64,000 bases of DNA, from positions 1 through 64,000 of the forward strand of contig JANTHJ010000002.1 of assembly GCA_024762475.1 (NCBI GenBank), read 5' to 3'. The notes below the pieces were generated by a model, which was not told the DNA's origin, did not search any database, and worked only from the letters and a program-made list of their open reading frames with translations. The DNA is from Chromatiales bacterium. GTDB lineage: Bacteria > Pseudomonadota > Gammaproteobacteria > Chromatiales > Chromatiaceae. Made by a program: the position numbers and the translations under genes. How positions within the stretch are numbered: the first letter of the stretch is position 1; each line of letters begins with the position of its first letter. Below, piece by piece: positions 1-64,000 of the stretch.

Positions 1-34
1 CCGCAAGCGGCGATCTGCGGCGCTGCGCGCCTTG

Positions 35-91
35 TCGAACCTGCGCATGCCGGAGTCAAAGTCCGGTGCCTTACCGCTTGGCGACACCCCA
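35..91 (-). tRNA. tRNA-Gln (anticodon UUG), 3'-truncated
   Basis: Minus strand reads TGGGGTGTCGCCAAGCGGTAAGGCACCGGACTTTGACTCCGGCATGCGCAGGTTCGA: tRNA-Gln acceptor 5' strand, D-arm, anticodon stem-loop (CTTTGAC) and T-arm 5' half. No matching T-stem or acceptor 3' strand follows in nt 1-34. Confidence 0.85.
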
Positions 92-108
92 GTTGTTTTG
101 AATATCGC

Positions 109-957
109 TCAGTCCTGCGTCAGCCTGCTCAGCAACGGAGAGCGACTCATACCTCGCACGACCCAACCGCACCAGGCGCTCGGCAGCTTCGCCAGGGCCG
201 CCTGCGCGGATGTCTCGTCGGCGAACTCGGCAAATACGCAGGCGCCCGTACCGGTCAGTTGCGCATCTCCAAATTCTGCCAGCCAATCAAGGGCTTGAGA
301 GACTTCAGGGTATCGGCTGCGGACCACCTCGAGGCAGTCGTTACGCCGGTCCCCGGCGATAAAGGCGCGTATTGTGATTGGGCTTGAATTCCTTGTCAAT
401 TCCGGGGCTGCAAAAACGCTCGCGGTGCTGACATGGCAGGAAGGGGCTATCACCAGGTACCAGGGCTCGTCCAACTGGATCGGCTCGATGCGCTCTCCCA
501 CGCCCTCGGCCCAGGCCGCCACCCCGCGCACGAAGACCGGCACATCGGCACCCAGGACAAGCCCGAATCTGGCGAGCTCCTCCAAGCCGAATCCGCAGCC
601 CCAGAGCCGGTTGAGCGCCACCAGCACGGTCGCTGCATCTGAACTGCCGCCGCCGAGCCCTCCTCCCATCGGGATACGCTTGTCCAGACGGATGTCGACG
701 CCCTGCGCCACACCCGCCTTTTCCTGGAGCAGACGCGCGGCACGCAGGGTCAAGTCTTGGGCGGGCGCCACGCCTGCCAGGGCATCGGCGCGCACGATCC
801 GGCCGTCGCGCCTGACTCGAAAGGCGAGTTGGTCGGCAAGATCGATGAACTGGAATACAGTTTGCAGCTCATGGTAGCCGTCGGCTCGCTGCCCGGTGAT
901 GCGCAACATCAGGTTGAGTTTGGCCGGTGCGGGCCAGCCCCCGGACCAGTCGCTCAT
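109..957 (-). CDS. ispE: 4-diphosphocytidyl-2-C-methyl-D-erythritol kinase
   Basis: GHMP kinase motifs: PAKLNLMLRITGQRADGYHEL and PMGGGLGGGSSDAA; next to tRNA-Gln as commonly seen. Confidence 0.95.
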   Translation of the reverse strand: MSDWSGGWPAPAKLNLMLRITGQRADGYHELQTVFQFIDLADQLAFRVRRDGRIVRADALAGVAPAQDLTLRAARLLQEKAGVAQGVDIRLDKRIPMGGGLGGGSSDAATVLVALNRLWGCGFGLEELARFGLVLGADVPVFVRGVAAWAEGVGERIEPIQLDEPWYLVIAPSCHVSTASVFAAPELTRNSSPITIRAFIAGDRRNDCLEVVRSRYPEVSQALDWLAEFGDAQLTGTGACVFAEFADETSAQAALAKLPSAWCGWVVRGMSRSPLLSRLTQD

Positions 958-2699
958 CGGCTCTCGGAAAAGCGCTTCCGCAGTTTCATCAGATAGGCAT
1001 CCCCCGGCGCCTTTTCCAGCGCCTTGCCGAGCACACGGCGGGCCTCGTCACGGCGCCCGAGCGACCACAGCGCCTCCGCCAGGTGACCCGAGATCTCAGC
1101 ATCCTCATCCAGGGCATACGCCCTGCGGAGATATTCGAGCGCCTCGGTCGCCTTGCCTTGGCGATACAGCACCCATCCCATGCTGTCGAGGACGGCCGGG
1201 GAGTCTGGCTTGAGTTCGAGCGCCTGCCCGACGTAGTCGCGGGCCTCCGAGAGGCGCTTGCCCTGCTGCGCCAGCATGTATCCCAGGGCGTTGAGCGCAT
1301 CGGCGTTTCGAGGATCGAGCGCCAGAAGCCGCCGGAAGTCCTTCTCCATCGCGACGTAGTCGCCGATCTCCGCATAGTAGAGTCCGCGCGCGTACAGGAG
1401 ATCCTCGTCGTCGGGGTGCTCGCCCAGTGCCTGCTCATACACGGCGAGTACGTCGTCCTTGCCCGCACCTGCCTCTTGCAGGATCTGGGCCTCGGCCAGG
1501 TAGAGGTCCACAGCCCGCTTGGGCTGACGATCTCGCGCCTGGCGCAACAGCGCACGGGCCTCGGCCAAGCCGCTGCCGTTGCGGGCTAGCAGCGAGGCCG
1601 CGCGAATGGCAGCATCGGCCACCAGCTCACCGCGGTGCACGCTGCGATAGAGGCCGATGGCGGTCGTGAGATGGCCGCTGAACTCCTCCACCTGCCCAAG
1701 AAAATAACTCGCCTCATTGGAAAAGCGCGGATCGGAGCGAAGCTTCTGCCACAGAGGCCGGGCCTCGTCCCACCGCTTCTGCTGGGTGGCGAGCATGGCA
1801 TAGCCGTAGGTCACGCCCGAATCGTCCGGCGCCAGCCGATGCAATTGACGAAACTGCGCCAGCGCCTCGTCGTATTGCTGCGTGGCGACCAACTGACGTG
1901 CCAGACTGGTGCGCAACAGGCGGTCGTCAGGAAAACGTGCGATGCCTTGCCGCAGGACTGCCACGGCATCTTCGTTACGACCGCTGTTGGTCAACACCTG
2001 GGCCAGGAGCGAATAAGGCCTCGCCCGGTCGGGCGCCTGCTCCACGGCCCCACGTAACACCTGTTCCGCCTCACCCCATCTTTGCTGCGCCGCCAGCAGC
2101 ACGCCCAGCGCATAGCTCGCCTTGGGGTCATCTTTCCGGTCCGCGACCAGACGACGCATCAGATCGAGCGCAGTATCCTTGTCCGGCTCGCGCGCCAGCG
2201 CCGCGGCGATCAACAGTAGCCCATCCTTATCCAGCGCCTCGGCGATCGCCTGCATCGCGCGAAACTGCTCCAGGGCCTCATCGAGTTGCCCTTGGCGCAT
2301 CAAAGCCAGGCCATAATACTGCCGCGCGGCCAGGCTATTGGGCGCCAGCTCGGCCCACAGCGCCGCCGCCTGCAGAGCGAGATCCATGCGCTCGACGTGC
2401 CAGGCGATCCGGGTCGCGCGTTCGGCCGCATAGGGGTCATGGGCCCGCTTCGCCGCCTCGAGATACGCGGTCAGGGCCTCGCCGAAGTCTCCCAGGCGCG
2501 CACCGATCTCGCCCACCAGGTAGTCGTACAGGAGGACCTCGTCCAGCGTGGACGCTGGCAGCTTGGGCTCCGGGAAAGGCAATTCGCGCGGCACCTCCAC
2601 CTTGGCCGCCTGCTCGGGCGAGCGCACCTCACCCAGTCCGGCGCAGCCGGCCAGCACCGCCAAGGCAGGGAGGAGCAGTGAAACACGTATCGAGGTCAT
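954..2699 (-). CDS. TPR-repeat lipoprotein
   Basis: N-terminal lipobox (LLLPALAVLAGC) followed by many TPR motifs; 4-bp overlap with ispE. ORF extends to 2729; MTSIRVSLLL at 2699 is the likely start. Confidence 0.88.
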   Translation of the reverse strand: MTSIRVSLLLPALAVLAGCAGLGEVRSPEQAAKVEVPRELPFPEPKLPASTLDEVLLYDYLVGEIGARLGDFGEALTAYLEAAKRAHDPYAAERATRIAWHVERMDLALQAAALWAELAPNSLAARQYYGLALMRQGQLDEALEQFRAMQAIAEALDKDGLLLIAAALAREPDKDTALDLMRRLVADRKDDPKASYALGVLLAAQQRWGEAEQVLRGAVEQAPDRARPYSLLAQVLTNSGRNEDAVAVLRQGIARFPDDRLLRTSLARQLVATQQYDEALAQFRQLHRLAPDDSGVTYGYAMLATQQKRWDEARPLWQKLRSDPRFSNEASYFLGQVEEFSGHLTTAIGLYRSVHRGELVADAAIRAASLLARNGSGLAEARALLRQARDRQPKRAVDLYLAEAQILQEAGAGKDDVLAVYEQALGEHPDDEDLLYARGLYYAEIGDYVAMEKDFRRLLALDPRNADALNALGYMLAQQGKRLSEARDYVGQALELKPDSPAVLDSMGWVLYRQGKATEALEYLRRAYALDEDAEISGHLAEALWSLGRRDEARRVLGKALEKAPGDAYLMKLRKRFSESR

Positions 2700-3248
2700 G
2701 GGCCGAAGGTTACCGGATGGGCCCAACAAAGTAACGCCGAGCGCCTTTTTCTTCTATTTTATCTTCAGACGGCACCCGGTTGATCAGCATCGGGGCCACA
2801 ACAAAATGGCTGAAGGGGAAGATCCCATGGACAGATGGTCCGTCCTTGCCGCCAGCATCGCGATGGCATTGAATGGCGCCTCCGGGGCCGCCGGCTTTGA
2901 CGTCACCTCACCGGATCTTTGAACTACAAGCTGCCGTCTGGCGGCACCAAGCTTGGCACCGGCGCGGCGATCGGCCTGGACTCGGTGCTGGGTGCTGGCT
3001 TGTTGTACGTGACCGGGAATCTCATCTGCAAAGACAGCAACCTGCTACGGCACCCGCCATCCTTCCCACTGACACCCAGCGACAGAGGGGCCACCTCTGC
3101 CTAGGGGCCGCCCGTGGCGACCGGCAACCACTGCCAAGCGGTCACGTGGCCCGCACGGTTGCCCCGCGGAGCAGCGACAACCCGGACTTGAATTCAACCC
3201 CTTGATAATTCAAAATTTCCAGTTCGCCGTATGCCTTGAGCGACTACA

Positions 3249-4514
3249 ATGACCCTGCTTGCCGTTGGCCTCAACCACACCACCGCCCCGGTTTCGATCC
3301 GGGAGAGGGTCACTTTCGGCCCCGATATCGTGGTCGGGGCGCTGCGCAGCCTGCGCGAGCGGCCCGGTGTGAGCGAGGCGGTGATCCTGTCCACCTGCAA
3401 CCGCACCGAGCTGTATTGCTGCGTACAGGAGGATCAGGCAGAGCAGGTCAAATACTGGATGGCGGAGTTTCACGGGCTGGTGGTCAACGACCTGTCACCC
3501 TACCTTTACCAACACCGCGATGACGACGCAGTTGCCCATCTGCTGTCGGTGGCCTGCGGGCTGGACTCGCTGGTGCTGGGTGAGCCACAGATCCTCGGGC
3601 AGGTGAAGCAGGCCTTTCAGACCGCGACCGACGCGGGCCATACTGGCAAGACCCTCAAGCGTCTGTTCCAGCATACCTTCAACACCGCCAAGCAGGTGCG
3701 CACCGATACCGCTATCGGCGACAGCCCCGTCTCGGTGGCCTTTGCGGCAGTCAGCCTGGCGCGCCAGATATTCTCTGACCTGAGCGAGCAGACCGCGCTG
3801 TTGATCGGCGCCGGAGAGACCATCGAACTGGCCGCGCGACATCTGCATCAGCACGGAGTGGGCCGTATCATCGTCGCCAACCGCACCGTCTCGCGTGCGC
3901 GGGACCTCGCCGAGGCGTTCACCGGCTATGCGATCGGCCTGACCGAGCTCTCGGCCCACCTCGCCGAGGCCGACATCGTCATCGCCTCCACCGCCAGCCC
4001 GCTGCCGGTGCTGGGCAAGGGGACAGTAGAGCGCGCGCTCAAGCAGCGCCGCCACCGCCCGGTCTTCATGGTGGACATCGCGGTACCGCGCGATATCGAG
4101 CCCGAGGTGGGCGAGCTGCGCGACATCTATCTGTATACGGTCGACGACCTGCAGGAGGTGATCCAGGAGAACCTGCAGTCCCGCCAGGAGGCGGCCGAGC
4201 AAGCACGCGAGATCATCGATTTCCAGGTACGCGAATTCCGCGCCTGGCTGGGCTCACTGGACGCAGTGGACCTTATCCAGGACTATCGCGCCAATGCCGA
4301 GGCGATTCGCGACGAGGTCCTGGCCAAGGCCCAGCGCATGCTCGACAACGGCAAGGATCCGCAGGAGATCCTCGAATTCCTCGCCAACACCCTGACCAAC
4401 AAGCTGCTGCACACCCCCAGCACCCAGTTGCGCCTGGCCGGCAGCAGCGGCCAGCACGAGCTGCTGGATGCCGCCAACACCCTGTTCCAGCTCGGTCACG
4501 ACAGCGGCGCCTGA
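3249..4514 (+). CDS. hemA: Glutamyl-tRNA reductase
   Basis: MTLLAVGLNHTTAPVSIRERV, STCNRTELYC, GLDSLVLGEPQILGQVK, GAGETIELAARHL. Confidence 0.97.
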   Translation: MTLLAVGLNHTTAPVSIRERVTFGPDIVVGALRSLRERPGVSEAVILSTCNRTELYCCVQEDQAEQVKYWMAEFHGLVVNDLSPYLYQHRDDDAVAHLLSVACGLDSLVLGEPQILGQVKQAFQTATDAGHTGKTLKRLFQHTFNTAKQVRTDTAIGDSPVSVAFAAVSLARQIFSDLSEQTALLIGAGETIELAARHLHQHGVGRIIVANRTVSRARDLAEAFTGYAIGLTELSAHLAEADIVIASTASPLPVLGKGTVERALKQRRHRPVFMVDIAVPRDIEPEVGELRDIYLYTVDDLQEVIQENLQSRQEAAEQAREIIDFQVREFRAWLGSLDAVDLIQDYRANAEAIRDEVLAKAQRMLDNGKDPQEILEFLANTLTNKLLHTPSTQLRLAGSSGQHELLDAANTLFQLGHDSGA

Positions 4515-4526
4515 ACCTCTCTCTCG

Positions 4527-5609
4527 ATGAAACCCAGCATCCGCCGCCGTCTCGAGCAGATCTCGGAGCGCTTCGCCGAGGTCACTGCCCTGCTCGCCGA
4601 TCCCGAGATCCAGGAGGACAACCGGCGTTTCCGCGAATTGAGCCAGGAATACGCCCGCCTCGAGCCGCTGGCGCAGGCCTGGCAGGCCTGGCTGGAAAAC
4701 GAGGCCGAGCAGGCCAATGCCGAGGCCCTGCTAAGCGACCCGGAGATGGCCGACCTGGCCGAGGAGAGCCTCGCCGAGACCCGCGCGCGGGCGGAGCGGC
4801 TGCTGCCCGAGCTGCAGCGCCTGCTGTTGCCGCGGGATCCCAATGATGAACGCAATATCTTTCTGGAGATCCGTGCGGGCACCGGGGGCGCGGAGGCGGC
4901 CCTGTTCGCCGGCGACCTGTTGCGCATGTACCTGCGCTACGCCGAGCTGCGCGGCTGGCGCGCCAAAGTGCTGAGCGAGAGCCCCGGCGAACACGGCGGC
5001 TTCAAGGAGGTGGTGGCGCGCATCAGCGGCAAGGATGTGTACTCGCGCCTCAAGTTCGAGTCCGGCGCCCACCGGGTACAGCGGGTGCCCGAGACCGAGT
5101 CGCAGGGGCGCATCCATACCTCGGCCTGCACCGTGGCGATCCTTCCCGAGGCGGCCGAGGTCGAGCACGTCGGGATCAATCCGGCGGAGCTGAGGATCGA
5201 CACCTTTCGCGCCTCCGGCGCCGGCGGCCAGCACGTGAACAAGACCGACTCGGCGGTGCGCATCACCCATCTCCCCAGCGGCATCGTGGTGGAATGCCAG
5301 GATGAGCGCTCCCAGCACAAGAACAAGGCGCGTGCCATGTCCTTGCTGACGGCCCGGCTCAAGGACGTCGCCGAACGTGAGGTGCGACAGGCCGAGGCCG
5401 CCGACCGCAAGCTGCAGGTCGGCAGCGGCGACCGCTCGGAGCGCATCCGCACCTACAACTACCCGCAGAACCGGGTCACCGATCACCGCATCAACCTGAC
5501 CCTCTACAAGCTGGACGAGATCATGATGGGTCAGCTCGACCAGATCATCGAGCCGCTTATGCAGGAATACCAGGCGGAGCAGCTCGCGAGCCTGGGCGAA
5601 GAGGCATGA
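4527..5609 (+). CDS. prfA: Peptide chain release factor 1
   Basis: RF1 GGQ region [21 protein letters not shown]; downstream of hemA. Confidence 0.98.
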
Positions 5610-6448
5610 ATCGCCTCGGCGATCTCCTGAAGTCCGCCCGTGCACGCCTGGGAGGTTCGCCCGAGGCGGCGGCAGACGCGGAGATCCTGCTCGCCCACCT
5701 GCTGGGCAAGGACCGCAGCTGGCTCTACGCCTGGGACGGTCAAGAGGTTCCGGTGGATCAGGCAGCACACTATCGGCAGCTGGTCGACCGCCGTGCCCAT
5801 GGGGAACCCGTTGCCTACCTCACCGGCCGGCGCGAGTTCTGGTCACTGCCGCTGGAGGTCAGCACCGGCACACTGATCCCGCGCCCGGAGACCGAAGACC
5901 TGGTCGCCTTCGCCCTGGAACACCTTCCGGCGGACCGGCCACTGCGGGTCGTCGACCTGGGCACCGGCAGCGGCGCGATCGCCTTGGCGCTGGCCAGCGA
6001 GCGACCCCGTTGGCAGGTGATTGGCTGCGATCGCAACTCGACGGCGTTGGCGACGGCCAGACGCAATGCAATGCGCCTCCGCCTGCCACTGTCGCTGGTG
6101 CAGAGCGACTGGCTGGTGCCACTCGAGGGGACCTTCGACCTCATCATCGCCAATCCACCCTATGTCGCCACCGGCGACCCTCACCTGCAGCGAGGGGATC
6201 TGCGTTTCGAGCCAATTACCGCTTTGGCGAGCGGGCCGGACGGACTGGAGGATATCCGACGCATCGTTGCACAGGCCGTCACGCGCCTGGTGCCCGGCGG
6301 CTGGCTGATCCTGGAACATGGATACGATCAGGGCGAGCAGGTCCGGCAGCTTCTGCAATCGGCAGGCCTGACCGGGGCCGCCACTGGCAGAGATCTGGCC
6401 GGCCAGGAACGATACAGTCACGCCAGGTCGCCCGGCAACGCGGCGTGA
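5606..6448 (+). CDS. prmC: Release factor glutamine methyltransferase
   Basis: NPPY motif (IIANPPYVA), SAM-binding [14 protein letters not shown]; overlaps prfA by 4 bp. Confidence 0.96.
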
Positions 6449-6538
6449 GACCGCTCCCTGCACCCCAGGGAATCCCCTATTGACGATCAGGTCATTCGCG
6501 ACCACGATTGGCTCAGGCCCTGCGTCAGAAGGAAGGCC

Positions 6539-6949
6539 ATGAAGACCGACCCGGACAGCCCAATCAAGACCCGCGAGATCGCCTTCTGCCCGCTGCACCC
6601 GGACAAGAACCAGGCCGGCACCGCGGTACAGCTGTTGCGCGATTGCGAAGGCATCCTGGCGGCCGAGCGAATCAGCGACAGCCAGCTGCGAGTCAGCTAC
6701 GACCTGCATCACGCCACTCTCGCGGCCGTCGAGGAACTGCTCGAGGCAGTGGGGTTTCACCTCGACAACAGCCTCTTGCACCGCATGCACCGCGCGCTGG
6801 TCGGGTACACCGAGGAAACCCAGCGCTTCAATCTCGGTTGCGGACGCGGCGCCAGCAACTGCACCACCAAGGTCTTCGTCAACCGCTACCGGCAGCTCGA
6901 GCATGGCTGTCGCGATGACCGGCCGGGACACTGGCGGCGCTATCTCTGA
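6539..6949 (+). CDS. Small hypothetical protein, HMA-like N-terminal half plus GCGRGASNC motif
   Basis: 136-aa ORF between prmC and moeB. The stretch LRVSYDLHHATLAAVEELLEAVGF resembles a ferredoxin-like/HMA pattern; C-terminal NLGCGRGASNCTTKVF. Confidence 0.6.
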   Translation: MKTDPDSPIKTREIAFCPLHPDKNQAGTAVQLLRDCEGILAAERISDSQLRVSYDLHHATLAAVEELLEAVGFHLDNSLLHRMHRALVGYTEETQRFNLGCGRGASNCTTKVFVNRYRQLEHGCRDDRPGHWRRYL

Positions 6950-7065
6950 CCCAGCCTGCCTTCGCGACTGAAGCCGCCTCCAAGCAACGTCCGACCGATG
7001 GCACACGCTGTGGGGTGTTTGGGCCCGAGGCTGGTGTCTCCACGCATCGCGGGTAGAATCGTCGC

Positions 7066-7809
7066 ATGAACGACGAGGAACTGCTGCGCTACAGCCGCCA
7101 GATCATGCTGCCGGAACTGGGTTTCGAGGGGCAGCAGCGGCTCGCCCAAGGCCACGCCCTGATCATCGGCCTCGGGGGCCTGGGCTCGCCCGTCGCGCTT
7201 TACCTGGCCGCCGCCGGGGTCGGGCGCCTCACCCTGGTGGACGACGACCAGGTCGACCTGTCCAACCTGCAACGCCAGGTGATCCACGACAGCGACAGCA
7301 TCGGGCAGGCGAAGGTCGAATCGGCCGCACGGCGGATCGCCGCGATCAACCCGGCCTGCCAGACCCACACCGTGCCGCGGCGCCTGGACGAGGAGGAACT
7401 GGGAGGCCTGGTGCAACAGGCCAACGTCGTGCTCGACTGCAGCGACAACTTCGCCACCCGCTTCATGGTCAATCGCCAGTGCCATGCAGCGCACACCCCG
7501 CTGGTGTCAGGGGCGGCGATCCGGTGGGAGGGACAGCTTGCGGTCTTTGCCTATGGCGAGGGAGAGGCCTGCTACCAATGTCTCTATGGCGAAGGGGGCG
7601 AGGAGGACCTGCGCTGCAGCCAGAATGGAGTCGCGGCGCCACTGGTCGGCATCATCGGCAGCCTGCAGGCCCTAGAGGCACTGAAGCTGCTTAGCGGCGC
7701 CGGCGAGCCCCTGTGCAACCGGTTGCTGATCGTCGATACCCTGCACCCCCAGTGGCAGACCCTGAAACTGCGTCCCGACCCGGCCTGCCCGGTGTGCGGC
7801 AGCCGATGA
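7066..7809 (+). CDS. moeB: HesA/MoeB/ThiF-family adenylyltransferase
   Basis: YSRQIMLPELGFEGQQRL, GLGGLGSPVALYLAAAGVG, DDDQVDLSNLQRQ, paired cysteines (CYQC, CPVC). Confidence 0.93.
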   Translation: MNDEELLRYSRQIMLPELGFEGQQRLAQGHALIIGLGGLGSPVALYLAAAGVGRLTLVDDDQVDLSNLQRQVIHDSDSIGQAKVESAARRIAAINPACQTHTVPRRLDEEELGGLVQQANVVLDCSDNFATRFMVNRQCHAAHTPLVSGAAIRWEGQLAVFAYGEGEACYQCLYGEGGEEDLRCSQNGVAAPLVGIIGSLQALEALKLLSGAGEPLCNRLLIVDTLHPQWQTLKLRPDPACPVCGSR

Positions 7810-8387
7810 AGGGAAAGATCCTGTTCATCCATGGCTTTGCCAGCTGTGGGCTGGGGCAGAAATCACGTGCGCTGATGAACTGGTTCGGCGCGGATCGGGT
7901 CATCGCACCCGATCTGCCGCCCGACCCCCTTCGGGCCATCGCCACCCTCGAAGACGTACTGGCGAGAGAGGAAATCACATTACTGGTCGGCTCCTCGCTG
8001 GGTGGCTACTTCGCCACCTGGGTACTGGGCCGCCACCGCCTGCCGGCAGTACTGATCAATCCGGCCGTTGCCCCCTATCTGCTGCTCGAGGACTATCTGG
8101 GAACGCACGAGGACTGTCACGGGCAGCCCTTCGAGGTCACGCCCGCCACGCTCGCCACCCTGCGCTCCCTGCATCGGGAATCGCTGCGCAGCGACGAGCA
8201 GTATCTGGTGCTGCTCGCCACCGGCGACGAGATTCTCGACTATCGGGTGGCCGCCGATTACTATGCAGAAAAGGAGCTGATCATCCACCCGGGCGGCAAT
8301 CACCGCTTCGACAATCTCACCGACTACCTGCCCCGTGTCGAGGCATGGGTCCGCCAAGATGTCCCGCAAATCCAAGACGCCACTTGA
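7806..8387 (+). CDS. YqiA-like alpha/beta-fold esterase
   Basis: MKGKILFIHGFASCGLGQKS and nucleophile elbow VGSSLGGYFATW; ATG at 7806 overlaps the moeB stop. Confidence 0.85.
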   Translation: MKGKILFIHGFASCGLGQKSRALMNWFGADRVIAPDLPPDPLRAIATLEDVLAREEITLLVGSSLGGYFATWVLGRHRLPAVLINPAVAPYLLLEDYLGTHEDCHGQPFEVTPATLATLRSLHRESLRSDEQYLVLLATGDEILDYRVAADYYAEKELIIHPGGNHRFDNLTDYLPRVEAWVRQDVPQIQDAT

Positions 8388-8958
8388 CCTCGACCGACTG
8401 CGCCGGGACATCGTCTTCGAGGACGACCTGATGGGGCATCATTTCGTATTCCACACCACTTGGGGACTGTTCTCACCCAAGGGTATCGACGAGGGTACGC
8501 GCCTGCTGCTGCGGCACATGGAGGTACGCCCCGACGAGCGTGCCATCGACCTGGGCTGCGGCTATGGGCCGATCGGCATGGCGATCGCCCGCAACGCCCC
8601 GGAAGGCCACTGCCTGATGGTGGACAAGGACTTCGTGGCGATCGACTACGCCAACGCCAACCTGAAGCGCAACCATATCACCAATGCCGAGGCCATCCTC
8701 AGCGATGGCCTAAAACAGGTGCCGCCGCAGACCTTCACCCTCGCCGCCACCAACCTGCCGGCCAAGACCAGCAAGGAACACTATTACCTGTTCTTCCACG
8801 ACATCCGCGAACGTCTGGAGCCAGGCGGCCGTTTCTATGTGGTGGTCATCAGCGGTCTACGGCGCTTCATCGAGCGGGCCTTCGTCGAGGTCTTCGGCAA
8901 TCACACCAAGGTCAAACAGGGGGCCAGCTACACCGTGGCCCTGGCGGAAAAGCGGTAG
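8359..8958 (+). CDS. Class I SAM-dependent methyltransferase (RsmC/RlmG-like C-terminal domain)
   Basis: AIDLGCGYGPIGMAIA and ATNLPAKTSKEHY (NPPF-like position replaced). Confidence 0.85.
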   Translation: MSRKSKTPLDLDRLRRDIVFEDDLMGHHFVFHTTWGLFSPKGIDEGTRLLLRHMEVRPDERAIDLGCGYGPIGMAIARNAPEGHCLMVDKDFVAIDYANANLKRNHITNAEAILSDGLKQVPPQTFTLAATNLPAKTSKEHYYLFFHDIRERLEPGGRFYVVVISGLRRFIERAFVEVFGNHTKVKQGASYTVALAEKR

Positions 8959-9241
8959 CCCCTCTGCACTTTCCCAGGGCTCCGTCATCTAAACTCGTTA
9001 CTCATTGAAAAGTAGGGCGGGCGGCCTGCTCGGGTTAGACGACGCTATCCTGTGCACTTCCCATCTCACGATGGGAAAACCATTCCCCTCCGGTTAGAAT
9101 GCGCCCCGCAAGCTGCAGGGGACGCCGTTTTGCGCCGTCAGTCGGGCGATCTCCGGCCGCGGGAAAATTTCCGCTAAAGAATGCCCGCCAAGGGCCGCTA
9201 AGGGGGCAGGCAGTACCCCCTACCGAGGTTCGCACCCGACT

Positions 9242-10300
9242 ATGACCAGCGAAAAAAAGAACGAGGTCTCTCCCGAGCAGTCTGCCGAACTGCTGCGCCT
9301 GACCCTCCCCATGATGGCCCAGCACAACGTGCCGGTCACGCCCCGCAACTATGCGGTCTGGTTCGAGTTCGTGCGCGGCGAAAACCCCGAACTGAAGGCC
9401 GAATTGCAGAGTCTGATCGACGCCAACGCCGCCTTCACCCCGCAACTGAACGAGAAGCTGTTCGAGAAATATGCCGCCGAATGCAACGTCGAGCAGTTCC
9501 TGAAAATCCGCAGCGAAATGAACGACCTGATGGACGACGTGGCCGGCTCGCTACAGGAAGTCGGCAGCGAGGCCCAGCGCTTCGGCGGCCACCTCGACGG
9601 CGTGGTCGAAGACGTCCAGCGCAGCAGCAACCTGGACGACATCAAGGAATTGCTGCGCTCACTGGTGGATGAAACCCGCACCATGCGTCGCTCCACCCAG
9701 CTGCTGCACGAACACCTGGAGGCCAAATCACAGGAGATCGCCCTGCTGCAGGAAGAATTGGAGCAGGAACGCAAGCGGGCCTCCACCGACCCGCTCACCG
9801 GTCTGGCCAATCGTCGCAGTTTCACCGAGGCCCTCGCCCACCATGGCGCCGATACGAACCAGCCGGGCGAGCTGTCGCTGCTGATGATCGACATCGACCA
9901 CTTCAAAGAGGTCAACGATACCCATGGCCACCTTATCGGCGACCGGGTCATCCGCTTTCTCGCCCAGGTGCTGCAGCAGCATATCAAGGGACAGGACCTG
10001 GCAGCCCGCTACGGCGGAGAGGAATTCGTGGTGCTGCTTCCGAGGACTGGACTGCGGGGCGCCAGCGCGGTGGCCGAACAGATCCGCCAGGCGATGGGAG
10101 AGGCCAAGCTGGTGCGCTCGGACAACAAGCAGCCTCTCGGAAGGATCACCGTCTCCATCGGCGTAGCCGCCTATCAGCCGGGCGAAGATCCCATGGACCT
10201 GGTCAACCGGGCCGACCAGGCCCTCTACCGCTCCAAGCAGGGCGGCCGCAACAAGGTCACGGTGGACATGGATGCCACCGGCATCAGCAACCGCGCCTGA
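9242..10300 (+). CDS. GGDEF-domain diguanylate cyclase
   Basis: DPLTGLANRRSF and ARYGGEEFVVLLP motifs. Confidence 0.94.
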   Translation: MTSEKKNEVSPEQSAELLRLTLPMMAQHNVPVTPRNYAVWFEFVRGENPELKAELQSLIDANAAFTPQLNEKLFEKYAAECNVEQFLKIRSEMNDLMDDVAGSLQEVGSEAQRFGGHLDGVVEDVQRSSNLDDIKELLRSLVDETRTMRRSTQLLHEHLEAKSQEIALLQEELEQERKRASTDPLTGLANRRSFTEALAHHGADTNQPGELSLLMIDIDHFKEVNDTHGHLIGDRVIRFLAQVLQQHIKGQDLAARYGGEEFVVLLPRTGLRGASAVAEQIRQAMGEAKLVRSDNKQPLGRITVSIGVAAYQPGEDPMDLVNRADQALYRSKQGGRNKVTVDMDATGISNRA

Positions 10301-10309
10301 ACAGGCCGC

Positions 10310-11755
10310 TCATTCCTCCAGCTTCTGCCGCAGTAATTCGTTGACCTGCTGCGGATTGGCCTTGCCCTGTGATTTCTTCATCACCTGGCCGACGAAAAAG
10401 CCGACCATCTTCTTGCGCTTGTCCGGCTCGGCCGCCTGGTAGTTCGCCACCTGCTCCGGGTTGGCCGCGATCACCTCGTCGACCCAGTCGGCCAGCGCGC
10501 TGGTATCGGTGACCTGCTTCAGCCCCTTCGCCTCGATGACCTCGTCGGCACCGCCCTCCCCCGCCCACATCGCCTCGAAGACCTGCTTGGCGATCTTGCC
10601 GGAAATGGTGCTGTCGAGGATGCGCGCCAACAATTGCCCCAGTCCCGCCGCCGACACCGGCGATTGCTCTATCTCCAGGGCCGCCTTGTTGAGGGCCGCC
10701 GCCAGTTCGCCCATGATCCAGTTCGCCGCCAGCTTGGCATCGCCGCAGACCGAAACCGTCTCTTCGTAGTAATCGGCCTGTGCACGACTGGCGGTAAGCA
10801 TACTGGCGTCATAGGCCGACAGGCCGTGCTCGGACGTCAATCGCGCACGCCGCTCATCCGGCAGCTCCGGCATGTCGCGGGTGGCGTCTTCGACAAAATC
10901 GTCATCGAGCACGACCGGCAATAGGTCGGGGTCGGGAAAATAGCGATAGTCGTTGGCCTCTTCCTTGGAGCGCATGGGGCGGGTCTCGTCCCGGTCCGCG
11001 TCATACAGGCGCGTCTCCTGCACGATCCTCCCACCATCCTCGATGACCTCGATCTGGCGCTCCATCTCGTAATTGATGGCCCGTTCGACGAAGCGAAATG
11101 AGTTGATGTTCTTCAGCTCGGTGCGGGTACCCAACTTCTGTTCGCCGCTGGGCCTCACCGAGACGTTGGCATCACAGCGAAAGCTGCCTTCCTGCATGTT
11201 GCCGTCGCAGATCCCCAGCCAGGTGACGATCTGGTAGATTTTGCGCGCGTAGGCCACCGCCTCCTTCGCCGAGCGCATGTCGGGCTCGGAGACGATCTCG
11301 AGCAGCGGCGTGCCGGCGCGGTTGAGGTCGATACCGGTCATGCCATGGAAGTCTTCATGCAGCGACTTGCCCGCATCCTCCTCGAGATGCGCCCGGGTCA
11401 CCCCGATGGTCTTGACCTCACCACCATCCAGCAGGATCTCCACGCGGCCCGGTCCGACGATGGGCAGCTCGAACTGGCTGATCTGATAGCCCTTGGGCAG
11501 ATCTGGATAGAAGTAGTTCTTGCGCGCAAACACCGAGCGCCGGCCCAGCTGCGCGTCGATCGCCTTGGCAAAGCGTACCGCGAACTCGACCGCCCGGCGA
11601 TTGAGCACCGGCAGGGTGCCCGGCATACCCAGATCCAGCAGCGAGGCCTGGGTGTTCGGCTCGGCACCGAAGGCCGTGGACGAACCCGAGAAGATCTTGG
11701 ACTTGGTGGCCAGCTGAGTATGGATCTCGAGGCCGATGACAGCTTCCCATTGCAT
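10310..11755 (-). CDS. gatB: Asp/Glu-tRNA amidotransferase subunit B
   Basis: [53 protein letters not shown]. Confidence 0.98.
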
Positions 11756-11787
11756 GGTTCAGTGCCTCATTGGGCTATGTGCAATTT

Positions 11788-11912
11788 TTTCACCACGAAG
11801 AGCACGAAGAGCACGAAGAGCACGAAGTTTTAATGGTCGCACGGCTCCAGCAATAGACGTGATCCAAGAACCTTCGTGTCCTTTGTGTTCTTTGTGGTTC
11901 AAGATTTTCAAA
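11788..11912. repeat. Palindromic CACGAAG-type repeat, copy A
   Basis: TTTCACCACGAAGAGCACGAAG... to ...CCTTCGTGTCCTTTGTGTTCTTTGTGGTTCAAGATTTTCAAA; ends are imperfect inverted repeats; near-identical to copy B. Confidence 0.85.
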
Positions 11913-11969
11913 GCTCCTGCTCTGATCTACCCGCGTAGTTTCAGTGCTGCTCTCGGTAACGTGCGATTG

Positions 11970-12085
11970 TTTCACCACGAAGAACACGAAGAGCACAAAG
12001 TTTTATTGGTCGCACGGATCCGGCAATGGACGTCATCCAAGAACCTTCGTGTTCTTTGTGTTCTTTGTGGTTCAAGATTTTCAAA
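11970..12085. repeat. Palindromic CACGAAG-type repeat, copy B
   Basis: TTTCACCACGAAGAACACGAAGAGCACAAAG... to ...CCTTCGTGTTCTTTGTGTTCTTTGTGGTTCAAGATTTTCAAA; direct copy of 11788-11912, running into the gatA stop codon. Confidence 0.85.
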
Positions 12086-13532
12086 ACCCCGCCGGCACCT
12101 GCCGATGCCAGTCGGTCTCGCGCTGTATCTGGTGCGCCACGTTCAGCAGGCGCGCCTCTTCGAAATGGTTGCCGATCATCTGGAAGCCGGTGGGCAGGCC
12201 CTCGGCCGGGGGCGCCGGAATCGAAATCGCCGGCAGCCCCGCCAGATTGACCGCGATGGTGTAGATGTCCTGCAGATACATCGAGACCGGATCGTCGGTC
12301 TTGTCGCCCAGCGGAAAGGCGGTGCCCGGCGCAGTGGGAGTAACGATCAGGTCGACCCGCTCGAAGGCGCTGCGGAAATCCTGGGCAATCAGCTGGCGTA
12401 CCTGCTGCGCCTTCAGATAATAGGCATCGTAGTACCCCGCCGAGAGGGCATAGGTGCCGATCAGAATCCGCCGCTTCACCTCGGCACCGAAGCCCTCCGA
12501 GCGTGAGCGCTTGTACAGGTCTTCCAGGTCCTTGGGATCCTCGCAGCGATGGCCGAAACGCACACCGTCGAAGCGTGACAGATTGGATGAGCACTCCGCC
12601 GGGGCGACCACATAATAGGCCGGCACCGATAGATGGGCATTCGGCAGACTGATCTCGATGACCTCGACCCCCTGCCGCTTCAGCTCCCCCAGCACCGCCT
12701 CGGTGGCGGCCGCCACGCCGCTGTCCAGCCCCTCCTGCATGAACTCGCGGACCAGACCTACCTTGAGGCCCGCCAGGGGGTGCTCGAGGGCGGCGGCATA
12801 GTCATCTACCGGGCGGTCGACGCTGGTCGAGTCCCGCTCGTCGAATCCGGCCATACCCGAGAGCAGCAGGGCCGCATCCTCGGCGCTGCGGGCCATGGGC
12901 CCTGCCTGGTCGAGCGACGAGGCAAAGGCAATCATGCCCCAACGCGAACAACGGCCATAGGTGGGCTTGAGCCCGGTGATGCCGGTCAGTGCCGCCGGCT
13001 GCCGGATCGAGCCCCCGGTATCGGTTCCAGTAGCCGCTGGCGCCAGCCGTGCCGCCACTGCGGCCGCCGAACCACCGGAAGACCCTCCGGGCACCCGGCT
13101 GCTATCCCACGGGTTGCGCACCGGTCCATAGTAGCTGGTCTCGTTGGAAGAGCCCATCGCGAACTCGTCCATGTTGGTCTTGCCCAGCATCACCATACCG
13201 GCCTGTGCGAGATTGGTGACCACGGCGGCATCGTAGGGCGAGACAAAATTGTCCAGCATGAACGAACCGCAGCTGGTGCGCACATCCTGGGTGCAGAAGA
13301 TATCCTTGTGCGCCAGGGGGATACCGGTGAGCGGACCGGCCTCTCCGGCGGCGATCCGCGCATCGGCCGCCTCGGCCTGGGCCAGGGCCTGCTCCTCGGT
13401 GACCGTGATGAAGCTGTTGAGTCGCCCGTCCAGGGCCGCGATCCGGTCCAGGAAGTGCCGGGTCAGCTCCACACTGGAGAATTCCCCGCCGGCCAGGCCG
13501 GTAGAGAGCTGCGCAAGGGTCTTGTCATGCAT
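12081..13532 (-). CDS. gatA: Asp/Glu-tRNA amidotransferase subunit A
   Basis: Amidase signature [33 protein letters not shown]; start at MHDKTLAQL. Confidence 0.97.
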
Positions 13533-13558
13533 GGGGGTGTGCTCGTGTTCGGATCGGC

Positions 13559-13852
13559 TCACTCGATGACCTTGGGCACCAGGAAGAGGCCATTTTCGGC
13601 CGCCGGCGCGTTGCGCAGGTAGCGCTCGCGCTGATTGGTCTCGGTCACCTCATCCGGTCGCAGGCGCTGCGGCATCTCCAGCGGATGGGCCATCGGCTCT
13701 ACCTGAGAGGTGTCGACCGCCTGCATCTGCTCGACCAGGCCCAGGATATTGGACAAATCCCGCTGCAGGGGTGCAATCTCGGCCTCATCCACCGCCAGGC
13801 GGGCCAGGTGTGCGATCTTGTGGATGTCATCGGAACTGAGTGACATGGACAT
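13559..13852 (-). CDS. gatC: Asp/Glu-tRNA amidotransferase subunit C
   Basis: [13 protein letters not shown]...[21 protein letters not shown]. Confidence 0.95.
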
Positions 13853-13958
13853 GCCCTCTACTGCTGCTCACGGAGAAGAGCCGAAAATTACCACAGCCAC
13901 CCACCTGCCGGCCAGCATTGACGACCTCGGCCACATGCCGCAAAACCGCGGGCCCGGC

Positions 13959-13988
13959 TTGCCCCACCCTGTGCCGCCTTGCTAGATT
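13959..13988 (+). promoter_or_regulatory. Putative sigma70 promoter for mreB
   Basis: TTGCCC, 18-nt spacer, TAGATT, ~90 nt upstream of mreB ATG; manual inspection only. Confidence 0.4.
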
Positions 13989-14071
13989 AACGCACCCTGA
14001 ATTCGCAGCCCCCCGCTGCCACCGACCGAAAATCACCCGTTCGGCACCGAAACGGGCTCGCCACTGGATGA

Positions 14072-15127
<1,056 letters not shown>

Positions 15128-15156
15128 GTGGGACCGTCTGACCGGAGGGCATTGCC

Positions 15157-16062
15157 ATCAAGCCGATCTTTGCACAGGGCCCGAGCCAGACCACCCGGGT
15201 CTTGCTCGCGGTCGTGCTGTCGATCCTGCTGATGGCAGTAGACCAGCAGTTCCAGCAACTGCAGCGCATCCGCGGCATGCTGGCCTTCGTCACCTACCCA
15301 TTGCAGGCACTCGCCGAAGCACCGGTCAGCCTCGCGCGCTGGATCAGCGAGGTGACGGCGTCGCATAACGAGCTCCTCGACGAGAACCGGCACCTGCACA
15401 ACGAAAATCTCAAGGCGCGCGCAGAGCTGCAGCAGCTGGAGAGCCTGCGCGCGGAGAACCTGCGGTTACGCAACCTGCTGGATGCCTCGTACAAGGTGGG
15501 TGACCGCATCCTGATTGCCGAGCTGTCCGCGGTCGATCTGGACCCGTATCGTCAGCAGGTAATGATCAACAAGGGCTCGAGCTCGGGCGTGTTCGTGGGC
15601 CAGCCGGTGCTCGATGCCAACGCGGTGATGGGCCAGGTGGTGCAGACCACCCCCTTCTCGGCAACGGTACTGCTCATCACCGACCCCAGCCACTCGATCC
15701 CGGTGCAGGTGCTGCGCAACGGCCTGCGCACCATCGCGGTGGGCACCGGCCGCATCAACGAGCTCTCCCTGCCCTATCTGCCCACCAACTCGGACATCCG
15801 GGTCGATGACAAGCTGGTTACCTCTGGCCTGGGCGGCAAGTTTCCGCCAGGCTATCCGGTCGCCACGGTGACCAGGGTGGACCGTTCGCCGGACAATGCC
15901 TTTGCCCGGATCATCGCCACCCCGACCGCTCATCTCGACCGCAGCCGCGAGGTCCTGCTGGTTTGGTCGGTCCCCAGCAAACCGGCCATCCCGGACGAGG
16001 AAGTCCCTGAACAGGACAGTGACGCCACGCAGCCCGACTCGTTCGGCGAGGGTTCGCCGTGA
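15157..16062 (+). CDS. mreC: Rod shape-determining protein MreC, probable ATC start
   Basis: MreC body (VMINKGSSSGVFVGQPVLD, VTSGLGGKFPPGYPVA). In-frame upstream ATC AAG CCG ATC TTT GCA CAG GGC CCG AGC aligns with the canonical N-terminus MKPIFxxGPS; SD GGAGGG at 15144-15149. Confidence 0.9.
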   Translation: MKPIFAQGPSQTTRVLLAVVLSILLMAVDQQFQQLQRIRGMLAFVTYPLQALAEAPVSLARWISEVTASHNELLDENRHLHNENLKARAELQQLESLRAENLRLRNLLDASYKVGDRILIAELSAVDLDPYRQQVMINKGSSSGVFVGQPVLDANAVMGQVVQTTPFSATVLLITDPSHSIPVQVLRNGLRTIAVGTGRINELSLPYLPTNSDIRVDDKLVTSGLGGKFPPGYPVATVTRVDRSPDNAFARIIATPTAHLDRSREVLLVWSVPSKPAIPDEEVPEQDSDATQPDSFGEGSP

Positions 16063-16538
16063 ACGGACGCGGCCTCGGTGTCATCTGGCTGACCTTTGGC
16101 GTGGCGTTGCTGCTGATCATATTGCCGCTGCCAGAGTGGGCACGTCCACTGCGCCCGCAGTGGGTGACTCTGGTGCTGATCTATTGGTGTCTGGCCCTGC
16201 CGCATCGCATCAGCGTTGGCACCGGCTTCGTGCTCGGCCTGCTGCTGGATGTGCTCACCGGGACCCTACTGGGCCAACACGCCCTGGGGCTGTCCCTGGT
16301 GGCCTACCTCGCGGTGCAACTTCACGCCCGAATCCGGGTCTTTCCCTTGTGGCAGCAGGCACTCGCGGTGCTGGTGCTGCTGACGATGGAGCAGATTCTC
16401 TCCTTCTGGGTGATGGCGATCATCGGACAGAGGCCCCCGGGCCTGCAATACTGGGCGATTCCGCTGATCGGCGCCCTGCTCTGGCCCTGGGCCTTCGTGA
16501 CCCTGCGCAATATCCGCCGGCATTTCAAGGTGACCTGA
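16059..16538 (+). CDS. mreD: Rod shape-determining protein MreD
   Basis: Small hydrophobic protein directly after mreC (GTG start overlapping the mreC stop). Confidence 0.93.
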   Translation: MNGRGLGVIWLTFGVALLLIILPLPEWARPLRPQWVTLVLIYWCLALPHRISVGTGFVLGLLLDVLTGTLLGQHALGLSLVAYLAVQLHARIRVFPLWQQALAVLVLLTMEQILSFWVMAIIGQRPPGLQYWAIPLIGALLWPWAFVTLRNIRRHFKVT

Positions 16539-16545
16539 ACGACGC

Positions 16546-18447
16546 ATGCAGATCAAGGACCATATCCGCGAGGAACAGGCCTTTCTCGGGCGCGCCGTCG
16601 TGTCGGGACTGCTGGTGATCATGGCCCTGCTGGCATTGGGTGCACGCCTGTTCCAGCTACAGGTGGTCGAACACGATCACTTCACTACCCTGTCGAAGGA
16701 CAATCGGGTCAAGCTGCGCCCTCTGCCCCCGACACGCGGCCTGATCTATGACCGCAGTGGCGTGCTGTTGGCACAGAACCGACCCGCCTACAGCCTGGAG
16801 CTGATTCCCGAGCAGGTAAAGGACGTGGAGGGTACGCTCGAGCGCCTGTCCCGATATATCGAGATCGATGCCGATGATCGCGAGCGCTTCGACCGCCTGC
16901 GCCGCCGCAAGCGGCGTTTCGACAGCGTTCCCATCCGCGTCAACCTGGACCCCGAGGAGGCCGCCCGCTTCGCGGTGGTGCGCCACCTGTTCCCGGGGGT
17001 GGATATCAAGGCCCAGCTGCTGCGCCACTATCCCTTCGCCGCGGCGACCTCACACCTGCTGGGCTATGTGGGGCGCATCAGCACCCGCGACCTGGAAACT
17101 ATCGATACGTCGAACTACGCCGGCACCAGCCACATCGGCAAAACCGGCCTGGAGAAGAGCTACGAGGCAGTCCTGCACGGAGAGGTGGGCGTGCAGCAGG
17201 TCGAGGTCAACTCGGTCGGCCGGGTCGTAAGGGTGTTGGAGGAGACGCCGCCCGAACCGGGCCAGGATCTGCACCTGCACCTGGATATCGGCCTTCAGCG
17301 AATCGCCCTGGAGGCCCTGGGCGACTACAATGGCGCGGTGGTCGCGATGGACCCGCGAAACGGGGGCATCCTCGCCCTGGCCAGCAAGCCCGGCTACAAC
17401 CCCAACCTGTTCGTCGAGGGCATCAGCCGGCGCGACTACAAGGCCCTGCAGGACAATCACGACCGTCCGCTCTACGACCGCGCCTTGCGCGGCCAGTATC
17501 CGCCGGGCTCGACCATCAAGCCGTTCATCGGCCTGGCAGGCCTCGAAACCGGCACCATCCGCTATGACACGACCTACTACTGCCCCGGCTACTTCCAGCT
17601 GCCCGGCCACGAGCACAAGTACCGCGACTGGAAGAAGAGTGGCCACGGCCCGGTCGATCTGGACATTGCCATTACCCAGTCATGCGATGTCTTCTACTAC
17701 AAGCTGGCGCACAACATGGGTATCGATGCCATGAGCAGCTATCTGGCCAATTTCGGCTTCGGCCGCCGCACCGGCATCGACTTGGTGGGCGAGTCCAGGG
17801 GGATACTGCCATCGAGGGAATGGAAGCGGCGCAACAAGCACCAGCCCTGGTACCCTGGCGAGACCATCATTGCCGGGATCGGACAGGGCTATTTCCTCAC
17901 CACCCCTCTGCAGCTGGCCGCCGCCACTGCGGCAATCGCCAATGGCGGCCACCTGGTACAGCCCCATGTGGTGGACTATCTGCAGACCCGGGGCAGCAAG
18001 GAGCGTATCCCCATCCCCCGGCATGACGAGCCCATCCCTGTTGTCTCCCAGGCAGACTGGGACGACGTCCGGGTTGCGATGGAGCACGTGGTCCAGGGCG
18101 CACGCGGCACCGCTCGCCGGATCCGCTCCGTGGCCTATCACATGGCCGGCAAGACCGGCACTGCCCAGGTCTTTACCGTGGGCCAGGAGGAGGAATACGA
18201 GGAGGAGAAGGTCTCCCACAAGAACCGCGACCACGCTCTATTCATCGCCTATGCGCCGACGGAGGATCCGCAGATTGCGATTGCAGTGGTAGTGGAGAAC
18301 GGCGGGCACGGCGGAACCACCGCCGCGCCGGTCGCTCGCAAGGTAATGGATGCCTGGCTGCTGCCCCGGCTGTATGGCTCCGACGCCAAGATCGCGAACG
18401 ACGTTACGGACGCGCCGACGACTTCCACCCCGAGAGACGGCACATGA
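16546..18447 (+). CDS. mrdA: Penicillin-binding protein 2
   Basis: [18 protein letters not shown], transpeptidase [10 protein letters not shown] and AGKTGTAQV. Confidence 0.97.
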
Positions 18448-19583
18448 GCCTTCACCCCGCCGAGCTGGGCGACCTGACTCCCAGCGACCCCAATCGCCGC
18501 CAGGGTGTGCTGGCACGCTACCATCTCGACCTGCCTCTGCTGGTGGGACTGTTGCTGCTCAGTACCTACGGGCTGGTGGTGCTCTATTCGGCCAGCGGGC
18601 AGGATATCGGACAGGTCGAAAGACAGCTGCTGCGATTCCTTTTGGCCTTCGGTGTCATGGTGGGCGTGGCACAGATCCGCCCCGATCAACTCAGGCGCTG
18701 GAGCCCTTGGCTGTATCTGGTCGGCACCCTGTTGCTGGTACTGGTACTGGTGATTGGCGATGTCGGCAAGGGGGCGCAGCGCTGGCTGGATCTGGGGGTG
18801 ATCCGATTCCAGCCCTCGGAGATGGTCAAGCTGGCCGTGCCGATGATGCTCGCCTGGTACCTGTACGACAAGCCCTTAGCTCCAAGCGTGAGACATCTGG
18901 GCGTGGCGGTCGTATTGATGGCGGTGCCGGTGCTGCTCATCGCCAAGCAACCGGATTTAGGCACCTCGCTGCTGGTAGCAAGCGCGGGCGTGTTCGTGCT
19001 GTTTCTCGCCGGCATCAGCTGGCAGCTCATCGCCGGCCTGTTCACCGCGGCGGCTGCCGCCGCGCCCATCGCCTGGCACTTCATGCGCGACTACCAGAAG
19101 CAGCGGGTGCTCACCTTCCTCGACCCCGAAAAGGACCCCCTTGGCGCCGGCTATCACATCATCCAGTCCAAGATTGCCATCGGATCGGGGGGTCTGTGGG
19201 GCAAGGGCTGGCTCAACGGCACCCAGTCGCAACTCGATTTCCTGCCGGAACGCCACACCGATTTCATCTTTGCGGTGTTGGCCGAAGAGCTCGGCCTGGT
19301 CGGGGTGAGCCTGCTACTCGCCCTGTACCTGTTCATTATCCTGCGCGGACTGTATATCGCAACCCGCGCACAAGACACCTACGGGCGCCTGCTCGCCGGA
19401 TCACTGACCCTGGTATTCTTCGTCTACCTGCTGGTCAATGTCGGCATGGTGTCGGGCCTGCTGCCGGTGGTCGGCGTACCGTTGCCGCTGATCAGTTATG
19501 GCGGCACCTCGCTGGTGACCCTGATGGCAGGCTTCGGTATGCTGATGTCGATACACACCCACCGCAAGCTGCTGCCCCGATGA
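18444..19583 (+). CDS. rodA: Rod shape-determining protein RodA
   Basis: SEDS family: [42 protein letters not shown]. Confidence 0.97.
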
Positions 19584-20590
19584 TCCGATATCTGTTCCCG
19601 CTGCTCCTGTCCTGGCTTGGTGCCGCCCATGGCGCGCAGACCACCGCCAGCGAACCGACGCCGTCACCGGAGGTGCTCCAGCAGGCCTTCATCGGGGAGA
19701 TGGTGAAACAACACGGCTTCGACGCATCCGAGCTGCGCACCCTGCTGGATTCGGCCGTGGTCAAGGACTCGATTCTCGACGCCATCGCCCGCCCGGCGGA
19801 AAAGCGCCTCACCTGGGGCGAATACCGCAAGATCTTCCTCACGCCCGAGCGTGTGAAGGGAGGACTCCGCTATTGGCAGACGCACGCGAAGGACCTGCAG
19901 CGAGCCGAAAAGGTCTATGGCGTACCTCCCGAGATCATCGTTGCAATCATCGGGGTCGAGACACGCTATGGTCGTCATGCGGGAAGCTATCGGGTGCTCG
20001 ACGCCCTGAGCACGCTCGGATTCCATTATCCGCCGCGGGCGAAGTTTTTCCGGCGCGAACTGGGCGAGTTTCTGGTGTTGACCCGCGAGGAACAGAGCGA
20101 CCCTCGCGAACTCCTCGGCTCCTATGCCGGCGCCATGGGTAAGCCACAGTTCATCCCCTCGAGCTTCCGCGCCTACGCGGTGGATTTCGACGGTGATGGG
20201 CACCGGGACATCTGGAACAACGATGCCGATGTGATCGGCAGTGTCGCCAACTATTTTGCCCGCCACGGCTGGCGCCCCGGCAGGCCGGTGGCGTGGCGGG
20301 TACAGATCCCGGAGCTGACACCAGCGCTGCAGGCCATCATCGACCGGGGCTACAAGCCCTCGACCACGGTGGGCGAGTTGATCGACGCCGGGGTCGTCGC
20401 CGAAGCGCCGCTTGCGCCGAATCTGCCCGCTGCGCTACTCGCACTGAAGGGCGATTCGGGAACCGAATACTGGCTGGCGCTGCCCAACTTCTATGCGATT
20501 ACCCGCTACAATCACAGCCCATTGTACGCAATGGCGGTCTACCAACTCTCCGATGCCATACAACGCCTGATCGATCACAAGAGACCATGA
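19580..20590 (+). CDS. mltB: Lytic murein transglycosylase B
   Basis: [62 protein letters not shown]. Real start is [10 protein letters not shown] at 19580, not the 18350 ORF start. Confidence 0.95.
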
Positions 20591-21399
20591 AGCGCTACAG
20601 TCTCCACCTGCTGGGTCTCCTGCTGCTTCCCGCCGTTGCGCTCCTGGCGGGATGCGGTGGTGGCCTGGACCGGGACGGGGCGCCGGCCGGCTATCCCGAT
20701 CTCAGCCATACGCCGGATGCGGTCCCCCGGGCCGAGCCCTACCGCCACGCCAACATGCGCAGCTACCGGGTGAATGGCCACACCTATCACCCGATGCGCA
20801 CCTCCCGGGGATATGTCGAGCGCGGCATCGCCTCCTGGTACGGCACCAAGTTCCACGGCCGCAATACCGCCAGCGGTGAACGTTACAGCATGTACGCCAT
20901 GACCGCTGCGCATCGCACCCTTCCGCTGCCCAGCTATGTACGCGTCACCAACCTGGAGAACCAGCGCAGCGTGGTGGTGCGGGTCAACGACCGTGGCCCC
21001 TTCCACCAGAACCGCGTGATCGACTTATCCTATGCAGCTGCCAGCAAACTCGGCATGCTGGGCAAGGGTACAGCCCTGGTGGAGGTACGTGCGATCGATC
21101 CTGCGCATCCGGCCTCGCCGACCGTCCGGCCCGATCGACAAGTGGCTGCCAAGGGCCGGCACAGCCCTCGGATCTATATCCAGGTGGGCGCCTTCGGCAA
21201 TCGGGACAATGCCCGACGTCTGGCAGAACGCCTGGAACGGTCGCTGCGGCGCCCGGTTCGGATCGAGCGCACAACGCGGCCGGGCGGCAGCCTCCACCGT
21301 GTACATATCGGCCCCCTCGCCTCGGTCGAGATCGCCGACCATGTCAGCGCGGCCCTTGAGCAGATGCACATCCGCGACGCGCATGTCCTGATCCGCTGA
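20587..21399 (+). CDS. rlpA: Septal ring lytic transglycosylase RlpA family lipoprotein with SPOR domain
   Basis: Lipobox LLAGC; GIASWYGTKFHGRNTASGERY; C-terminal SPOR (IYIQVGAFGNRDNARRLAERL). Confidence 0.95.
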   Translation: MKRYSLHLLGLLLLPAVALLAGCGGGLDRDGAPAGYPDLSHTPDAVPRAEPYRHANMRSYRVNGHTYHPMRTSRGYVERGIASWYGTKFHGRNTASGERYSMYAMTAAHRTLPLPSYVRVTNLENQRSVVVRVNDRGPFHQNRVIDLSYAAASKLGMLGKGTALVEVRAIDPAHPASPTVRPDRQVAAKGRHSPRIYIQVGAFGNRDNARRLAERLERSLRRPVRIERTTRPGGSLHRVHIGPLASVEIADHVSAALEQMHIRDAHVLIR

Positions 21400-21497
21400 C
21401 TGGCGCGCGCATCCGCCGATAAAATGGAACCCAGTTCCCTGACGGGCATCCAAAGTCGGACCAGCCTGTTCGTAACCCCAAGAGGATTCCGACATTG

Positions 21498-22628
21498 ATG
21501 AAGCAGCTTTCCTTCCTCCTGGCCCTTCTGCTATTCGCCGGCCTCGCCAGCGCGGCCCCTGTGCCCGCGCCGCCGGACATCGACGCCAAGGGCTATCTGC
21601 TGATGGACATGCACAGCGGTCGGGTCCTGGCCGAAAAGAACGCGGACCAGCGCATGGAGCCCGCGAGCATCACCAAGATCATGACAGCCCACGTGGTGTT
21701 CGAGGAACTGGCCAACGGCAACCTCAAGCTCGACGATATCGCCACCGTGAGCGAAAAGGCCTGGAAGACCGGCGGCTCGCGCATGTTCATCGAGGTCAAC
21801 AGCCGGGTGTCGGTGGGCGATCTGCTCAAGGGACTGATCATCCAGTCCGGTAACGACGCGGCAGTGGCCCTGGCCGAGCACATTGCCGGCAGCGAGGATG
21901 CCTTCGCCAACCTCATGAACGAACATGCGGCCCGACTCGGTATGCACGACACCCACTTCGCCAACGCCACGGGCCTGCCGCACGCCGATCACTACACGAC
22001 CCCTCGTGACATCGCCAAGATGACTATCGCCACCATTCGGGACTATCCCCAGTACTACGCGCTGTACAAGGAAAAGGAGTTCACCTACAACGGTATCCGT
22101 CAGCACAACCGCAACCGCCTGTTGTGGCGCGACCCCACGGTGGATGGCGTCAAGACCGGGCATACCCAATCGGCAGGCTTTTGCCTGGTGGCCTCTGCAA
22201 AACGCGACGACATGCGCCTGATATCGGTGGTGATGGGAACCAAGGGCGACAAGGCGCGCATGCAGACCAGCCAGGCCCTGCTCAATTTTGGATTTCGCTT
22301 CTACGAGACCCACCGCCTATACGCCGGGAACACCAAGCTGACCGAAGCCCGGGTCTGGAAGGGCGAGAACGAACGGGTACCCCTCGGTCTGAAGCAGGAT
22401 CTCTACGTCACAATCCCACGCCGTCAGTACGATCGTCTGAATGCACGTAGCGAGATCGACCCCGACATCCAGGCGCCGGTAGACAAGGGGCAGCCCCTCG
22501 GGGAGGTCATCGTGGATCTGGACGGAGAACCGGTGGCGAAGGTGCCCCTGATCGCCCTGAGCGCCGTCCCTGAAGGCGGGCTCTGGCGCCAGGCGGTCGA
22601 CACGGTCGAGCGCTGGCTGCCCTTCTGA
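21498..22628 (+). CDS. dacA: D-alanyl-D-alanine carboxypeptidase (PBP5/6 family)
   Basis: EPASITKIMTAHV (SxxK), SGNDAAVALAEH (SxN), DGVKTGHTQSAGFC (KTG). Confidence 0.96.
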   Translation: MKQLSFLLALLLFAGLASAAPVPAPPDIDAKGYLLMDMHSGRVLAEKNADQRMEPASITKIMTAHVVFEELANGNLKLDDIATVSEKAWKTGGSRMFIEVNSRVSVGDLLKGLIIQSGNDAAVALAEHIAGSEDAFANLMNEHAARLGMHDTHFANATGLPHADHYTTPRDIAKMTIATIRDYPQYYALYKEKEFTYNGIRQHNRNRLLWRDPTVDGVKTGHTQSAGFCLVASAKRDDMRLISVVMGTKGDKARMQTSQALLNFGFRFYETHRLYAGNTKLTEARVWKGENERVPLGLKQDLYVTIPRRQYDRLNARSEIDPDIQAPVDKGQPLGEVIVDLDGEPVAKVPLIALSAVPEGGLWRQAVDTVERWLPF

Positions 22629-23509
22629 TGGAGCGGGTGTTCCTGAACGGCCGCTTCGTACCGCGGGAGATGGCCTGCGTACCAGTGACCGACCGGGGAC
22701 TACTGTTCGGCGACAGCGTCTACGAGGTGATCCCGGCCTACGGCGGGGTGCCCTTCCGCCTGGCCCAGCACCTGGACCGGCTGGGTCGCAGCCTCGCGGC
22801 GATCCGCCTTGAGAATCCCCTGTCCCGAGCCGAGTGGGAGTCGATGATCGGCGAACTGTGCGGGGACTGCGGCGACCTGGACCGCTCCATCTATATCCAG
22901 GTCACCCGCGGTGCCTACCCGACCCGCAGCCACCGGATCCCCGCCGAGGTCACCCCGACGGTGATCGCCTTCAGCTCGGCAATCCCGGAACGGGATCCGC
23001 GGATCGCCCGCCAGGGTATCAGGGCGATCACCCTCCCGGACATTCGCTGGCACCGGTGCGATATCAAGGCCACGACCCTGCTGGCGAATATGCTTGCGCA
23101 GGCCGAGGCGGTTGAAAAGGGTGCCGACGACGCCATCTTCATTCGCGACCACCTTGCCACGGAAGGGACCGCGAGCAACCTGTTCATCGCCCATGAGGGC
23201 CAGCTCGCCACGCCGCCCAACAGCGACCAGCTGCTGCCCGGCGTGACCCGCGACCTGGTGCTGGAGCTGGCGCGGGACGCCGGCGTCCCCTGCCGCGAGG
23301 CGGCGATCACCGAGCAGGACCTGCACCGGGCGGAAGAGATCTGGCTGACCAGCTCCACCCGGGAGCTCGCGCCGGTGGTACGACTGAACGACGAGATCGT
23401 CGGCGATGGCAGTCCCGGACCCCTGTGGCAGCGCATGGACCAGCTATTCCAGGCTGCCAAACACCGCATTAGGCAGCGCGCGCGGGCGCGCAGCGAGAAC
23501 CAACGATGA
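22628..23509 (+). CDS. Class IV aminotransferase, D-amino acid aminotransferase-like
   Basis: MERVFLNGRFVPREMACVPVTDRGLLFGDSVYEVI; TEGTASNLF. Confidence 0.9.
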   Translation: MERVFLNGRFVPREMACVPVTDRGLLFGDSVYEVIPAYGGVPFRLAQHLDRLGRSLAAIRLENPLSRAEWESMIGELCGDCGDLDRSIYIQVTRGAYPTRSHRIPAEVTPTVIAFSSAIPERDPRIARQGIRAITLPDIRWHRCDIKATTLLANMLAQAEAVEKGADDAIFIRDHLATEGTASNLFIAHEGQLATPPNSDQLLPGVTRDLVLELARDAGVPCREAAITEQDLHRAEEIWLTSSTRELAPVVRLNDEIVGDGSPGPLWQRMDQLFQAAKHRIRQRARARSENQR

Positions 23510-23802
23510 GCGACGACAAAGACGACAAGCAGGCAACACAGGCGCAGGGCGAGGGCTTCCAGTTCCCCTGCGACTACCAGGTGAAGGCAATGGGCCTGGA
23601 TGACGGCAGCTTCCGCGACACCGTGCTCGAGATCGTGGGCAATCACTGCGAGAAGATCGAGGAGAACAAGATCTCGTGCCGCGGCAGTGCCAACGGCAAG
23701 TACCTCTCGGTGAGCGTGACCATCGAGGCGCAGAGCCGCGAGCAACTCGATGCCCTCTACGACGAACTCACTGCCCATGACAAGGTATTGATGCGGCTGT
23801 GA
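23506..23802 (+). CDS. DUF493/YbeD family protein
   Basis: [11 protein letters not shown]...[16 protein letters not shown]-like sequence directly upstream of lipB. Confidence 0.9.
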
Positions 23803-24434
23803 GCGGCGCACCGGTCGTACGGATTCGCCACCTGGGGCGCCGCCCCTATGTCGAAACCTGGCAGGCGATGCGCGACTTCACCGAGCTGCGCACCCCAGAG
23901 ACGCCCTCCGAGATCTGGCTGGTCGAACACGATCCGGTCTTCACCCAGGGCCAGGCAGGCCGAGCGGAACATCTCCTCGCCCCGGGTGATATTCCGGTGG
24001 TGCAGACCGACCGCGGCGGCCAGGTCACCTACCACGGTCCGGGTCAGGTAGTGATCTATCTGCTGCTCTCATTGCGCGAGGCAGGGCTGGGGGTGCGCGG
24101 CCTGGTCACCGCCATGGAGGAGAGCGTGATCGCACTGCTGGCCGACCATGGGATACGCGCCCATGCGCGGCCCGATGCGCCCGGGGTCTATGTCGAAGAG
24201 GCCAAGATCGCCGCCCTGGGGCTGCGTATCCGGCGTGGCTGCAGCTACCACGGCCTGGCCTTCAACGTAAATCCCGACCTCGAGCCCTTCTCCCGCATCG
24301 ATCCCTGCGGCTACCGCGGCATGGCGGTCACCAGCACCCAGAAGCTGGGCATCGACGCCGATCCGGATACCCTGGCTGAAGACTTGCTCGACGGGCTCTG
24401 TGAGCGACTGGGCTACCGGGCCGTCGCCAACTGA
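23799..24434 (+). CDS. lipB: Octanoyltransferase
   Basis: [41 protein letters not shown]. Confidence 0.97.
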
Positions 24435-26773
24435 GGGCTTACCGCAAGTCGGCGGCACAGGCCGTCGCGCAGCGCCTTGACCCGCTGCAGCACCTCCGGA
24501 TCCTCGTCGAAGCCATAGGCGAGCCCGTACTCGGCATACAGCATGCCGACGGGCCCGGATTCGGCGCGCATGGGCAATACCAGGAAGGAGCCCGGCCCGC
24601 CCAGCCAGTCCGGCATCCTCTCGCGCACCGCGTCCCGGCTGGCGTCCGATATATAAACATCGCTATTGCGGATCAGGGCCACGCTGAGCAGATTCAGACC
24701 GCCCACACAGCGCACCCTGAACGTTTGCATGAGTGCCTCGGCCGCCTCGCCGAAGCCCGCCAGGCCCTGCAGCGCCTTGTGCTCCGCCTCCCAGCGGGCG
24801 GTAACCAGGCGCCGGAACCCCAGGGCCTGATGCAGCGCCTCCATCGCAACCCGGCTCGGGGCGCGGCCCTCGTCATCCGGCCCCGCCCACCGCTCGAGCC
24901 GCTCCAGTGCCTCGTCGAGGATCCCGATCGGATTCCGCGGCTCACGCGCATCCGGCCGCTCGATTCGGGTGGTATGCAGTATCACCGTGTGACCGGTTTC
25001 CGCCGGATCGACCGAAGCGATCGCCGCCGGTTCCTCCGCACCGTCCTCGCCCAGCCCGTCGACGAACCGTTGCCGCTGCTTGCGATCGGCGAACCCCACC
25101 CGGAACGCCACGTATTCCCGCTTGGCCGCATGAATGGCCCCGGAGATCTGCATCGGGTCCAGATCGAGTGCCACGGCATGACCGGTCACCAGCGTTTTCA
25201 GTTCGTACAGTGCCTCGGCCGAGCACCCGCGTCGCAACACGCCGGTGACCCGGTCCGCCAAGCCGGCAATCAGTTGCAGACGATCGCCGGGTTCGCGCAC
25301 CGGCGTATCCGGCAGCGACTTCGGATCCTGCAGGCAGCAGCAGATCTCGGCGGGGAAGTTCCATTCGCGCGCCACTTCCTGGCCGATACGGGCATAGTCG
25401 GTACCGAGCACCTGGCGCTGTGCCTCGGCCGGGCTCACGCCCTCGACCGCCTCCAGACGCTCGATGAGCTGCGCCTCCTCTGGCAGATAGTAGGCCACCA
25501 GCACGGCCCCCAGCCCCCGGAGCATGGTGCCGAGCATCGCCTCCTCGGCCAACTGGCGATCCACCACATGACCGATCTCGCGGGCGCACAGTCCACTGTA
25601 CAGGGACGCCGACAGGCGCTCGCGTAGCCCGTCGGTCTCCACCCTGCCGCCGAAGTGCTCCAGCAGCGAGAGCGAGGCTGCAATGGCGCGCACCCCGTTC
25701 ACCCCGAGTATCACCACCGCCCGCGAGATGGTGCTGATCTGCCCGGAGAAGGCCGCGTAATAGGCAGAGTTGACCACCCGCAGTATCTTGCTGCTCAGCC
25801 CCTGGTCTTTGACGATGATATCGGCCAGGGCCCGACTGTCCCCAAGTCGCTCGCTGGCCAGCTGGTTGAGGGTCGAGACGTTGCGTGCCAAGGCCGGAAA
25901 GTCCTGCTTCAGGCGCATGCGTCTGAGCAGGAAGGCAACCGTGGCGTGCGCGCCAGGCGTGGCCTGCCCCGCCGGGCCCTGCAGGGGCTCCAGGGCCAGA
26001 CGCATCTCCGCCGCATCGGCGAAGCGCTGTGCCGGATCCCGCTCCATGGCACGCTCGATGACCCGCTGCAGGCGGGGATCGATGCCGGGCACGGCCTGAT
26101 CCAGCGGACGGGGAGACCGGGTCAGGATGTCCCGCAACACCGCCCGCGCATCGCTGGCTTCGTAGGCGGGGCGCCCGACCAGCATCTCGTAGGCCACCAG
26201 GCCCAGGGAAAATACATCCGTCCGCCTCGATACCCGCCCCTGCTCGATGTACTCGGGCGCCATGTAGCGTGGCGTGCCGAGCAACCGCTCGTCCGGTCCT
26301 CGCTCGGGGCCGAGCAGGGCCGCGATCCCGAAGTCGGCCACCTTGGGCACGCCGGACCCGGTGACAATGATGTTCGCCGGCTTCAGGTCGCGGTGAACGA
26401 TATCCTTTGCATGCGCCTGCTCGATGCCGGCCAGCACCCCATTCAGCACCTCGAGGGCCGCGGCCTGCGCCAGCGCACCCTGCGCCAGCAGGTCCGACAG
26501 CGTGTTCCCGTCGACCAGCTCGAAAACCAGGTAAGGCCGCCCTTCCAGCTCGCCCGCGTCGAACACCGAGACCAGGTTCTGGTGACTGAGTGCCCCGATG
26601 GCACGCGCCTCGTGCAAGGGATGGGCGACGGGTCCCTGTCCCTCCAGCAACGGCGCATACAGCAGCTTGATAGCCACCTCGCGCCGCAGTACCGGGTCAC
26701 TGCAACGATAGACCTGTCCCTGGGTACCGCTGCCGAGCAGCTGTCTGACGATGAAACGCCCTATGCTGCGCAC
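24413..26773 (-). CDS. Serine/threonine protein kinase with HDOD domain and GAF-like C-terminus
   Basis: Kinase motifs [38 protein letters not shown]-type segment [18 protein letters not shown]...[41 protein letters not shown]-terminal GAF-like region (inference). Confidence 0.9.
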
Positions 26774-26836
26774 GGGCTCTCCTTGGGTGCAGTTTCCTAA
26801 CTCAGATAGGCATCGGCTCGGACAGCGAAAACTTGA

Positions 26837-27712
26837 TCACCGGAGGATTCGGTAATGGATCACCGAGGCCGGATCCGCCTCCCCGGAGGGCGCCAACACC
26901 AGGGCCCCGTTCCCCTGCAGACGCTGCCGGTCCCGACACAGTAGTACCGGCGAGGCCCCTTTCATCTTGACCAGGGTACCGTTGGTGCTCTGATCGTGGA
27001 CCAACCAGGACGATCCGCAGGACTCGAAACGCAGGTGCCGTCGCGAGACACGGAGCGAAGAGAGGCACAGCCGGTTGCTGCGGTCGCGCCCGGCCAGAAC
27101 GTCACCACTGCCTGGCGCCAGGGTCAATTCTCCGCTGGACCATCGCAGCGACAGGCGCCCGGGCCCTTCAGCGGAGGGAAGGTCCAGATCGTCCGGCGTC
27201 AGCGCCACGGTGTAGTCACCTTCCTGGACCGCAAGCCATTCGAAGATCGCAGGCATGGACCGCTTTCCCCGAGCCGCCAGCGCCGGCAGTGGCCGCAGAC
27301 GCGTCCGGTCGGGGACATAGGCGGCCGCCTTGGCCGAGAGCAGCATCTGCGCAGGGCCGGCCAGGGACGCGATCCGCGCCGCGGTGTTCACCACGTCACC
27401 GAACAGGTCCCCGCCTTCCTCCACCAGGTCACCGTAGTGCAGGCCCGCCTTGCAGGTGAGATCGCCGACGCCCTGGGCACTGGCAAAGGCCTCACCCAGG
27501 GCCGGTACCGCCGAGCGGTCATCGAAGGCCAGCATCAGTTCATCGCCGATCTCCTTTACCACGCGACCCGACAGGGCCTGAGCAGCCAGCCGCAGACGGT
27601 CCAGCAGGACACTGACCCGGCGCCGCGCCTCGCGGTCGCCCAGCTGTTCGTACAAGCGGGTACTGCCGCAAACATCGATGAAGGCGACCAGGGCGCTTTT
27701 CCCATCGGACAT
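26837..27712 (-). CDS. Class III adenylate/guanylate cyclase domain protein with C-terminal FHA domain
   Basis: FIDVCGSTRLYEQLGD, VVKEIGDELMLAF, DLFGDVVNTAARI; FHA motifs LAGRDRSN...SLRVSRRHL...DQSTNGTLV. Start MSDGKSALV at 27712. Confidence 0.9.
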   Translation of the reverse strand: MSDGKSALVAFIDVCGSTRLYEQLGDREARRRVSVLLDRLRLAAQALSGRVVKEIGDELMLAFDDRSAVPALGEAFASAQGVGDLTCKAGLHYGDLVEEGGDLFGDVVNTAARIASLAGPAQMLLSAKAAAYVPDRTRLRPLPALAARGKRSMPAIFEWLAVQEGDYTVALTPDDLDLPSAEGPGRLSLRWSSGELTLAPGSGDVLAGRDRSNRLCLSSLRVSRRHLRFESCGSSWLVHDQSTNGTLVKMKGASPVLLCRDRQRLQGNGALVLAPSGEADPASVIHYRILR

Positions 27713-27828
27713 TCGAATTCCCCCCACGCAATCTTCGGAACAGATGTGGCCAGGCGCCCGGCACAGCAGCGAGGCATCCCGCCAATCGCATAAAGGTAGC
27801 GGCATGTCGGCCGATAAGCTGAGCGACG

Positions 27829-28689
27829 ATGGCGGAATACCCAAAGGTCGGGAACCAGATGTTCATCACCAGACCACAGATCGGGATGGCAGGTCTGAGC
27901 GACCGGGGACAGGTACGCGAGGACAATCAGGACTGGATCCGCGCCGATCCGCACCTGGGGCTGTTCGTGCTCGCCGATGGCATGGGCGGTATCCGCGGCG
28001 GCGCCGAGGCAAGCCGCATTGCCGGCGAGCATTTCCATCGCCACATGCGGTCCTGGCTGCGCTGGGGCGCAATGCTTCCGTGGCGTCGCAGTCCGCTGCG
28101 CATCCTGAAGGCGATGCAGAGGGGACTGCTGGCGGCCAGCGTCCGGGTGCGCCATGCGGCCGCTGCCGACACCCGGCTCGAAGGCATGGGCACGACTCTG
28201 GTCGGCGGCCTGGTGCGCGGTAGCGCCTGCCTGGTCGTGGCGGTGGGCGACTCACGCCTCTACCGGCTGCGTGACGGCGATCTCGAACAGGTCACCCGAG
28301 ACCAAACCCTGGCCGCAAAGCTCCTGGCCGACGGCTTTCTGAAAACGGACGATCCCCGTCTGGCACGCTATACGCATATCCTGACTGCCGCGGTGGGCCG
28401 CGAAGAGCGGCCGGAGATCCAGCGCTATCATCTCAAGCTGCAACCGGGAGATCGCCTGCTCGCCTGCAGCGACGGGTTGAGCGGTGCCCTGGCCGACCAC
28501 CACCTTTCGACGACGCTGCAGCAACAAGGGCCGCTCGAGCGCCTGGCCGATCGCCTGGTCGCCCTGGCCAACGATGCCGGCGGCAAGGACAACATCTCGG
28601 TTATCCTGATCGACCCGATTACGCCTCCATCCCGTAGCCCACAGTGGGAGAACCTAGACCGTGCCACAGTTACACCTGACCAGGGATGA
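27829..28689 (+). CDS. PP2C-family serine/threonine phosphatase
   Basis: SDRGQVREDNQDWI, LADGMGGIRGG, GDSRLYRLRDGDLEQVTRDQT, ACSDGLSG, GGKDNISVILI. Confidence 0.94.
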   Translation: MAEYPKVGNQMFITRPQIGMAGLSDRGQVREDNQDWIRADPHLGLFVLADGMGGIRGGAEASRIAGEHFHRHMRSWLRWGAMLPWRRSPLRILKAMQRGLLAASVRVRHAAAADTRLEGMGTTLVGGLVRGSACLVVAVGDSRLYRLRDGDLEQVTRDQTLAAKLLADGFLKTDDPRLARYTHILTAAVGREERPEIQRYHLKLQPGDRLLACSDGLSGALADHHLSTTLQQQGPLERLADRLVALANDAGGKDNISVILIDPITPPSRSPQWENLDRATVTPDQG

Positions 28690-29182
28690 TGGAAACACCG
28701 AAGTCTTTGCGCTCGAAAGCGGCGAGATGCTGCTCGGCCGCGAAACCAATTGCGACATCCAGCTCGACTTCGACGGCATCAGCCGCCGCCATCTGCGCCT
28801 GGTGACCGTCCTGGACGACACCTTTCTCGAGGACCTGGGCAGCCGCAACGGTACCTTCGTCAATGGCAAACTGGCACGCAAGTGCGCCCTCCAGGAGGGT
28901 GACGTGGTGCAGATCGGCGGGATTGAGCTGAGCTTCCATAAGGTGCCCGGGAACGAGGCCACGCCCGCGCCGGCTGATCCGGATGCCACCACTGTCATCG
29001 CCCCCGGTCAGTTCGGTCCCCGAAGCCGCGCCGCGCGCGAGAGCGGCAGACCCGTCGAGGGCGTCTCACCGGTGGCGGAGCAGGGCTATGCGGCGTCCAT
29101 GGATCCGATGAGACCCCGGTTCGACGCGCTATCGGAGGAACGAGGCTGGTGGGACCGCCTGAAAGCCTGGTTGCGGCGCTGA
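28661..29182 (+). CDS. FHA domain protein
   Basis: LLGRETNCDIQLDFDGISRRHLRLV...LEDLGSRNGTFVNGK; GTG start inside the end of the PP2C gene. Confidence 0.93.
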   Translation: MPQLHLTRDDGNTEVFALESGEMLLGRETNCDIQLDFDGISRRHLRLVTVLDDTFLEDLGSRNGTFVNGKLARKCALQEGDVVQIGGIELSFHKVPGNEATPAPADPDATTVIAPGQFGPRSRAARESGRPVEGVSPVAEQGYAASMDPMRPRFDALSEERGWWDRLKAWLRR

Positions 29183-29295
29183 CCCGGTAAGGCGGTGGCA
29201 GGTCGCCGGGCGCGGCAGCGCACCCACTACCGAAATCGGCTGAAGCCGCGCAAAGTCTGCGCCAATCGGCTCCCTTCTGCCGCTACAATGGCGGC

Positions 29296-30267
29296 ATGAA
29301 GAACTCAGATCTCGACGCCCCCTCGCGCCACTCCCCCGAGACCCACCAGCGCGGCCGTGACAAGGTGAGCCGTATCCCAGTGAAGGTGCAACCGACCCGG
29401 GAGATGCCGCGCAAGCCCCGCTGGATTCGTGCGCGGATTCCCTCCGGACCTGGCGTGACCCGAATCAAGCGCATCCTGCGCGAACGCAAGCTGGCCTCTG
29501 TCTGCGAGGAGGGCCAGTGCCCCAACCTCGGCGAGTGCTTCAGCCACGGTACCGCCACCTTCATGATCATGGGAGACATCTGCACCCGCCGCTGCCCCTT
29601 CTGCGACGTGGCCCACGGGCGGCCCGAGCCCCTCGATCCCGAAGAGCCTCGCCAACTGGCCGAGGCCATCGCCGAGATGGCCCTCCGATACGTGGTGATC
29701 ACCTCGGTGGACAGGGATGATCTGCGCGACGGCGGGGCCGGCCATTTCGCCGACTGCATCGGGAAGGTGCGCGAGCGTTCGCCCTCCACCACCGTCGAGG
29801 TGCTGGTGCCCGATTTTCGCGGACGCATGGAGGTGGCGCTCGAGGCCTTCTCCGACGCGCCACCGGATGTGTTCAACCACAATCTGGAGACCGTGCCGCG
29901 GCTCTATCGCAAGGCAAGGCCCGGCGCGGACTACCAGTGGTCACTCGATCTGCTGGCCCGCTTCGGAGAGCAGCATCCGTCGGTCCCCACCAAGTCGGGC
30001 ATCATGCTCGGCATCGGCGAGACGCGGGAAGAGATCGAGCTGGTCATGGCGGATCTGCGCGGCCATGGCGTCAGCATGCTGACCCTGGGCCAGTATCTGC
30101 AACCGAGCCGCGACCACCTGCCGGTGGAGCGATTCCTCACGCCCGAAGAATTCGACGAACTGCGTGAACTGGGCGAACAGATTGGTTTTTCCAATGTGGC
30201 CAGCGGCCCCATGGTGCGCTCTTCCTACCATGCCGACCTGCAGGCCAACCCCTTGCTCGGCGAATGA
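29296..30267 (+). CDS. lipA: Lipoyl synthase
   Basis: Radical [16 protein letters not shown] and N-terminal [12 protein letters not shown]. Confidence 0.98.
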
Positions 30268-30304
30268 CGGCCCGGCCGTCGTCTGGAAAGAATCGGAACA
30301 CGTC

Positions 30305-30904
30305 ATGAAACACATCAAGAAGGCCCTCTCCTATTCGATCGCCGGCGCCCTCGGTCTCACCGTGGTCGCCAGCCTCTCCGGTTGCGAGCAGCCGCCCTCC
30401 CAGCAGGACCTGGGTAGCGAGCAGAATGCACAGCAAAACTGGTTCATGGTGATCGAACAGACCGGGCAGAATCCCAATACCTATCGCGTGGTCGAACAAC
30501 ACGCGACCAGCGGACCCACGCGCGCCATCCTGCGTGACAAGAATGGCATCGAACGCTTTCTGTCCGAGGAGGAACTCAAGGCGATTGCCGAGCAGGAGGC
30601 CCGCAAGGTAGAGGCCGGCACCTCCCGCCTGGCACAGGACGGGGCCGAGGTGAATCCGGCGGGCATGTCGCTGGGCGAGACCCTGCTGGCCGCGGCGGCC
30701 GGCTCCCTGATCGGCGGCATGCTCGCCAACAGCCTGATGCGCAACCGGAGCTTTCAGCAGAACACCTCGCGCTACAACAGCAGCCGGCCGAGCGCCCCCT
30801 CGACCTCGCTGCGAACGGGCAATACGACCAAGCCGCGATCCGGCTTCTTCGGCCAGCGTTCCAACAGCAGTGGCTCCCGAAGTTTCGGCTCCTTCGGCGG
30901 CTGA
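30305..30904 (+). CDS. UPF0323-like lipoprotein
   Basis: Lipobox SLSGC; NTYRVVEQHATSGPTRAILRDKNGIERFLSEEEL, Gly-rich segment, SGFFG tail resembling UPF0323 lipoproteins. Confidence 0.75.
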   Translation: MKHIKKALSYSIAGALGLTVVASLSGCEQPPSQQDLGSEQNAQQNWFMVIEQTGQNPNTYRVVEQHATSGPTRAILRDKNGIERFLSEEELKAIAEQEARKVEAGTSRLAQDGAEVNPAGMSLGETLLAAAAGSLIGGMLANSLMRNRSFQQNTSRYNSSRPSAPSTSLRTGNTTKPRSGFFGQRSNSSGSRSFGSFGG

Positions 30905-30907
30905 GGC

Positions 30908-32095
30908 ATGGTCGCAACCCTCGAAGTCGACCCGATACCGCAGACCGTCCTCGAAGACATCGGCATGCAGTGGCATACCGAGCCGGATGGCAGCGACTAC
31001 ATCGTTCCCGAGCTGGTAAGAGTGACCGAGTCGGAGGCCGAGGCCTATTACGCGGCCGCCAATGCACTCTACGACATGTACGTCGAGGCCGCACAGTACG
31101 TGATTGATCGTGGCGAATACGAGCGCATGGGCATCGACCCTCAGCTGGTCCCGTTGATCGAGCAGAGCTGGGAGCGGGACGATTGGCACCTGTATGGGCG
31201 CTTCGACCTGGCGGGTGGTCTGGATGGGTTGCCCGTCAAGCTGATCGAGTTCAACGCCGACACCCCCACAGCGCTGTTCGAAACGGCGATCGTGCAATGG
31301 GCGCTGCTCAAGGCCAATGGCCTGGACGAGGCGCGCCAGTTCAACAACATTCACGCCATGCTGCAGGCCAACTTCCGGCGCAGCGTGGTCGGCGATGGTG
31401 TAGATTTCGAACAGGCCTACCGCAGCGAGAAGTTCCTGTTCTCCAGCATCGCCGGGCTACCGGAAGACGAACGCACCACCCGCTATCTGCAACAGATCGC
31501 ACACGAGGCCGGCCTGTACACCGACTTTGCCTTCATGGACGAAGTCGGCTTTCTGGAAAAGCAGGGCGTTTTCAACCGCGACCAGCAGCGTGCGGACTTC
31601 TGGTTCAAGCTCTACCCCTGGGAAGACATCGCAGCCGAAGAGCCGGAGCTGATGGGCATCCTGCAGAGCATCAGTAAGACCGGCGCCACACGATTCTTCA
31701 ACCCCGCCTACACCGTGCTGTTCCAGAGCAAGGGGATCATGGCGGTGTTGTACGAACTGTATCCGGATTCACCCTACCTGCTGGACACCCGCTACGAACC
31801 ATTGGCGGGCAAGGCGCAGGTGGAGAAGAAGCTGTTCGGGCGCGAAGGCGAGAACACCCGCATCACCGGCGCCGACGGTCAGCTGCTGGCCGAGACCGAG
31901 GGTCAATATGGGCACCATCCCAGCATCTTCCAGGAATACGCGCCGCTACCGCAGGACGGTGCGGGGAATCGCTATCAGGCGGGCGTGTTCTTCGCCTACG
32001 AGGCCTGTGGCTTGGGATTCCGGCGCGGGGGCGAGATCCTGGACAACAGCAGCAAGTTCGTCGGGCACCTCATCGACGAGCCCGGATCCGCCTGA
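30908..32095 (+). CDS. Glutathionylspermidine synthase family ATP-grasp protein
   Basis: LIEFNADTPTALFETAIVQW and C-terminal FGREGENTRI. Confidence 0.92.
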   Translation: MVATLEVDPIPQTVLEDIGMQWHTEPDGSDYIVPELVRVTESEAEAYYAAANALYDMYVEAAQYVIDRGEYERMGIDPQLVPLIEQSWERDDWHLYGRFDLAGGLDGLPVKLIEFNADTPTALFETAIVQWALLKANGLDEARQFNNIHAMLQANFRRSVVGDGVDFEQAYRSEKFLFSSIAGLPEDERTTRYLQQIAHEAGLYTDFAFMDEVGFLEKQGVFNRDQQRADFWFKLYPWEDIAAEEPELMGILQSISKTGATRFFNPAYTVLFQSKGIMAVLYELYPDSPYLLDTRYEPLAGKAQVEKKLFGREGENTRITGADGQLLAETEGQYGHHPSIFQEYAPLPQDGAGNRYQAGVFFAYEACGLGFRRGGEILDNSSKFVGHLIDEPGSA

Positions 32096-32175
32096 GCCGG
32101 GACGAAGTCGATATTGGGGAAAGCGGCACTGCTGTCGCATAATTGCCCTTTTGGCCACCCCTCGAGGCTTCCCCC

Positions 32176-32517
32176 ATGACGATGCTGCCCAACTGCCCCC
32201 AATGCAATTCGGAATACACCTACCAGGACGGCGAGCACCTGGTATGCCCGGAGTGCGGCCATGAGTGGCAGCCCCAGGAAGGCGACGAGTCCGACCAGGG
32301 GCCTGCCGTGCGCGATGCAGTGGGCAATCCGCTGCAGGACGGCGACACGGTCACCGTCATCAAGGATCTGAAGGTGAAGGGCTCGTCCAGCGTGGTGAAG
32401 GTGGGCACCAAGGTGAAGAATATCCGCCTGGTCGAGGGCGATCACGACATCGACTGCAAGATCCCCGGCATTGGCGCCATGGGACTCAAGTCGGAGTTCG
32501 TGAAAAAGGTGACCTGA
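32176..32517 (+). CDS. PhnA/YjdM family zinc-ribbon protein
   Basis: [60 protein letters not shown]. Confidence 0.94.
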
Positions 32518-32552
32518 ATACCCCTGCACATCGACGCCGCACGGGCGAACCG

Positions 32553-33065
32553 TCAGGCCGCCTGCTCCGCGAGGCGCCGGTAGGTCTCCTGCAGCACCCG
32601 CGCATCACCGCTGGCGCGATGGCGCTTCAACTGCAGTTCCTGCATGACCTGCTCGCGCGTCCGGTCCCAGCTGGCGAGGCGTGGCTCGTCCATGATGCCG
32701 CTGATCGGCTGCAGCTCGAAAGAAGGCTGCAGATGCACGGCATCGTAGAGCTTGCCCAGCCAGCTCATGTCGAACGACCAGGCATCGGTGTAGACGGTCT
32801 TGCCGCGCAGCAGCTCGTTGAGCCGCCAGGCGACCTCCGCTGCCGGCCGTCCATGGGCCTCCAGCGTCGCCCGGCTGATGCCGTGCAGCGCCTCGGCCGA
32901 GGGATTCCAGTGCGTCCAGGATCGCTCCGGCGCCACCAGAAAGCAGTGCGGGGTGCCATCGGCAAGCACGAGGCCGATCTCTATGGGGTAACTCTGCCGG
33001 CCGAAGCCGGAGGCCTCGACATCGAGTACGATGGGTAACATCAGTCGTTCCTTGGGCAATTCCAT
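32553..33065 (-). CDS. 3'-5' exonuclease (DEDD-type) family protein
   Basis: LPIVLDVEASGFGRQSYPIEIGLVLADG; TDAWSFDMSWL. Start 33065 or 33041. Confidence 0.8.
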   Translation of the reverse strand: MELPKERLMLPIVLDVEASGFGRQSYPIEIGLVLADGTPHCFLVAPERSWTHWNPSAEALHGISRATLEAHGRPAAEVAWRLNELLRGKTVYTDAWSFDMSWLGKLYDAVHLQPSFELQPISGIMDEPRLASWDRTREQVMQELQLKRHRASGDARVLQETYRRLAEQAA

Positions 33066-33189
33066 TTCGTTTCTCCCAAGCATAGCGTCCTGAAGGACCA
33101 ATGCTTTAATATGAAAACTACGCTGTAGGATGCGGCGAGGAACGAACCTCATCTGTCCCGTCGGCCATCATAGTTCGACGATCAAATAC

Positions 33190-33269
33190 GTAGCCCGGTA
33201 TAGGCCGCAATCCGGGGAAAGATGCGGTGCGCGCATTCCCGTATTCCGCTTCGCTGCATCCGGGCTACG
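33190..33269. repeat. REP-like imperfect palindrome, copy 1
   Basis: GTAGCCCGG...GCCGCAATCCGGGGAAAGATGCG...CGCATTCCCGTATTCCGCTTCGCTGCATCCGGGCTACG. Confidence 0.8.
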
Positions 33270-33325
33270 GGCCACCCCAAAGACGCATCTGTCTCATCGG
33301 CCGTCAGTGTTACATGATCGAGGGG

Positions 33326-33413
33326 GTAGCCTGGATGAAGGCCGCAGGCCGCAATCCGGGGGAAGATGCGGTGGGCGCATTCCCGTATTCCGCTTCGCTG
33401 TATCCGGGCTACG
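33326..33413. repeat. REP-like imperfect palindrome, copy 2
   Basis: GTAGCCTGGATGAAGGCCGCAGGCCGCAATCCGGGGGAAGATGCG...CGCATTCCCGTATTCCGCTTCGCTGTATCCGGGCTACG. Confidence 0.8.
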
Positions 33414-33444
33414 GACTCTGATGCGGTGAGCTTTGCGAACCGCA

Positions 33445-34467
33445 TCACTTCCGCGCAGGAAGCTGATAGCGCTCCATCAGGTAGCAAAGACAGTCCTGGC
33501 GGATCACCGCGGTATCGCGGGTCAGCATCGAGGGCATCACCGATTGGCGCAGCAACAGCTGTCCATGTGAGACCTCGAAATAGTCCTCGGTCACGTCACG
33601 GTCGTGGTCGTCGCGCACCTGCAGGGGTACGCCGCCCTTCCGGTTGACCCGGCCGAACCGGGTTCCTGGCGGCAGTTCGCGAAAGTTCAGCCGCTCCAGC
33701 TCGGCCAGAAAGTCGATGTCGTAGCCATGCTCGCCGAACCCGAACGAGATCTCCGGTGGCACCTTGACCACCGCCACCGTGTGGAACAGGTCGATGTCGT
33801 GCTCCGGGACGGGGTGGTCGGGCAACTCCGCCAGGTGCAGGCAGGCCTCCAGGTAGTCCTCGGCGTGGTGGGTGCCATATTCCTGGCCTACCTTGCCGCA
33901 TTCCAGGGTGACCGAGGGACCGAGTTCGGCCATTGCCATCGAGGCCACCCCGCGTGGCCGGATGAAATAGACCACTACCCTCGAGAACAGGGTGGCCAGG
34001 TGCAGCGCCTGGCTCTCCAATACGTTGACGCAGGCGTAATGGGGGTTCATTCCCGTGTTGTTGTGCACGTCGACCGAGGCGAAGATGCCGACCGCGCGCA
34101 TCCGCTCGACCACATCGCGCATCGTCTCCGCCTCGGGGCCGGCCGTGATCTCGCCGCCTGGCCAGACACGGTTGAAATCGGGCTGCCCCGGCAGGTGACG
34201 CAGCCCCTCGGCCGCCGCCTCGGTGTTGCCGATGAACAGGCTTAGGGCCCGCGGCAGATCCGGACCCTGTTCGCCCTGATAGCGCTGCAGGACCCGGCGG
34301 ATGGCGTCCCAGCCGGTGGTCTCATTGCCATGCATCAGCACCGAGACGAACAGCGGCGGCGAGCGATCGCCCGGCAGGTGAATCAGGGTAGGACCCCCGA
34401 GGTGGGCATGCAGCTGGGTGGCGTCCACGTGCAACAGGCCTTCGGGCAGGGCGTTCAATTCCTTCAA
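33445..34467 (-). CDS. M14/succinylglutamate desuccinylase-aspartoacylase-like zinc hydrolase
   Basis: LFVSVLMHGNETTGWDAIRR (HxxE), VDVHNNTGMNPHYACV, SVTLECGKVGQEYG. Likely TTG start at 34467 preceded by GAGGA. Confidence 0.85.
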   Translation of the reverse strand: MKELNALPEGLLHVDATQLHAHLGGPTLIHLPGDRSPPLFVSVLMHGNETTGWDAIRRVLQRYQGEQGPDLPRALSLFIGNTEAAAEGLRHLPGQPDFNRVWPGGEITAGPEAETMRDVVERMRAVGIFASVDVHNNTGMNPHYACVNVLESQALHLATLFSRVVVYFIRPRGVASMAMAELGPSVTLECGKVGQEYGTHHAEDYLEACLHLAELPDHPVPEHDIDLFHTVAVVKVPPEISFGFGEHGYDIDFLAELERLNFRELPPGTRFGRVNRKGGVPLQVRDDHDRDVTEDYFEVSHGQLLLRQSVMPSMLTRDTAVIRQDCLCYLMERYQLPARK

Positions 34468-34704
34468 CCTAGAATCCTCAGTTGGACGGCCGCCAGCGTG
34501 CGTATCGCGTGGTTCCCGGCAAGGCATGACGAGGCGGAATAGTTGCTCTATTCCAACGAGTTATAACGCAGCCAGGGGCCGCGCGATGCGTGCGCTGGTG
34601 GTCGTAGCGCGTTTCACCCAACAGGTGAGTCCGGCATTACCCCGGTTCCTATACCACTCATTGTTTTAGGTTTCACTCATAGCGGTCAACTGAGGATTGT
34701 AGGT
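34466..34704. repeat. Pair of ~20-nt inverted repeats flanking the GCS2-M14 intergenic region
   Basis: Left arm AACCTAGAATCCTCAGTTG (34466-34484); right arm CAACTGAGGATTGTAGGTT (34688-34704 region); complementary with one mismatch. Confidence 0.75.
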
Positions 34705-34713
34705 TCAACAGAC

Positions 34714-36129
34714 TCATGGCTTCCACTCGTGTACCGGCCGGCTCCCGGCCTGTCGTTCGGCATAGGCCAGGACCAGTCCCCGCCAGTCCGGGCCATGCTG
34801 GTCGATCCACTGGCGCTGCCAGGCGGCACCGGTCTGGCCCGTGGCCACCCGGCGCTCGATGATCTCCAGCGGGTGATCGATTTCGCCGCCGGGCAGGCCG
34901 ATCGCGGCCAGGCCCTCGCGTGCCCGAGGCAGGAGCTCGTTCAGGATCAGCTCTGCCAGGCCGGTGTGTCGCCCGCGCCATTCGACCTCGGCCGCCAGGC
35001 CATGGCGGGCGGCGCGGTAGAAGTTGTCGCGCGCCTGCTCGAAGGGGATCTCTTTTTCCATCGGCGTCTCGCGCGTGATCAGATAGTGCATCAGGCCGAC
35101 GAAGAACGCGGTATCGGCGACCACGTCCAGCGCCGAGGTAGCGGCCGCCACCACCCGGTGTTCGATCCGGTAATGCGGCTGCCCCTGTTCGTCGAAGCCC
35201 ACCAGGGGCCGGTTCCAGCGCCAGATAGTCCCATTGTGCAGACGCAGGTGGGCAAGCGCCTCGGGTGGGGTGTCCATCAGATCCGGCAGCAGTACCGGGT
35301 AGCGTTCCAGGTTCGCCAGAAAGCCTTCGAGCAGGCTCTCCCGTGCATAGCGGACGCCGAAGGTGACGCGCCGCGAATAGTCGGATGCCCCTACCGCCAC
35401 CGCCTGCTCGAACACCGGGATACGGGTCTCCTCCCACAGCCGGTGCTGCAGGAAGAAAGGGGAATTGGCGCCGATGGCCACCATTGGCGCAGAAAGAATC
35501 TTGGCGCCGTTAAAGGCACGTACCGCCTGCTCACTTCCCACCTGCAGATGCAACTGCAGCGAGGTGGCCGCGGACTCGAGCATGACGTCGTCGTGGGAAT
35601 GCCGCAGCACCTCCGTCCCCTCGATCCGCAGCTCGATAGGGGCACCCTCGCGCAGCCGGAAAACCTGTTCGTTGAGGGCCCGATAGCGAGCCAGCGGCGA
35701 GATGTTGCCCAGGTGCAGATGCTCCCGCCCCACAGTGGGCAGAATGCCGATGCTCAGCGCCTGCATCTGCAATGCCCGCGCCGCGGCCTCACAGCGCCCC
35801 CAGCGCCCTTGCAGGGATGCGCGCATGCACTCGAACATGCCAGGGCCGAATTCGATGGGGTCGTTGTTGATCTCGAAGTTGAACCTGGCCAACTCCGGCA
35901 CCACCAACGGGTCGCCCAGTTCACGCAGGAAGGCCTGATTGTGGGGCGCGGGCTGCCCCTCGGCATCGATCAGCCATCCTTCCAGCTCGAAGCCCAGGCG
36001 ATAGCCGCTGCCACGCAGGCGGCCCTGCCGCTCCCACTCCGCCAGCAGCGCGGTCTCCTGACGCAGCCGCCGCTCGAACTCTGCGAAGGCCTCGGGGGTG
36101 AACTGAACCTGGTGGATCTCCTGTCCCAT
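34714..36129 (-). CDS. Glutamate-cysteine ligase family 2 (GCS2)-like protein
   Basis: GFELEGWLID, NFEINNDPIEFGPGMF, ESAATSLQLHLQV. Confidence 0.88.
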   Translation of the reverse strand: MGQEIHQVQFTPEAFAEFERRLRQETALLAEWERQGRLRGSGYRLGFELEGWLIDAEGQPAPHNQAFLRELGDPLVVPELARFNFEINNDPIEFGPGMFECMRASLQGRWGRCEAAARALQMQALSIGILPTVGREHLHLGNISPLARYRALNEQVFRLREGAPIELRIEGTEVLRHSHDDVMLESAATSLQLHLQVGSEQAVRAFNGAKILSAPMVAIGANSPFFLQHRLWEETRIPVFEQAVAVGASDYSRRVTFGVRYARESLLEGFLANLERYPVLLPDLMDTPPEALAHLRLHNGTIWRWNRPLVGFDEQGQPHYRIEHRVVAAATSALDVVADTAFFVGLMHYLITRETPMEKEIPFEQARDNFYRAARHGLAAEVEWRGRHTGLAELILNELLPRAREGLAAIGLPGGEIDHPLEIIERRVATGQTGAAWQRQWIDQHGPDWRGLVLAYAERQAGSRPVHEWKP

Positions 36130-36141
36130 CCGGCGAGCTTA

Positions 36142-36864
<723 letters not shown>

Positions 36865-38166
36865 CTATTTCTTGAGGCGATATTCGGCCGAGCGCGCATG
36901 GGCCTCCAGACCCTCACCGCGTGCCAGTATCGAGGCGGTGCGTCCCAGGGTGTCAGCGCCCTGCGCCGAGACCATGATCAGGCTGGAGCGCTTCTGAAAG
37001 TCATAGACCCCGAGCGGTGAGCTGAAGCGGGCGGTACGCGAGGTGGGCAGTACATGATTGGGCCCCGCGCAATAGTCGCCCAGTGGCTCGGAGGTATGAC
37101 GCCCCATGAAGATGGCGCCGGCATGCCGGATCTTCTCGGCAAAGGCCTGCGGGTTCTCCACCGACAGTTCCAGGTGTTCGGGCGCGATGTGATTGGCCAC
37201 CTCGGCGGCCTGGTCCAGATCCCGACAGTGGATCAGGGCCCCGCGGCTGCGCAGCGCCGTGGCGATGATCTCGCGCCGCTGCATGGTCGGCAGCAGGCGA
37301 TCGATACTCGCCTCGACCTGCGCCAGGAAATCGGCATCCGGACACAGCAGGATGGACTGGGCATCCTCGTCGTGCTCGGCCTGCGAGAAGAGGTCCATGG
37401 CCACCCAATCCGGGTCGCTCAGGCCGTCGCAGATCACCAGGATCTCGGAAGGACCGGCCACCATGTCGATCCCCACCTGGCCGAACACCGCGCGCTTCGC
37501 GGTGGCCACATAGATGTTGCCTGGGCCCACGACCTTGTCCACCGCCGGTACCGTCTCGGTGCCATAGGCCAGGGCCGCCACCGCCTGGGCGCCGCCCACC
37601 GCGAACACCTTGTCCACCCCGCACTCGTGCGCCGCAGCCAGCACCAGCTCGTTGAACGCCCCGCCCGGGGTGGGTACCACCATCACCAGCTCTTTCACAC
37701 CAGCGACCTTGGCCGGCAGGGCGTTCATCAGTACCGATGAGGGATAGGCCGCCTTGCCCCCCGGCACATACAAACCGACCCGATCGAGAGGCGTCACCTT
37801 CTGACCCAGGACGGTACCATCCTCCTCGGCGTACTCCCAGCTCACCAGCAACTGGTGTTCCGCGTAGGCGCGGATGCGGTTCGCTGCATGCTGCAGTGCC
37901 TGCTGCTGCTCGGCGGAGATGCGCTGCCAGGCCTCTTCCAGGCGCGAAACCGGCACCTCCAGATCCGCTGCCGAGCCGGGCTGCCAGCCGTCGAAGCGGC
38001 CGGTGTAGTCCACCAGCGCCGCGTCACCGCGCGTACGGATATCGGCGATCACCTCCTGAACGACCTGATTCACACCCGTATCCGAGACCGAATCCCAGGC
38101 CAGCAGCGCATCGAGCCGCTGCAGAAAGTCATCGTCGGACGTATCCAGTTTGCGTATCTCAGCCAT
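36865..38166 (-). CDS. hisD: Histidinol dehydrogenase
   Basis: [53 protein letters not shown]. Confidence 0.98.
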
Positions 38167-38220
38167 TGATCCAGTACCTGATTCTGCTGCTTCAAATAGT
38201 CGCTAAGAAAGGTGGGTAGG

Positions 38221-38354
38221 TTTTTCACCACAAAGGGCACAAAGAAAACAAAGGCTTGAATGTAGAGAACACCTAACCGCGAAGGACGCCAAGGTACGCA
38301 AAGGTCTTCTTTTTGGCCATTGTCACTTTCAATTTCTTTGCGGTCCTATGCGAT
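38221..38354. repeat. CACAAAG/CGCAAAGG-type repeat between hisG and hisD
   Basis: TTTTTCACCACAAAGGGCACAAAGAAAACAAAGG, then AACCGCGAAGGACGCCAAGGTACGCAAAGG and inverted TTTCTTTGCGGTCCTATGCG. Confidence 0.7.
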
Positions 38355-38371
38355 CGGGGTCTTCCACCTCC

Positions 38372-38447
38372 GTAGCCCGGAGGAAGGCCGCAGGCCGTAG
38401 TCCGGGGAACGGCCTCCCGGATTCCGCTGCGCTCCATCCGGGCTACG
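38372..38447. repeat. REP-like imperfect palindrome, copy 3
   Basis: GTAGCCCGGAGGAAGGCCGCAGGCCGTAGTCCGGGG...CCCGGATTCCGCTGCGCTCCATCCGGGCTACG. Confidence 0.8.
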
Positions 38448-39099
38448 ATCCTTCTCGCCTCTCCCCTTCCACCGCCTCGCGCAGTCGCTGCACCAGCGCG
38501 GCGCAGTCGGCGTGTTTCATCTTCCACGAGGCCTTGTTGACCACCAGCCGGGAGCTGATGTCGTGCATGAACTCCAGTGGCACCAGGCCATTGGCCTTGA
38601 GGGTGTTACCCGATTCCACCAGGTCGACGATGATGTCGGAGAGCCCCACGATGGGGGCCAGCTCCATGGAGCCATACAGCTTGATCACCTCGACCTGCTG
38701 CCCGCGGGCGGCGAAGAACTCGCGCGCGGCGCGCACATACTTGGTCGCCACCCGCAGGCGCCGCGGGGTCAGGTCGGCATCGGGATAGCCGGCGACCCAC
38801 ATCTGGCAGCGGGCGATGCGCAAGTCCAGCGGCTCGTACAGGCCCTCGCCACCGTGTTCGGTGAGGATGTCCTTGCCCGTCACACCAAAGTCTGCCGCAC
38901 CCCACTGCACATAGGTCGGCACATCGGTGGCACGGATCAGCACCAGCTTGACGTTGTCGTGGTTGGTGTCGAGGATCAGCTTGCGGGTCTTGTCCGCATC
39001 CTCAGCGGGCTCGATACCGGCACGCGCCAGCAGTGGCAGCGTGTCCTTGAAGATCCGACCCTTGGACAGGGCAATGGTGACAGGTGCGGAAAATTTCAT
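38443..39099 (-). CDS. hisG: ATP phosphoribosyltransferase (short form)
   Basis: [36 protein letters not shown]. Confidence 0.97.
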
Positions 39100-39108
39100 G
39101 ACCAGCCC

Positions 39109-40551
<1,443 letters not shown>

Positions 40552-40729
40552 TCAGCAGGATGCCGCCTTCCTGTTCGTTTGGGAGGTACCTCCTGGCGAT
40601 CTCACGCAGGGGGCGGTTGAGCCCCGCGAAACCCACCACCGGGCACGGCAACGGATCGGTTTCGTGGAACCTGACGCGCCCTCCATGGTTTTCCATGATC
40701 AGGGGCGTGGGCCAGCCCCCCCATGAAAG

Positions 40730-41038
40730 TCAGTCGTTGCGGGCGACCCCCAGCAAGGACGTCACATTGGACAGTTCGGCCAGCTCTACCAGATTCTGGG
40801 GCACATCCTCGAGCACCAGACGGTGCGAACAGGCGCGGGCAAGGCCCACCGCCTCCAGCAGCAGGGCCAGGGCCGCGCTGTTCGACTGACGCACCTCGCG
40901 CAACGACAGGGTGACCGAGGAATCGCGCCGGATGATCTGACGCAGCCGCTCCCAGATCGGCGGCACGCTGCCGAAGTTCAGTACGCCGACCAGGGCAACG
41001 ATCCCATCACGCTCTTCGCGCAGGGTCGCTTCCGCCAT
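40730..41038 (-). CDS. mlaB: STAS-domain protein, MlaB-like
   Basis: STAS pattern (VTLSLREVRQSNSAALALLLEAV) downstream of mlaC. Confidence 0.88.
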   Translation of the reverse strand: MAEATLREERDGIVALVGVLNFGSVPPIWERLRQIIRRDSSVTLSLREVRQSNSAALALLLEAVGLARACSHRLVLEDVPQNLVELAELSNVTSLLGVARND

Positions 41039-41712
41039 CAGGCGGCATCCTTCTTCTTGTTGGAGTCCGCATTCTTCCCGGCCAGGGCCTGGATCAGATA
41101 CTCGATCCCGGCATGCATTCGCTGCGCGGCATTCTTCTCCTGCGTCGCTCCCTCACGGATCAGGCGCGCAAAACTGCTGCGGTAGTTGGTCACCAGGCTG
41201 ACACCGTCCACCACCACGTCGTACACCAGCCACTCCCCACGCTGGTCGTCCCAGCGCAGCCGGTAGTTGATGGGGATCGGCGGACCGCCCTCGTTTCTCA
41301 CCCGGGTCTGCACGGTCACCCTTTGCGCCCCGCCTGCCCGCCGAACGGGCAGATACTCAATCTCCTGACCCGTGTACGCCAGGAGCGCCGTAGCATAGGT
41401 GCGCACCAGCATCTCGCGGAATTCGCTCACCAGCCGCTGCTGCTGGTCGGGACTGGCCTTGCGCCAATAGCGGCCCATCGCCGAGCGGGTCATGGCGGTA
41501 AAGTCGAAATGCGGCAGCACCGTATCCTTGACCAGGCCGTAAAGCAGCGAAGGGTCAGCGTCGAGCTCGGTCTTGCGCTCGGTAACCTGGGCCAGCACCC
41601 GGTCCGCTGTCGCCTTGACCACGCTCTGTGGATCTGGCTGCTCCGCCAGGGCCAGCACCGGCATGGCAACGATCGACAACAACAGTATGGCGACCTTGAT
41701 CATGTCCTTCAT
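41038..41712 (-). CDS. mlaC: Phospholipid-binding protein MlaC
   Basis: LPHFDFTAMTRSAMGRYWRKASPDQQQRLVSEFREMLVRTYATAL. Confidence 0.95.
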   Translation of the reverse strand: MKDMIKVAILLLSIVAMPVLALAEQPDPQSVVKATADRVLAQVTERKTELDADPSLLYGLVKDTVLPHFDFTAMTRSAMGRYWRKASPDQQQRLVSEFREMLVRTYATALLAYTGQEIEYLPVRRAGGAQRVTVQTRVRNEGGPPIPINYRLRWDDQRGEWLVYDVVVDGVSLVTNYRSSFARLIREGATQEKNAAQRMHAGIEYLIQALAGKNADSNKKKDAA

Positions 41713-42185
41713 TTACTTGCTCCTTCCTGTCCCTTGCCGAAGATGAACTGCCCGACCACCTCTTCCAGCACCAGCGCAGACTGGGTGATGGTAATCTCGC
41801 TGTCGTTCTTCAACGTACTCTCACTGCCACCGGGGTCGATCCCGACGTACTGTTCGCCCAACAGGCCCGCGGTGAGGATCTTGGCGAAACTGTCATCCGG
41901 GATCTTGCCCAGATACTGCGCCTGGACTCCCATCACCACCACCGCACGGAAGTCGTCCGGATCGTAACGGATGTCCTGCACCCGCCCGACCTCGACACCG
42001 GCGATCGTCACCGGCGCCTTGACCTTGAGGCCACCGATGTTGTCGAAGCGCGCGATCACCCGGAAGGTGTCGCCACTGTAGGCCGTGCCCAGGTTGCTGA
42101 TCTGCATCGCCAGCAGGAACAGCGCCGCGAATCCGATCGCCATGAAGACGCCGACCCATATCTCGATTTGTCTCTTCTTATTCAT
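41709..42185 (-). CDS. mlaD: MCE-domain protein MlaD
   Basis: EIWVGVFMAIGFAALFLLAMQISNL; IGGLKVKAPVTIAGVEVGRV. Confidence 0.96.
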   Translation of the reverse strand: MNKKRQIEIWVGVFMAIGFAALFLLAMQISNLGTAYSGDTFRVIARFDNIGGLKVKAPVTIAGVEVGRVQDIRYDPDDFRAVVVMGVQAQYLGKIPDDSFAKILTAGLLGEQYVGIDPGGSESTLKNDSEITITQSALVLEEVVGQFIFGKGQEGASK

Positions 42186-42211
42186 TAGGGTTCCTTAGAG
42201 TCTCGCGCGCA

Positions 42212-42988
42212 TCAGCCGAACATCAACGCGGTGAGCACAAAATCCAGTCCCAGCACCGCCAACGAGGAATGCACCACCGTGCGGGTGGTGGCACGGCTGA
42301 CCCCTTCGGAGGTGGGCAGGCAGTCGTAGCCCTGGAAGACGGCGATCCAGGTGCAGACGAAGCCGAACACCACCGACTTGATCACGCCATTGACCACGTC
42401 ATCATGGAAATCGATGCCTTCCTGCATGCCGTTCCAGAAGGCCGCCTGGTCGACACCCAGCAGGCCACCGCCGACCATCCAACCCCCGAGCACGCCCAGA
42501 CAACTGAATATCGCGGCCAGCAGCGGCACCGAGACCAGGCCGGCAAAGAAGCGGGGCGCCAACACCCGGTGCTCGGGATTGACCGCCATCATCTCCAGCC
42601 CGGAGAGCTGTTCGGTGGCCTTCATCAGTCCGATCTCGGCGGTCAGGGCGGACCCGGCGCGACCAGCGAACAGCAGGGCCGTGAGTACCGGACCCAGCTC
42701 GCGCACCAGGGAGGCCGCCACCATGAAGCCAAGGGCCGTCTCGCCGCCGAAGCGCGACAACACATTGTAGCCCTGCAGGCCCAGTACCATACCGACGAAC
42801 AGACCGGCCACGGCAATGATCAAAATGGTCAGCACCCCGACCGAGTAGAGCTGATCCACCAGCAGACGCGGACGTCGCAGGATGTCCAGCAGCCCGCGCA
42901 GCAGGGGAAAGAGCAGCAGATGGGCGCGCCCCAAACGGGTCAGAGACTCCATCCCCCAGGCGCCCAGAGAGGCGAACAGGTTCAGCAT
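42212..42988 (-). CDS. mlaE: MlaE permease
   Basis: [43 protein letters not shown]. Confidence 0.97.
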
Positions 42989-43818
42989 TGCGCGCCCTCC
43001 AGCAGGTCTTCGGACAATGCCGGCGCCGGGTAGTGGAAAGGTACCGGGCCGTCCGGCAGGCCGTTGATGAACTGCCGGGTCCAGTCGCTGCCTCCCTCGC
43101 CGAGTTGTTCGGGCGTGCCCGATTCCACCACCCGGCCATCGGAGATCACATACACCCTGTCGGCGATCTGCAGGGTCTCTGCCACATCGTGGGACACCAT
43201 GATGCTGGTCAGGTGGGCGGCATCATTGAGCTGGCGGATCAGCTGCACCAGCACGCCCATGGAGATGGGGTCCTGGCCGGTGAAGGGCTCGTCGTACATG
43301 ATCATCATCGGGTCCAGCGCGATCGCGCGTGCCAGCGCCACCCGCCGCGCCATGCCGCCCGAGAGCTGCGAGGGCATCAGATCGCGGGCCCCGCGCAGTC
43401 CCACCGCCTCGAGCTTGAGCAGCACCAGCTTGCGGATCATCGACTCGGTCAGGCGGGTGTGCTCGCGCAGCGGAAACGCCACGTTCTCGAACACGCTCAG
43501 ATCGGTCAGCAGGGCACCACTCTGAAAAAGCATCCCCATGCGCATCCGCAGGCGATACAGCTCCGCGGTGGACAGGGCGTGGACGTTCTGCCCATCCACC
43601 TCCACGGTCCCCTCGTCCGGCACCAATTGGCCCCCGATCAACTTCAGCAGGGTGGTCTTGCCGGTCCCCGACGGACCCATGATGGCGGTGATGCGATCGC
43701 GGGGGATGTCGATGTCCAGGCCATCGAAGATCCAGCGCTCGCCACGCCGAAAACGCAGGCCGCGAATTCGCACCAGGGATCGATCGGATTCTGTGGCTGA
43801 CTGTTGCATGGTCTCCAT
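42982..43818 (-). CDS. mlaF: MlaF ATP-binding protein
   Basis: Walker [14 protein letters not shown], signature [14 protein letters not shown], Walker B MIMYDEPF. Confidence 0.97.
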
Positions 43819-43871
43819 CCCGGTCCGGCCGGGTCGCAAGCGCGCAATTCTCGGTGGGGGCGATCGGCCGG

Positions 43872-44429
43872 TCAAGCAATACCGAGCAGCTCGCACAGGG
43901 TCCGCAGCTCCCCGAGGCGCGCCGGATTCGGATCATCGATGACCAGGGCCTGCACGCTGGCGGGCAGGCCGTCCAGCTCACCGCGAAGTTGCCTCAGACC
44001 CCGCCCGGCTGTCCGCAGACACACCAGGCGCTTCCGTCCCTGGCTATCGACCCATACACGCTGATCTTGAATACGCCATATTGGAACGCCCTGCGCCGCC
44101 ACCGGGCGATCGCCGGCATCGAGGATCGCGCCCACCTGCCCGCCGAAAATCTCGAGTCGCTCGCCCGCGGCAGGCGACGACTCGGCATTCGGCCACTCGA
44201 GATAGAACCGGAACCAGGACGGACAGTCCTCAAGCCATTCGGTCAACTCGTCCGGTGACAGGGCCAGCCAATCTTCAGCGGGCAGCAGCAGACAGCCCGC
44301 CTCGTTGGCATAGTAGGCGAATTGCCACTCGGCCGGCAGATCCTCGGGAAAATAGTCTCCCTCCCATTCCGGGTGCGGCCAGCCCCGGAGTCCGAGCAGC
44401 AGTCGGCCATCCTCGGTATCATCGGTCAT
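43872..44429 (-). CDS. Conserved-looking hypothetical protein, DUF72-like N-terminal motif
   Basis: LLLGLRGWPHPEWEGDYFPEDLPAEWQFAYYANEAGCLLLP; no other recognised domain. Confidence 0.6.
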   Translation of the reverse strand: MTDDTEDGRLLLGLRGWPHPEWEGDYFPEDLPAEWQFAYYANEAGCLLLPAEDWLALSPDELTEWLEDCPSWFRFYLEWPNAESSPAAGERLEIFGGQVGAILDAGDRPVAAQGVPIWRIQDQRVWVDSQGRKRLVCLRTAGRGLRQLRGELDGLPASVQALVIDDPNPARLGELRTLCELLGIA

Positions 44430-44463
44430 CGTCGCGGGGATCTCCCAATTACGGGGACACAGC

Positions 44464-44649
44464 ATGGCCGATATCCTACCTTTCAAACGACCAAAGGCGA
44501 GCGAGCGCCGCCAGGGGAATACGCTCTGTCGCCATAACCATCACAAATGGGTGGTAGATCAAGCGCAGGTGTTCGACAGCAAGCAGGGCCGGCTGGTGAC
44601 CCGTTATCGTTGCGCCCGCTGCGGCAAGATCAGGATCGAGGCCCACTGA
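44464..44649 (+). CDS. 61-aa putative zinc-ribbon microprotein
   Basis: CRHNHHKWVV...YRCARCGKIRIEAH; divergent from the preceding gene. Confidence 0.65.
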   Translation: MADILPFKRPKASERRQGNTLCRHNHHKWVVDQAQVFDSKQGRLVTRYRCARCGKIRIEAH

Positions 44650-44734
44650 CGGCCGTTCTCCATGTCGCTTGGACAGGCTGCGGTGGTTCAAGCAAAATGC
44701 GCGGCCAATTCAACCCAGCCGCCAAAAAAATCCC

Positions 44735-45718
44735 ATGCTGCTATCAATCGGTGCCATCGTCCTCGGTTTCGCTATCCTTATCTGGGGTGCCGACCGCTTC
44801 GTGATCGGCGCCGCCGCGCTGGCCCGCAACCTCGGGGTCGATCCGCTACTGATCGGGCTCACGGTGGTGGGGCTCGGCACCTCTGCGCCCGAGATACTGG
44901 TCTCGACCATGGCAGCCCTCGGCGGCAATCCGGGCCTGGCGGTCGGCAACGCGGTCGGCTCAAACATCGCCAATATCGGGCTCATCCTCGGCGCCAGTGC
45001 GCTGGCGGCACCCCTGGTGGTGAAGTCGCACGTACTGTGGCGCGAGTTTCCACTGCTGATGGGCGTCTCCCTCGGCGTCTACCTGCTGCTCGCCGACGGG
45101 CGTCTCGATCAACTGGACGGCATCCTGATGGCAGTCGGCCTGATCGGCAGCATGGCCTGGATCGTCCACCTGGGCCGGCAACGGGCAACCGTTGAGCCGT
45201 TAGAGCAGGAATTCGCCGAGGAGATCCCCACCGGCATGCGCACCTCGGCCGCCATCGGCTGGACCCTCGGCGGCCTGGTGCTGCTGATCGTCAGCTCGCG
45301 CATCCTGGTCTGGGGCGCGGTCGACATCGCCACTGCCCTGGGGGTGAGCGACCTGGTGATCGGCCTGACCATCGTCGCCATCGGCACCAGCCTGCCCGAG
45401 TTGGCGGCCAGCATCGCCGCCACGCTCAAGGGCGAGGACGACCTGGCGGTGGGCAATATCGTGGGCTCCAATATCTTCAATATGCTGGCGGTGCTGTGCA
45501 TCCCTGGCCTGGTCGCTCCCGCGGACGTGAGCAGCGACGTCCTGGTTCGCGACATGCCGCTGATGCTGGCGCTCACCGCCGCACTGTTCTTCATGGGCAA
45601 AGGGGGCGCCGGGCATGGCACTATCAACCGCCTCGAAGGCAGCATCCTGCTCGCCACCTTCATCCTCTACCAGGGGTGGCTCTATATCACCGCCCAACCC
45701 CACCTGCCCGGAGCGTAG
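44735..45718 (+). CDS. Calcium/sodium antiporter (CaCA family, YrbG-like)
   Basis: Two repeats: GLGTSAPEILVSTMAALGGNPGLAVGNAVGSNIANIGLI and AIGTSLPELAASIAATLKGEDDLAVGNIVGSNIFNMLAV. Confidence 0.96.
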   Translation: MLLSIGAIVLGFAILIWGADRFVIGAAALARNLGVDPLLIGLTVVGLGTSAPEILVSTMAALGGNPGLAVGNAVGSNIANIGLILGASALAAPLVVKSHVLWREFPLLMGVSLGVYLLLADGRLDQLDGILMAVGLIGSMAWIVHLGRQRATVEPLEQEFAEEIPTGMRTSAAIGWTLGGLVLLIVSSRILVWGAVDIATALGVSDLVIGLTIVAIGTSLPELAASIAATLKGEDDLAVGNIVGSNIFNMLAVLCIPGLVAPADVSSDVLVRDMPLMLALTAALFFMGKGGAGHGTINRLEGSILLATFILYQGWLYITAQPHLPGA

Positions 45719-45721
45719 ATC

Positions 45722-46699
45722 ATGATCAACGACAGCGAGCGCATGATCGAACTGGGTCGCGAGGTGGTGGATATCGAGAGCGCCGCGGTAAACGCCTTGC
45801 GCGAGCGCATCGACCCAGACTTCGCGCGGGCCTGCGTGCTGATGATGCACTGCGAGGGCCGGGTGGTGGTCACGGGTATGGGCAAGTCCGGCCACATCGG
45901 CAGCAAGATCGCGGCAACGCTCGCCAGCACCGGCACCCCCGCCTTCTTCGTGCATCCGGGCGAGGCGAGTCATGGCGACCTGGGCATGATCACCCCGGGC
46001 GATGTGGTGCTGGCGCTTTCCAACTCCGGCGAGACCGGCGAGGTCCTGACCATCCTGCCGCTGCTCAAGCGCATGAAGGTGCCCCTGATCGCCCTCACCG
46101 GCAATCCGGCCTCCACCCTGGCGCGCGAGGCCGAGGTGCATATCGATGTCGGCGTGGACAAGGAGGCCTGCCCCCTGGACCTGGCGCCCACCGCCAGCAC
46201 CACCGCTGCGCTGGTGATGGGGGATGCCCTGGCTATTGCGCTGCTGCAGGCGCGGGGCTTCACCCATGAAGACTTCGCCCTGTCCCACCCCGGGGGCAGC
46301 CTGGGCAAGCGCCTGCTGCTGCGGGTGCGTGACCTGATGCACAGCGGCGATCGCCTGCCGGTGGTCCATGAAGACGACCCGTTGCGCGAGGCACTGATCG
46401 AGATGACCGCCAAGGGTCTGGGCATGACCGCAGTGCTCGACAGCGACGATCGACTGACCGGCGTATTCACCGATGGCGACCTGCGGCGTTGTTTCGATGC
46501 CCGCCAGGACCTGCACGATGCCCGCGTGGGTGCCGTCATGACCCCCGGCGGGGTGCGTATCGAGGCCGACCGCCTGGCCGCCGAGGCACTGCGCCTGATG
46601 GAAGAGCGCAAGATCAACGCGCTGCTGGTGGTGGACGCGGCTGGCGACCTGGTCGGTGCGCTGAACATGCACGACCTGCTGCGCGCCGGCGTAGTCTGA
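45722..46699 (+). CDS. kdsD: Arabinose-5-phosphate isomerase
   Basis: SIS domain VTGMGKSGHIGSKIAATLASTGTPAFFVHPGEASHGDLG plus CBS repeats. Confidence 0.97.
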   Translation: MINDSERMIELGREVVDIESAAVNALRERIDPDFARACVLMMHCEGRVVVTGMGKSGHIGSKIAATLASTGTPAFFVHPGEASHGDLGMITPGDVVLALSNSGETGEVLTILPLLKRMKVPLIALTGNPASTLAREAEVHIDVGVDKEACPLDLAPTASTTAALVMGDALAIALLQARGFTHEDFALSHPGGSLGKRLLLRVRDLMHSGDRLPVVHEDDPLREALIEMTAKGLGMTAVLDSDDRLTGVFTDGDLRRCFDARQDLHDARVGAVMTPGGVRIEADRLAAEALRLMEERKINALLVVDAAGDLVGALNMHDLLRAGVV

Positions 46700-46739
46700 G
46701 TCAGAATGGCCCGGATCGTGACACAGGAGTATTGAAGCC

Positions 46740-47264
46740 ATGCAGGACATTCGCGCCAGAGCCAGCCAGATCGAACTGGTGATCTTCGACGTCGACGGGG
46801 TGTTGACCGACGGCAGCCTGTTTCTCGGCGACGATGGTCAGGAATACAAGGCCTTCCACTCCAAGGACGGGCACGGCATGAAGATGCTGCAGGCCGCCGG
46901 CATCCACATCGCCATTATCACCGGCCGGACCTCCGAGGTGGTACGCATCCGCATGCAGAGCCTGGGCATCGAGCACGTCTACCAGGGCATCGAGAACAAG
47001 GCGGAAGCCTATGAGGCGCTCAAGCAGCGCCTCGGGCTGACCGACGACCAGATCGCTTATGTGGGCGACGATGTGGTGGACCTGCCGGTGATGACCCGGG
47101 TGGGACTGGCGATCTGCGTCGCCGACGGCCACGCCCTGGTGCGCCAGCATGCACACTGGACCACCAGCCACGCCGGCGGACGCGGTGCCGCGCGCGAGGT
47201 CTGCGAACTGCTGATGGACGCCCAGGACAAGCTCCAGTCCGCACTCGCCCACTATCTCTCCTGA
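46740..47264 (+). CDS. kdsC: Kdo-8-phosphate phosphatase
   Basis: VIFDVDGVLTDGSLFLGDDGQEYKAFHSKDGHGMK. Confidence 0.97.
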   Translation: MQDIRARASQIELVIFDVDGVLTDGSLFLGDDGQEYKAFHSKDGHGMKMLQAAGIHIAIITGRTSEVVRIRMQSLGIEHVYQGIENKAEAYEALKQRLGLTDDQIAYVGDDVVDLPVMTRVGLAICVADGHALVRQHAHWTTSHAGGRGAAREVCELLMDAQDKLQSALAHYLS

Positions 47265-47268
47265 ACGA

Positions 47269-47835
47269 GTGCGCCATCCCCTGTTCCTCTGGTCGCTGCT
47301 GCTCGTGCTCGCCGGGATTTCCTGGTGGCTGGCCGAACGCGAGTCTCCCCGCCGTGCCCAGGAAATCGTGCATGAGGGGCCTCGCGCAGTCGACTACTAT
47401 CTGCGCGATCTGCAGGCCACCACCATGACGCCCGCCGGCCTGCCGGCGCGCACCCTTGCGGCGGCCGAACTGCGCCACTATCCGGACGACGACACCACCG
47501 AGTTGCTGAAGCCCCGCTTGACCGTACACCAGCGGGAGGGGCCACCCTGGCAGGTGAACGCCAAGACCGGCTGGGTGTCGGCCGACGGCAGTCTGGTGCT
47601 GCTCAACGGCCCGGTGCATATCGAACGCGCGGCTGGTCCGGCCAACCGCCCGCTGCAGATCGACACCCGTAACCTGCGCGTACAGCCCCGGCAGGACTAT
47701 GCGGAAACCGACGAACGGGTTAGGGTACGCAGCCTGAAGGACCGGATCGACGCCACCGGCATGCAGGCCTGGCTGCGTCGCCCGGCCCGGATCAAGTTAC
47801 TCGCCGATGTAAAGGGATACTATGCGCCGCCTTGA
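47269..47835 (+). CDS. lptC: LPS export protein LptC
   Basis: Position between kdsC and lptA; YYLRDLQATTMTPAGLPARTLAAAELRHYPDDDTTEL. Confidence 0.92.
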   Translation: MRHPLFLWSLLLVLAGISWWLAERESPRRAQEIVHEGPRAVDYYLRDLQATTMTPAGLPARTLAAAELRHYPDDDTTELLKPRLTVHQREGPPWQVNAKTGWVSADGSLVLLNGPVHIERAAGPANRPLQIDTRNLRVQPRQDYAETDERVRVRSLKDRIDATGMQAWLRRPARIKLLADVKGYYAPP

Positions 47836-48307
47836 ATACCTGCTGATGGCCCTGCTGGTCCTCTCCAGTCCGATCGTCCTGGCCCTGAGCAGCGACAAGG
47901 ACCAGCCGGTGGAGCTAGCCGCCGACAGCGTCGACCTGGACGAGGCCAAGAAGGTTTCTGTGTACAAGGGTGACGTGGATCTACGCCAGGGCAGCATGCG
48001 CTTGCGTGCCGACCAGGTCACGGTCAAGCATCAGGGACGCAAGCCGGACAAGCTGATCGCGGTGGGACGCCCGGTACGCTTTGAGCAGAGCAGCGGCAAG
48101 GGCAAGGTGAAGGCCCGCGCCCGTCGTGCCGAATACGAGGTCAACAGCGAGGTGCTCACCCTGATCGGTGATGCGGTGCTGGTACAGAACGGCGACACCC
48201 TCAAGAGCGATCGCATCGTCTACGACCGGGTGCGGCACAAGGTGCGGGCCGGCGCCGCCGCCAAGGGCAAGAAAAGGGTGCGCATCACTATCCAGCCCGA
48301 CAAATAA
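47822..48307 (+). CDS. lptA: LPS transport periplasmic protein LptA
   Basis: [47 protein letters not shown]. Confidence 0.95.
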
Positions 48308-48311
48308 TTCC

Positions 48312-49037
<726 letters not shown>

Positions 49038-49151
49038 TTTCCGGGCCAGCGTCTACCCTCCCCCTGAGGAAGTCGCAGTCTCGGGCGCTGCAGGGCCCCG
49101 GATTCTTCGACATCGATATCAACGAACGACAACAATCACAGGGAAGGAATC

Positions 49152-49514
49152 ATGCCCGCAACACTCTACGAACGCCTCGGCGAAGAGGCCGGAATCACCA
49201 GGCTGGTGGACGACGCGGTGGATGCGCACCTGAACAACCCCACCGTCAAGACGCGTTTCGAGAACACCGAGGATATCGAGCATGCCAAACGCATGTCGGT
49301 AGAGTTCTTCTGCGCCGGCTCCGGGGGGCCGCAGGCCTACTCCGGGCGCGACCTGCTGACCGCGCACCGCGGCATGAACATCTCCGAGGAGGAATTCATC
49401 GCGGTGGTGGACGATATTCTCGGCGCCATGGATAAGAACGGCCTCGACGACGAAGTGAAAAAAGAGGTGCTGGCCGTTCTGTACTCGCTCAAGGGGGACG
49501 TGATCCGCGTGTGA
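49152..49514 (+). CDS. Group 1 truncated hemoglobin
   Basis: LYERLGEEAGITRLVDDAVD...FFCAGSGGPQAYSGRDLLTAHRGMNISEEEF. Confidence 0.92.
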   Translation: MPATLYERLGEEAGITRLVDDAVDAHLNNPTVKTRFENTEDIEHAKRMSVEFFCAGSGGPQAYSGRDLLTAHRGMNISEEEFIAVVDDILGAMDKNGLDDEVKKEVLAVLYSLKGDVIRV

Positions 49515-49764
49515 ACCGGCCCCTGCAGCCAGCCGGGGCGGCCGGTCGTCGCACCACTTTGAATCAACCCTTGCAGGACCGCACCAAGAATTACCGGATT
49601 GTTGCGCCATTTCCGCCCACCCTTTCCCCATCTGTGCCATATTGGTGCCTGACCGGGATCGAGATTCGCAAATTCGCCCTTGAGATAGCCGATCGCCGGG
49701 ACGGCACGGCTCTTGCTGAGCTGTTTGTATAGAGGTTCTGCGAAGTTATTTTGGAAAGACGCTC

Positions 49765-51204
49765 ATGAAGGCGGAAATCGGCGTCATCGGCCTGGGGGTG
49801 ATGGGGAGCAATATCGCCCTCAACATCGCCGACCACGGCTATCGGGTGGCGGTGTTCAACCATCGGGTAGAAAAGGTCCACCGCTTTCTGGGCGATGCCA
49901 CCGACACGCAGCACTTCATCGGCTGCGAAAGCTATGCCGAGCTGGCCGAGGCGCTGGCCGCGCCGCGCATCGTGCTGATGATGGTCACCGCCGGCTCGGT
50001 GGTGGACCTGGTGATCGAACAGATCCAGCCCCTCCTGCAACCAGGTGACATTCTCATCGATGGCGGCAATTCCTTCTATGAGGACACCGAGCGACGCCTG
50101 GCGACGCTGCGAGAACAGGGCATCCGCTACGTGGGAATGGGTATCTCCGGCGGCGAGGAGGGCGCCCGGCATGGTCCCTCCATCATGCCCGGGGGCGACC
50201 CGGAGGCCTGGCCGGTCATACGTGAGATCTTCCAGGCCATCGCCGCCCGCGCCGAGGACGGCGAACCCTGCTGCCGTTGGGTGGGCAGCGGCGGGGCCGG
50301 TCACTACGTCAAGATGGTGCACAACGGCATCGAATATGGCGATATGCAGCTGATCGCCGAGGCCTGGGACCTGATGCACCGCGGGCTGGGCGTCGCGATG
50401 GATCGGCTCGCCGAGATCTTCTCCCGCTGGAACGCGGGAGTGCTGTCCTCCTATCTGATCGAGATCACCGCTGAGATCCTGCGCATCCGCGACCCGGACG
50501 GCACCCCCCGGGTGCTCAACATCCTGGATGCCGCCGGCCAGAAGGGCACCGGCCGCTGGACCGTGATCGAGGCCCTGCAACTGGGCATTCCCCTGACGCT
50601 TATCGGCGAGGCGGTGTTCGCGCGCGCCCTGTCGGCGCGGCGCGACGAGCGCCTTCTCGCGGCAGAGCGCCTGGAGAGTGAACCGCCGCCTGCCTTCGGG
50701 GGCGACACCGACACTGCAGTGGCAGCCATCCACGATGCGCTATACGCGGCCAAGATCGTCTCCTATGCCCAGGGTTTCATGCAGATGCGGGAGGCCTCCC
50801 GGGCCCACGACTGGCAGCTGGCCTTTGGCGACATTGCCCTGTTGTGGCGGGCCGGTTGCATCATCCGCAGTCGCTTCCTGAACGACATCAAGGCCGCCTA
50901 CGACCGCGACCCGCAGCTGCGCAATCTGCTGCTGGACGAATTCTTCGCGCGCGCCCTGCACCAGGCGGATGCCGGCTGGCGGGAAACGGTGGGCATGGGA
51001 ATTCGACAGCAGATCCCCCTCCCCGCCACTGGCTCGGCCCTGGCGTTCTATGACGGCTATCGCTCGAAGCGTCTGCCCGCCAACCTCCTGCAGGCCCAGC
51101 GCGACTACTTCGGGGCCCACACCTATCGGCGCAGCGACCGGCCCGAGCTCAGCTTCCATACCCACTGGACTGGGGACGGGCACGAGGAAGCGGTGGATGA
51201 TTGA
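49765..51204 (+). CDS. gnd: 6-phosphogluconate dehydrogenase
   Basis: [50 protein letters not shown]. Confidence 0.98.
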
Positions 51205-52678
51205 GGACGCCACGCTGATCATCTTCGGTGCCACCGGCAACCTGGCGCAGGTCAAGTTGTTCCCCGCGCTCTATCGCCTGGAGGCCGCCGAATTGCTGCC
51301 CCCGGGCCTGCGCATCCTCTGTAATGGACGGTCCGAATACGACCAGGAGACCTGGCGGGAGCGCGTGGCGGCGGCGATCGACCGACACGGCCGTGCGCCC
51401 CGTGAGCCGCAGGTCTTCGCGCGCTTTGCCGCGCGCATGCACTACCTCCGGGGCGACTTGGCAGACACCACCACTTATCAAGCGCTGCGGGCGGAGGTGA
51501 ACAACGGGCGTCACTCCGCCAATCTCGCCTTCTATCTCGCCCTGCCGCCGCATGCCTATGGCGGGGTGATCGAGCAGCTGGACGCCTGCGGGCTACTGGC
51601 AGAATCCGATGGTCGCTGGCGCCGGGTGGTCATCGAGAAGCCCTTCGGTTCGGACCTGGAAAGTGCACAGAACCTGCAGCGCAGCATCGCCCGCCACCTG
51701 CGGGAACACCAGATCTACCGGATCGATCACTACATGGGCAAGGCCATGGTCCAGAACATCCTGGTCAGCCGCTTTGCCAACCTGCTGTTGGAGCCACTGT
51801 GGAACCGCAACTACATCGAACAGGTGCAGATCACCCGTACCGAGACGCTGGGCGTGGGCCGGCGCGCGGGCTTCTACGAGCAGACCGGGGCGCTGCGCGA
51901 CATGTTGCAGAGCCACCTGATGCAGCTGATGGCACTGATCGCGATGGAGCCGCCGGTCTCGATGCACAGCGAGGATCTGCGCGACGAGAAGGTCAAGGCG
52001 CTCAAATCGGTCCGCCCCATCCATGCCTCGGCGGTTCCCGCCGTCGCCTTTCGCGCCCAGTACGGGCCAGGAGAGACGGACGGTAAGCCCGTTCCGGGAT
52101 ATCTGGAGGAGCCGGGCGTGGATCCGCACAGCGTCACCGAGACCTATGCCGCGCTCAAGCTCTACGTGGACAACTGGCGCTGGCGAGGCGTGCCCTTCTA
52201 TCTGCGTACCGGCAAGCGCATGCCCGAGACGCTGAGCACCATCGCGATCAGCTTCCGCCAGCCACCCAAGCAATTCTTTCGCAGCGCGCATATCGAGCGG
52301 CCGCCGCCCAACTGGCTGATCATGAGCATGGCGCCGGAGGAGTCGCTGCGCATCGAGATTACAGTCAAGGAGCCGGGTATCACCATGGATACCCGGCAGA
52401 TCAGTCTGGACGCCCCTTTCCGTTGCGAGCACCACGAAAAGACAGGGGCCTACGAGGGCCTGCTGCTGGACGTGCTGGAGGGGGACAACTCGCTGTTTCT
52501 GCGCTACGACGAGGTCGAGTGGGCCTGGCGGGTAGTGGACCCGGTGCTGCGCGTCTGGGCCACCGAACGCGACTACATCGCCACCTATCCGGCCGGCAGC
52601 TGGGAGCCGGCCGAGGTCAACCGCATCTTCGACCGCCCCCATCATCACTGGCGCAACCAGCTGGACCCCGAATCATGA
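51197..52678 (+). CDS. zwf: Glucose-6-phosphate 1-dehydrogenase
   Basis: [43 protein letters not shown]. Confidence 0.98.
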
Positions 52679-53343
52679 CCCGCTGGGTGCCCTTGCCGGA
52701 TGCCGCAGCCATCGCCCGCGAGGCCCGCTCTCGTATCCTGGAGGCAGCGGCCGACCGGTCGGATCCCCACCGGTCTTTTTCGCTGGTGCTGGCTGGCGGC
52801 ACTACCCCCCTGGCCACCTATCGCCTGCTGGCCGGCAACGGCATCGCACACCCGGACTGGCACCTGTATTACGGCGACGAGCGCTGCCTGGCGCCGGAAC
52901 ACCCCGAGCGCAACAGTCACATGGTCGAACAGACCGGCCTGCCCGACCTGGTGGGTGGACATCTACCGATACCGGCCGAACTGGGCGCGGAGACCGCGGC
53001 ACTGCGCTATACCGGGCTGATCATGCCGGCGTTGCCGTTCGACATGGTGCTGCTCGGCATGGGTGAGGATGGCCATACCGCGAGCCTGTTTCCAAGCCAG
53101 AGTTGGCCGGAGGCCCCAGTGATTCCGGTACACGATGCGCCCAAACCTCCACCGGAACGGGTCAGTCTCTCGCCGGCCACACTACAGGCCAGCCGCCGCA
53201 TGCTTATCCTGGTGAGTGGCGAGTCCAAGCGCCAGGCGCTACGTGCATGGCGCCGCGGCGCCGACCTGCCGGTGGCCCGGGTCGCGGCCTGTCCGCAGGC
53301 GGTGGTGCTGGTCGAAAGCGCCCTCCTGGAGGAGCCCGCATGA
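52675..53343 (+). CDS. pgl: 6-phosphogluconolactonase
   Basis: [48 protein letters not shown]. Confidence 0.97.
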
Positions 53344-54281
53344 TCGGCTTTGCGGCGGATATCGGCGGCACCTGGAGTCGCCTGGCCCTGCTCGGGATGT
53401 CCGGAAATGTCCAGGAGGGACGCTACTCCAACGCGGATTTTCCTGATCTCTATCAGGTCATTGCGCAATTCCTGCACGCACAGGGGGTGTCCGGTGACAG
53501 AATTGATGTCATGGTGCTCGCATTGCCCGGCCCGGTGGACGGGGATAGGGTCGCGCTCACCAATATCGACTGGGTTGTGGACCAGCAGGTACTGAGACAT
53601 TGCTATCCGCGGGCGCGGGTTCTGCTGGTAAACGACTTCCAGGCGGCCGCCGTGGGCGCAATCAACGCGGATGACGGCCGCTGGCTGAATCCGCACGCAG
53701 GACCGCCCGTCCCGGGGAACCCGGCCGTGGTGACGGGCGCCGGCACCGGCCTTGGCCTGGCCTGGTTCGCAGATCCGCAGCAGGAGACCCTGCCCCATGC
53801 CACCGAAGGAGGACATAGTGACTTCGCCGCCGTCGACGAGGAACAGCGCGGACTTTGGACCTGGCTGCGGCAGCGCCATGGCCACGTCTCCTGGGAACGG
53901 ATCCTCTCCGGCCCCGGCCTGGGTGATGTACACGCCTTTCTGGCGGGCCGGGGGGAGCATCCGCTCTCTGCGGCGCGGATACAGGAACTGGCGTCGTCCG
54001 GCGATACCCCGGCAGGTCGGGCGATCGAGCTGTTTCTGCGGATCTACGGCAACTGGGCCGGCAACCTGGCGCTCCTGTTTCGCCCCGCCGCGGGCATTCA
54101 CCTGTGCGGGGGCGTCACCGCACACCTGGCCGATTGGTTCGGCACGACCTTTCTCGACGCCTATCTGGCACGGGGCCGAATGCGCCAGGTAGCAGAGCAG
54201 ATACCATTGCGCCTGGTCGACCACCCGGACGTCGGCCTGTCAGGTGCCATCCGGATTGCGAGGAGTCTGGCAACGCCATGA
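53340..54281 (+). CDS. glk: Glucokinase
   Basis: GFAADIGGTWSRLALL; VVTGAGTGLGLAWF; EGGHSDFAAVDEEQ. Confidence 0.95.
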   Translation: MIGFAADIGGTWSRLALLGMSGNVQEGRYSNADFPDLYQVIAQFLHAQGVSGDRIDVMVLALPGPVDGDRVALTNIDWVVDQQVLRHCYPRARVLLVNDFQAAAVGAINADDGRWLNPHAGPPVPGNPAVVTGAGTGLGLAWFADPQQETLPHATEGGHSDFAAVDEEQRGLWTWLRQRHGHVSWERILSGPGLGDVHAFLAGRGEHPLSAARIQELASSGDTPAGRAIELFLRIYGNWAGNLALLFRPAAGIHLCGGVTAHLADWFGTTFLDAYLARGRMRQVAEQIPLRLVDHPDVGLSGAIRIARSLATP

Positions 54282-55576
54282 AAGATCCCGAACAACAGAA
54301 GACACTCTACAAATACTACGTGGAACCCCAGATCGTCAGCGACCTGACCCGCAAGACCCTGGTGCTGGTCCTGGCCGGGGGTGCCGGATCGCGCCTCAAG
54401 AATCTGACCAAGTGGCGCGCCAAGCCCGCGGTTCCCTATGGCGCCAAATACCGGATCATCGACTTCGCTCTGTCCAATTGCATCAATTCGGGCATGCGAC
54501 GCATTGGCGTGCTGACTCAGTACAAGTCGCATTCGCTGATCCGCCACCTGCAGCGTGCCTGGTCCTTCATGCGCCCGGAGATCGGCGAATTCGTCGAGAT
54601 CATCCCGGCCCAGCAGCGGTTGCGCCAGGAGTGGTACCAGGGCACGGCCGATGCCATCTACCAGAACATGGACATCATCTACCGGCACAATCCGGAATAT
54701 ATCCTGATCCTGGGCGGTGACCATATCTACACCATGGACTACAGCAAAATGCTGCGGCGTCATGTGGAGGCCGGCGCCGATATCACCGTTGGCTGCATCG
54801 AGGTGCCGCGCGAGGAGGCCAGCGCCTTTGGTGTAATGTCGGTGGACGAGAAACTGGAGATCACCCACTTCACCGAGAAACCGACAAACCCGGAGCCCAT
54901 GCCCGACAAGCCGCAGTATGCACTGGCCTCCATGGGGATCTATATCTTTTCCATGGGCTATCTCGCCGAGGCGCTGCTGCAGGATGCCGAGGATGAGACA
55001 TCCGAACACGATTTCGGCAAGAACATCATTCCTTCCGCCATTGAGAACGCCAAGGCGGTGGCTTACCCCTTCCTCGACGACAAAGGCGAGCCCGCCTATT
55101 GGCGCGACGTGGGCTCGCTCTATTCCTACTGGAAGGCCAATATAGAGCTGTGCGACATCGAGCCGGAACTCAACCTCTACCGGCGCGACTGGCCCATATG
55201 GACCTACCAGTCCCAGAGTCCCCCGGCCAAGTTCGCCTTCGACGACGAAGGCCGACGCGGCATGGCAGTGGACTCACTCACTGCCGGGGGCTGCATCATC
55301 TCGGGCGCCCTGGTGCGCCACTCGGTCATTGGTTTCAATACCACCATCGAGACCGGCAGCCGTATCGAGGACAGCGTGGTCCTGCCCAAGGTCAGCATTG
55401 GCAAGAACTGCACCATAAAACGGGCCATCATCGACAAGGGCACCCTGATCCCGGACGGATTCGAGGTGGGTATAGACCTCGAGAAGGACCGGCAGCGTTT
55501 CCTGGTCACCGAGGAAGGAATCGTCCTGGTGACCCCCGGACAGATGGGCCAACGCCTCCACTTCGAACGCGAATGA
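54278..55576 (+). CDS. glgC: Glucose-1-phosphate adenylyltransferase
   Basis: VLVLAGGAGSRLKNLTKWRAKPAVPYGAKYRIIDFALSNCINSG; WYQGTADAIYQN. Confidence 0.98.
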   Translation: MKDPEQQKTLYKYYVEPQIVSDLTRKTLVLVLAGGAGSRLKNLTKWRAKPAVPYGAKYRIIDFALSNCINSGMRRIGVLTQYKSHSLIRHLQRAWSFMRPEIGEFVEIIPAQQRLRQEWYQGTADAIYQNMDIIYRHNPEYILILGGDHIYTMDYSKMLRRHVEAGADITVGCIEVPREEASAFGVMSVDEKLEITHFTEKPTNPEPMPDKPQYALASMGIYIFSMGYLAEALLQDAEDETSEHDFGKNIIPSAIENAKAVAYPFLDDKGEPAYWRDVGSLYSYWKANIELCDIEPELNLYRRDWPIWTYQSQSPPAKFAFDDEGRRGMAVDSLTAGGCIISGALVRHSVIGFNTTIETGSRIEDSVVLPKVSIGKNCTIKRAIIDKGTLIPDGFEVGIDLEKDRQRFLVTEEGIVLVTPGQMGQRLHFERE

Positions 55577-55583
55577 TCATGCC

Positions 55584-57299
55584 ATGAGCCAACCACGCCT
55601 CAAGTTCGTTCTCTGCTGGCACATGCACCAGCCCTGGTACCGCGAGACCCTCAAAGGCGACTTCAGCCTGCCCTGGGTCTATCTGCATGCGCTGAAGGAC
55701 TACAGCGATATGGCGGCGCACCTCGAACGCCATCCTCAGATGCGTGCGGTGGTGAACTTCACCCCGGTGCTGCTGGAGCAGCTGGAGGACTACGCACAGC
55801 AGCTGCGTGACTGGCTCTACAGCGGCCAGCGCATGGCCGACCCGCTGCTCAACTATCTCGCCGGGGCACAGCCGCTGCCATGCGAGGCCAGCGAGCGTGA
55901 GGCCCTGTTCCGTGCCTGCCTGCGGGCCCACGCACCGCACATGATCGACCCGTTCCCCGCGTTTCGCGCCCTGCTCGAGCCGCTGGGATATCCCGACATC
56001 CCCAGCGATACGCCCCGCCTGCTCGACTACCTCAACGACCAGTATCTGCTGGACCTGCTGACCTGGTACCACCTGGCTTGGCTCGGCCACTCCCTGCGCG
56101 ACAGGCCCGTGGTAAAGACCCTGATGGACAAGGGGCGGCAGTTCCATCCGACCGACCGCCGTGCCCTGCTACAGCTGTTCGCCGAGGTGATCGCGGATAT
56201 TCCGGCGCGCTACCGGGCCCTGGCCGAGAAGGGCCAGATAGAGATTTCGATGACCCCTTACAGCCATCCCATCGTGCCACTGCTGCTGGACTTCAACAGT
56301 GCCCGCTGCGCCTTGCCCGGCTGTCGCCTGCCCAGCCATTCCGGCTACCCCGGCGGCGAAAAGCGCGCCTGGTGGCAGATGCAGCACGGGCTGGAGGTGT
56401 TCGAGCGCTTCTTCGGCCTCCGACCGCGCGGCGTGTGGCTTTCCGAAGGCGCGGTGAGCGAGGAGGCAGTGGCCCTGCTGCCCCAGTTCGGCATCGACTG
56501 GACGGCCTCTGGCGAGGGCGTCTGGCACAACAGCCGCTCGGTATCGGAACTCCCCCACAACACACCGGACACGCGCCAGGACCTGTTCTCGCCCCACCAG
56601 CTGCCGGAGATTCCCACGCGGCTGTTCTTCCGCGACGACGGCCTGGCCGACCTGATCGGCTTCGAATACCAGCACTGGCATGCAGACGATGCGGTGGCCG
56701 ACTTCATGCGTCACCTGCACAATATCCGTGACTTCCTCGGCGACAAGGTGAAGGAACACGTGGTCACCGTCATACTCGATGGCGAGAACGCCTGGGAATA
56801 CTACCCGGATAACGCCTGGCACTTTCTCGACAGGCTCTATACCCAACTCACCGAGTCTTCCCTGATCGAGGCGACCACCTTCAGCGACGCCCTTGCGCGC
56901 AGCCGGGCTGTTTCCCTGCCCGAGCTGTGCCCCGGCAGCTGGGTATATGGCTCGTTTTCCACCTGGATCGGAGAGGATGACAAGAACCGCGCCTGGGATC
57001 TGCTGGTGGAGGCCAAGTTGGCCTACGACAAGGTGGTCGCCAGCGGGTGCCTGAACGCCGAGCAGCGGCGTGAGGCAGAGCTCCAGCTGGCGGTGTGCGA
57101 GGGATCGGACTGGTTCTGGTGGTTCGGCGACTACAATCCCTCCGACAGCGTGCAGGCCTTCGACCGCCTCTATCGTCAGCAGCTGCATCATCTCTACGAA
57201 CTGCTCGACCTGGTGCCCCCGGCGGCGCTGGAGCAACCCATCTCCCTGGGCGGGGGGCACGCCGCCAACGCCGGCACCATGCGCCGTGGCCATGAGTGA
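55584..57299 (+). CDS. Glycoside hydrolase family 57 protein
   Basis: LKFVLCWHMHQPWYR; GVWLSEGAVSEEAVALLPQFGIDW; VTVILDGENAWEYY. Confidence 0.94.
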   Translation: MSQPRLKFVLCWHMHQPWYRETLKGDFSLPWVYLHALKDYSDMAAHLERHPQMRAVVNFTPVLLEQLEDYAQQLRDWLYSGQRMADPLLNYLAGAQPLPCEASEREALFRACLRAHAPHMIDPFPAFRALLEPLGYPDIPSDTPRLLDYLNDQYLLDLLTWYHLAWLGHSLRDRPVVKTLMDKGRQFHPTDRRALLQLFAEVIADIPARYRALAEKGQIEISMTPYSHPIVPLLLDFNSARCALPGCRLPSHSGYPGGEKRAWWQMQHGLEVFERFFGLRPRGVWLSEGAVSEEAVALLPQFGIDWTASGEGVWHNSRSVSELPHNTPDTRQDLFSPHQLPEIPTRLFFRDDGLADLIGFEYQHWHADDAVADFMRHLHNIRDFLGDKVKEHVVTVILDGENAWEYYPDNAWHFLDRLYTQLTESSLIEATTFSDALARSRAVSLPELCPGSWVYGSFSTWIGEDDKNRAWDLLVEAKLAYDKVVASGCLNAEQRREAELQLAVCEGSDWFWWFGDYNPSDSVQAFDRLYRQQLHHLYELLDLVPPAALEQPISLGGGHAANAGTMRRGHE

Positions 57300-58698
57300 A
57301 ACCCCCGAGGGCGCTGCCGAGGCGCCAGCCTGCGTAACGACCGGCCCCCTCGGGCGACGCCAGGCCGGCATCCTGCTGCATCCCACCTCCTTGCCGTCGG
57401 GCTGCCTGGACCGGGACGTGGAGCGCTGGTTGGATACGCTCTGTGCCGCGGGCGTCGGCGTGTGGCAGATGTTGCCCCTGGGCATCCCCGACCACACCGG
57501 CTCGCCCTACCAGAGCTGCTCGGCCTTCGCGGCAAACCCGGACCTGCTCACCGATGCCACCGACCTGCCGCTGGCAGCCCTATCCTTTGAGGCATTCACG
57601 CAACGCGAGGCGGCCTGGCTGCAGGACTTTGCCCGCTTCCGCGCCCTCAAGGCGATGTTTGGAGACGCTCCCTGGCAGGACTGGCCCGCGCCCTACCGGG
57701 ACCGGGATCCGCAGGCCCTGCGCACGCTCGACCGCGAACAGGGGGGGCGCATCGCCGAAGAGATCGATCAGCAATTCCTGCTCGAGCGACGCTGGATGGC
57801 CATACGCAACGAATGCCGTCGGCGCGGCCTCTACCTGTTCGGCGACATGCCCATCTTCGTCGCCCTCGACAGCGCCGAGGTCTGGTCCTATCGGGAGCAG
57901 TTCCTGCTCGACCAACAGGGGCGACCCACCTACGTCGCGGGCGTCCCTCCCGACTACTTCTCGGCGACCGGCCAGCGTTGGGGCAACCCGCACTACGACT
58001 GGCAGGCCATGCAGGCGGACGGCTTTCGCTGGTGGCACGCACGCATGCGCCGTGCGTTGGACTGGTTCGACATTGTGCGCCTGGACCATTTCCGCGGGCT
58101 GGTAGCGACCTGGATGGTGCCGGCCGACAGCGAGACCGCGGCCGAAGGGTTCTGGCAGGCCGTGCCGGGCGAGGCGTTGCTGGAGGCCCTGCACGACGAG
58201 TTTCCCGAATTGCCCATCGTGGCCGAAGACCTGGGGGTGATCACACCCGAGGTGACGGCCCTGCGCAAGCAGTTTGGCTTACCCGGCATGGCCGTGCTGC
58301 AGTTCGCCTTCGACGCCTTCGAGGACAATCCTCACAAGCCGGCCAATATCACGCCCGACACCGTGGTCTACACCGGTACCCACGACAACAACACCCTGCG
58401 GGGCTGGTTCGCCGAGTTGGACGAGGGCGCGCGCCGCTTCGTCTACCAGTTGCTGCAGGGAGACCCGGCGGAAGACGTGGTGGACCTGATCACACGGCGT
58501 ACACTGGAGACCCGCGCCTGTCTGGCGGTCGTGCCCCTGCAGGACATGCTGGGACTGGATGCGAGTGCACGCATGAACACGCCCGGCACGGCCGAGGGCA
58601 ACTGGCGCTGGCGCTTTGCCTGGCCCGATATCGACCAGGAGCGGCTGGCCTGGCTGAAAGAACAATTGCAAGCCACGGAGCGTCTGCATGACTGTTGA
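57292..58698 (+). CDS. malQ: 4-alpha-glucanotransferase
   Basis: [45 protein letters not shown]. Confidence 0.97.
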
Positions 58699-60871
58699 AC
58701 CCGTTCAAGACCAACTGTTGCAACAACTACAGCAGGGGCGACTGCACGACCCCTTTCTGGTGCTGGGGCGCCATTCCCTGCGCGGCGGAGAGGTGGTGCG
58801 TGCAGTCCTGCCGCAGGCCCGCCGTGCCTTCCTTGGAGATCTGGGGGAGATGCAGCGCGTGCCGCGCACCGATATCTTCGAATATCACCTCACCCCGGAA
58901 GAGCGCGCCCAGCTGCCATCCCACTACCGGGTGGCCTGGCTGGAGGGCGCGGACGACCAGCGCCACGAGGCCATCAGTCCCTACAGCTTCGGGCCCCAGC
59001 TGGGTGATGGCGATCTGCACCTGTTCGGCGAGGGCCGCCACCACCATGCCTACCGCTTCCTCGGCGCCCACCTGCACCAGGTCGATGGCATCGAGGGCGT
59101 CCGCTTTGCGGTCTGGGCCCCCGCGGCCCGACGAGTCAGCGTGGTGGGAGACTTCAACGGCTGGCACGGCCTGCGCCACCCCATGCGCTCGCGTGGAGGT
59201 GGGGGCGTGTGGGAGCTGTTCATACCGGGGCTGCAGGCGGGCGATCTGTACAAATTCGAGATCGTCGGGCCGGCCGGCCAGCTGGTGCTCAAGACCGACC
59301 CCTATGCGCGGCAGATGGCCCTGCGCCCCGACACCGCCTGCAAGGTGGCAGGGGGACTGGCCTTCCAATGGCAGGACCACGACTGGCTGCAGGCCCGTGA
59401 ACGCTCGGACTGGCAGCACCAGCCCCAGTCGATCTACGAGGTGCATCTGGGCTCGTGGCGACGGGACACCGATGGCGGCTTTCTCGACTACCGGGAGATC
59501 GCCGATCGGCTGGTCCCCTACGTGCTGGACATGGAGTTCACCCATGTGGAACTGATGCCGGTGATGGAGCACCCCCTGGACGAGTCCTGGGGCTACCAGG
59601 TGAGCGGCTACTATGCGCCCACTGCGCGGCATGGCACGCCGGACGACCTGCGCTACCTGATCGACCTGTGCCATCGCAACGGCATCGGCGTGATCCTGGA
59701 CTGGGTGCCGGGGCACTTCCCGCGGGACGAATTCGCCCTGGCCCGCTTCCTGGGCGAACCCCTGTACGAGCATCCTGACCCCCGACGTGGCGAACACCGC
59801 GACTGGGGCACATTGATTTTCGACTATGGGCGCAACGAGGTCCGCAACTTCCTGCTCGCCAACGCGGTGTACTGGATGGAGGAATTCCATGCCGATGGCC
59901 TGCGTGTCGATGCCGTGGCCTCCATGATCTATCTCGACTACTCGCGCGATCCTGGCGACTGGGTACCGAATATCCACGGCGGGCGCGAGAACCTGGAGGC
60001 CATCGCCTTTCTGCGCGAGACCAACGAAGTCCTGCACGGACGCTTTCCCGGCGGCCTGAGTATCGCCGAAGAGTCCACTGCCTGGCCCATGGTCTCGCGC
60101 CCCACCTGGATGGGCGGCCTGGGCTTCAGCATGAAGTGGAACATGGGCTGGATGAATGACACGCTCTCTTACATGAAGCTCGATCCCGTGCACCGGCGCT
60201 ATCATCACGACCGACTCACCTTCGGCCAGCTGTATGCCTACACCGAGAACTTCGTGCTTCCCCTGTCGCACGATGAGGTGGTGCACATGAAGGGCAGCCT
60301 GCTCGGGCGCATGCCCGGCGACGACTGGCAGAAATTCGCCAACCTGCGCCTGCTGCTCTCCTGGCAGACAGTGCACCCGGGCAAGAAGCTGCTGTTCATG
60401 GGCGGTGAGATCGCCCAGCGGGACGAATGGGACCAGTCCCGCGAGCTCGACTGGGCACTGCTCGAGCACGAACCCCATCGCGGGGTGCAGGCAATGGTCC
60501 GTGATCTCAACCTTCTCTACGCCCAGTACCCGGCCCTGCATCGCCACGACTTCGAGCAGCAGGGCTTCGAATGGCTGGACTGCGATGACGCGGAGCACTC
60601 GGTGCTCTCATTACTGAGACAGGGGGACGGTCAAACCCTGATATGTGTGCTGAATTTCACGCCGGTAGTACGCGAAGATTACCGGGTGCCCCTGCCTTTG
60701 CCCGGTCACTACCACGAGATCTTCAACTCAGACTCTGCCCATTACGGCGGTACCAATCTGGGCAACGGCTCGGTTCAGGCAGAGGCGAGACCCTGGAAGG
60801 GTCGCGATTGGTCCGCCACCATGACTCTTCCGCCACTGGGCATGCTGGTGCTTGAACCCGATTTCTCCTGA
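58688..60871 (+). CDS. glgB: 1,4-alpha-glucan branching enzyme
   Basis: [42 protein letters not shown]-terminal CBM48. Confidence 0.98.
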
Positions 60872-60887
60872 TCCGTCCTCCGTAGAC

Positions 60888-62398
60888 ATGCCCAAGCCAC
60901 GTAAGACCACTGCCAAGCCGCCGCTGAGAGTGCTGTTCGCCGCGAGCGAGGCCTACCCCCTGATCAAGACCGGCGGACTGGGGGACGTGGCGCATTCCCT
61001 GCCCAACGCGCTGGCCCACATCGGGGTCGACGTACGCCTGGTCCTGCCGGCCTACCGCGACGTGCTGCGCCGGGTAGAGGACCTGCAGGTACTCGGCTGG
61101 CTTTCCTTGGCCAGTGGGCTGGATGCGCGCATCCTGCAGGGCTGGCACGCCGCCTTCGGGATGCCGCTGTGGCTGGTCGACATCGGCCACCTGTTCGACC
61201 GCGAGGGCAACCCGTATGTTGGCCCGGATGGCCATGACTGGCCGGACAATCCCGAGCGCTTCACCCGCTTCAGCCAGGCGGTCGCCCTGCTGGCCGTTGA
61301 CCACCTGGAGACCGGCTGGCGCGCTGACGTGGTCCACGCCCACGACTGGCAGACCGGCCTGGTACCCGCCTGGCTCGAAGAAGTGCCAAAACCACCGCGG
61401 CGCATCTACACCATCCACAATCTCGCCTACGACGGACAATTCGACTACACCACCTTCGATTCGATGCGACTGCCGGCCCGCTGGTGGTCCATCCATGGCG
61501 CTGAGTTCCACGATCGCCTCTCCCCAATGAAGGCCGGGCTGATGTATGCCGACTGGATCACCACGGTCAGCCCCACCTATGCGCGCGAGATCTGCACACC
61601 CGAATATGGATATGGATACGCCGACATTCTGAACCATCAGCGGCACAAGCTCAGCGGCATTCTCAATGGCATCGATACGCGCATCTGGGATCCGGCCGGC
61701 GACCGGCACATCGCGGTGCACTACCGCTGCGACGAGCGGCTCAGCAACGCCAAGGCGGCCAATCGGCGGGATCTGCTCAAGGCATTGGACGCGCCGGCAA
61801 AGGCGCAGGCGGCGGATGCGCCGGTGATCGGCTTCGTCGGCCGTCTGGTCGATCAAAAGGGGATCGACCTGCTGTTCGACGCCATCCCGTCTTTGCTGCG
61901 CAATACGGTCGTCCGTTTTGCCATCATCGGCAGCGGAGAGCAGCAATACGAGGACCGACTGAAGGCGCTGATGGAACAGCACCCGGCACGGGTATTCGGC
62001 TTCATCGGCTACTCCGAGCCCCTGGCGCACCAGCTAGAGGCCGGTGCCGACCTGTTTGCCATGCCCTCGCGCTACGAACCCTGTGGGCTGAACCAGATGT
62101 ACAGCCTGCGCTACGGCACACCGCCGGTAGTCCGACGCACCGGCGGTCTCGCCGACACGGTGGTGGACAGTACCCGCGCCACCCTCGAGGACGGCAGCGC
62201 CACCGGCTTCGTCTTCGACGCAGCCGAGGCGGCCGCCCTGGAGGCGGCCCTGCGGCGTGCCCTGGTCCTGCACCAAAACCCCACACTCTGGCACCAGATC
62301 CAGTGTACCGGCATGGCCCAGAAACTGGACTGGGACGAACGTGCGCGCAATTACCTGGCGATCTACCAGGGAACCGCGGCACCAACAGGAGACGACAA

Positions 62399-62402
<4 letters not shown>
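60888..62402 (+). CDS. glgA: Glycogen synthase
   Basis: LRVLFAASEAYPLIKTGGLGDVAHSLPNAL; FAMPSRYEPCGLNQMYSLRYGTPPVVRRTGGLADTV. Confidence 0.98.

Positions 62403-64000
<1,598 letters not shown>

Follow-up and report, generated by a model that had tools for sequence, protein, structure and literature searches.

The window (the whole 64,000-nucleotide stretch of DNA that was analysed) carries a core cell-shape operon, in which the placement of mreC between mreB and mreD was confirmed by profile matches of its neighbours. The features concerned are as follows.

14078..15127, plus strand: mreB, the first gene of the operon, an ATG-start open reading frame (TIGR00904, E 1.3e-160)
15139..15141, plus strand: in-frame TGA closing the mreC frame on its 5' side (read from the sequence)
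15144..15149, plus strand: Shine-Dalgarno element GGAGGG, 7 nt before the ATC (read from the sequence)
15157..15159, plus strand: ATC start codon of mreC (ATC, ATT or ATA conserved in relatives and the class)
15157..16062, plus strand: mreC coding sequence from the ATC, 301 amino acids counting the initiator (TIGR00219, E 6.9e-60; translation)
15202..15204, plus strand: TTG, codon 16, the first canonical in-frame codon and a likely false start (not conserved in relatives)
16059..16538, plus strand: mreD, with a GTG start overlapping the mreC stop as GTGA (TIGR03426, E 2.1e-37)
16546..18447, plus strand: mrdA (PBP2), ATG start (TIGR03423, E 1.3e-239)
18444..19583, plus strand: mrdB (rodA), with an ATG start overlapping mrdA (TIGR02210, E 3e-138)

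After the TGA, the mreC frame reads CCG GAG GGC ATT GCC ATC AAG CCG ATC TTT GCA CAG GGC CCG AGC. Because the TGA at 15139-15141 closes this frame, a start 5' of it is impossible. None of the five codons from the stop to the ATC is canonical, and no ATG, GTG or TTG occurs in the mreC frame between the stop at 15139 and the TTG at 15202, where the listed in-frame mreC open reading frame opens. The original prediction had proposed that mreC starts at the ATC instead. When read from this codon, the protein scored 202.6 bits against TIGR00219 (cut-off 92.75), with MreC residues 5-281 aligned to positions 3-283 of 283. As the match begins at residue 5 on position 3, the N-terminus read from the ATC belongs to MreC; this fit, together with conservation of the ATC among relatives, bears the proposal out. 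The GGAGGG that the prediction placed 7 nt before the ATC was confirmed from the letters, and the E. coli N-terminus with which it had compared the protein does read ATG-KPIFSRGPS in K-12. It had also dismissed the ATT at 15151-15153, which lies between GGAGGG and the ATC in the same frame. We likewise rejected this ATT as a start, since a single base separates it from the Shine-Dalgarno element and relatives do not conserve it.

A structured RNA element at the mreC start was considered and rejected: no Rfam family was found in the window, and mRNA folding around the start was no better than that of shuffled sequences (z -0.82). No promoter or terminator was detected by consensus between mreB and mreC. 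Elsewhere in the window, a direct repeat of 115 nt with 91% identity and CACGAAGAG-rich units occupies 11758-12090, just downstream of gatA (minus strand).

Next, we examined the pattern of conservation around the ATC in nine close relatives. All nine have ATC at this position, and each of the 11 preceding codons varies freely at the amino acid level. Along mreC codons 2-15, by comparison, variation falls on 2 first, 2 second and 11 third positions, and only 2 of the 14 amino acids change. Protein-type conservation thus opens at codon 2 and is missing upstream, indicating that translation begins at the ATC. These data also bear on initiation at TTG 15202, or at the equivalent GTG or ATG codons of relatives, with the conserved stretch before it left untranslated. 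TTG 15202 is the first canonical codon, and the deposited annotation of Pseudomonas aeruginosa mreC opens at a comparable codon 17. However, conservation over codons 2-15 is of the protein type, and KP[IL]FxxGPS is also found in genomes, E. coli included, with an ATG directly before the motif. Furthermore, the spacing of the Shine-Dalgarno element suits an ATH codon (ATC, ATT or ATA) rather than the downstream one, and inspection of the sequence revealed no Shine-Dalgarno element before TTG 15202. The downstream canonical codon also varies in position and identity among relatives, which have GTG, CTG or ATG at the place of the TTG, and a start there would cost the protein its best-conserved residues. 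We regard a downstream start, which the prediction had also judged unsuitable, as highly improbable.

The P. aeruginosa record (L351, CP123788.1) deserves separate mention. By alignment, its mreC starts at ATC (region 219-267); the sequence there is TAGGAGCGGATC-ATC-AAACCGCTATTC, with AAACCG directly after the ATC, and the deposited annotation in this one record begins mreC at GTG codon 17, 48 bases downstream of the ATC. The record itself, 1131 bases of linear sequence labelled as a plasmid, is probably a chromosomal fragment. The starts of mreC would be misannotated in this way wherever pipelines accept only ATG, GTG and TTG, although we have seen it in a single P. aeruginosa record. Constructs or fusions built from a misannotated start would lack the cytoplasmic tail.

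Alternatively, translation could start further upstream or in another frame and enter mreC by readthrough or frameshifting, so that the isoleucine codon would be internal. A minority of loci do possess a canonical in-frame codon upstream. Against this, an in-frame stop lies five codons 5' of the ATC here, an upstream canonical start is absent from most loci, and the codons 5' of the ATC are unconserved. In addition, if the isoleucine were internal, drift to valine or leucine would be expected, yet class-wide the first two bases of the start remain AT and the third is seldom G. An upstream origin is thus extremely unlikely. Although no protein or ribosome data stand behind the start call, which rests on sequence comparison, we consider it close to certain that mreC starts at ATC 15157-15159, the only start that keeps the conserved N-terminus KPIFAQGPS.

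To follow this start in related loci, we located it through the MreC N-terminus and read the codon preceding KP[IL]F. The first 103 loci, mostly from Chromatiaceae and Sedimenticola relatives and with some genomes present twice, gave ATC in 75, ATT in 18 and ATG in 8, and two could not be placed. We then applied a strict rule to a class-wide sample: an ATH had to lie near the anchor, and the frame had to be free of canonical codons between the preceding stop (or the edge of the available sequence) and a point a few codons beyond the anchor. It was satisfied by 123 genomes from 58 of 119 families; 25 further genomes possessed an ATH near the anchor together with some canonical codon elsewhere in frame. 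A second count was limited to starts no more than two codons from the anchor, with duplicates removed and poorly alignable N-termini excluded. It yielded ATC 72, ATT 49, ATA 23, ATG 30, GTG 2 and TTG 2, so that ATH accounts for 144 of 178 placed starts and is found in 65 of the 84 GTDB families with a called start. Since canonical starts predominate among the excluded, poorly alignable genomes, 65/84 overstates the share of ATH in the class as a whole. Roughly one in four families with a called start has ATG, GTG or TTG only; these families and E. coli indicate that the weak start is not indispensable. The call to check relatives for the ATC was thus answered affirmatively: every genome examined from the same genus has ATC, and ATC, ATT and ATA together make up most starts in the class as sampled. 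Outside the class no sign of an ATH start was found, all 16 genomes of other classes in the phylum having a canonical start upstream of the aligned stretch.

Other genes of the same loci served as controls, and these nearly always have a canonical start. When 8 codons around the aligned start were allowed, mreC lacked a canonical start in 62 of 70 cases, compared with 4 of 69 for mreD, 0 of 64 for mreB and 0 of 66 for mrdA.

The window comes from a draft assembly of 190 contigs, in which a sequencing or assembly error could in principle have turned a true ATG into ATC. The ATC is, however, common to complete genomes, cultured isolates and P. aeruginosa. The same codon is present in independent genomes, among them the single-contig G003 and G006 and cultured isolates of Thiocapsa, Marichromatium and Allochromatium. 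Agreement among independent genomes of this kind, with named strains in culture among them, excludes such an error.

Several loci depart from the common arrangement. L185 and L176 (family f110) have GTT at the mreC start position (cggaggttcgcc GTT AAG in L185) and no ATH there, and it is possible that mreC starts at GTT in both. In L088 (Candidatus Achromatium palustre) the usual position is occupied by ACC, and no start could be assigned. In four loci of family f120 (L159, L161, L180 and L197), the N-terminus is lengthened by a conserved ATA or ATC situated a few codons 5' of the usual position, the contexts being ATA GCC CCG GCC AAG and ATC AGA AGC GAG AAG. An apparent MreB-MreC fusion in L122, a 347-codon open frame, turned out to be a wrong frame of mreB and was discarded.

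We further compared the Shine-Dalgarno elements of the two kinds of start by searching for a core 4-10 nt upstream of the start. A core precedes 132 of 144 ATH starts and 6 of 34 NTG starts (Fisher p = 1.3e-17), the frequency in background stretches being 55 of 574 (about 10%). Canonical-start mreC genes thus usually have no Shine-Dalgarno element. When kinship was taken into account by independent pairs, the association had 3.7 for and 0.1 against, of 7 pairs, which is in the right direction, the number of pairs being too small for significance. A weak codon with a strong Shine-Dalgarno element, or a strong codon with a weak one, may be two arrangements that would both hold output down.

The third base of the start was considered next. 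ATG makes up 17% of ATN starts, whereas G occupies 38.5% of the fourfold sites in these genes (p = 1.7e-9); the test makes no correction for the tree, and this p value is too strong, as the sequences are related. A tree built from 134 MreC proteins requires no fewer than 11 changes between ATH and NTG and no fewer than 30 changes of the codon, indicating that the third base moves freely among C, T and A yet is seldom G. Since G is avoided at the third base in this class, the weak mreC start is probably maintained by selection, as far as can be judged from such comparisons. It remains conceivable that the ATH codon is a true start without regulation, a historical weak start compensated by its Shine-Dalgarno element, with normal MreC output and no notable effect of IF3. 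The strong Shine-Dalgarno element in 132 of 144 cases is compatible with such compensation, and lineages with ATG, GTG or TTG manage without ATH. A single base change, however, would restore ATG, and G is under-represented despite a third base that turned over in 30 changes on the tree, which suggests selection against a strong start. We therefore regard a start without regulation as unlikely, while keeping it as a serious possibility.

The reading that we prefer, at a probability of roughly 0.8, is that ATC 15157 is an authentic AUH start used by the normal initiator tRNA behind a strong Shine-Dalgarno element, giving low, IF3-sensitive production of MreC and MreD relative to MreB; the dose and the role of IF3 are inferred. 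Ordinary initiator tRNA, with its CAU anticodon, would insert formyl-Met at the ATC despite a mismatched third base. The strong and well-placed Shine-Dalgarno element would bring in the 30S subunit and offset the weak codon, and the mismatch would let only a small share of initiations pass IF3 proofreading. MreC output would then be low from a message that makes much MreB. MreD would be low too if its translation is coupled to that of MreC through the NTGA overlap. This overlap between mreC and mreD is present in 85 of 91 loci with an ATH-start mreC, making translational coupling of MreD to MreC probable. Output of both proteins should rise when IF3 is scarce. That the weak start is kept across Gammaproteobacteria suggests that MreC production is deliberately kept low by the cell.

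The components needed for such control were sought in this genome and its relatives. The genome encodes its own IF3, and its infC (L302, contig C39 of assembly G000, near 4301) has an ATC start with GGAGG upstream; in nearly all relatives read, infC starts with ATC, ATT or ATA. The exact anticodon arm of the initiator tRNA (GGGCTCATAACCC) is absent from the incomplete assembly of this genome and present in the four relatives checked. Relatives carry a normal CAU initiator tRNA, and the missing gene probably reflects an assembly gap. A regulatory role of the mreC start as in infC, which the prediction had suggested, is still an inference, and it fits with the ATC of infC in the same genome and with a Shine-Dalgarno pattern that suits a selected weak start. 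In a reconstituted system with AUU and a CAU anticodon, full-length product falls as IF3 rises (PMC10158994), and IF3 represses the GTC start of sigR in vivo (PMC5472188). Changing the AUU of E. coli infC to AUG abolished autocontrol, according to work cited in PMC5472188.

PBP2 activity is reported to be under the control of the balance between MreC and MreD (PMC7793260), which gives practical interest to any mechanism setting the amounts of these two proteins. A further proposal is that the level of MreC and MreD, and hence elongasome activity, is tied to initiation fidelity in many Gammaproteobacteria, so that both proteins go up when free IF3 falls relative to ribosomes. We hold this extension to be doubtful. 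If it is true, the weak start would be a conserved link from translation capacity to cell-wall elongation, lost or replaced by a weak Shine-Dalgarno element in E. coli and others.

To our knowledge, very few bacterial genes start with AUH. The classic conserved case is infC, and E. coli pcnB has an AUU start, a non-canonical AUH like that of mreC in a different gene and a different pathway. AUH starts as such are thus known already, and it is the deeply conserved, unusually widespread mreC case that appears to be new; no report of a non-canonical mreC start was found in the open-access literature, subscription journals not being covered. A second AUH gene, found in most sampled Gammaproteobacterial families with a callable start and belonging to a core cell-shape operon, would mark weak starts as a stable regulatory device. 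In Streptomyces sigR, too, the start is non-canonical, belongs to one gene of an operon and was misannotated in databases; it sets the dose relative to a partner and is IF3-sensitive, both of which are inferred for mreC (PMC5472188). It differs in using GTC rather than ATH, in preceding its partner rsrA and in being reported for Streptomyces only. E. coli mreC shares the N-terminus KPIFSRGPS and the order mreB-mreC-mreD, whereas it starts with ATG and has no strong Shine-Dalgarno element before it. In infC (IF3), as in mreC, the AUH start is deeply conserved and is preceded by a strong Shine-Dalgarno element. As infC encodes the codon-discriminating factor itself, its start closes a feedback loop, whereas MreC, a cell-shape protein, could only be a target.
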